DNA from: Bacteroidota bacterium
GTDB lineage: Bacteria > Bacteroidota > Ignavibacteria > Ignavibacteriales > Ignavibacteriaceae
NCBI GenBank assembly: GCA_021831685.1
Contig: JAKBMG010000137.1
Coordinates: forward strand, 1 to 40,390
Length of the DNA: 40,390 nt
Direction: 5' to 3'
The notes under the pieces are model-generated. The model had not been told where the DNA came from, made no database searches, and saw nothing but the letters and a program-made list of their open reading frames with translations. This document shows, one piece after another, positions 1 through 40,390 of the stretch. How positions within the stretch are numbered: the first letter of the stretch is position 1; every line of letters starts with the position of its first letter. Made by a program: the position numbers and the translations under genes.

Positions 1-24
1 ATTAAAAAGCTGGTGTTCAAATGA
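1..24 (+). CDS. 3' end of an upstream gene (possibly trpC), partial
   Basis: A reading frame entering from the left edge ends Ile-Lys-Lys-Leu-Val-Phe-Lys-stop, with TGA at 22-24 overlapping the trpF start by four bases (ATGA). This overlap is typical of translationally coupled trp genes, and trpC often precedes trpF. Only seven codons are visible, so trpC is a guess from operon order. Confidence 0.4.
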   Translation: MKKLVFK

Positions 25-647
25 AAGTTAAAGTTTGCGGCATTACAAATTTGGAAGATGCGCTTTTATGTGAACGATGCGGGGCTGATGCATTGGGGTT
101 TATTTTTTACAAAAAGAGTAAAAGATATATTATTCCAAGCGAGGCTGCTAATATTGTTAAGCGTCTATCCCCTTTTACTATGAAAGTGGGTGTATTTGTA
201 GATGAACCAAAAGATGAAATAAATAAAATCTTAGAGTTGGTTAGACTTAATGCGGTTCAACTTCATAATACTGAAACCGTTCGACCTACTGATGAACTTA
301 ACATCCCTATTATCAGGGCTTTCAGAATAAAAGACGATTTTGATTTTAACATTCTAAATAATTTTAATGAAAGTTATTTTCTCCTCGACTCATTTTCTCA
401 AAATGAATTTGGAGGTACGGGGACAAGTTTCAACTGGGGCATCATTCCTGAAAATTTGAGACATAAAGTCATACTTGCCGGTGGAATTTCCTCTTTTAAT
501 ATTGACTATATATACCAAAATATTAAACCGGCTGCCGTGGATTTATCTTCATCTTTGGAAAAATCACCGGGGAAAAAGGATGAAAAGAAAATAAGGGATT
601 TTTTTAATCAATTTAATAAATATAGGAGTAACAAATGGTCATCATGA
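21..647 (+). CDS. trpF: Phosphoribosylanthranilate isomerase
   Basis: Cytosolic TIM-barrel enzyme of tryptophan synthesis that converts N-(5-phosphoribosyl)anthranilate to the carboxyphenylamino-deoxyribulose phosphate. The 208 residues are the usual family length. Visible motifs are KVCGIT at the first strand (Cys is the expected general base), GADALGFIF, VQLH, GGTG followed by FNW, LAGGI near the C-terminal phosphate site, and the closing SPGKKD. The start at 21 overlaps the previous stop by 4 bp, and an in-frame TAA at 3-5 rules out a longer protein. The 3' end overlaps the DAHP synthase gene by 13 bp, so both lie in one operon. Confidence 0.96.
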   Translation: MKVKVCGITNLEDALLCERCGADALGFIFYKKSKRYIIPSEAANIVKRLSPFTMKVGVFVDEPKDEINKILELVRLNAVQLHNTETVRPTDELNIPIIRAFRIKDDFDFNILNNFNESYFLLDSFSQNEFGGTGTSFNWGIIPENLRHKVILAGGISSFNIDYIYQNIKPAAVDLSSSLEKSPGKKDEKKIRDFFNQFNKYRSNKWSS

Positions 648-1669
648 TGAAACTAAATGCGCCTCAAGCTGATGTGGAAAAAGTTAAGGAAAAAATCCTT
701 ACGGAAAATTGTAAGGCACATTTAATTACCGGGAATTTCAAAATTGCAATAGGAGTAACCGGGCAAACTAACAAACTTTCTGAAGAAGAATTTTTAACTA
801 TGGATTCTGTCGAAGACGTTGTGCGAGTTTCAAAGCCTTACAAATTAGTTAGCAGAGAAATGAAAGCTCAGGATACTATTATCAATATTGACGATTCACC
901 GATCGGGGGTCAGGAGCTTACTATAATCGCCGGACCCTGTTCAGTAGAAAGCCGCCAGCAACTGTTCGATATTGCGGGTGAGCTTAAAGAAATGGGAATA
1001 AAATATTTTAGAGCGGGCGCTTATAAACCGAGGTCAAGTCCATATTCTTTTCAAGGATTGAAAGAAAAAGGATTAGAATATCTTGCCGATGTTCGGAAAG
1101 AACTTGGAATGCTGATTGTTACGGAGGCAAAGGATACTACTACCCTTCCGCTTATTTCTGAATGCTCCGACATCATTCAAATCGGTGCTCGAAATATGCA
1201 AAACTTTTCTTTACTCGAAGAAGTTGGAAAACTTTCTAACCCGGTGCTGCTTAAAAGAGGGTTAGCTGCGACAATTGAAGACTTACTGATGAGCGCTGAA
1301 TATATATTATCGGAAGGAAATTATAATGTAATTCTATGTGAGAGAGGGATTAGAACTTTCGAAACGATGACAAGAAATACACTTGACTTAAATGCAGTTC
1401 CAATGATAAAAAAGAATTCACATCTTCCTATTTTTGTAGATCCTTCTCATGGAATAGGAATTGCCGACAAAGTCCCTCCCATGGCTCTTGCAGCAGTTGC
1501 AGCCGGAGCAGACGGGTTAATAATTGAAGTACATAATCATCCCGATAAAGCTTTGTCGGATGGTTTTCAATCGTTAACACCCAAGAACTTTAAGATTCTT
1601 CTTGACAAACTAAGCCAACTTGCTCCAATTGTAAACAAGAAAATGGGAAATTATGTCTCTATCAACTAA
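635..1669 (+). CDS. aroF: 3-deoxy-7-phosphoheptulonate synthase (DAHP synthase, class I beta)
   Basis: First enzyme of the shikimate pathway, joining phosphoenolpyruvate and erythrose 4-phosphate. Residues about 1-75 form a ferredoxin-like regulatory domain ending [13 protein letters not shown], as in the Thermotoga-type enzyme, where it mediates feedback inhibition. The KDSA/DAHPS barrel follows with [44 protein letters not shown] and VDPSHGIG. The length of 344 aa fits this subgroup. The start at 635 has GGAG at 625-628; the ATGs at 644 and 647 are alternatives with poorer spacing. It sits between trpF and trpB, overlapping trpF by 13 bp and trpB by 17 bp, which ties chorismate supply to tryptophan synthesis. 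The symbol aroF is a convention; the isozyme letter cannot be read from sequence. Confidence 0.96.
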
Positions 1670-2852
1670 CTACAATTTTCCGGACGATAACGGAAGATTC
1701 GGTAAATACGGCGGTAAATTTGTACCGGAAACCTTAATTACTCCGCTGCAAGAATTAGAGAAAGTTTATAATGAACTCGATAACGATCCTCAATTTCATA
1801 ATGAATTAGATAAACTTAATAAAGAATATTCCGGTAGACCGACACCATTAACCTTTGCAGAAGGTTTGACTAATTATTTTAACCGGGGTAAAATTTACTT
1901 AAAACGAGAAGATCTTTGCCACACCGGAGCACATAAAATTAATAATGCACTTGGACAAATCCTGCTTGCAAAAAAACTAGGTAAAACAAGAATAATAGCC
2001 GAAACCGGCGCCGGTCAGCACGGAGTTGCAGTCGCAACTGTTTGTGCTAAATTTGGTTTGAAATGTTTCATTTATATGGGGGAAGTTGACATCGAGCGGC
2101 AGAGTTTAAATGTATTCAGGATGAAACTACTCGGTGCAGAGGTTATTCCAGTTTCATCCGGAAGTAAAACTCTTAAAGATGCAACTAACGAAGCTATCCG
2201 CGACTGGGTAACCAATGTTAAGGATACTCATTATATAATTGGTTCTGTTGTTGGTCCCCACCCATATCCTATGATAGTAAGAAACTTTCAGTCAGTAATC
2301 GGTATCGAGGCAAAAGAACAAATTCAAAAGGTCGAGGGAAGATTGCCTGATTATATTGTTGCTTGCGTCGGTGGCGGAAGTAATGCGATAGGAATTTTCT
2401 TCCCTTTTATAAATTCCGGTGTAAAATTAATTGGTGTTGAAGCGGCCGGCTACGGAATAAATACCAGCAAGCATTGTGCAACTTTAACACTCGGTAGAGA
2501 AGGAATATTTCAAGGGATGAAAACTTATTTACTTCAAAATGATGAAGGGCAAGTTTCGGAGGTTCATTCAATCTCTGCGGGATTGGATTATCCGGGAGTT
2601 GGTCCCGAGCATAGTTTCTTTAAAGATGAAATAATTGCTGATTATTTTTCAGTAACAGATGACGAAGCAATTCGAGCAACAGAATTGCTTTCACAGAAAG
2701 AAGGCATTATTCCAGCCCTGGAATCCGCGCACGCAATAGCTTATTTAAATTATCTCATGCCAGAGACTGCTAAAGAAGAAATTATTATAGTAAACGTTAG
2801 CGGCAGAGGAGATAAAGATTTGAACACAATCAAAAATAGTTTAGGATATTAA
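1653..2852 (+). CDS. trpB: Tryptophan synthase beta subunit
   Basis: PLP enzyme that condenses indole with serine, acting as an alpha2-beta2 complex with TrpA. The 399 residues match the TrpB1 type. [19 protein letters not shown] holds the PLP lysine, [10 protein letters not shown] the carboxylate-binding loop, GGGSNAIG the phosphate-binding loop and SGRGDKD the C-terminal signature. The start lies inside the end of the DAHP synthase gene (17-bp overlap), with a GGGAAA sequence just upstream. The stop TAA at 2850-2852 is immediately followed by the trpA ATG, indicating tight coupling of the two subunits. Confidence 0.98.
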
Positions 2853-3641
2853 ATGTCTATCATTGCAGATTATATTTCAAAAAAAAACAAAACAAACGAA
2901 AGGGTGCTTTCAGTTTTTCTGACAGCAGGATTCCCGGATAAAGATAGTTTTGTAGACCTCGCACTAAAGATTTTGGATTCAGGTGCTGATATGCTTGAAA
3001 TCGGATTTCCGTTCAGCGACCCGCTGGCAGATGGACCGGTTATACAACATTCATCTCAAATTGCAATTGAAAATGGAATAAACTTAAATGAGACTTTTAA
3101 CTTAGTAAGAAAAATTCGTGAAGGTACTAACAAGCCTTTAATTATGATGGGATATGCTAATCCTGTTCTCTCTTACGGTATGAATAAATTTGCTAATGAT
3201 GCAAAATCTGCCGGAGTAAACGGAGTAATTATTCCCGATGTTCCAATAGAAGAATATGATAATTTCTTCAAGGATCATTTTGTGGGTCTTGATACAATTT
3301 TACTAATTACACCCACCACGTCAAATGATAGAATCAAAGCTATTGATGAGAAAAGCAGCGGATTTCTTTACTGCGTTTCCGTAAGCGGAACAACCGGTGC
3401 TCAACAAAAAGGGAAATCTACCAGTCTTGATTTTATTAAGCGGACTAGTTTGATTACTAAGAAAAATAACACGCTAGTCGGATTCGGAATTTCTAACGAA
3501 AATGATGCAAGGGCCTTTGCTCCTTACTGCCAGGGGATAATTGTTGGCAGCGCAGTAATTAAATCGTTGATGAATGACGACAAGTCATATAGCAATACTC
3601 TTAAGCTTGTAGCAGCGTTGAAGAAAGGACTTTCGTCTTAA
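2853..3641 (+). CDS. trpA: Tryptophan synthase alpha subunit
   Basis: Cleaves indole-3-glycerol phosphate to indole and glyceraldehyde 3-phosphate; indole is channelled to TrpB. The 262 residues form a TIM barrel with FLTAGFPD, EIGFPFSDPLADGPVIQ (catalytic Glu and Asp region), IIPDVPIEE, VSGTTGAQ and VGFGIS. It abuts trpB with no gap and is the last trp gene: three bases after its stop a convergent minus-strand gene ends. No intrinsic terminator is visible there, so transcripts from the two strands may overlap. Confidence 0.97.
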   Translation: MSIIADYISKKNKTNERVLSVFLTAGFPDKDSFVDLALKILDSGADMLEIGFPFSDPLADGPVIQHSSQIAIENGINLNETFNLVRKIREGTNKPLIMMGYANPVLSYGMNKFANDAKSAGVNGVIIPDVPIEEYDNFFKDHFVGLDTILLITPTTSNDRIKAIDEKSSGFLYCVSVSGTTGAQQKGKSTSLDFIKRTSLITKKNNTLVGFGISNENDARAFAPYCQGIIVGSAVIKSLMNDDKSYSNTLKLVAALKKGLSS

Positions 3642-3644
3642 AAT

Positions 3645-4661
3645 TTATATTTTCGGTAATCTTTCCAAATAGGAGCTATTGCTTAATACCGCAAAGGTTT
3701 CAATTCTTCGTAATTCATCAAGATTAAAACAATTCATATAACTCATGGAGCTCTTCAGGCCATCTGAGATGCTATCGATTACATTTTTGACCACGCCTTT
3801 ATAAGCGACCATAGTTTCTTCCCCTTCGATAAACTCATTTCTCATCTTAACTCCGAAGGAAGCGGAACCACGGTATTTTTTCCAAAGCTGACCACTATAT
3901 TTTATTACCTCGCCGGGAGTTTCACGTGTGCCGGATAACATTCTGCCAAGCATTACGACATCAGCACCAAGGGCAATAGCTTTAGCAATATCACCAGGGC
4001 TTTTAATCCCGCCGTCCGCAATTATTTTTATTTTCAATTTCTTTTCATCGCGAGCAAACAAAACGTTAAGCAAAGAAGAGACCTGCCCTATTCCGATCCC
4101 GGTTTGAATTGAAGTAGTACAGACACTTCCGCTTCCAATTCCAACACGGACAGCATCAGCGCCCGCGTCGACAAGCTGCTTCAAAGAGGACCCATGTGCA
4201 ATATTCCCGACGATAAGATTTACATTAATTTTATTTTTTATTTCCTCAGTCTTATGAAGCACTTCGTTATTGTTTGCATTTGCAGTATCAATACAAATTA
4301 TATTTTGATGCTCAGCAAGCTGATGAATTATATCTACTGGAGTATTTAGCGCAACCGAAACTGCTTTTACCTGGTTTCCGTTTCCTTCATCTTTCAAAAT
4401 TTCTTCAAGTGAGCTATCAAACCGGTTTAGAATTCCAAGACAGGCAAGTTTTGTTAATTCCTTTGCCATCTCCAAGCCGGTCACTGTATCCATAGGGCTT
4501 GAAACAACCGGAAGCGCCAGGTTCATACCTAAAAATTCAGTAGCAGTAATTGTTTCGGTACGCGAGCGGATTCGCGATATTTCGGTAGGTATTAAACTTA
4601 TATCATCATAAGTCAAAGATTGATGGTGTTCGTTCAGTTGTTTCTTTGAATAAATTTTCAT
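3645..4661 (-). CDS. IMP dehydrogenase / GMP reductase family protein without CBS domains
   Basis: TIM-barrel enzyme of guanine nucleotide metabolism. Substrate-binding segments are SLTYDDISLIP near the N-terminus, VVSSPMDTVT, VGNIAHG, the catalytic Cys loop GSGSVCTT, IADGGIKSPGDIAKA and GADVVMLGRMLSG. The 338 residues lack the tandem CBS insert of full-length IMPDH, and the usual GVGVPQ or GVGYPQ after the Cys loop is replaced by TGIGIGQ. GMP reductases are normally CBS-less and this long, which favours that activity. However, the flap YRGSAS and the tail after the barrel resemble IMPDH, so I leave the symbol blank. The start has AAGGA about ten bases upstream on the minus strand. Confidence 0.85.
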   Translation of the reverse strand: MKIYSKKQLNEHHQSLTYDDISLIPTEISRIRSRTETITATEFLGMNLALPVVSSPMDTVTGLEMAKELTKLACLGILNRFDSSLEEILKDEGNGNQVKAVSVALNTPVDIIHQLAEHQNIICIDTANANNNEVLHKTEEIKNKINVNLIVGNIAHGSSLKQLVDAGADAVRVGIGSGSVCTTSIQTGIGIGQVSSLLNVLFARDEKKLKIKIIADGGIKSPGDIAKAIALGADVVMLGRMLSGTRETPGEVIKYSGQLWKKYRGSASFGVKMRNEFIEGEETMVAYKGVVKNVIDSISDGLKSSMSYMNCFNLDELRRIETFAVLSNSSYLERLPKI

Positions 4662-4774
4662 TGTTGTATTTCCTTATCAGAATAGATTATTCTATTGTAG
4701 CTTATTATAGAAATATTTGTTACTTATAATTCATGTTACGCAGACAATTTTAAATATAATAAAAGTGGAGTGCA

Positions 4775-4808
4775 AAACCTCCGAGGTTTAGGAAAACCTC
4801 GGAGGTTT
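4775..4808. repeat. REP-like double palindrome
   Basis: Two 15-bp near-perfect palindromes, AAACCTCCGAGGTTT (4775-4789) and AAACCTCGGAGGTTT (4794-4808), are exact reverse complements of each other and separated by four bases. The pair can form two small hairpins or one long one. It lies downstream of pepF and upstream of the IMPDH/GMPR-family gene, both on the minus strand. No T-run follows on either strand, so it is a weak intrinsic terminator at best and looks more like a REP/BIME-type intergenic element. The 10-bp sequence TTATAATTCA occurs on both sides (4724-4733 and 4845-4854). Confidence 0.75.
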
Positions 4809-4868
4809 CTCAATATGTAATAATAACTCTTTACGTAAGGTAAGTTATAATTCAGTCTTACTTTATTG

Positions 4869-6716
4869 TTAAATAAGAGATTCAATTTTACTAATTATTT
4901 TATTCATTTTTTGTGAGGTAGCATTAACCGGTTCTTCAGAATTCATATTAACGCCAGCAGCTTTTAGAATATTTATTGAATAGTCAGAGCTTCCTGACTT
5001 TAAGAATTTTAAATACTTATCGACTGCTTCTTTACCATTATGTTTTACTTTTTGTGCAAGGATTTCCGAAGCTGCAAACCCTGTTGCGTATTGATAAACA
5101 TAAAAATTATAATAGAAATGAGGGATTCGTGCCCATGTATATTTTTCTTCCTCATCAACAACCATTTCGGGTCCCCAGTATTTTTGATAAACATCGTTAT
5201 ACATTTTACACAAAGAATCCGCAGTTAATGCTTCACCTCGCTCAGTCATTTCATAGCTCATCATTTCGTATTCCGCGAACATTGTTTGGCGATAAAAAGT
5301 AGCTGTTATGTTATTCAAATATTTTTCAAGCAGGTTAAGCTTTTCTTCTCTTGATGCTGAATTTTCGATTAAAAAATCAAGCAAAAGTGACTCATTAAAA
5401 GTTGAAGCAACTTCAGCTAAAAATATAGTATAGTTTGCATAAGGATATGGCTGGTTATTGCCTGTATAAAATGAATGCATATTATGTCCCATTTCATGAG
5501 CAAGAGTAAATACATCGTTCAACAGTCCCACCCAATTTAGTAACACATAAGGATGCACCCCAAAGGTCGTACCTGAAGAATAAGCGCCGCTTCTTTTTGC
5601 GGTAGTTTCAAATACATCAATCCATCGATTATTAAAAGCATTTTTTAGGTTGGCAAGATAATCATCGCCTAAAACTTTAAGAGATTGAATAACAATTTCC
5701 TTAGCGTCTTCATAAGAATATTTCTTCTCTGAATTAGAAGGGAAAATTGTAACATAAACATCATAAGGGTGGAGTTCATCTAAGTTCATCAATTTTTTTT
5801 TCAAGGACGCCCACCGATGAAGGGGGGTTAAATTTTTATTTGCGGATTCGATCAGCTTATCATACACCGAAATTGGGATATTGTTTTTATCGAGTGAAGC
5901 TTCCCGCACCGACCGGTATTTTCTTGCTTTTGCATAAAAAATATTTGCTTTAAGGTTTCCGTTAAATAAAACGGAAAATGTATTTGCATAGTCTTTATAA
6001 TTCAAAAGATAGTTCTTGAAGGCCCTCTCCCTATATTGCCGGTCATTTGAGTGCATCGCTGAAGAATAACGTGCGTGGGACAGCTCTAGCTCTTTTCCGT
6101 CCTCATTAATAACTTTAGGAAAGCGAAAATCTGCATTTGTTAAAATTGAATATGTATTGTAAGGTGTTAAAGAAATTTCTCCGGATAGCGCTAGCAATTC
6201 TTCTTTTTCTTTATCAAGGGTGTGAATTTTTGTCCTTATAAGGTCTTCAAACAAATGTTTATAGCTTTTTAATTCATCAAGGCTGTTTAGCATTTGCCAA
6301 ATAGTATCTTCGGAGATCGATAATATTTCAGGTTTGATAAAAGAACTTGCTGTTGAAACCCTTGTTACTAAATTCATAACACGGTCGTCCATCGCTTGAT
6401 ATTTTGTATCTTTCATATCGCTATCTTTTGAAAGCGATGCATAAAGATGAAGCCTTTCCAGCATTATTCCTATGCTATCATCAAAGCGTAAACATTCCAA
6501 TAATTCTTTTGCGCTGTAAGAAAGCTTGCCTTCAAACTTTTTATAATTGATAAGATTATTTTCAATCCATTTGAAATCTTCATCCCAAAGATTTTCATTG
6601 GTATAAATATGAGATAAGTCCCATTTATATTTTTCATCTATTTCAGCGCGGATAGGAAGAGCAGTGTTATTTGATTCTGCAAACTTTTTGTTTTCTAAAA
6701 ATCTTTCAATTTCCAT
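4869..6716 (-). CDS. pepF: Oligoendopeptidase F (M3 metallopeptidase)
   Basis: Cytosolic zinc endopeptidase that degrades short peptides. The 615 residues match the PepF family. The zinc motif is HEMGH at residues 407-411, with the third ligand Glu in FLAEVAST at about 435. The N-terminal helical domain starts with RAEIDEKYKWDLSHIY, typical of M3B enzymes. There is no signal peptide. On the minus strand GAGG precedes the ATG at good spacing. It is monocistronic or loosely linked to its neighbours, with about 170 bp upstream and 200 bp downstream. Confidence 0.97.
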   Translation of the reverse strand: MEIERFLENKKFAESNNTALPIRAEIDEKYKWDLSHIYTNENLWDEDFKWIENNLINYKKFEGKLSYSAKELLECLRFDDSIGIMLERLHLYASLSKDSDMKDTKYQAMDDRVMNLVTRVSTASSFIKPEILSISEDTIWQMLNSLDELKSYKHLFEDLIRTKIHTLDKEKEELLALSGEISLTPYNTYSILTNADFRFPKVINEDGKELELSHARYSSAMHSNDRQYRERAFKNYLLNYKDYANTFSVLFNGNLKANIFYAKARKYRSVREASLDKNNIPISVYDKLIESANKNLTPLHRWASLKKKLMNLDELHPYDVYVTIFPSNSEKKYSYEDAKEIVIQSLKVLGDDYLANLKNAFNNRWIDVFETTAKRSGAYSSGTTFGVHPYVLLNWVGLLNDVFTLAHEMGHNMHSFYTGNNQPYPYANYTIFLAEVASTFNESLLLDFLIENSASREEKLNLLEKYLNNITATFYRQTMFAEYEMMSYEMTERGEALTADSLCKMYNDVYQKYWGPEMVVDEEEKYTWARIPHFYYNFYVYQYATGFAASEILAQKVKHNGKEAVDKYLKFLKSGSSDYSINILKAAGVNMNSEEPVNATSQKMNKIISKIESLI

Positions 6717-6884
6717 TGTTATAAATTTCCTCTGGTTATCAATATGAATTTATACAAATTAACAAGGTAATTTATAAAATAAAACTGAAAAGCGGTATGA
6801 TTTTAAGAAAGATTTAATATCCGATCAAATGCTTAATTTGTTAAAGATTCAAAGAATGAACTCGCTCACTTTAGAGTGTACTTA

Positions 6885-7298
6885 TTAATAAAATTTTATT
6901 TCTATTTTAGTCCTTGATACTATTTCATCATAAAATATTTTTGCATCAGACTTCCTGATCAATCTTTTATCAAGTTGTATTTCTTTATAATCGGAAAATA
7001 ATGTTATCCAGTATCTTTCAGCATTGATTTTCTTAATAGCATCTATTTTCATCCTTTTATAAATACCGCCGGGACCTACAAAAATCTTAATTTCATTATT
7101 ATCAATAAATATGTAATAACCGAAAAAAAATCTGCAACAATTCATTAGAGCAAATAGAAATACAATTAAAGAGAAAATTAAATAGAAATATCTGCCTCCC
7201 TCTATTTGTCGAAAATGTGCTGAAGTTATATATGCTATAGCAATAATAGGTATTAAAGTCCAACTGAAAAACTGTTTCCATGAATACCTGATTTTCAT
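6885..7298 (-). CDS. Small membrane protein with bacterial PH-like domain
   Basis: 137 residues. Two membrane segments are visible (about 10-26 and 37-62), followed by a soluble tail with alternating strands: FIDNNEIKIFVGPGG, KRMKIDAIKKINAE, FSDYKEIQLDKRLI. This matches the layout of small bacterial PH-domain membrane proteins, though I recognise no specific family. AAGG lies seven bases before the ATG. It begins 54 bp after the stop of the lanthipeptide-like precursor in the same orientation, so the two could be cotranscribed. A role in membrane association or self-protection is only a hypothesis from that position. Confidence 0.75.
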   Translation of the reverse strand: MKIRYSWKQFFSWTLIPIIAIAYITSAHFRQIEGGRYFYLIFSLIVFLFALMNCCRFFFGYYIFIDNNEIKIFVGPGGIYKRMKIDAIKKINAERYWITLFSDYKEIQLDKRLIRKSDAKIFYDEIVSRTKIEIKFY

Positions 7299-7352
7299 AT
7301 AAATACCTTTTGTTTTTTTTAATAAGATAAGAACTTTTAGTTAAATTAATCA

Positions 7353-7475
7353 TCAAAGTGTAATGCACCAGGACGTAATTGCCCATGAACCTGTACCTTT
7401 ATTCCATGCACTATCCTCTGTTGTTTCGAACGATTCGACCTTTAAATTATCTATATCTAATTTTAGCTTTTTCAT
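7353..7475 (-). CDS. Lanthipeptide-like (RiPP) precursor peptide, 40 aa
   Basis: A short gene below usual ORF cut-offs. The N-terminal half is MKKLKLDIDNLKVESFETT, which matches the leader consensus (KLKLD.D.L.VESFET) of the pinensin-like class I lanthipeptide precursors of Bacteroidota and related phyla. The C-terminal part from residue 20 contains GTGSWAITSWCITL: one Cys and several Ser/Thr, enough for one lanthionine ring, and three Trp. The ribosome binding site is strong (AAAGGAAG about seven bases before ATG). No dehydratase, cyclase or peptidase-containing exporter is in the window, so the peptide is an orphan here. The leader match is from memory of the family. A chance ORF is unlikely given leader, RBS and length together. 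Confidence 0.65.
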   Translation of the reverse strand: MKKLKLDIDNLKVESFETTEDSAWNKGTGSWAITSWCITL

Positions 7476-7563
7476 AAAAGCTTCCTTTCTTTCCACTTTT
7501 ATGAGTTTTATTCTATTGTCATTCTTAACTTAATTATGGTCTATCCCCTTAAAAGTATACACA

Positions 7564-7584
7564 AAATCAAGAGACTCTTGATTT
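7564..7584. repeat. Perfect 21-bp palindrome upstream of the precursor peptide
   Basis: Two 10-bp arms, AAATCAAGAG and CTCTTGATTT, flank a single central A. The palindrome lies about 90 bp before the start of the minus-strand precursor gene, in its probable promoter region. The perfect dyad suggests a binding site for a dimeric regulator. No T-run supports a terminator. Confidence 0.5.
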
Positions 7585-7664
7585 AATCTCTTTCTGTTTT
7601 TCTTTGTTATGTTAAACCAGAATATCTCTGTTACTTTAAGCATTACTAATATGAATTTATCTAT

Positions 7665-7763
7665 GAGTCCGCCCTACAAAGGTATTTTTACTGAAAAAAA
7701 GTTTTGATTTCTGTGCATAATCAAAGCCCAAAAATTGAATTTCGGGCTTTCTAGAGCGGACTC
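7665..7763. mobile_element. MITE-like element, 99 bp, with 6-bp target duplication
   Basis: The ends form imperfect terminal inverted repeats: GAGTCCGCCCTACAAAG at 7665-7681 and the reverse complement of 7747-7763, GAGTCCGCTCTAGAAAG (15 of 17 match). Immediately outside is ATCTAT at 7659-7664 and again at 7764-7769, a likely target-site duplication. Inside lies a hairpin with AAAGCCC at 7723-7729 and GGGCTTT at 7744-7750. There is no room for a transposase, so it would be moved in trans. It sits just past the stop of the erythromycin-esterase-family gene and about 190 bp upstream of the precursor peptide, and may act as an insulator between them. Confidence 0.8.
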
Positions 7764-7789
7764 ATCTATATTGTCAAAATAATTGCCTC

Positions 7790-9607
7790 TCAATTATTGT
7801 TATAATGAGTATATGATTTTAGTAACAGATGCGATGGAGTAGTTTTGTCAAAAAATATTAAAACATCAAAGTCATCAGTAATAATTGTTGGGAAAAACCC
7901 ATTGTCCATTGCGTGAGCTCCAATTTCACGAAAGTAAAGTGTTTGTTCCAGCCATTTAGAATCAGGGCTATCAGAAACTTTTCTCAAATCCAGTATCATT
8001 CTTTTCATTCCAGTTTTATGTAAAGCCCATTCTACACTGCCGGGCTCTGAATTTGAAGTTGTATAAACGCCGAGCCCTGTATCACCATATGCAGTGTATT
8101 TACCCGAGTGAAAAGCAAAACCAAGATTTATAAATTCATTACCATATTTATGATTTAAATAATTGCCCATGCAATAATTTGCTTTACTAATGTGCCCATT
8201 ATGCGCCCATAGAACGATTTTTGCATTTTTAGCTGAATGATCTATAATCCATTCGACGTTTAATGCCATATCTTCATCACGTGATTTTTTGCCGGGTATA
8301 TTAATTTCTGCACCTTGACTTACTATTCTAGCATTTTGAATTATCCAGTCAACATCTGTGGAATCATCTTGTTCCAAATATTTACTACGATTTATTTTCA
8401 AATGGCTTAGAACTGTTATAGCTGCTCGATACCAATTACTCGCCTCAGATATCTTTTCTTGTTCATTCATTCTGTATAATTTAGGAAATATATCTGGTAT
8501 AACGTTGTAATAAATATTCAAAGAATCATAGTAATTAACATCATACTTCTTAATAAAATCCTTTATATTCTGAATGGCTATAGTCGGGTATTGACAATCA
8601 AATCCCCAAAATTTAATTTTTTCTTTTTTTGAAATATTATATCTTCTCATCCATTTTATCATATCAAGCACTTCCTGCGTATTCCATGTCCAAAAATACA
8701 TGCCGGATAGTGCGGCTTTAGGATCGCCCACACCAGTTGTTATATAATCGTTAACACGCTTTGCTTCTGGCATATTAGCCTCTATCGCAAATACTACATT
8801 CTTATATTCATCAGCGGTATATCTTACAATTTGATCTTTCATTTTAAAGAATTCGCTTGTTCCATGTGTACCTTCACCAAGCGCTATAATTCTTGAATTT
8901 CCAATTATTTGTTTTAGTTTTTCAAGGTTTTTTCCCTCATTTTCCGTTAGAACTGTATCGAATGTAATCGCATTCTTTTTAATCCAGGATAATTGCTTAT
9001 TAGAGGGAACAAATGTTTTTGGAGCCACTTGCTTATATTCTTTACCATCAATTTCAATATTTAAGTCATCAAACCAGGCTGTTCCATCCCCCGATGATAA
9101 AACTCCAAAAACTATATCCTTTGCATCTTTGCTAACATCAAGATCAATTTTATATCTTCTCCATGGAGTTGTGCCTGATGGACCACGGTCACTCATATTA
9201 TCGAGATATAAAACATTACCATTCTTGCCATCTACCCGCCACCAAAGACCTGCATATCCATTTACAATATTTTGAGTTTTAATATACCCAGTATAAGATA
9301 CATGTTTTCCTTTTGCAGCTTCAATAGGAAAAGAAGTAGTAGCAACTCCAAAGCTTCCTGCAGATATTTTGGATATTCTCAAACTTTTTTTACCCGAATA
9401 AAATTCCGAACTATCAACAGCAACTTTAAATCCTTGTCCACCTGCAAACCAACCCCAGGGATACCCGTTTGAAAGAGAGAGTTCAAAATTTAGATTTAAA
9501 AATTTTGTTTGGCTATTAGAATTATCTTTATCTGTATTGTTAAAGACCTTACATCCTAAAAATGCAGAAATAAAAATCAATAAAAGCACACATTTAATTT
9601 TATTCAT
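7790..9607 (-). CDS. Erythromycin esterase family lipoprotein with N-terminal jelly-roll domain
   Basis: 605 residues. A lipoprotein signal ends at Cys19 (AFLGC), so the protein is membrane-anchored outside the cytoplasm. Residues about 35-190 look like a carbohydrate-binding-type jelly roll (GYPWGWFAGGQGF, SGKKSLRIS, TAWFDDLNIEIDG). Residues about 205-595 are the EreA/EreB-type hydrolase: GEGTHGT at 244-250 supplies the Glu and His of the known active site, and AHNGH at 468-472 the later His pair. The position of the EreB active-site Arg (nine residues after the first His) is Lys257 here. Intracellular macrolide esterases lack the anchor and extra domain, so macrolide resistance is unlikely; the substrate is unknown. 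GGAGG precedes the ATG. Confidence 0.88.
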   Translation of the reverse strand: MNKIKCVLLLIFISAFLGCKVFNNTDKDNSNSQTKFLNLNFELSLSNGYPWGWFAGGQGFKVAVDSSEFYSGKKSLRISKISAGSFGVATTSFPIEAAKGKHVSYTGYIKTQNIVNGYAGLWWRVDGKNGNVLYLDNMSDRGPSGTTPWRRYKIDLDVSKDAKDIVFGVLSSGDGTAWFDDLNIEIDGKEYKQVAPKTFVPSNKQLSWIKKNAITFDTVLTENEGKNLEKLKQIIGNSRIIALGEGTHGTSEFFKMKDQIVRYTADEYKNVVFAIEANMPEAKRVNDYITTGVGDPKAALSGMYFWTWNTQEVLDMIKWMRRYNISKKEKIKFWGFDCQYPTIAIQNIKDFIKKYDVNYYDSLNIYYNVIPDIFPKLYRMNEQEKISEASNWYRAAITVLSHLKINRSKYLEQDDSTDVDWIIQNARIVSQGAEINIPGKKSRDEDMALNVEWIIDHSAKNAKIVLWAHNGHISKANYCMGNYLNHKYGNEFINLGFAFHSGKYTAYGDTGLGVYTTSNSEPGSVEWALHKTGMKRMILDLRKVSDSPDSKWLEQTLYFREIGAHAMDNGFFPTIITDDFDVLIFFDKTTPSHLLLKSYTHYNNN

Positions 9608-10006
9608 AATAATACCTCCATCTGTGATAGTTTAAATTATTAAGATGCAAAATATTTTTTGTATAATTCTTATAACCGGCAGAGAATCTATTCTGGAAGT
9701 AATATATGCGAAATGAAGCAAAATGTTTATCATAATATGACAATCCGGAATTGGTTAGAAATGTGTGGGAGGGATATTTGAAACAGCTAAAAATATCTCT
9801 TTATTCAAAAAGGAAAATATGGATGCAGATAAAATGGAAATAATAATATTTTTATTCTTAACAACCAATGAACCCCCATATAATGGTAACTATTAAAAGT
9901 AACTTTTATTAAGATAAATAAAATAAAAAAGATAATCAACAATAGAAATTATTTCGGTATGCCCTGCAAAACTTTTTAATTTTAATTAACAAAGAACAAA
10001 TTCAAT
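9608..10006. other. Intergenic region between the esterase-family gene and the ABC permease
   Basis: No convincing gene. It holds the 5' region of the esterase-family lipoprotein gene and the 3' region of the efflux operon. A 15-bp palindrome (TAAAAGT, A, ACTTTTA at 9894-9908) is the only clear structure. It is near the end of the region distant from the lipoprotein start, and no T-run follows it. Confidence 0.6.
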
Positions 10007-11176
10007 TTAACTTGCTCTTAAAGCAGTAACAATATTCATTCTAGCAGCTCTTACCGAAGGCAGGAATCCTCCGACAAACCCCATAATTATTGCAAATACT
10101 AACGATGAGACTACTATCGACGGAGATAATGCAAAAGAGAAAGCCAGTTCAGAAAATGAGCTGAAGTTTAATGTTGAGATCGAAAAAAATTGGAGGAATG
10201 ACGCCAAGAATATTCCTATTGCTCCGCCAGCTAATGTTATGAGGAGCGATTCGAGTAAAAAAGCTGAAAGAATACTCCTACGATTGAACCCCAAAGACCT
10301 AAGCGTTCCAATTTCCACGGTACGGTTAGCCACGGCAGAATACATTGTTATAGTCGCTCCGATAGTAGCACCAAGGCTAAAAATAATGGTGATAAAAATT
10401 CCTAACACTCGAATAAACGTTGACAACATTTCGGATTGCTGTGCAAAATACTTTTGTTCAATTATAGGTTCGTACTGTTGAAGACGTAAATCCGAATTAA
10501 ATGCTTTCTTAAAAGCATCATAATTTTCCGGGTTATCTAATTTAAGCGTTACCGTAGAAACTGTGCTACCGCGGTTAAATGCGCTTAGAAGCTGGAGTGC
10601 ATCGCCCCAAATTTCAGAATCAAAACCGCTTCCGTTTGTTGTAAATATTCCGACTATTTTCCAATTACCTCCAGCAAACTTTATATAGCTTCCTAAGTGT
10701 GCACCCGGAAATCTCTTTGCGATTGCGTCCCCGACGATTAATTCCCGGAGTCCCCAGGTAAACATTCTTCCTTTGATAATTTTTACCTGCGGTCTCAATT
10801 GATCTATCTCAGGTGAAACTCCTCTTACCGTAATATTGCTTACTCCTCCGCCTTGTTTTTCAAGGTTAACTATTACAACAGGCTCGTCTGATATGACTAA
10901 ATTACCGTCCGGTTCCTTTGCGATATGCGGTAGAGTTCGAATTACATTTTGAATGTCCGGACCAATAATGCTGGAAATTTCAGAATTTGCAGCTTTTCTT
11001 GTTATCATTACATTATCTCCAGAGCCAGTTGAAACTAAAGTCTTTTGAATTCCGAATGCCATCATTAATACAGCCGTAAAGACAAAAACAACTAGCGCAA
11101 TACCGGCTATTGTAATAAAAGTTGTTAACTTCCTTGCCATGAAATTGCGCAAAATATATTTCAGCGGTATTTTCAT
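10007..11176 (-). CDS. ABC transporter permease, MacB/FtsX type
   Basis: 389 residues. One membrane segment near residues 15-45 (FITIAGIALVVFVFTAVLMM) is followed by a large periplasmic MacB-type core domain (about 50-250). Three C-terminal segments form the FtsX domain, with GTLRSLGFNRRSILSAFLLESLL linking them. It works as a mechanotransmission-type permease with the ATPase upstream rather than as a channel through the bilayer. It is the last gene of the four-gene minus-strand operon, 71 bp after the second permease, with AAGGAT before its ATG. The two permeases are related but diverged and may form a heterodimer. Confidence 0.93.
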   Translation of the reverse strand: MKIPLKYILRNFMARKLTTFITIAGIALVVFVFTAVLMMAFGIQKTLVSTGSGDNVMITRKAANSEISSIIGPDIQNVIRTLPHIAKEPDGNLVISDEPVVIVNLEKQGGGVSNITVRGVSPEIDQLRPQVKIIKGRMFTWGLRELIVGDAIAKRFPGAHLGSYIKFAGGNWKIVGIFTTNGSGFDSEIWGDALQLLSAFNRGSTVSTVTLKLDNPENYDAFKKAFNSDLRLQQYEPIIEQKYFAQQSEMLSTFIRVLGIFITIIFSLGATIGATITMYSAVANRTVEIGTLRSLGFNRRSILSAFLLESLLITLAGGAIGIFLASFLQFFSISTLNFSSFSELAFSFALSPSIVVSSLVFAIIMGFVGGFLPSVRAARMNIVTALRAS

Positions 11177-11247
11177 ATTAAAATCCTTAGAAAGAATATT
11201 GTTTGAAAATTTTTATCATCATTATCAATACATACTTCAAAATCTTT

Positions 11248-12408
11248 TTATCCTGAGAATCTGATTCCATCTACTATCCTAGTTGTCAAAGCTCTTTGAA
11301 TAGGAAACAGCGCGGCTACAATTCCAATAAGAATAGCTGAGCCGCAAGAGAAAATTATTGTAATTGGTTCAATTTCAAATACCGGAAATATCCCTTTAGG
11401 TATGAATTGGCTAAAACCGCTCACTATGGGAAAGGTCAACAGAAGGCCAATGCCTCCGCCAAGAAATGAAATTAAAAGAGACTCACCAAGAATTATTCCG
11501 GCTAAATGTTTCCCACTAAAACCCAATGTTTTAAGTACGGCATATTCACGAGTCCTTTCGCGGGCAGACATTATCATGGTGTTCCCAAGCACTAACATTA
11601 TTATTCCGATTATTACAAAAGAAATAAAATTCATAGATGTAATAATTGCGCTTGAGGATTGTATGAATCCTTGTTGAAACGCAGCTTCGGTTTCAGTTTT
11701 TGTTTCTGCAGTAGAATTATTGAAAATGCCATCTATCTGATTTGATATGCTTGCAGATTGTGCCGGATCATTTATTAAAACAACAAACCAACCAACATCC
11801 CCTGCCCTACCAGGCATTTCCTGTTTCATTGTTTCATCAAGATAACTCCAATGAAAAAGCATTTGCATCGCATCGGTAGACTTAAATTTTGGTTGATAAA
11901 TTCCGCGTACTACAAATTCCCATCTGCCCGGATAAATATCACCGTCGAGTGTTATTACATCGCCAAGTTTTAGATGATATTTTTTTGCTATATCCGCACC
12001 GATAACACAAGAATTTCTTTCTTTCTTAAAAGTATCAAGTTGATCTTTTGGAAGAACAAATTCATTATAAACTTCAAAATAAGTATCGGCATCGACGGCG
12101 AGCCGTGCAAAGAAATTATTTTTATCAATGTAAGTCCCGCCAAACCAATTTGCAAAAGTGACTTCTTTAACACCCGGTACTTGAGCTATCTTTTCACGGT
12201 ATGAGTATGGAAGCGGAAAAATAAATGAAACTGATTGTCGAACTATCAAACGATTAGCAGATGCTGCTTTAACACTTGAATACCATGCGGTTACAACCGT
12301 TCGTAACAATCCGAATGCAATTACGGCAATCGCTATTCCGAAGATTGTTAAGGCGGTTCTCAGCTTATGCCGCAAGGAATTTTTAAATATTAATTTCAAG
12401 ATTTTCAT
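11248..12408 (-). CDS. ABC transporter permease, MacB/FtsX type
   Basis: 386 residues with the same layout as its downstream neighbour: an N-terminal membrane segment (RTALTIFGIAIAVIAFGLL), a periplasmic core of about 200 residues, and three C-terminal membrane segments with the FtsX-type loop EYAVLKTLGFSGKHLAGI. The ATG overlaps the ATPase stop by four bases (ATGA), with AGGAG inside the ATPase end acting as ribosome binding site. The two are therefore translationally coupled. It likely pairs with the neighbouring permease and ATPase to extrude a substrate from the periplasm. Confidence 0.94.
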   Translation of the reverse strand: MKILKLIFKNSLRHKLRTALTIFGIAIAVIAFGLLRTVVTAWYSSVKAASANRLIVRQSVSFIFPLPYSYREKIAQVPGVKEVTFANWFGGTYIDKNNFFARLAVDADTYFEVYNEFVLPKDQLDTFKKERNSCVIGADIAKKYHLKLGDVITLDGDIYPGRWEFVVRGIYQPKFKSTDAMQMLFHWSYLDETMKQEMPGRAGDVGWFVVLINDPAQSASISNQIDGIFNNSTAETKTETEAAFQQGFIQSSSAIITSMNFISFVIIGIIMLVLGNTMIMSARERTREYAVLKTLGFSGKHLAGIILGESLLISFLGGGIGLLLTFPIVSGFSQFIPKGIFPVFEIEPITIIFSCGSAILIGIVAALFPIQRALTTRIVDGIRFSG

Positions 12409-13088
12409 ACAGTCTCCTGAATTAAATCTCCTTTTTCAAGATGACGAATCACATGTGCTTTTGAAGCAGCGTGAGGATCGTGAGTTACCATAAGGATAGT
12501 TTTATTAAACTCTTGGTTTAAGCGTTCCATTAAAATTAAAATTTCCCCAGCAGAGTTTCTATCAAGATCGCCTGTGGGTTCATCTGCTACAAGAATTACC
12601 GGATCGGTAACAATAGCTCTTGCTATAGCAACGCGTTGTTCCTGTCCTCCTGAAAGTTGTTTTGGATAATGATCCATCCTATCATTTAGTCCCACAATAT
12701 TAAGGGCCGTTTCGACGTGTTGTTTTCTTTCGGCTTTGGAAAGTTTTGTTAAAAGAATGGGTAGTTCAACATTTTCAAAGGCAGTGAGTACCGGAATCAA
12801 ATTATAAAACTGAAACACAAATCCTATATTATTAGAGCGCCATTTTGCAAGAGACGATTCGTTTAGCCTGGATATATCCGTTCCGTTAATAATAATTTCT
12901 CCTCTTGTAGGCTTATCAATCCCGGAAATTAAATTCAGCAAGGTTGTTTTACCGGAGCCAGATGGTCCCATCAGAGCCATGAATTCCCCTTCCTTAATAT
13001 CCAAAGAGATATCATGAAGCACTGAAGTTTCAATACTGTCCCGCCAGTACGATTTAGAAACATTTTTCACTTGAATTATGTCTGCCAT
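12405..13088 (-). CDS. ABC transporter ATP-binding protein (MacB/LolD type)
   Basis: 227 residues, a single nucleotide-binding domain. The Walker A loop is GPSGSGKTT at 41-49, the signature LSGGQ at 145-149 and Walker B VILVADEP with Glu170. The short length and ETSVLHDISLDIKEGEF opening are typical of the LolD/MacB/FtsE group that works with FtsX-type permeases. It lies 55 bp after the adaptor gene and overlaps the first permease gene by 4 bp, and GTGGAG precedes its ATG. The operon order adaptor, ATPase, permease, permease is the common Bacteroidota form of a MacAB-like exporter. Confidence 0.96.
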   Translation of the reverse strand: MADIIQVKNVSKSYWRDSIETSVLHDISLDIKEGEFMALMGPSGSGKTTLLNLISGIDKPTRGEIIINGTDISRLNESSLAKWRSNNIGFVFQFYNLIPVLTAFENVELPILLTKLSKAERKQHVETALNIVGLNDRMDHYPKQLSGGQEQRVAIARAIVTDPVILVADEPTGDLDRNSAGEILILMERLNQEFNKTILMVTHDPHAASKAHVIRHLEKGDLIQETV

Positions 13089-13143
13089 TTTAACTCCACT
13101 ATATTCTTAAAAAATTTATATCCAATCTCTCCGGACTACTTCC

Positions 13144-14337
13144 TCACTCTTTAACATTAACCCTTATCCCATTTTTAATTTTATCAGTTACCGTTTCGAT
13201 TACTTTGTCTCCTTGTTCCAATCCGGATCTAATTTCTAAAAAATCTCCTAATTGTCTTCCAGTGGTCACAGTTGTTTGGATCGTCTTGTCATTTTTAACC
13301 ATAAAAACAACCTGCTTTCCGTTTCGATTTACGACTGCGGTTTGAGGAATTGTTAAAACCGGTTTATGATTCGCACTATTTTGTTTATTCGATTTTGTTA
13401 AGAACATTACTTTTGCGCTCATTTCCGGGAGGACACGGCTGTCATATTTCTTAAAGGCAACTTTTACCATAACGGTCGCTTTTGTTCGATCAGCTGTAGG
13501 AACAATCTTTGACACGTAACCGGGATAATCGTAATCAGGATAAGCATCAAGTACAATCTCACAATTTTGATTCGGAGAAATTTTTTCGATGTTTGATTCT
13601 GAAACATCGGCTTCAACTTGAAGCGACCTCATATCGGCAATAGTAACTACCGCCCCTTTTGAATTTATGCTTGCTCCGAACGGGGCGACTATTTCGCCTA
13701 CATCGGCATCCTTTGTAAGTACAGTTCCATCAAACGGCGCGCGGATAATAGTATATTCCACAGCTACCCTTGCAGCATTCACATTTGCTTTGGAGACGTC
13801 TATCGAAGCAAGAATTTGCTTATAATTTGCTTCCGATGCATCAAGATCCGCTTGCGATGCAGAACCGGATTTAAATAATGCTTTTTCGCGTTTGTATGTA
13901 TCTTCCGCATTCTTTAAGCCGGATTTACTTAATTCTAAATTCGCTTCTGCTGCTTCAAGCTGTGCTTTAACATCACTATCTTCAAGTCTTGCAATTATTT
14001 CTCCTTTTTTTACCTTATCTCCTTCAACAACGCCGAGGTAAACTAATCTGCCGGTTCCTTTTGAAGCTACTGCTGCTTTTCTCTGAGCAACCACATAACC
14101 GCTTGCAATTAATTCCGTAATTGATAATGAAGGCGATTGGAGCACAGCTTCGGTAAGCTTTACTTCTACACGCGACTTTAATAATGGACTTAAAATTAAG
14201 TACCCTGCAATAATTAGAATTGCGATTAGAGAAATAATCGCGACCAGTTTAAACAATTTGTTATTAGCGCCGTAAGGTGTTTGTTTTTCGGTACGATTGA
14301 TTTTTAACGAAGATAGATCTGAGTTTTTTGTTTCCAT
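13144..14337 (-). CDS. MacA/HlyD-type periplasmic adaptor (membrane fusion protein)
   Basis: 397 residues. A membrane anchor sits at about residues 28-49. A biotinyl-lipoyl-like half-domain follows (SKGTGRLVYLGVVEGDKVKKG), then a coiled-coil hairpin of about 85 residues (AQLEAAEANLELSKSGLKN), the second lipoyl half (TIIRAPFDGTVLTKDADVG) and a beta-barrel/membrane-proximal region (SLQVEADVSESNIEKI). It would connect the inner-membrane permeases to an outer-membrane channel such as TolC, which is not encoded here. It is the first gene of the operon. No clear Shine-Dalgarno sequence precedes its ATG. Confidence 0.94.
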   Translation of the reverse strand: METKNSDLSSLKINRTEKQTPYGANNKLFKLVAIISLIAILIIAGYLILSPLLKSRVEVKLTEAVLQSPSLSITELIASGYVVAQRKAAVASKGTGRLVYLGVVEGDKVKKGEIIARLEDSDVKAQLEAAEANLELSKSGLKNAEDTYKREKALFKSGSASQADLDASEANYKQILASIDVSKANVNAARVAVEYTIIRAPFDGTVLTKDADVGEIVAPFGASINSKGAVVTIADMRSLQVEADVSESNIEKISPNQNCEIVLDAYPDYDYPGYVSKIVPTADRTKATVMVKVAFKKYDSRVLPEMSAKVMFLTKSNKQNSANHKPVLTIPQTAVVNRNGKQVVFMVKNDKTIQTTVTTGRQLGDFLEIRSGLEQGDKVIETVTDKIKNGIRVNVKE

Positions 14338-14739
14338 AAAATTTAATTTTGATTGAGAAAAAAATGAAGAAGGTAAAATATATTAGTGTCAAGATAGTTA
14401 AAATACTATGTATTTTCATTAATTATTCTCATTAGTAAACATATTTCCCAAAATCATTTTAACAAACCACAAATCGGTGAACAAAATGCTTTTACCGGCG
14501 AATGATTGCATAAATTAACTTTGATTTCATAAAATAAAATCGCTATCATCCTATTTTCTTCCAAACTCTGCCTGTCTAAACTCCAGTTCTCCACTATTCC
14601 TATTATGAGTTAAAATCTCATTTAGAGGCGATCTATATCCAAATAAACCTTATTTTTTTAAAGAAATTCCTTTGGAACGATAATTGGGTAATTAAATAGA
14701 AATTAAAAATAATTTCACAACGAAATCTAAAGGAAAGAA
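14338..14739. other. Divergent promoter region between the adaptor gene and a small membrane protein gene
   Basis: About 400 bp without a convincing gene. The left part is the leader of the minus-strand efflux operon. The right part contains a sigma-54-like promoter (listed separately) facing the plus-strand gene. A 23-codon plus-strand frame starting at the ATG about 27 bases outside the adaptor gene lacks a ribosome binding site and is not called. Confidence 0.6.
14672..14688 (+). promoter_or_regulatory. Candidate sigma-54 (-24/-12) promoter
   Basis: TTGGAACG at 14672-14679, then four bases, then TTGGG. The -24 GG (14674-14675) and -12 G (14686) are twelve bases apart, the strict sigma-54 spacing. 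The match to TTGGCACG-N4-TTGC is close, with A for C in the -24 box and G for C at -12. Transcription would start near 14699, leaving a 41-base leader with AAAGGAAAG before the ATG at 14740. Confidence 0.45.
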
Positions 14740-15036
14740 ATGAGCTTATCAGAAATTATTTTATATACGACAATTGGGGTTGCGCTCTTATTTGTAATCT
14801 TTATTTCAATATCATTTATCGCTTATAAAGTTAAGAATCGCAATAAAGCGAAACCTTATATGCGCAACACAGCAATAACAAATAACAACTATAGAAAAAC
14901 TTCTGAAATACTAAAGTCTGAAGCTATAATAGATAATCATATGATTAGTTATAATTATTTCGTTGAAGACCGTGAAAGGATAGTCCATTCAAATAATTAT
15001 TTACGTCAGCATGAATCAAAGCGTATGTTTAGGTAG
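14740..15036 (+). CDS. Hypothetical single-pass membrane protein, 98 aa
   Basis: I do not recognise this family. Residues about 6-30 are one hydrophobic helix (LYTTIGVALLFVIFISISFI), followed by the basic stretch YKVKNRNKAK, indicating an anchor with the tail in the cytoplasm. The remaining 65 residues are polar, rich in Asn, Arg and His, with no Cys and no visible domain. AAAGGAAAG precedes the ATG. It is the only plus-strand gene in a 20-kb minus-strand stretch and sits behind a sigma-54-like promoter, so it may be expressed under specific conditions. Confidence 0.7.
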   Translation: MSLSEIILYTTIGVALLFVIFISISFIAYKVKNRNKAKPYMRNTAITNNNYRKTSEILKSEAIIDNHMISYNYFVEDRERIVHSNNYLRQHESKRMFR

Positions 15037-15065
15037 TAAATTTAGTCTAATTAATAGTATTCAAT

Positions 15066-15830
15066 TCATTTAATATTTACTAATTTACCAAACATTGAAT
15101 TATCAATGGGAATGTTAACTTCAATTTTCTTAATCAAGATTTGCTGCTTATAAGATGTACCTGGAGTATCAGAGTCAAGCAGAAATGCATACATCAGCCC
15201 GTCGACTTTCTTGTAATTATTAAAATATGTTTCTACTTTGACCTTTTTACCGTGTGATAAAATATTCCCGACCCATTTTATTTCAAGAAAAGTTTTACAA
15301 TCAATAAAATCATCCCGCACATCACCGTCTTTCATAGTGATAATAAGTTTATATGCCTCATTGTCATTTATTTTTTCTTTGCCGGGATAAGTAATTTTGT
15401 TTCCTTTTGATTTATAATTAACAAGCGGACCGCCAATTTCAGCGCTACCGAAAGCATTTTTTAATTCATCTGAATTCATTGGACGAGCTGAGTCGCTGCC
15501 GCTTAAAGGATTCAACACCCAACCTGATTTGCCATCAGTTGTATTAATTATTTTTACTCCATTTATCATAATTTCGTCTCTCATTTTCCCAGGGCGTTTC
15601 ATTTCAACCATAAAAGGTTTAGCAGAATCGGAACCAAAAGAAATATCTCCTGTTAAGCGCTGAGTCATAATCCCATTTATTTTTGCAACTCCCCCTCTAG
15701 CGGCAAGATTTTTTGCTATAATTTCGTCGACAGTTTGTGCCTTCGTTTGAGCAATAAAAAATAAAATAATCAGTACCGCATTATAGAGATATAAAGCTGA
15801 AAGCTTAAAATGGGTTTTATTCTTAGTCAT
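15066..15830 (-). CDS. LolA-like outer-membrane lipoprotein-sorting domain protein
   Basis: 254 residues with an N-terminal signal peptide (hydrophobic VLIILFFIAQ, likely cut after TKA). The mature part begins TVDEIIAKNLAARGG, the usual opening of periplasmic LolA/LolB-like half-barrel proteins, and is followed by strands such as RLTGDISFG, PGKMRDEIMINGVKI and GWVLNPLSG. The fold is suggested by this pattern and the length; the role of such paralogues is not known. It lies 73 bp downstream of the cation transporter gene on the same strand, with AAAAGGAT before its ATG. Confidence 0.7.
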   Translation of the reverse strand: MTKNKTHFKLSALYLYNAVLIILFFIAQTKAQTVDEIIAKNLAARGGVAKINGIMTQRLTGDISFGSDSAKPFMVEMKRPGKMRDEIMINGVKIINTTDGKSGWVLNPLSGSDSARPMNSDELKNAFGSAEIGGPLVNYKSKGNKITYPGKEKINDNEAYKLIITMKDGDVRDDFIDCKTFLEIKWVGNILSHGKKVKVETYFNNYKKVDGLMYAFLLDSDTPGTSYKQQILIKKIEVNIPIDNSMFGKLVNIK

Positions 15831-15903
15831 TTTGTAATCCTTTTTTGTTGTTATTGAATTCAGTATTGAATTATTTGAAAAAACTTTCCTTTAAGAATAA
15901 GTT

Positions 15904-16584
15904 TCATTTATCGCAGTCACAGTGCTCAATTCCTTCGGCTTTTTCAAAAGCTTCTTTTCCTTCTTTGAATGAGAAATATACAATCCCTAATGCGCCGATA
16001 CTGTCAATATACCGGAAGCCTGTAACCTTAAAAATTAAACTTGCAGTAAGCAAAACAAGCGACATGTAAATGCAAACTTTTGTGCAGTTAGCATCCGATA
16101 AAATCGGCTGACAGCTAAGTTTTGTTCCCGTGGAAATTTTTAGCTTCATCAAGACATACATTACAGACATTGAAACAACAGAAATGATTATTCCTGAGAC
16201 TGTCGTTTCGGGGCTTTTACCCAGATAAACATTCAGTATAGATGAAATAATCAATCCGGCAGATAAAAAATAAAATCCAGTGCCTGTTATTTTAAGCGCT
16301 AATATTTCTGCATTATTCCTTTTACTGTTTGGATTTTTCATAATCCTTTTAATCATTACAAAAATTCCTATTGCAGACACCGCTTCAATTATACTGTCAA
16401 ATCCAAACCCGAATAGAGTTAACGCCTTATCGCTATAACCATAATAAATTGATACAATTCCTTCGACAATATTAAATAAAATAGTTGCTGCGCTTAAAGC
16501 TATCCCCGTTTGAAATAATTTCGCTTGAACTTTATCCATTATCGTCATATCTGATATTTCAATGCTTTCGATTTCCGGTTTCAC
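15904..16584 (-). CDS. Cation-efflux (CDF-like) transmembrane protein, divergent subgroup
   Basis: 226 residues with about six membrane segments and no C-terminal cytoplasmic metal-binding domain. GYSDKALTLFGFGFDSIIEA aligns with the CDF segment that normally carries HxxxD, but the His is replaced by Phe and only the Asp remains. The fifth segment begins SDANCTKVCIYMS with two Cys, and the protein ends EHCDCDK; these Cys/His residues could form a different metal site. The start is GTG at 16584, overlapping the aminopeptidase stop (GTGA), with GGAAAG upstream; an ATG twelve codons in is the alternative. Substrate unknown. Confidence 0.82.
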   Translation of the reverse strand: MKPEIESIEISDMTIMDKVQAKLFQTGIALSAATILFNIVEGIVSIYYGYSDKALTLFGFGFDSIIEAVSAIGIFVMIKRIMKNPNSKRNNAEILALKITGTGFYFLSAGLIISSILNVYLGKSPETTVSGIIISVVSMSVMYVLMKLKISTGTKLSCQPILSDANCTKVCIYMSLVLLTASLIFKVTGFRYIDSIGALGIVYFSFKEGKEAFEKAEGIEHCDCDK

Positions 16585-19043
16585 TTCTGCTTTCCTTCTA
16601 TTTTCTCTATCGCCTTTTTCAATTCAGGCTTAACAATTTCACGTTGTTCCTCATGCGCAATTTTTTTTAACAAAGGAAGAGATTCATTTGCATTTGCTTC
16701 AACAAGAAGATTCGAGGCATAAATCCTTGTTCTCCAATAATAATTTTGAAGAGCGTCGTTATAAACTTTAATAACTTCGTCACGATGTTTTTGGATAAAA
16801 CTTTTTGCACAATTAAGTGCAGCAACATCCAAAAGATGCATTCCGCCAATACTGTACTTATAGTTTGAGTATTTATCAGCTAATTGAATTGCCCGAGGGT
16901 CTCCGAGTATTTTTAATCCATCAAAGACGGAACGCCGAACTATATTTCTATGAGAATTTAGCGTCAATGCTTTTTGAAGAATATCAAACGCACCAGGCAT
17001 TTTACCGGCACCGATTGCGTAAGCAGCCGCGGCTCTTACATAATCATTTTTTGAGTTGAATAATTTTTTCACTAAAAATTCTTTAATATTTTTTATAGGG
17101 TACATTGATAGTCCCTTTATTGCCACTTCCTGAACTCTAGCATCAAAATCATTTGCGGCAAGCATAATTGCATTAAGGGCATCCATACCACCAATCTTTT
17201 TTAGGCTTTCTACTGCATGCAATCTTACGCCATAAAAGCCATCACGCAATAAAACTCGCTTAAGCAGCGGAATCGCCCGTTTTCCAAAAGAGACTAATGA
17301 ATCTGCCGCGTCAATTCTTCCTATTATATCATCATCGTACTGAAGTTGGTAGACAAGTTCATTAAAAGTTTTGGGGAAATCTACAGTACATAGAACAGGA
17401 ATATTTTTATTAAAAAGAATCATGTCCGGTTTTTGTGGGCAATCGAATTCAAATGTCTCATTTTTCTTTGCAACATGAATCTTCTCGCTAATCAAATTCT
17501 TTCCTGCGGTAATTTCAACCGGGACATGCATGTCAAATAATCCTACAGCCGGCAGTTCTTTTTGGGTTTGTTCAACTGTTAAATAAACTTTTCTGGATTG
17601 TTCATCATATTTATATGAAACTTTAAATTCCGGATAACCTGCTCCATAAACCCATTCGTTAAAGAACCAGGAGAGGTTTTTACCCATGGATTCTTCCATA
17701 GTTTTTTTGAAATCTTCGGTGGTTACATCCTGGTATTTAAATTTTTGGACATAATTTTGAATCCCTTTTTTGAATGCTTTATCGCCGAGTTCATATCTAA
17801 GCATATTTAAAATTGCGGCGCCTCTCTCATAGCATTTATTAGCTGTTTCGCCAAGCTCTACGGGAATAAAATTATGTTGATATGCTTTTATAGAATCAAG
17901 CGGCTGTTCTTTAATTTCTTCAGTTTGATAAAGTCGGTTTTCAGTATATCTTAAAAATTTAAAGTCATCTTTTCCGAATTGATGGAGATAATAAAGATCG
18001 GTAAAATAAGTTGCAAAGCTTTCGTTAAGCCATATATGGTCGAAAGATTTACACGTAAGCAAATCTCCAAACCATTGATGCGCAAGCTCGTGAGCAGTCA
18101 AATCGTCGGGAATATAATTCGGAATAGCACTTTTCCCCTCAAGTAGTCTCATGTTCAAAGTAGTTGCAGTTATATTTTCCATTCCGCCATACTCAAAGTC
18201 CTGAACTGTAGTTTGTGCATAACGATTGTAAGGATAGGGTGCAATGTAGTCGGAATAAAACTCAATCATCTGCGGGGTTCGCCCATAAAAATAATCTGTT
18301 TTATCCGCCCACTCGCGGGGAACATTATAATCAAGTTCAACACCTCTTACATAATCTTTAAAGGTTACATAATCGCCGATAATGATTGAGGTAAGATAAT
18401 TTGAATGAGGATAGTCGCATTTCCAGTCGAATGTTTTGGTATGTGCATCATTATTTTCATTCACAAAGACAAGCTTGCCGTTAGAAATAACGGATAAACT
18501 GTCGGGAACAGTTGTGATAATTTCTGAAGTTAATTTATCGTCAGGAAGATCGTAGGCTAAATACCAATACCTGTTATCCCTATCTTCACCCTGGCTCCAG
18601 ATATTATAACGCATAGATGGGAATACTTTCGACGGTTTGAAAAAATATAATCCGTCCGTAGGAAAAGCCGTATATTTAATTTGAACGGTTAAGCTATCGC
18701 CTGCGTTATAATTTTTATCAAGCTTAATAAAAGCATTCTCATTAGTCTGCCAAAATGAAAGGCTAGCATCTCCGAGCTTAACGGAAGAAACTTTAATCGT
18801 TTTTGCATCAAGAATGAGGGTATCAAAATTATTTTTAATCGGAGAGAATGTAAATTCTTCATTTCCGGTAACCCTGTTACTATCGGCATTAAACTGTAAA
18901 AACAGTTTGACATTTTTTTGGTCATAATTTCGCGTTTGCGGATTAAGGACAGATACGTCGCTTGATTGAGCGTAAACCGCTCGTGCAAAAAAAGTGATTA
19001 TAAAGAAATAATAAAAAAAGGATCTATTATGGGATTTAATCAT
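16581..19043 (-). CDS. M1 family aminopeptidase with C-terminal HEAT-like repeats
   Basis: 820 residues with an N-terminal signal peptide (cut near VYA, residue 25), so it is exported. The beta-saddle domain is followed by GGMEN at 286-290, which binds the substrate amino terminus, and the zinc site HELAH at 318-322 with Glu341 in LNESFATYF. From about residue 565 the protein consists of helical HEAT/armadillo-like repeats (AIPLLKRVLLRDGFYGVRL, DYVRAAAAYAIGAGKMPGA). This is longer than typical LTA4-hydrolase-like enzymes. AGGAA precedes the ATG. The stop is coupled to the cation transporter gene by a 4-bp overlap. Confidence 0.95.
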   Translation of the reverse strand: MIKSHNRSFFYYFFIITFFARAVYAQSSDVSVLNPQTRNYDQKNVKLFLQFNADSNRVTGNEEFTFSPIKNNFDTLILDAKTIKVSSVKLGDASLSFWQTNENAFIKLDKNYNAGDSLTVQIKYTAFPTDGLYFFKPSKVFPSMRYNIWSQGEDRDNRYWYLAYDLPDDKLTSEIITTVPDSLSVISNGKLVFVNENNDAHTKTFDWKCDYPHSNYLTSIIIGDYVTFKDYVRGVELDYNVPREWADKTDYFYGRTPQMIEFYSDYIAPYPYNRYAQTTVQDFEYGGMENITATTLNMRLLEGKSAIPNYIPDDLTAHELAHQWFGDLLTCKSFDHIWLNESFATYFTDLYYLHQFGKDDFKFLRYTENRLYQTEEIKEQPLDSIKAYQHNFIPVELGETANKCYERGAAILNMLRYELGDKAFKKGIQNYVQKFKYQDVTTEDFKKTMEESMGKNLSWFFNEWVYGAGYPEFKVSYKYDEQSRKVYLTVEQTQKELPAVGLFDMHVPVEITAGKNLISEKIHVAKKNETFEFDCPQKPDMILFNKNIPVLCTVDFPKTFNELVYQLQYDDDIIGRIDAADSLVSFGKRAIPLLKRVLLRDGFYGVRLHAVESLKKIGGMDALNAIMLAANDFDARVQEVAIKGLSMYPIKNIKEFLVKKLFNSKNDYVRAAAAYAIGAGKMPGAFDILQKALTLNSHRNIVRRSVFDGLKILGDPRAIQLADKYSNYKYSIGGMHLLDVAALNCAKSFIQKHRDEVIKVYNDALQNYYWRTRIYASNLLVEANANESLPLLKKIAHEEQREIVKPELKKAIEKIEGKQK

Positions 19044-19112
19044 AGCAGGGTTCCTAATAAATAGAAAAATCTTTCGAAAAATAGCGGTAAATAATGTAGG
19101 ATATCAGGTTAG

Positions 19113-19418
19113 TCAAATTGATTCCATTATCATCCGGGCAGACGTAACCTTACCGAGGAAATTAGAATTGACTTCAGCTTGAAGTCGTGGGGCTTCTTTT
19201 TCCGCATAAGAGATATATTGATCAATCGATTCGCATTCGTAGTGGCTAAAGTAAGTTACTTCATTACTTGAGTTGGTAGGAATACGTACTTTGTAAAATT
19301 TGTGATTATTAAAATAGCCAGTTCGAAGAATATCCGGAATGTGTGTATCTTTCATCCATGAAAGCCATTCATTCTCAGCTTCTTTTTTTACAATTGAAGT
19401 AATGCTATAGACAAACAT
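19113..19418 (-). CDS. DUF4286 family protein
   Basis: 101 residues. The opening MFVYSITSIVKKEAENEWLS and the segment MKDTHIPDILRTGYF match the DUF4286 family, a ferredoxin-like alpha-beta barrel fold related to small monooxygenase-like proteins, with no established role. AAAGG precedes the ATG by seven bases. It is 69 bp upstream of the aminopeptidase gene in the same direction and may be cotranscribed. Confidence 0.88.
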   Translation of the reverse strand: MFVYSITSIVKKEAENEWLSWMKDTHIPDILRTGYFNNHKFYKVRIPTNSSNEVTYFSHYECESIDQYISYAEKEAPRLQAEVNSNFLGKVTSARMIMESI

Positions 19419-19608
19419 ATAAGCCTTTATATTTTAAGAGGTGAATTATTTAAAGAAAAAGAATCCGCTCTAACTAGTTAGATAACTTGAATTACTAATT
19501 ACTCAAATATGCTTGGCTAAACTTAATTTTTTTTTCTAAAAAATGCTAATGAATATGTGAAGGATAAAATTTAAAAATGTTAGCAGCGCCACATCATTAA
19601 AAATTTTC

Positions 19609-19639
19609 TTGTTGCGAAAAGAAAAATATTTTATCTTTA
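19609..19639 (+). promoter_or_regulatory. Bacteroidota-type promoter for candidate small RNA
   Basis: A TTG at 19609-19611 (-33 position) and TATCTTTA at 19632-19639 (-7 position, consensus TAnnTTTG) are separated by 20 bases, within the 19-21 range of the Bacteroidota consensus. The last -7 base is A rather than G. Predicted start is about 19645, at the base of the structured RNA. Confidence 0.45.
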
Positions 19640-19643
19640 CTAC

Positions 19644-19727
19644 GGTTCTGTTAAAAGGTTCTCCCCTGCCTTTTAACTTAAGGAACTAAAGTCCCATAGT
19701 CGCCCGATTATGGGGCTTTTTATTTTT
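19644..19727 (+). ncRNA. Candidate small RNA ending in an intrinsic terminator
   Basis: About 84 bases. The first stem has arms GTTAAAAGG (19650-19658) and CCTTTTAAC (19669-19677) around the loop TTCTCCCCTG, extended at its base by GTTCT with GGAAC across a TTAA bulge. The second stem has arms AAGTCCCATA and TATGGGGCTT (19690-19699 and 19710-19719), then a T-rich tail ending near 19727. The T-run is only on the plus strand, so this is not simply the terminator of the convergent minus-strand lipoprotein gene. I do not recognise a known RNA family; 6S-like, antisense or attenuator roles are open. Confidence 0.5.
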
Positions 19728-19738
19728 AAATGAATATT

Positions 19739-20824
19739 TTACCTTTTAATATTTTCCCGGCGAATATTTATCGAGTCCTTCTTTGAATTAGGCTTTACTT
19801 GTGGAGTTTTCTTTTGTTTAACGGGAGATTGCTTTTTCCGGTCTATTTTAGGCGTATTTACTTTCTGAGTTCCTGCGCCGCGTATCATATTATTATTTCG
19901 CTTTGGAATGCTCTCTCGTATTTTTTTACTATTATCAATCGGCGGCTTTCTTTCAACCGGATTTTTATAATCCGTTTTAGGATTAGTGTTTACAGGACTT
20001 CTTACCGGAGGTGTATCAGGTCTAGTAACCGGTGGAGGTGCAACAGGCCTAGTAATTTGCGTAGGAGTAACTGGCCTGGTAACTGGGGGTAGTATAGCTT
20101 TATTATCATTTTGCTGTACGCCATTATTTTTAATCTGATCGTTTCTTAAATTTCCTACCTTTTGCACTCTTGCACGAATTATTTGCCGGCTTCCGGCAGA
20201 TACTTTTTCATTTACTATATTGGCTTCCTGTATCCTCTGGTTTGTAACATTTTCTATTTCACGAACATCCGGAGCCCGACCGCCTTCATTATTTCTAATA
20301 TTTCTAATTGCGCTATTGTTTTCACTAGTCCTGTATTTGACAACATCCTGATTTATAAAATTTTTCTGAGGAACGACTACCCAGTAATTTGTTTGACTAT
20401 AGTAAACATTTGCAACAGGATAATTAGGAGAAGGTTGGGGCGCCCAACCGACATAACCGTTTTGATTATACCATACCACACGAGCCGGGGCCCATTGATA
20501 AGACGGTTCCCAAATCCATCCGTATTGAGGATTGTTATCCCAATAGCCATAATGGTAAACCACCCAGCCATAAGGTTCGTAGGAATCCCACATCCAACCA
20601 TTAGCAGTCCATACCCAACGTCCATCTGAATAAGGTTGCCATTGCTGTGAAACGTTTGGTTGCCAAACTGTTCCTACTTGCGGTACATTTATCCATTGAC
20701 CGTATTGATCTAGTTGACTGAAGGTTTGGGTCGGATTATTTGCTACAGAAACATTCTGGGTTGTATAACATGCAGGAATAATCAGTACGGCAGAAGTTAA
20801 AAGGACATAAATTATTTTTCTCAT
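19739..20824 (-). CDS. DUF6600-type tryptophan-rich lipoprotein
   Basis: 361 residues. A lipoprotein signal ends at LIIPAC (Cys19). Residues about 40-150 contain the Trp/Tyr/Gly/Pro-rich repeats seen in DUF6600 proteins (WQPYSDGRWVWTANGWMW, YGWVVYHYGYWDN, GWIWEPSYQWAPARV). The C-terminal half is disordered: Pro/Thr/Arg-rich (RPVTPTQITRP) and strongly basic at the end. GAAGGA precedes the ATG. The family is of unknown function and is probably an outer-membrane or periplasmic structural protein. About 100 bases upstream lie competing hairpins (separate entry). Confidence 0.85.
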   Translation of the reverse strand: MRKIIYVLLTSAVLIIPACYTTQNVSVANNPTQTFSQLDQYGQWINVPQVGTVWQPNVSQQWQPYSDGRWVWTANGWMWDSYEPYGWVVYHYGYWDNNPQYGWIWEPSYQWAPARVVWYNQNGYVGWAPQPSPNYPVANVYYSQTNYWVVVPQKNFINQDVVKYRTSENNSAIRNIRNNEGGRAPDVREIENVTNQRIQEANIVNEKVSAGSRQIIRARVQKVGNLRNDQIKNNGVQQNDNKAILPPVTRPVTPTQITRPVAPPPVTRPDTPPVRSPVNTNPKTDYKNPVERKPPIDNSKKIRESIPKRNNNMIRGAGTQKVNTPKIDRKKQSPVKQKKTPQVKPNSKKDSINIRRENIKR

Positions 20825-20926
20825 TTTTCAATCCTTCAATTTGTAATTCTTTAATTTGCGACTTAGTAATCTCGTTGGATAATCATGCAATGTTAAAATA
20901 TTTTAAAGTATATCGAAATTATCCAG

Positions 20927-21009
20927 GCATTTATTTCCGAATGTACTGGAATAAATGCTTATGCACGCATCAGCGGGAAAAAAATTTAATTTCGTGCTTA
21001 TAAGCATTT
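20927..21009 (-). promoter_or_regulatory. Mutually exclusive hairpins upstream of the DUF6600 lipoprotein gene
   Basis: GCATTTATTtCC (20927-20938) pairs with GGAATAAATGC (20948-20958). AAATGCTTATGCACG (20953-20967) pairs with 20993-21009 (CGTGC, two bulged bases, ATAAGCATTT). The two stems share 20953-20958 and so cannot form together. They would lie in a 5' leader about 100-185 bases before the lipoprotein start. No T-run or known riboswitch core is visible. Confidence 0.35.
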
Positions 21010-21264
21010 TATTTGGCAATAATATAATACATTCAAGGATTATAAATCCAGATATATTATAGGTGGAATATAATTCTTTTAGATGAAGAAAGGCACCGAT
21101 AAAATTGGTATGAAATTACCTAAACTTCAATAAAGAGAACGTAAAGTGTGGCACACTCAAGAAAATTAGAATATTACCAGTTAAAATTGCACACAATATT
21201 ATATTTGATCGCATTTGAGCATAGAGGTATTTTTACTCAATACATGAATATATTTGGGTGGGTA

Positions 21265-21289
21265 TCGGCCAAAATGGCCGACTTTTTTT
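21265..21289 (+). terminator. Intrinsic terminator on the plus strand
   Basis: TCGGCCA (21265-21271), a three-base loop, TGGCCGA (21275-21281), then C and seven T. It is the strongest terminator-like structure in this region. No plus-strand gene precedes it within 4 kb (the nearest is the candidate small RNA, which has its own terminator), implying an unannotated short transcript. Confidence 0.75.
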
Positions 21290-21313
21290 CATGAGATATT
21301 TAGATAAAATTAG

Positions 21314-21357
21314 ATGCCTAGTTGAGGCTTGTTATAGGCTTGGCAGAGGCCTAGTAG
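21314..21357. repeat. 11-bp degenerate tandem repeat, four units
   Basis: Units at 21314-21324, 21325-21335, 21336-21346 and 21347-21357 read ATGCCTAGTTG, AGGCTTGTTAT, AGGCTTGGCAG and AGGCCTAGTAG. The shared core is AGGCYTRG/T. It is non-coding and richer in G+C than its surroundings. Confidence 0.6.
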
Positions 21358-21544
21358 AAATGGGAAGAATTTGGTCAAAGACATGATGAAAATGATCACG
21401 ATTGTGACAAAAATGGTAAGGTGCGAAATGACATTTTGGAGTTGTGCAACAGTCTCAACAGGCTGGCATAGATTTTAGTGCAAATTCTATCGAAAGTATC
21501 AGAATCTTATCCCTGATTATTCTGTGATGATTTTGAAATATTGT

Positions 21545-22213
21545 CTAAAAATGGCTATTCTTTAATTTGAGTTTTTCTTTTAAGGTTGATATGCTTTCCT
21601 CGACTTCTTCGCGTGGGAGATTTCCTTTGATTAAATCTTCATCCGGTTTTTCTAATAAACGTTCACAGAATCTTATCCCTTTTTCGGTATAATTATCATC
21701 GTATTCAATCAAATTATAAATAATATTTTCAGCTTCGGCATAAGTGCCTGAAAATTCATAATAGAAGAAAAGGTTCTCTTCGGTATCTATAGTTATTTCA
21801 AATTCTTTAAGCTTGGAGGTCAATAAATTAATTTTATTTAGATGATCTAGTTCTATTATGGTAGGAGAACTTTTCAGCCCTTCGACAAAAAGAGACAAGG
21901 AACGCTCATACAAACTAATTGCCCTTTCCATATTGTTCTGAAGCTTAAATATTTCGGCTTCTTCATAAAATAAAACTCCGAACACGTAACAATTCCCTGG
22001 AAGTAATAACTCATTTTTACCGATAAGGTTGATAAGTTGTTCGTCGGAAATGTTGTCAACAAAATTTAAGTCTAATCCGAAGAATTCCTTTGTTACATTG
22101 TTCAGTTCAGATAATGCTGTTTTATAATCCTTGGCATCTTTTGAGAAGACAAGTTTAGCAAGCGCTTTTACAAGCGTATCAATCATCCGCATTAAATAAT
22201 CTTTTGTAAGCAT
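21545..22213 (-). CDS. DUF6483 family protein
   Basis: 222 residues, cytosolic, largely helical. The opening KDYLMRMIDTLVKALAKLVF and the segment LNNVTKEFFGLDLNF match DUF6483, a family of unknown function. The middle resembles a TPR-like helical hairpin (YEEAEIFKLQNNMERAISLY). The start at 22213 keeps the family N-terminus, but no clear ribosome binding site precedes it. It is 123 bp downstream of the oxidoreductase gene in the same direction; no functional link is evident. Confidence 0.78.
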   Translation of the reverse strand: MLTKDYLMRMIDTLVKALAKLVFSKDAKDYKTALSELNNVTKEFFGLDLNFVDNISDEQLINLIGKNELLLPGNCYVFGVLFYEEAEIFKLQNNMERAISLYERSLSLFVEGLKSSPTIIELDHLNKINLLTSKLKEFEITIDTEENLFFYYEFSGTYAEAENIIYNLIEYDDNYTEKGIRFCERLLEKPDEDLIKGNLPREEVEESISTLKEKLKLKNSHF

Positions 22214-22336
22214 ACAAATTATATCTGATTTATTTTTGTATTTCTAATTTAGCATAATTAATTATGTTAAAAATTAAATGTGTTCAGAATTCGCTTCTTA
22301 AAATGTTCAGACATAAGTCTATTCTATATAAATTTT

Positions 22337-23338
22337 TCAGTCAAGTTTTACAACTACCCTACCAGTAATATTTCCTCTAAATATCAAATCGATTTTCCCA
22401 CTCAGCTCTTCAAGAGAACATTCTGATGCGATTAGATTTAGAGTATTGGGTTTCCATTCACCTGCTAATTTATTCCATAACATTTTTCGAATATTTAGAT
22501 TACAATGTGCAGAATCGCTTCCTAATAGTTTAACTCCGCGGAGAATAAAAGGATAAACGGAAGTGTTAAGAATAGGCGACTGAGTAAGTCCACATGCCGC
22601 AATAGAACCACCATAAACCGTTGATTTGATTGCGGTAGCGAGAATATTTCCGCCAACGGAATCAATTACTGCTGCCCATCTTATTGGTAAAAGCGCCTTA
22701 CCGGACTTGTCGTCAATACTTTCTCGATTAATGATTCTTGAAGCGCCGATATTTTTTAAAAAAGATTCCTTATCTATTTTTCCAGTAACAGCAGTTATTT
22801 TTTTATAACCGGCTTTAGATAAAATTGCAATTGATAACGAACCAACCCCCCCTGTTGCTCCGGTAATTAAAATGTCTTCTTTACCAAAATGGTCTAATCC
22901 ATCTGCTTCAAGATTATGAAGAGACAACGCTGCTGTAAAACCGGCGGTTCCGTATATCATAGATTCTTTTAAGGTCATACTTTTCGGAAGCTTTATTACC
23001 CAGTCAGAAGGAACGCGAATAAATTGTCCGTATCCGCCCGGAGTGTTCATACCGAGGTCGAATCCTGTAACTATGACTTCATCTCCGGCGATAAAATCTT
23101 TTTTAGCTGATTCAACAACAATGCCTGCAGCATCAATTCCCGGTGTATGCGGATATCGTCTTGTAATTCCTTTATTTCCAGATGCCGATAAAGCGTCCTT
23201 ATAATTCAGTGAAGAATATTTTACGTTGATTAGGACGTCATCAACGGGAAGATCATCAATTGATTTTGTTTTAATCTCTCTGATGAATTTTCCGTTCTCT
23301 TCGCGAACGACAAAAGCCGTAAACTTATTTTCTTCCAT
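22337..23338 (-). CDS. AcuI/YhdH-type acrylyl-CoA reductase family oxidoreductase
   Basis: 333 residues, zinc-free medium-chain dehydrogenase/reductase. NVKYSSLNYKDALS, RYPHTPGIDAAG and VTGFDLGMNTPGGYGQFIRV are typical of the YhdH/AcuI quinone-oxidoreductase-like subgroup, and GATGGVGSLSIAIL is the nucleotide-binding loop (NADPH in characterised members). Characterised AcuI reduces acryloyl-CoA to propionyl-CoA; the true substrate here is not readable from sequence. AAAAGGAT precedes the ATG. It is divergent from gatB, with a 199-bp region between. Confidence 0.9.
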   Translation of the reverse strand: MEENKFTAFVVREENGKFIREIKTKSIDDLPVDDVLINVKYSSLNYKDALSASGNKGITRRYPHTPGIDAAGIVVESAKKDFIAGDEVIVTGFDLGMNTPGGYGQFIRVPSDWVIKLPKSMTLKESMIYGTAGFTAALSLHNLEADGLDHFGKEDILITGATGGVGSLSIAILSKAGYKKITAVTGKIDKESFLKNIGASRIINRESIDDKSGKALLPIRWAAVIDSVGGNILATAIKSTVYGGSIAACGLTQSPILNTSVYPFILRGVKLLGSDSAHCNLNIRKMLWNKLAGEWKPNTLNLIASECSLEELSGKIDLIFRGNITGRVVVKLD

Positions 23339-23410
23339 TTTATCATATCCTTTTTATATCAATTTAAATTTAATCAATTTAGTCCTGAAATATGCTTTAG
23401 TGAAAAATGG

Positions 23411-23460
23411 GACACAGATTAGTTATGATTACTTATGATTGGTTAAGATTATTCTTAATT
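23411..23460. repeat. 10-bp degenerate tandem repeat in the AcuI-gatB intergenic region
   Basis: Five consecutive decamers read gacacagatt, agttatgatt, acttatgatt, ggttaagatt and attcttaatt; the core is TTATGATT. On the minus strand this is a run of AATCATAA-like units ending in CTGTGTCCC. Similar AATCA-rich, 10-bp-spaced intergenic repeats occur in Bacteroidota genomes as far as I recall. Confidence 0.6.
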
Positions 23461-23537
23461 AGGTTTGCGGTATGTCAATCCGGCTTTCAATCTAAGTCAA
23501 TCCTTTTTATATTTGTTACTTAAAAAATAGTTGATAA

Positions 23538-24995
23538 ATGAACGATAAATATGAAGCCGTAATTGGATTAGAAGTACACGCACAGCTTTTAACTGAGTCA
23601 AAAGCCTTTTGCGGATGCTCTACAAAGTTTGGTAATGCACCAAACAGCAACGTTTGTCCAATTTGTCTCGGTCATCCGGGGGTTTTACCGGTATTAAATA
23701 AAAAAGTTATCGAATATACTATCAAGATGGGACTTGCAACTAATTGTACAATTAACCAACGTTCAACCTTTGCAAGAAAGAATTATTTTTATCCTGACTT
23801 ACCGAAAGGTTATCAAATTTCACAGTATGAAGAGCCGATTTGTGAGCAGGGGCATATTATTATTTCGTTAAGCGGCAGTTCTGAAAAAAAAGTTGGTATC
23901 ACACGTATTCACATGGAAGAAGATGCCGGGAAATTGATACACGATCATGGATTTGAAACGCTTGTAGATGTTAATCGGTGCGGGGTTCCATTAATGGAAA
24001 TTGTCAGTGAACCGGATATGAGAAGCGCAGAAGAAGCTTATCAATACCTTACAAAAATTAAACAGCTCGTGCAATATCTTGAAATATGCGACGGGAATAT
24101 GGAGGAAGGTTCTTTGCGATGCGATGCTAATGTTTCAGTAAGATTAAAAGGAGCAAAGGAATTTGGTACTAAGAGAGAAATAAAGAACATGAACTCTTTC
24201 CGTAATGTGGAAAGAGCTATTAAGTTTGAGATTAATAGACAAATTGAGATTATTGAAGACGGTGGAACAATTACTCAACAAACTCTGCTATGGGATGCAG
24301 ATTTGAACGAAGTTTTCCCGATGCGAAGCAAAGAGGAAGCGCATGATTACAAATACTTTCCTGAGCCGGATTTATTACCGGTAATTGTCGATGAAAAATG
24401 GAAATCCGAAATTGAAAAATATTTGCCGGAACTTCCTGAAAATAGAAAAGAAAGAATGGCCGTTACATATAATCTCCCCAAATATGACGCAGAACTACTT
24501 ACGCAGAGCAAGCCAATTGCCGATTATTATGAAAAAGTAATTTCTGTAACTAATGATTATAAGAGTGCCAGTAATTGGATAATGACTGATATTTTGAAAA
24601 TAATTAACGAAGAAAAAATTGATATTAGGGATTTCCCGGTGGCAGCCGAAGACCTTGGTGAGCTGATAAATCTCATAAGTGATGGCACTATCAGCGGAAA
24701 AATTGCTAAAGAAATTTTTCCGGCAATGGTGATTGAGAAAAAAAAACCATCAGCAATTGTTAAGGAAAAGAACCTTTTACAAATTTCCGATGCGGGCGAG
24801 ATTGAAAAAATCGTAAACCAAACGTTGGAAAAAAATTCTTCCGAAGTGCAAATGTATCTTGGCGGAAAGGAAAAAGTATTTGGCTTTTTCGTAGGCCAAA
24901 TAATGAAGGAGACTAAAGGAAAGGCTAATCCTAAGCTTGTAAACGAGTTACTTAGCGAAAAGCTTGAGGCATTAAAAAATAAAATAATAAAGTAA
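23538..24995 (+). CDS. gatB: Aspartyl/glutamyl-tRNA amidotransferase subunit B
   Basis: Kinase/amidotransferase subunit of GatCAB, which converts Glu-tRNA(Gln) and Asp-tRNA(Asn) to the amides. 485 residues is the usual length. EAVIGLEVHAQL opens the cradle domain. CGCSTKFGNAPNSNVCPIC carries the four zinc-binding Cys. YFYPDLPKGYQISQ, RIHMEEDAGKL and DVNRCGVPLMEIVSEPD are GatB signatures, and a YqeY-like tRNA-binding tail starts about residue 330. GatA and GatC are not in the window. The gene is followed after 15 bp by lepB. No strong ribosome binding site precedes the ATG. Confidence 0.98.
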   Translation: MNDKYEAVIGLEVHAQLLTESKAFCGCSTKFGNAPNSNVCPICLGHPGVLPVLNKKVIEYTIKMGLATNCTINQRSTFARKNYFYPDLPKGYQISQYEEPICEQGHIIISLSGSSEKKVGITRIHMEEDAGKLIHDHGFETLVDVNRCGVPLMEIVSEPDMRSAEEAYQYLTKIKQLVQYLEICDGNMEEGSLRCDANVSVRLKGAKEFGTKREIKNMNSFRNVERAIKFEINRQIEIIEDGGTITQQTLLWDADLNEVFPMRSKEEAHDYKYFPEPDLLPVIVDEKWKSEIEKYLPELPENRKERMAVTYNLPKYDAELLTQSKPIADYYEKVISVTNDYKSASNWIMTDILKIINEEKIDIRDFPVAAEDLGELINLISDGTISGKIAKEIFPAMVIEKKKPSAIVKEKNLLQISDAGEIEKIVNQTLEKNSSEVQMYLGGKEKVFGFFVGQIMKETKGKANPKLVNELLSEKLEALKNKIIK

Positions 24996-25010
24996 AAACG
25001 GAGTTTAGAT

Positions 25011-25946
25011 TTGTCATTTAGATCAGGACTAAAAAGATTTTTTGGTATCAAAACTGAAGAAGAACTTAAGAAAGTTAAAACACCAAAAGAAAAAGTTAAA
25101 GAATTTATAGAATCACTGTTGTTTGCGGGAATTGCCGCATTCTTCATTATAACTTTTATTGTTCAAAATACAAGGATACCGACAGGGTCTATGGAAGATA
25201 CAATTCTTGTAGGTGATTTTGTTTTGGTAAACAAATTTATTTACGGTGCGGAGTCTACAAAATACATTCCTTTCACTCAGATTGAAATTCCACATTTTAG
25301 GCTGCCGGCAATAAGAGAGCCGAGGAGAAAAGACATTGTAGTCTTTGAATTTCCCGGTATGAGACATCAACTTTACTCTGATGAGCGCGGAGTTAATTAT
25401 GTTAAACGTTGTATTGGGCTGCCCGGCGACACAATTCAAATAATTAATAAAGTTGTTTTTGTTAACGGAAAACAATTTTGGATTCCGCCACATATAGATT
25501 ATATTTCTGGGCCTGCCGAACCTAAAGGAATTATTGAACCAAGGATATTTCCACTTGGGATGCCTTGGAATGAAGATAATTACGGTCCGTTGATTGTTCC
25601 CAAAAAAGGATATACAATCAAACTAACCCCTGATAACGTCGAGCAATGGGGTATGACCATCAACCGTGAATTTGGAAAAATAGTAGTTGCCGTTGATGGC
25701 AGCCAGGTAACAATAGAAGGTAAGCCTGTTACCTCTTATACATTCAAGAAAAATTATTACTTTATGATGGGCGATAATAGAGATGACAGTCTTGACAGCC
25801 GCTACTGGGGTTTTGTTCCCGAAGATAATATTGTCGGGGAAGCATTTATAACTTTATTTTCATGGGATAGAGATATTCCGTTTACAGATTTCTTCCGGTT
25901 AATTGGCTCTATAAGACCGGATAGAATTTTGTTTCTTCTGCACTAA
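25011..25946 (+). CDS. lepB: Signal peptidase I
   Basis: Membrane-bound serine protease that removes signal peptides from exported proteins. 311 residues. One membrane helix (about 33-52) is followed by box B, RIPTGSM, with nucleophile Ser60, then box D YVKRCIGLPGDT with general base Lys132, and box E GDNRDDSLDSRYWG. The start is TTG at 25011, supported by GGAG at 25000-25003 seven bases away; no ATG exists before the catalytic core (the first is Met61 of the SM motif), so a TTG start is required. A second hydrophobic stretch at the extreme C-terminus (DRILFLLH) is short. Confidence 0.96.
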   Translation: MSFRSGLKRFFGIKTEEELKKVKTPKEKVKEFIESLLFAGIAAFFIITFIVQNTRIPTGSMEDTILVGDFVLVNKFIYGAESTKYIPFTQIEIPHFRLPAIREPRRKDIVVFEFPGMRHQLYSDERGVNYVKRCIGLPGDTIQIINKVVFVNGKQFWIPPHIDYISGPAEPKGIIEPRIFPLGMPWNEDNYGPLIVPKKGYTIKLTPDNVEQWGMTINREFGKIVVAVDGSQVTIEGKPVTSYTFKKNYYFMMGDNRDDSLDSRYWGFVPEDNIVGEAFITLFSWDRDIPFTDFFRLIGSIRPDRILFLLH

Positions 25947-25963
25947 AATACTTTAATCAAAAC

Positions 25964-25986
25964 ATGGGGGTTAGATAACCGCCCAT
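25964..25986. other. Small hairpin between lepB and the first M16 gene
   Basis: ATGGGGGTTA pairs with TAACCgCCCAT around a two-base loop, with one bulged G. No T-run follows on either strand, so it is not a clear terminator. It may stabilise or partly attenuate readthrough into the peptidase genes. Confidence 0.4.
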
Positions 25987-26024
25987 TTAATTCTACGAAT
26001 AGATTTTCGACACAAAAAGAATTT

Positions 26025-27293
26025 ATGGATTTATTAAATCTAAATTACGAAAAGTATAAGCTTCAAAACGGACTTGAAGTAATTTTATACCGTGATAACG
26101 AACTTCCGATTGTGACGGCAAATATTTGGTTTCGAACCGGATCGGCAAATGAGAAGGTAGGCAAAACCGGGATTGCACATTTATTTGAGCACATGATGTT
26201 TCAGGGCTCCGTCAACGTTCCGAAAGAAATGCATTTTAGATTTATTCAAGAAGCCGGGGGAAATCTAAACGGATCAACAAGCACGGACAGAACAAATTAT
26301 TTTGAAAAAGTTCCGTCGAATTTTTTGGAATTAATTCTTTGGCTTGAATCCGACAGAATGGGATTTTTCATCCCCGCATTAACTCAAGAAAAATTAGCAA
26401 ACCAAATTGATGTTGTTAAGAATGAGCGCCTTGAAAGATATGACAATCAACCATATGGTCTTGCCTGGGAAATTTTGATATCAAGTCTTTTTCCGAAGAA
26501 CCACCCATACAGTTGGGCAACAATCGGCTCTCTTGAAGACATAACGAGTTTTACGATAGAAGACGTAAGGAGTTTTTTTGAAAAGTATTATTCCCCCGCA
26601 AATGCAAGTCTGGTTATAGCCGGAGATTTTGATCCTGTTGAAGCCAAAGAATTAACGAAAAAATATTTCAGTGAAATTCCGAGCAAAAATCACTTTGAAG
26701 AACTGCAGATAAAACCCGCAACGCTTGCCGAGAATAAATTCATAGTTCATAAAGATAATGTTCAGCTTGAAAGAATTTATCTTGCATGGCACACAGAATG
26801 TGCTTATTCTGAGGATGATGCCGCACTCGATATTCTAACCGATCTACTCACTGGTTCGAAAACTTCACGTCTTTATAAAAAATTGGTTTTTGAACAAGAA
26901 GTTGCTCAAGAAGTGACGGCATATCAATTCTCCGGAAAATTTGCGGGATATTTTGTTGTGATTGCAACTGCTAAACCCGGAATAATGCTGACTGAACTTA
27001 AAGAAAAAATTTTTGCTGAGTTTGAAAACATTAAGAAGAATGGGATAAATGAGAACGAATTATTGCGGTCAAAAAACGGAATTAAGTCAGGTTTCATTTA
27101 TTCAATGCAGAATATTGATTCGATGGCGGATCAATTGAACTCATATAATTATTTTTTAAATGAGCCAAACTCTTTTAATTATGATTTGAGCAGATATGAA
27201 AACGTTAGGGTTGAAAATCTGCTTAACCTATTTGAGAAATATTTGAGCAAACCTTTCGTTGAACTGCACGTAATTCCCGAAACCGAAGGATAA
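26025..27293 (+). CDS. M16 family zinc peptidase, catalytic member
   Basis: 422 residues, two-domain pitrilysin/processing-peptidase-like protein. The inverted zinc motif HLFEH is at 52-56, with the further Glu ligand at Glu134 in VKNERLERYDNQ. The second domain includes NVQLERIYLAWHTE and LLTGSKTSRLYKKLV. No signal peptide is visible. It is six bases from the next gene, which encodes a related protein without the zinc motif; such pairs form active heterodimers in characterised bacterial M16B systems. Substrate unknown. Confidence 0.95.
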   Translation: MDLLNLNYEKYKLQNGLEVILYRDNELPIVTANIWFRTGSANEKVGKTGIAHLFEHMMFQGSVNVPKEMHFRFIQEAGGNLNGSTSTDRTNYFEKVPSNFLELILWLESDRMGFFIPALTQEKLANQIDVVKNERLERYDNQPYGLAWEILISSLFPKNHPYSWATIGSLEDITSFTIEDVRSFFEKYYSPANASLVIAGDFDPVEAKELTKKYFSEIPSKNHFEELQIKPATLAENKFIVHKDNVQLERIYLAWHTECAYSEDDAALDILTDLLTGSKTSRLYKKLVFEQEVAQEVTAYQFSGKFAGYFVVIATAKPGIMLTELKEKIFAEFENIKKNGINENELLRSKNGIKSGFIYSMQNIDSMADQLNSYNYFLNEPNSFNYDLSRYENVRVENLLNLFEKYLSKPFVELHVIPETEG

Positions 27294-27299
27294 ATTATT

Positions 27300-28670
27300 A
27301 TGATTTTAAACCGGGCCGTCAAACCTACACCGAATAAGAATATTTTATTTGAATTGCCGCAGATAGAAAAATTTAGATTGCAAAACGGATTGGAAGTTTT
27401 ATTTATCCAGAAGAAAAAGCTTCCAATTATAAGGCTCAGCTTGATTGTAAATGCCGGAAGCAAATTCGACCCCGATAACAAAAAGGGACTTTCGAATCTT
27501 TTAGCTATGGTCATTGATGAAGGCGCCGGAAAATACAGTGCTCTTGAAATTAGCGAAGAATTCGATACACTCGGCGCGAACTTCGCAGTGAATAGTAATC
27601 ACGATAAAATTTATTTAACCCTACAAACTTTAACTGAAAATTTCGATAAAGCCTTAGAATTATTTTGCACAGTTGTTACTGCGCCCCATTTTTCAGATGA
27701 AGATTTTCTCCGACAGAAAAGAAAAACTTTAACCCATCTGCTTCAGCTAAAAGATGATCCTGAAGAAATTGCCGATACGGTATTCAGTTATGTTTTATTC
27801 GGAGAGGAAAACCCATATGCATTTCCAACAAGCGGGTATGATGATCATATAGAGAATATTTCAGTCGACGATATAAAGGATCACTACAAAAAGTATTTAA
27901 CACCTGATAATTCAACTCTTGTAGTTGTCGGTGATGCATCCGTAAAGGAATTAATAGAAAAGCTGGACTATCATTTAGGCTGGTGGAAACCGGAAGGCTT
28001 ACACTTTAAATTAAATTTTAATACAAAAGAAAGTGCAAATCAGATTTTCCTTGTAGACAAAAAGGATTCAGTACAAACTGAAATAAGAATTGGTTATCCA
28101 TCATCTAGACGTAACATTGAAAATTTTTTCTCAAAACTTGTTCTCAACACAATACTTGGCGGACCTTTTACAAGTCGCATAAATTTGAATCTCCGCGAAA
28201 ACAAAGGTTACACTTACGGTGCATCATCAAGTTTTGGTTATTTACAGGAGAGCGGATTTTTTATTGTATCTACTTCCGTCGGAATTGAGAATACAGCAAA
28301 TGCCATAAAAGAAATATTGGATGAACTAACCAAAATTAGAGAGGGCATAACCGACACCGAGCTGGAATTTGCCAAATCTTTTTTAGTTAGGCAATTCCCT
28401 TCGAGCTTTGAAACCTATAGGCAGATTTCCTCAAACTTAACAACTATGGTAATTCATTCACTACCAGATAATTACTTCAACACTTACCTTGAAAATTTGC
28501 AAAGGATTTCGATTAAGGATGTAAATAAAGCGGCACAGGAAAATATCTTTGCAGGCAATCTTTCAATTGTGATTGTCGGCGATAAAGAAAAACTCTTACC
28601 CCAGTTAACAAGTTCAAATTTTGGGAATATTATTTCGACAGATTACATCGGAAAAGCGACAATTAAGTAG
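27300..28670 (+). CDS. M16 family protein lacking the zinc motif (non-catalytic partner)
   Basis: 456 residues with the M16 fold. The region aligned with HxxEH reads LSNLLAMVIDEGAG and has no His, so it cannot bind zinc. It keeps the Arg/Tyr substrate-binding signature NLRENKGYTYGASSSF in the second domain. Together with the preceding active subunit it should form a heterodimer in which this chain supplies the R/Y pair. The six-base spacing supports matched expression. An N-terminal hydrophobic stretch is absent. Confidence 0.93.
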   Translation: MILNRAVKPTPNKNILFELPQIEKFRLQNGLEVLFIQKKKLPIIRLSLIVNAGSKFDPDNKKGLSNLLAMVIDEGAGKYSALEISEEFDTLGANFAVNSNHDKIYLTLQTLTENFDKALELFCTVVTAPHFSDEDFLRQKRKTLTHLLQLKDDPEEIADTVFSYVLFGEENPYAFPTSGYDDHIENISVDDIKDHYKKYLTPDNSTLVVVGDASVKELIEKLDYHLGWWKPEGLHFKLNFNTKESANQIFLVDKKDSVQTEIRIGYPSSRRNIENFFSKLVLNTILGGPFTSRINLNLRENKGYTYGASSSFGYLQESGFFIVSTSVGIENTANAIKEILDELTKIREGITDTELEFAKSFLVRQFPSSFETYRQISSNLTTMVIHSLPDNYFNTYLENLQRISIKDVNKAAQENIFAGNLSIVIVGDKEKLLPQLTSSNFGNIISTDYIGKATIK

Positions 28671-28714
28671 GCAGATAATAGTAATAATTCTTCTATTTAT
28701 TAAATAAAAATCAT

Positions 28715-28722
28715 TATCTTTG
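28715..28722 (+). promoter_or_regulatory. Bacteroidota-type -7 box upstream of fabF
   Basis: TATCTTTG is a perfect match to TAnnTTTG and would start transcription about 65 bases before the fabF ATG. No TTG is found at the -33 position, so this rests on the -7 box alone. Confidence 0.4.
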
Positions 28723-28792
28723 TCGAAAAATTTTCTAACTTTTTAATTATTTTTCATAACAAATTTCTTAAAAACAGCGTGGGAAAAATATA

Positions 28793-30052
28793 ATGGATAA
28801 AAACTCCAGGCGGATAGTTGTAACCGGAATGGGCGCATTAACACCGATAGGTCTTTCGGTTGAAGAATTCTGGAACGGAATGATGAATAGCAAAAGCGGC
28901 GGTGCGTTAATAACTTCATTTGATACTTCAAGGCTTGACACAAAATTTGCTTGCACACTTAAAGGTTTTGAAGCAACAAATTATATGGATAGAAAAACTG
29001 CGCGCAGGCTTGATCCTTATGCCCAATATGCGATGGCAGCAGCATCTGAAGCCATCAAGGACAGCGAAATAAATCCAGAAAACTTATCGGATGAAGAAAG
29101 AGCAAAGATCGGAGTAATATTCGGAAGTGGGATCGGAGGGATACAAACTTTTTATAATCAATCTGTGGTAAATTACACAGAGGGACCGCAAAGGGTATCA
29201 CCGTTTTTTATCCCCATGTTGATACCGGATATCGCAGCCGGGTATATTTCCATTCATTACGGATTTAGAGGACCTAACTACTGTATTGTTTCGGCATGTG
29301 CAACAGCTAATAACAATATGATTGACGGATTCCTTTTGATTAAACAGGGTATAGCCGATGTAATTGTTGCCGGCGGGAGTGAAGCAGCGATAAATGAAAT
29401 TGGAATCGGTGGATTTAATTCTGCAAAAGCTTTATCAACAAGAAACGATTCGCCCGAAACAGCAAGTCGACCTTTCGATTCAACTCGGGACGGTTTTATT
29501 ATGGGTGAAGGTGGAGGTATAATAATACTTGAAGAGTTAGGGCATGCAATAAAACGCGGGGCAAAAATTTACGCCGAGATTATCGGTATGGGGTTATCTG
29601 CTGACGCATATCATATAACCGCACCACATCCTGAAGGAATCGGGGCAATACTCGCAATGAATATGGCAATTGAGAATGCTGGTATCAAGCCGGAAGAAGT
29701 TGATTATATAAATATGCACGGAACTTCGACTGAACTTGGTGATATAGCCGAGACAAAAGCAATCAAAAAAGTCTTCGGTGAACATGCTTACAAAATGAAT
29801 GTCTCCTCGACCAAAAGTATGACTGGACATTTGTTGGGAGCAGCAGGTGCGGTTGAAGCAATAGCATCAATTCTTGCAATTAAGAACGATATAGTTCCAC
29901 CCACAATTAATTTTGTAAATCCTGACCCTGAGTGTGACCTGAATTATACTTTTAATAAACCACAAGCAAAAAAGGTAAATATAGCTATAAGCAATGCTTT
30001 TGGATTTGGAGGACATAATACATCAGTTGTATTTAAAAAGTTTACTGAATAA
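28793..30052 (+). CDS. fabF: Beta-ketoacyl-ACP synthase II
   Basis: Condensing enzyme of fatty acid elongation. 419 residues, thiolase fold. The opening RRIVVTGMGALTPIG is typical. The nucleophile is Cys169 in VSACATANN, and the two active-site His are in NMHGTSTELGD and MTGHLLGAAGA. The C-terminal NAFGFGGHN is the FabF gate loop. Unlike in many genomes, acpP does not precede it here. The ribosome binding site is weak (GGGAAA). Confidence 0.97.
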   Translation: MDKNSRRIVVTGMGALTPIGLSVEEFWNGMMNSKSGGALITSFDTSRLDTKFACTLKGFEATNYMDRKTARRLDPYAQYAMAAASEAIKDSEINPENLSDEERAKIGVIFGSGIGGIQTFYNQSVVNYTEGPQRVSPFFIPMLIPDIAAGYISIHYGFRGPNYCIVSACATANNNMIDGFLLIKQGIADVIVAGGSEAAINEIGIGGFNSAKALSTRNDSPETASRPFDSTRDGFIMGEGGGIIILEELGHAIKRGAKIYAEIIGMGLSADAYHITAPHPEGIGAILAMNMAIENAGIKPEEVDYINMHGTSTELGDIAETKAIKKVFGEHAYKMNVSSTKSMTGHLLGAAGAVEAIASILAIKNDIVPPTINFVNPDPECDLNYTFNKPQAKKVNIAISNAFGFGGHNTSVVFKKFTE

Positions 30053-30122
30053 AATATTCAAATATATTTGAGTATTTCGACCATTAGGTATAACAAAAAA
30101 ATAATATAAAGGAGACGTGTTT

Positions 30123-30452
30123 ATGGATCATTCACAAGTAACAACAACGTTTTCTCTTGAAGGATATAAAATAGTAAAACATCTTGGAGTTGTTAGAGGA
30201 ATAATAGTGAGGTCGAGGTCTGTCTTTGGAACAATAGGCGGTTCGCTTCAAACTATTTTCGGCGGAAATATTTCTTTATTTACGGAACTCTGTGAAAAAA
30301 CACGAATTGATTCATACGAATTAATGATTCAACATGCACAAAATTTAGGAGCAAATGCAATTCTTGGAGTTCGATACGATACAACCGAACTTCTCTCAGG
30401 TGTTAGTGAAGTTTTATGTTACGGCACCGCAGTGATTGTAGAAAAAATTTAA
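30123..30452 (+). CDS. YbjQ/UPF0145 family protein
   Basis: 109 residues of the YbjQ family, a small oligomeric fold of unclear role. Diagnostic segments are [36 protein letters not shown] and a closing [10 protein letters not shown] place the start at the ATG at 30123: AAGGAG ends at 30114, giving eight bases of spacing. A GTG at 30117 is only two bases from that site and would add two residues (Met-Phe). No signal peptide. It converges with a minus-strand gene 15 bp downstream. Confidence 0.92.
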
Positions 30453-30467
30453 TAATCCTAAGATTTA

Positions 30468-31154
30468 TTATTTCTTTTCCTCAAAAATACTATCCGGGAT
30501 TCCTTTATTTACAACATAGTCTGAATAGATAATATAAACTTTGCCAACCAAGCCGGCAAGGGTTTTCTTATTATCCTTTTTTTCGATTCTATCGTTAAAC
30601 TCATTAGGGACCAGGTCTACTCGGCTCATATCAAATTGAAAAATCATCGAATCCGGTAAAGGGAATTTATTATTAGAATCATAGTTTAGAATAATTGTAA
30701 ATGTTCCGTTAGTTTTTGTAGTCGATTCAATTTTTATAATTACATTTTTTGCCTGATCAATCCACAAAGTTGAAAGAATTATATTGCTTTTGTCTTCAAG
30801 CGGAATGACTTTTATCATAGCGGTTTTAATTCCATTAACAAAATCCTCCTTCTGATAAAAAGCAGAATATTTATCTTTAAGCAAAGACGAAGGAGAAAAA
30901 TCCAATCCTTTTCGGGGGATCATTGCAAATCCTTCCGATTCGATATGAATTTTATCCGGTTGTTTAAAATAAATTTTTGCCCGGGTTTCGGGAACTTTTA
31001 AGACCTTGACATCAACTTTAATTTTTATGTCTGCGACATAATCTTTAACGGTGCTAAATTCTTGCTTTACGTTTTTTAATATCAAATCGGGGTCTCTGCT
31101 TTGAGCCAATGTGATTGAGGCAAAAGCAGTAAAAAGTAAAATTATTTTTTTCAT
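30468..31154 (-). CDS. LolA-like periplasmic protein
   Basis: 228 residues with a cleavable signal peptide (KKIILLFTAFASITLA). The mature part starts DPDLILKNVKQEFSTVKDYVADIKIKV and continues with RAKIYFKQPDKIHIESEGFAMIP, the usual beginning of LolA-like half-barrel proteins. Canonical LolA carries lipoproteins across the periplasm; this paralogue ends an ABC-transporter operon and may bind a hydrophobic substrate. AAAAAGGA precedes the ATG. It is 35 bp from the permease gene on the same strand. Confidence 0.75.
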   Translation of the reverse strand: MKKIILLFTAFASITLAQSRDPDLILKNVKQEFSTVKDYVADIKIKVDVKVLKVPETRAKIYFKQPDKIHIESEGFAMIPRKGLDFSPSSLLKDKYSAFYQKEDFVNGIKTAMIKVIPLEDKSNIILSTLWIDQAKNVIIKIESTTKTNGTFTIILNYDSNNKFPLPDSMIFQFDMSRVDLVPNEFNDRIEKKDNKKTLAGLVGKVYIIYSDYVVNKGIPDSIFEEKK

Positions 31155-31189
31155 TTAGATTCCTTTTTAACTGAACTTTTAAAGAGTAT

Positions 31190-32029
31190 TTAAGAAAGAA
31201 TATCTTTTTTTTGAAAAATCAAAGCCGCTGATCCAAAGAATAAAAATATATGCCCTAAAAGAATTAAAGAATCTTTAATAATTTCTTTTATATCGATTGG
31301 GTCGTCAAAAAATAACCGCCAGCCATTCATGTAATTTGTAAAAAGGTATGGTTTAATAGCTCTAAATATTTCAATATTAATTCCGGAAATAATTATGAAG
31401 ATAATAATTATCGCCATCGTTGAGATAATGGGTCCGATTGCATTTTCAACCAATGAAGAAAATAGAAACGCTAGAGAGGCAACAACACCCATACCTAATG
31501 AAGAAAAACAATAAGCCAATAAAAATCGCCATAAAACATCGTTCTTCGAAAACACAATTATTGTTCCATTCTGAACAACAAGCAAATCGCCAGAGCCAAA
31601 AATACTTAGTCCTAAACCAAGACTAAAAATCGCAAGGAAAAATATTATCATACATGTATAAATGATTCCGGCAAGGAATTTAGACGTAACGATATTAATT
31701 CTTGAAACGGGTCGAGTAATCAACATCCTGTAAGTTCCTGACGTTGCCTCGCCAGCTAAAAGATCACCGGCGACGAGTGTAATTAAGAACGGGATATGAA
31801 TTACCAGGGTGTTAAGGATTAAATGCGAAACTAAATAACCATTCAATAAATTCCCCACGAGGATAAAGGATTGCTGAAGATTGTGAGTCATAAAATTAAT
31901 TGACCGCTGCCCTTCCACGAGCATAGCGACTTGGATTACGGATACGAGAACCGCAATAGCTATAAAACCAATATAGGTTCTCCATTTTCTAAAAATTTTA
32001 TAAAGCTCAATATTTATTAATCCAATCAT
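31190..32029 (-). CDS. ABC-2 type transporter permease
   Basis: 279 residues with six predicted membrane segments, opening NIELYKIFRKWRTYIGFIAI. The segment AGEATSGTYRMLITRPVSR is the conserved ABC-2 loop next to the second helix. The ATG overlaps the ATPase stop by four bases (ATGA), so the two genes are coupled. Substrate is not evident; such two-gene systems export drugs, peptides or lipids. Confidence 0.93.
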   Translation of the reverse strand: MIGLINIELYKIFRKWRTYIGFIAIAVLVSVIQVAMLVEGQRSINFMTHNLQQSFILVGNLLNGYLVSHLILNTLVIHIPFLITLVAGDLLAGEATSGTYRMLITRPVSRINIVTSKFLAGIIYTCMIIFFLAIFSLGLGLSIFGSGDLLVVQNGTIIVFSKNDVLWRFLLAYCFSSLGMGVVASLAFLFSSLVENAIGPIISTMAIIIIFIIISGINIEIFRAIKPYLFTNYMNGWRLFFDDPIDIKEIIKDSLILLGHIFLFFGSAALIFQKKDILS

Positions 32030-32964
32030 TTGGAAACCGTCTCTGTAATACTTAAAAAATATTCTTCTAGCGAACGTGTAGGAATTACCGCACTTACTAA
32101 AATATTATTTTCTACAAAAAGCTTATTCAGGAAAGAAATTTCGCCCGGCTCTAATAGAAAAATCAACTTATTTCCCACAATAGAATCGAGCATTTTCATC
32201 CAGGAAGTATCATTAATTAATAGCTTTGCTTTTTCAATTTCATCAACTTCAAAAGTTACTTTTAGTTTATTCGAATTCAGCAAGTCAGAAACATTGCCTT
32301 CAACTTTTGCATAACCTTTGTCGATAATAACCATCCGGTTTGCAACAAGCTCCACTTCATAGAGAATATGAGAAGATAGAAATATTGTTTTCTTTTTTTC
32401 TTTGCTTAGATAAATAATCAAGTCTCTAATTTCCTTCATGCCTTGGGGATCCAAGCCAGTTGTAGGTTCATCAAGGATTATCAAATCGGGTTCGTGTAAT
32501 AAAGCCTGTGCTAAGCCAAGACGCTGTTTCATCCCGTGTGAAAAAGTTTTGACTTTACTTTTATATCTTTTGTGAAGCCCAACCAATTCCAGCATTTCCA
32601 TAATTCTTTTTTTAGAAATATTGCTGCCCGAAATTTTCCCGAGTATTTCCATGTTTTTATAAGCGGTCATATAGCCATAAAAATCGGGCTTCTCAACTAT
32701 AGCACCGATTTTTTTAAGTATTTCAATTCTATTTTCTTTTAAAGATTTTCCAAATAATTTTATGTTTCCACCGGAAGGTTTAATAAGCGATAAAAGCATT
32801 CTGATTGTTGTGCTTTTTCCAGCACCGTTTGGGCCTAAAAAGCCAAACACATCTCCCTTATAAACATTCAAACTTAGGTTATCAACCGCTCTAATTTCTT
32901 TAAACTGTTTAGAAAGATTTTGAACCTCTATTATTTTTTCGTCAGACAAAACTTCTTCTTTCAT
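32026..32964 (-). CDS. ABC-2 transporter ATP-binding protein
   Basis: 312 residues. The Walker A loop is GPNGAGKST at 44-52, the signature is FSHGMKQRLGLAQAL and Walker B LIILDEPTTGL; the extra domain after about residue 225 is typical of DrrA/CcmA-like ATPases. It is the first gene of a three-gene operon with the permease and the LolA-like protein. No clear ribosome binding site precedes the ATG. Confidence 0.96.
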   Translation of the reverse strand: MKEEVLSDEKIIEVQNLSKQFKEIRAVDNLSLNVYKGDVFGFLGPNGAGKSTTIRMLLSLIKPSGGNIKLFGKSLKENRIEILKKIGAIVEKPDFYGYMTAYKNMEILGKISGSNISKKRIMEMLELVGLHKRYKSKVKTFSHGMKQRLGLAQALLHEPDLIILDEPTTGLDPQGMKEIRDLIIYLSKEKKKTIFLSSHILYEVELVANRMVIIDKGYAKVEGNVSDLLNSNKLKVTFEVDEIEKAKLLINDTSWMKMLDSIVGNKLIFLLEPGEISFLNKLFVENNILVSAVIPTRSLEEYFLSITETVSK

Positions 32965-33440
32965 TGAAACGCATATATAAATTGTTCATCTAAATGTATA
33001 GAAAATTTATTCTCATATGAAGTGTCCATGATTCAATTTAGATTTAATATGCTAACTTATTTAAGTAGAAGCACTTCAATCTAAATTTATTAAAATCTAA
33101 GTTGAAATTTACGAACAAACTTCATTCAATAAATTACATATTAAAAAATATTTTTTGCTTTTTTATGATGAAATCGACACCGGAGTAAATTTAATTTGTT
33201 TTTTTAAATTTTTATCATCAACTTTGTCTAAAGTTTTTTCTGAACCACGACTGTTAAAAAACTTTTATTATGTTCTATTTCTTTTTTATTTAGTTTAAAA
33301 TATATTCTAAATGAAAATGGACAAAAAAATATTACTAATAAAAAAGAATTTAATTTCCTCAAGCGATTTCCATCTTATAAAAAATGAATAGATGATTATT
33401 AAACATTTTGTAAACGTACACTTAGAAGGGAGTTTTTTCT
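32965..33440. promoter_or_regulatory. Divergent promoter region between ABC-2 ATPase and nrdJ, with repeated ATCTAAAT boxes
   Basis: 476 very AT-rich bases with no supported gene. ATCTAAAT or close variants occur four times: 32988-32995, 33036-33043 (inverted), 33079-33086 and 33095-33102 (ATCTAAGT). Two of them form a 14-bp inverted repeat with one mismatch, TTCAATTTAGATTT at 33032-33045 and AAATCTAAGTTGAA at 33093-33106. No NrdR-type box or cobalamin riboswitch is recognisable. AGGGAG before the nrdJ ATG is a strong ribosome binding site. Confidence 0.5.
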
Positions 33441-36400
33441 ATGCAAATTAAGAGACAATTTACCGAAGCAGAAAAAGATCCATTAGCTTCATTTGAATTC
33501 GTCAAGCGCACTTCGGAGATTAAAAATCCAGACGGATCTATCGTCTTTAAAATGGAAGATGTTTTTGTGCCGTCACATTGGTCACAGGTCGCAACCGATA
33601 TTATAGCACAAAAATATTTTAGAAAAGCAGGGGTACCAAAGCTACTTGAAAGAATTGAAGAAGAAGGTGTACCGACATGGCTACAATCTTCTCAAGCTGA
33701 TTTTACTAACTTGGAAAAACTCCCACCAAAAGAGAGGTATTCTTCAGAAACCGATTCAAGACAAGTATTTCATCGTTTAGCTGGATGTTGGACATACTGG
33801 GGATGGGAAGCAAAATACTTTGATAGCGAAGATGACGCAAAGGCTTTTTATGATGAATTAATGTATATGCTCGCCAATCAAATGACTGCCCCAAACAGTC
33901 CTCAGTGGTTTAATACAGGGCTACACTGGTCTTACGGAATTACAGGCCCTTCGCAAGGTCATTATTACGTTGATTATGTTACCGGTAATTTAAAAGCTTC
34001 AGAAGACGCATATTCTCACCCACAACCTCATGCCTGTTTCATTCAATCCGTTAAAGATGATTTGGTAAACGAAGGTGGAATCATGGATCTTTGGGTTCGT
34101 GAAGCGAGGTTATTTAAATACGGTTCCGGGACTGGTTCTAATTTTTCAGAAATAAGAGGTGCGGATGAACCATTAAGCGGCGGCGGAAGGTCTTCCGGTC
34201 TAATGTCTTTTCTAAAGATTGGCGATAGATCGGCAGGCGCAATTAAATCCGGCGGCACAACAAGACGCGCTGCAAAAATGGTAACGCTGGATCTCGATCA
34301 CCCAGATATTGAAGACTTTATAAATTGGAAAGTAACCGAAGAACAAAAGGTTGCTTCCTTAGTTACAGGCTCCAAGCTATGCAATCTCCATTTAAATGCA
34401 ATTATGAAAGCCTGCTACGATGAACATCCAGAAAACGATAGATTCAATAAAAATCTTAATAAAAAATTGAAGCATGCCGTTATTGAAGCAAGAAGAGCAA
34501 TGATTCCAGGGAATTATATAGAAAGAGTAATTCAACTTGCAAAGCTTGGATTTAAATCAATTGAATTCCCTATTTATGATACAGATTGGGAATCGGAAGC
34601 TTACGCAACTGTAGCAGGACAAAATTCAAACAATTCAATTAGAGTAAAAAATGAATTTATGAATGCAGTTATCAACGACGGTGATTGGAATCTATATTGG
34701 AGAGTTGAGAAGAAAAAAGCTAAAGAAGAAAAACGTTCGCCTAAACCTTCAAGAACCTTAAAGGCAAGAGAGCTCTGGGATCAAATTGCTTTTTCGGCTT
34801 GGTCTAGTGCAGATCCTGGGATTCAGTATCATTCAACAATAAATGAATGGCACACATGCCCTGAAGACGGGGAAATAAAGGCTTCTAATCCTTGCAGTGA
34901 GTATATGTTTCTTGACGATACGGCATGTAATCTTGCTTCAATAAATTTAGTAAAATATTACGACACTAAGACGCACAAATTTGACATTGAGGCTTATCGT
35001 CATACAACGAGGCTTTGGACTATTGTCCTTGAAATTAGCGTTTTAATGGCTCAGTTTCCAAGCAAGGAAATTGCCCAACGTAGTTATGAATTCCGGACAC
35101 TTGGTCTTGGCTATGCAAACCTTGGATCTTTATTGATGCTACAAGGAATCCCTTATGACAGCAATGAAGCCTTCGCTATTTGCGGCGCTTTGACTGCTAT
35201 TATGCACATGTCTGCCTATGCAACATCCGCCGAAATGTCTAAAGAACTTGGCCCATTTCCTCAGTATAAAAAAAATAAAGAACACATGTTGCGCGTTATA
35301 GAAAACCACCGGAGAGCTGCATACAATGTTCCCACCGAAGAGTATGAAAAACTTTCAATCTTCCCGGTTGGCATAAATCCAAAACATTGCCCATCAGACT
35401 TATTAAAAGCTGCAAGAGAAGATGCCGATAGAGCACTTGAGTTAGGAACGGAACATGGTTTTCGAAATGCACAGGTAACAGTTATCGCTCCAACCGGAAC
35501 AATCGGTTTAGTAATGGACTGTGATACGACTGGTGTTGAACCTGATTATGCCTTAGTTAAATTTAAAAAACTTGCTGGCGGCGGTTACTTCAAGATTATA
35601 AATCAATCAATTCCACCCGCGCTTGAAAGATTAGGTTATAATAGAGACCAGATGAATGAAATTGTTAAATATGCAAAAGGAACCGGCTCGCTTGAAGGTT
35701 GTCCTTATATAAATCATGAATCTTTAAAGGCAAAGGGATTTACCGATTTAGCTCTTGATAAAATTGAAAAAGCTTTACCTACTGTATTCGATTTAACTTT
35801 TGCTTTCAATAAATTCACTTTAGGCGTAGATTTCCTTATTAACAAATTAAAATTTAGCGAAGAAGAAATTGATTCTTTTGATTTTAATATTCTTACTTCA
35901 TTGGGATTTTCAAAACAGGAAATTGCTACGGCGAACGATTATGTTTGCGGAACGATGACAATCGAAGGCGCTCCTTTCTTGAAGCATGAGCATTATCCGG
36001 TTTTTGATTGCGCAAACAAGTGCGGAAAAAAGGGAATGCGTTTTATCCGACCCATCGCTCATATCAAAATGATGGCTGCGGCTCAGCCGTTTATTTCAGG
36101 CGCAATTTCAAAAACAATAAACTTTCCTAATCAAGCTACGGTCGATGAAGTAAAAGAAGCTTATATGGAATCATGGAAACTGGGAATAAAAGCTAACGCT
36201 ATATACAGAGACGGCTCAAAACTTTCACAACCTCTTAATACAATTACTGACGAAGAGATGGAAGCAATCCTTGAAGATAAAGAGCAAAATGACATTGTGA
36301 AAGTTGCCGAAAAAATAATTCACCGTTATATAGCAAAGAGAAGAAGACTTCCTGACAGAAGAACAGGTTACACTCAGAAAGCAAAAATAAACGGGCAATC

Positions 36401-37025
36401 GGTATACATCAGAACCGGCGAATATGAGAATGGGCAGCTTGGAGAGATTTTCATTGATATGCACCGTGAGGGGGCAGCTTTCAGAAGCTTACTTAACTGC
36501 TTCGCAATTTCTATCTCCCTTGGATTGCAGCACGGTGTACCGCTTGAAGAATTTATAGATGCTTTTGTTTTTACAAGGTTTGAACCGAGTGGAATTGTAG
36601 CAGGCAATGATAAAATTAAAATGGCTACTTCAGTTATCGATTATATATTTAGAGAATTAGCCGTTACTTATTTAGGAAGACACGACCTTGCCCATGTAGA
36701 ACCAGACGAACAAAAATCCAAAGCTTCTCCCGGTATTGTAAAAAAACTTGTCGAGCCTGAATTTGAAAGCGAAGAAGTTGTAAGTGAAAGGTTAGTTGAA
36801 CTCGATAGAGATAATGTTCAAACTTATAATTATTCTCTTTCTTCAAGCGAAGAAAAATTTCACAAAATGCCGAATCATCAAACAACAATGCAAATAAAGG
36901 TAAGACAGGCAATAGAACGCGGCTACACCGGCGATATTTGCACAGAGTGCCAAAGTATGACCATGGTAAGAAATGGGACTTGTTTAAAATGTATGACTTG
37001 CGGCTCTACTTCAGGGTGCAGTTGA
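33441..37025 (+). CDS. nrdJ: Vitamin B12-dependent ribonucleotide reductase (class II)
   Basis: Makes deoxyribonucleotides using adenosylcobalamin, with or without oxygen. 1194 residues, the long NrdJ type. [19 protein letters not shown] and [13 protein letters not shown] occur in the N-terminal half; [20 protein letters not shown] carries the active-site Asn-Cys-Glu; [17 protein letters not shown] lines the substrate loop. The C-terminus [20 protein letters not shown] with CGSTSGC provides zinc-binding and redox-active Cys that re-reduce the active site. Expected as the oxygen-tolerant RNR of a facultative organism. It is monocistronic, with a long upstream region and its own terminator. Confidence 0.98.
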
Positions 37026-37048
37026 TCGGAACAATATAATCTATACAG

Positions 37049-37078
37049 AAAAGCCGTTCAATTTAGGACGGCTTTTTT
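37049..37078 (+). terminator. Intrinsic terminator of nrdJ
   Basis: AAAAGCCGTTC and GGACGGCTTTT form an 11-bp stem with one mismatch around a six-base loop, followed by T's, 23 bases after the nrdJ stop. The A-run on the other side would let it also work, less well, on the minus strand for the convergent MFS gene. Confidence 0.85.
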
Positions 37079-37226
37079 ATGGGCAATTAGTCTATACCTT
37101 TCCATCATTAAGCGGTCATTAATAAAATATATCAGAACTCATCTCAATTTGAAAATCTTAATAATATTTCCATAAAACAATTAATAACTAAATAAGATTC
37201 CATAATTTAGCTAGCCGCAAATCATC

Positions 37227-38468
37227 TTAAAGATTTAATTTTCTTAATTTAGGTGCAAATGTTTGCATAACTGCGACAACAATAAGGGTCATACTACCGC
37301 CAAAAATAACCGACGGAACCAAGCCCAATAATTTAGCCGCAAGACCGGATTCAAAAGAGCCAAGTTCATTTGAAGAGCCTACAAAGATGCCGTTAACGGC
37401 AGAAACACGTCCGCGCATTTCATCCGGTGTGAAAAGCTGGATAATTGTAGCCCGAATTATTACGCTAACATTATCAAACAATCCGCTTAAGAATAAAACG
37501 AACAAAGAGAAATAGAAACTTTTAGACAATGCAAACAAAATCATCGAAATACCGAACGCAAAGACACAAATTAATAGATTGCGTCCGGCATTTTTGAAGA
37601 ATGGATTATGAGCTTGTATAACAGACATAATTATTTCTCCCAAGGCAGGAGCAGCTCTCAGAAAGCCTAATCCTTTAGCACCGATATGAAGAACCTGGTC
37701 GGCAAAAATAGGAAGAACGGAAACAGCACCACCAAAAAAAACCGCGAACATATCAAGAGTAATTGCGCTTAAAATAATCTGTTCCTTAAAAACAAATTTC
37801 AGACCTGCAGAAAGACTTTGCCTGATAGTTTCTTCTGAGGTTCGAGCCGGTAATTGTTTGTTTTGTACTTTGGCAAACAATAAAAAACCAGCTGCGCTCA
37901 TTATGATAACGACTAAATATGCATTTCCTATACCGGAAAAGCCATAAATTAATCCTCCTGTGGCAGGCCCTGTTACGTCGGCAAGTTGCCAAGCTAGGCT
38001 GTTCCAGGTGGAGGCATTTCCAAATAATTCGCGCGGTATAAGCTGAGCAACAAATGCGCCTTGAGCAGGAGACATAAATCCGCGAGCCACTCCAGTAACA
38101 ATAATTATTAGATAAATTGGAAATACACCGTGTTCAACAAGAATAATATGGAACCTTGTAGAAATCAGAAAAAGTGCAGAAGCAGACAAAAGATAAACGA
38201 TATTAGAAATAAGTATAATTTTTTTTCTGGTTACTACATCTGCGACGTGACCGGCAAACAGAGAAATACTAAGAAACGGTAAAGCTTCGGAAAGTCCGAT
38301 TAAGCCTAAGGAAAGTGCATCATGTGTAATCTCATAAATTTGCCAGCCTACTATAACTGATTGCATTTGAATTGCAAAGGTTAGGAGAAAGCGAGCACTG
38401 ACAAACCACTTAAAGTCATTTATCTTTAAAGATGCATAAGCGTCATTGTTTTTTAGATCATAATCCAT
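37227..38468 (-). CDS. MFS transporter, EntS-like
   Basis: 413 residues with about 12 membrane segments. LLTFAIQMQSVIVGWQIYEI and ALSLGLIGLSEALPFLSISL start the first helices, and GHVADVVTRKKIIL is the loop 2-3 motif A. This pattern matches the MFS_3/EntS-like exporter group. The substrate is unknown; siderophore or drug export are possible. No clear ribosome binding site precedes the ATG at 38468. It ends convergently to nrdJ, about 150 bp beyond the nrdJ terminator. Confidence 0.93.
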   Translation of the reverse strand: MDYDLKNNDAYASLKINDFKWFVSARFLLTFAIQMQSVIVGWQIYEITHDALSLGLIGLSEALPFLSISLFAGHVADVVTRKKIILISNIVYLLSASALFLISTRFHIILVEHGVFPIYLIIIVTGVARGFMSPAQGAFVAQLIPRELFGNASTWNSLAWQLADVTGPATGGLIYGFSGIGNAYLVVIIMSAAGFLLFAKVQNKQLPARTSEETIRQSLSAGLKFVFKEQIILSAITLDMFAVFFGGAVSVLPIFADQVLHIGAKGLGFLRAAPALGEIIMSVIQAHNPFFKNAGRNLLICVFAFGISMILFALSKSFYFSLFVLFLSGLFDNVSVIIRATIIQLFTPDEMRGRVSAVNGIFVGSSNELGSFESGLAAKLLGLVPSVIFGGSMTLIVVAVMQTFAPKLRKLNL

Positions 38469-38666
38469 TTTAACATAATTCTTTTTGTCGATGTATTATT
38501 TATAAACCAAAATAGATTGCTAAAGTATATCATTCAGAAATCAAAAATAAGCTAAACACAATATAACTGCATAGAAAATACTTGATAGGAATAACCATTT
38601 TGACCATTGATTGTTGTGGAAATAGATATGCAAAAATTATTATTACTAAAAGAAATTTCGGGTATT

Positions 38667-39404
38667 CTAATTTTTCCCAGTAACATTGGCTGGGTTAAAA
38701 AGATTTTCAATTCTTCTGCCGCCCATAAATCTTTTTTCATAATAAGTATCATCAATTGAAGAGACAATTACGCCATTTCTAGAACTTGCGTGTGCAAATA
38801 GATGATCGCCAATATAAATCCCAACGTGCCCCGGTTTAATTCCCCTTCGCGTGTTAAAAAAAACTAAGTCACCAAATTTAAGGTCGTCAACATTATCGAC
38901 CGGATCGCCTTCTGTAAATTGCTCGTGAGCACTTCTTAACAAGTCGATAGAAAATGTTTTGGAATATATTTTTTGTGTAAATGCAGAACAGTCAATTCCA
39001 TTAGCAGTATTACCGCCATATTTATATGGGGTATCTAAATATTTTATTATCTCCATCAGCATCTTTTCTCTGCCAGTAACTTGATATGTAGTAAGTTTCT
39101 CATCTTTTGATTTAAGTTTTTTCATCAAAGAAGCTATGTCAATGCTTTTTTCATTAGGAGGAATGTCATCCGTATCAGATTCAACTACTTCACTGTCGTT
39201 TACGGTCGTATCAAAATTTTGTTCTTTATCTGAAAAATCATTTTTTTCTTTGTCTGAGCTAAATTTTACGGTGGAATTATTTTTGTCGGCTTTTTCTTTA
39301 GATGTGTTGTATCGCGTAGTGCTTGTAGTCGATGCACAACCGGAAATTAAAAGTACGCTGGTTATTCCAAAAAAACATAGAAAACTGTAACGGATTTTTC
39401 TCAT
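38667..39404 (-). CDS. NlpC/P60 (C40) peptidoglycan hydrolase lipoprotein
   Basis: 245 residues. A lipoprotein signal ends at Cys23 (LLISGC). A charged, Asp/Ser/Lys-rich linker to about residue 105 precedes the C-terminal NlpC/P60 domain: Cys139 in NGIDCSAF, His193 in GHVGIY and His205 in FAHAS. It should be a D-glutamyl-diamino acid endopeptidase of the cell wall. It begins six bases after the stop of the primary sigma factor gene on the same strand and so is probably cotranscribed with it. There is no strong ribosome binding site, and it may depend on coupling. Confidence 0.94.
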   Translation of the reverse strand: MRKIRYSFLCFFGITSVLLISGCASTTSTTRYNTSKEKADKNNSTVKFSSDKEKNDFSDKEQNFDTTVNDSEVVESDTDDIPPNEKSIDIASLMKKLKSKDEKLTTYQVTGREKMLMEIIKYLDTPYKYGGNTANGIDCSAFTQKIYSKTFSIDLLRSAHEQFTEGDPVDNVDDLKFGDLVFFNTRRGIKPGHVGIYIGDHLFAHASSRNGVIVSSIDDTYYEKRFMGGRRIENLFNPANVTGKN

Positions 39405-39410
39405 TTATTT

Positions 39411-40265
39411 TTAGCCAAGATATGATTTTAAATTTTTACTTCTTGAAACATGTCTAAGTCTACGGATTGCTTTTTCTTTTATTTGCCTAACTCTTTCGCG
39501 CGTCAGATTAAACCTTTCACCAATTTCCTCAAGGGTAAGAGAATGTTCCTTGTTTAACCCAAAATAAAGTCTAATAACTTCCGATTCTCTTTCGGATAAA
39601 GTTGAAAGAGCGCGATTTATTTCAGATTTGAGCGATTCGATCATCAGAGTATAATCGGGAGTAGGAAGTTCATCATTCTCAATTACATCCAAAAGACTAT
39701 TCTCTTCACCTTGGGTGAAAGGAGCATCCATAGAAACATGCCTGCTAGAAATCTTTAAGGTTTCAGCAACATCTAGAACATCCATTTCGAGTTCTGTCGC
39801 CAGTTCCACAGCGGTTGGTTCTCTTTCAAATTCTTGCTCAAGATTGCTATATGCTTTACCGATTTTATTCAGAGCACCGACTCTATTGAGCGGCAGTCTG
39901 ACAATTCTCGATTGTTCTGCAAGGGCTTGAAGAATTGACTGCCTAATCCACCATACAGCATAAGAAATGAACTTAAAGCCACGAGTTTCATCAAATCTTT
40001 TAGCCGCTTTAATCAGCCCCAGGTTTCCTTCATTTATTAAATCACCAAGGGATAAACCCTGATTTTGATACTGTTTTGATACGCTCACAACAAAACGCAA
40101 GTTTGCCTTTGTCAGCAATTCAAGAGCAAGTTGGTCACCCTTTTTTATTCTAATAGCCAACTCAATTTCTTGGTCTGGAGTAAGCAGATCAACTTTGCCA
40201 ATCTCCTGCAAATATTTATCAAGGGACTGGCTTTCACGATTGGTAAATTGTTTCGTTATTTTCAC
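39411..40265 (-). CDS. rpoD: Primary RNA polymerase sigma factor (sigma-70 family, RpoD/SigA)
   Basis: 284 residues, the short primary sigma typical of Bacteroidota and relatives: region 1.1 and the non-conserved insert are absent. Region 1.2 is [20 protein letters not shown], region 2 includes [20 protein letters not shown] and [16 protein letters not shown] (core binding and -10 recognition), region 3 follows, and region 4.2 is [20 protein letters not shown] for the -35. The start is GTG at 40265, with GAGG nearby upstream at good spacing (GAGGTAGATAAGTG); a start at an internal ATG would delete region 1.2. The downstream NlpC lipoprotein gene follows after six bases. Confidence 0.96.
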
Positions 40266-40390
40266 TTATCTACCTCGCTGAATAAAGTTAACAATTAAAT
40301 GAAGATTAAAAATTTATAATTTATCCTCTAATAAATATATTTTTAGCCTCAATTTAATAGCAACAAATTCTTAATACACTCTTGACCGTA

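Follow-up and report, generated by a model that had tools for sequence, protein, structure and literature searches.

An orphan pinensin-type leader peptide gene beside an erythromycin-esterase-family gene in a genome of the Ignavibacteriaceae

The DNA analysed here (the window) is a whole contig of 40,390 bp from a genome of 221 contigs with a rated completeness of 99.83%, and the peptide gene under study lies inside it. The gene occupies positions 7353-7475 of the minus strand and consists of 40 codons plus a stop codon (7353-7355), exactly as the first-pass annotation had claimed. Its translation is MKKLKLDIDNLKVESFETTEDSAWNKGTGSWAITSWCITL. The ribosome binding site proposed at the same time was confirmed as AAGGAAG (7481-7487, minus strand), and the start region, AAGGAAGCTTTTATGAAAAAGCTAAAATTA, matched the precursor starts of two relatives at 29 of 30 bases. 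Profile alignment assigned residues 1-28 (7392-7475, minus strand) to the leader, up to and including a KGT junction that may mark the cleavage zone of a leader peptide. The presumed core, GSWAITSWCITL (residues 29-40; 7356-7391, minus strand), is placed by its position after KGT. It has about 12 residues with one Cys and with Ser/Thr ahead of that Cys, so both Ser/Thr and Cys are present. The core string first quoted was credited with three Trp residues, but it holds only two, as W24 precedes the KGT junction.

An adjoining gene that the first-pass annotation did not mention lies on the same strand, 314 bp upstream of the peptide gene. It encodes a 605-residue protein of the erythromycin-esterase (Ere) family (7790-9607, minus strand; PF05139) with an extra N-terminal domain and a signal-like N-terminus. 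A 99-bp element (7665-7763) stands between the two genes, which may therefore be separate transcripts. The element has inverted ends (ATGAGTCCGC at 7663-7672 and 7756-7765, on opposite strands) and is bordered by ATAGAT direct repeats (7659-7664 and 7764-7769). Its region folded better than 100 of 100 shuffles (z -4.06), and a 20-base piece of it, sought in 145 loci, occurred only in those of the window itself. It resembles a small mobile element. A palindrome, AAATCAAGA-GTC-TCTTGATTT (7564-7584), lies roughly 90 bp upstream of the start codon of the peptide and is a possible operator. A promoter scan gave 26 hits against 20.6 expected (sd 4.0), and a terminator scan gave 1 against 1.1 expected. 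Rfam returned one match over 6800-10100, which was taken as chance, since its 22.4 bits (E 0.82) fell far short of the gathering score, 60.

Downstream of the peptide gene, a 137-residue membrane-type protein is encoded at 6885-7298 (minus strand). Its match to EbsA was below threshold (18 bits against 25.9), and its gene had the lowest G+C content of the 27 genes compared (0.261). We can only guess that it could be an immunity protein linked to the peptide. The G+C content over the 6-10 kb region was also low, at 0.30-0.33, but other stretches of the window equalled it. Further upstream lies a putative exporter set, comprising an HlyD-type adaptor, an ATPase and two MacB/FtsX-type permeases (10007-14337, minus strand). 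The earlier statement that the window holds no peptidase-containing exporter thus needs rewording: an exporter-like set is there, and no peptidase domain is listed in it. Across 39 loci compared, five of the six neighbours tested, including the adaptor and the permeases, had no match, and the ATPase had general ABC matches only. Comparison with the same-genus genome G019 gave 77 stretches covering 1.45 Mb of about 3.5 Mb. Within these 1.45 Mb the surroundings of the Ere and peptide genes were not met, and only a few other window genes were.

The NF038180 model (leader_pinensin) scored 23 bits over residues 4-22 of the window ORF (E 5.5e-5), which is one bit short of its curated cut-off of 24. 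When the whole genome was searched at E <= 10, two matches were returned. The peptide was the better of them (22.5 bits, E 8.1e-4, against E 1.88 for the other). The suggested check against the pinensin model therefore stopped just below the cut-off but still singled out this peptide. We also built a leader profile that excluded the window and drew on seven leaders from its order: one from genome G451, two from G110 and four from G978. This profile matched the peptide ORF at 45.7 bits (E 2.3e-13), with the alignment running from the start Met to KGT. Among 1083 six-frame fragments of the window, the runner-up reached only E 0.31. Because the profile match is this strong and the start DNA is nearly identical, the peptide gene belongs to the leader family of its order. 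Its pinensin-like leader, proposed earlier, is thereby upheld, and on these sequence comparisons its descent from the class I (pinensin-type) lanthipeptide precursors of the order is well supported.

Relatives of the leader were found in few genomes. Four of 164 genomes of the order matched it at E <= 0.003, as did four of 395 genomes in a sample of the phylum at E <= 0.001. Within its own family, three of 80 genomes gave a match in an NF038180-type search (E <= 0.05), and an accepted leader occurred only in the window genome. The weak family matches L005 and L006, and L003 in the window genome itself, were judged by their sequences not to be leaders. The expectation of homologues in related genomes thus held at the level of the order but, with the sensitivity of this search, not among the other 79 genomes of the family. 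A separate alignment scan gave four loci, but its pattern lay over a stretch judged to be misaligned, so this count is no measure of how common the leader family is. A plasmid search found no match for the peptide, and a Chryseobacterium precursor gave a single weak match there (E 3).

The leaders of G451 and G978 lie in clusters that also hold both LanB domains (N and C), LanC and an ABC exporter; the region of the fourth G978 leader (L141) is a short contig without matches of the LanB, LanC or exporter type. The relatives' precursors in G451, G110 and G978 resemble the window peptide in the leader through KGT and in the start-site DNA. They differ in having long, Cys-rich cores where the window peptide has a single Cys in a core of about 12 residues, and in the window genome neither LanB nor LanC was found.

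That absence extends the orphan status noted for the window to the whole genome. No match was obtained there for the LanB domains PF04738 and PF14028, and G451 and G461 were positive for PF14028 in the same search. LanC (PF05147) gave one match of 16.6 bits, below the cut-off of 23.2. It was rejected, as from its sequence alone the protein was read as a thioredoxin-domain/DUF255-type protein. The proposals that split LanB/LanC elsewhere in the genome might be found, and that such enzymes serve the precursor, thus met with no LanB domain and no credible LanC. The enzyme searches of the genome covered LanB and LanC domains, and the Pfam scan of the window covered its ORFs apart from five at 31190-32029, 32026-32964 and 37227-40265. 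An assembly gap that hides LanB/LanC is possible. G110, which is 99% complete, has LanC with a leader on either side of it at a contig edge, but no PF14028 match; this can be attributed to a cluster cut by the contig end. As the searches for LanB and LanC found neither, we do not claim lanthipeptide membership for the peptide. A lanthipeptide reading is not supported, given that the genome has no LanB and no credible LanC and that the core is only about 12 residues long and has a single Cys. Precursors that lack neighbouring enzymes are not new in themselves; the available text of PMC11118758 describes predicted RiPP precursors of this kind.

The neighbouring Ere protein was clearly assigned to its family, with 217.5 bits against PF05139 (cut-off 26.4), and the genome has no other match to this model at E <= 1e-5. 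It falls far short of EreA, EreB and EreD, scoring 25.2, 69.3 and 52 bits against NCBIfam cut-offs of 750-800. The catalytic motifs GEGTHG, EANMPE, GFDCQ and WAHNGH are kept, and the catalytic domain is common to Bacillus proteins (2RAD/3B55, E 2.8e-38; 2QGM, E 3.3e-33) and to EreC (6XCQ, E 2.5e-5). The extra N-terminal domain sets it apart from these family members. As its N-terminus resembles a secretion signal, the protein is probably exported.

The sections available of PMC6254334 name both esters and proteins as substrates that Ere-family enzymes hydrolyse, and place these enzymes in the Tiki superfamily, which includes endopeptidases with the same His/Glu machinery. The accessible part of PMC8939145 describes graspetide loci with an Ere homologue, for which peptide modification or resistance is suggested and the role is called unclear. 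As presented there, these loci resemble the window in having a precursor peptide with an Ere homologue close by, but differ in their ATP-grasp enzyme and in their leader type. The Ere family is broad, and 169 plasmid records matched it. Two plasmid Ere regions were checked by annotation. One, on a Deinococcus plasmid, encodes an Ere protein with an N-terminal extension and lists no leader-type product; the other was unannotated. Among the plasmid matches H12-H36, several Ere matches from Rhizobium and Sinorhizobium fell under features named protein-L-isoaspartate O-methyltransferase.

Ere genes adjoin pinensin-type leaders in other genomes as well, namely in three genomes of the genus g79, which belongs to the same class (G353, G929 and G930). 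The only Ere gene of G353 lies 140 bp from a leader, and both Ere genes of G930 lie beside leaders, with gaps of 97 and 134 bp. In G929, two of four Ere genes lie near leaders, at 1196 and 1453 bp, and both belong to a cluster that has LanC and a LanB C-domain. The 616-residue Ere proteins of G929 and G930 have the N-terminal domain in common with the window protein (E 2.1e-16 and 4.9e-14). These loci are like the window in placing a pinensin-type leader and an Ere-family gene side by side; they are unlike it in their longer, Cys-containing cores, in the LanC/LanB domains of G929 and G930, and in gene order. Among the eight genomes that hold both a leader and an Ere gene, 6 of 12 Ere genes lay within 1.5 kb of a leader, against about 0.04 expected under random placement. 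This expectation was calculated post hoc, with genome sizes and leader numbers rounded and with sister species counted as independent. G929 and G930 share orthologous pairs of Ere genes, and the six adjacency cases therefore represent about three lineages.

The exceptions are clear. Ere genes lie away from leaders in G931, G461, G816 and G472, as do two of those in G929; two of these six non-adjacent genes (on C40 of G929 and C50 of G461) are near contig ends, with one side mostly unread. The nearest relative of the window Ere that was seen, in G056 (48% by BLAST), had no leader in the 16 kb read. A tree of 13 Ere proteins had several long branches, with four of ten inner branches starred. It joined the window and G056 proteins with a support of 91/93, not starred, and did not gather the leader-associated Ere proteins and the window Ere into one clade. 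In the class of the Chryseobacterium genome, none of 20 leader regions from seven genomes contained an Ere gene, but 17 of these regions came from genomes without any Ere (G508, G490, G805 and G618), so only three regions test the pairing. In the literature we found nothing that joins pinensin with erythromycin esterase. No report of an Ere gene beside pinensin-type leaders was found in the text available from PMC8939145, PMC7268733, PMC9248904, PMC6254334, PMC11118758 and PMC9716278; the esterase mentioned in the accessible portion of PMC9716278 is in a genomic island and is unrelated to a precursor. The recurrent partnership with Ere, with its exceptions, is the new element here.

Taken together, these results suggest that a leader-bearing peptide gene has become decoupled and forms a pair with an exported Ere hydrolase, a reading that we hold with about even confidence. 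The gene would descend from the class I lanthipeptide precursors of the order and would have been uncoupled from LanB/LanC, with its leader still intact and some 12 residues of core. The peptide would be expressed and exported, with the leader removed near KGT. If the Ere protein is exported, it would act after export of the peptide, and the hydrolase may act on the peptide product as a processing enzyme or for self-protection. The leader profile, the start region alike at 29 of 30 bases, the relatives in LanB/LanC clusters, and the lone PF05139 gene of the genome at 314 bp all support this reading. So do the 6 of 12 Ere genes close to leaders elsewhere, the two Ere genes within the LanC/LanB cluster of G929, the conserved catalytic motifs and the Ere homologue of graspetide loci. 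Counted against the pairing are the G056 region without a leader, the absence of a single clade, the small number of lineages (about three) and the six non-adjacent Ere genes, together with the very short core, the other 79 family genomes without a leader relative, and the 99-bp element between the genes. A stronger proposal is that Ere hydrolases are dedicated partners of pinensin-type leaders, and that the window holds a minimal pair without LanB/LanC in which Ere processes or modifies the exported peptide. We consider it distinctly improbable.

The main rival to the decoupled leader and Ere pair is a remnant of a lanthipeptide locus from which LanB, LanC and most of the core have gone, with a leader that decay has not yet reached and an Ere gene whose presence has an unrelated cause. 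Such a remnant would account for the 12 or so core residues where relatives have long Cys-rich cores, for the missing enzymes, for the isolated occurrence within the 80-genome family and for the G056 Ere gene without a leader. But the start codon, the ribosome site and the full leader through KGT are all intact, and adjacency to Ere recurs in other genomes, so we rate this explanation as somewhat unlikely. We find it less likely still that the gene is an ordinary or other-class RiPP precursor served in trans, whether by LanB/LanC in an assembly gap or by a YcaO, radical SAM or ATP-grasp enzyme elsewhere. The leader homology agrees with such a precursor, as do the confinement of the genome searches to LanB/LanC domains and the example of G110, which at 99% completeness can have LanC and leaders without a PF14028 match. 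Against it stand a 99.83%-complete genome with neither LanB domain nor a credible LanC, and a window contig that is whole, with the gene within it. A chance ORF that merely resembles a leader would suit the short length and the one bit missing from the NF038180 score, but it is very hard to reconcile with an E value of 2.3e-13 against leaders of its own order and with start-site DNA nearly identical to that of relatives; we regard it as highly improbable.

If Ere proteins were regular partners of such leaders, part of the genes commonly annotated as macrolide esterases would serve in the maturation of peptides or in self-protection, and pairs of leader and Ere would offer a search handle for loci overlooked by enzyme-centred mining. 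The orphan gene also makes it testable whether such leaders still function after loss of the lanthionine enzymes.

Two g79 genomes provided further observations. G353 is 99% complete and is a second candidate orphan-leader genome. The genome-wide search there, for PF14028 alone, gave no match; at least five pinensin-type leaders were seen on four of its contigs (L035-L038). In G929, the two loci L116 and L117 on contig C44 form a cluster with ten leader-type precursors by motif. This cluster also contains LanC, a LanB C-domain, two Ere genes, two S41 peptidases and an Rce1-like protease.
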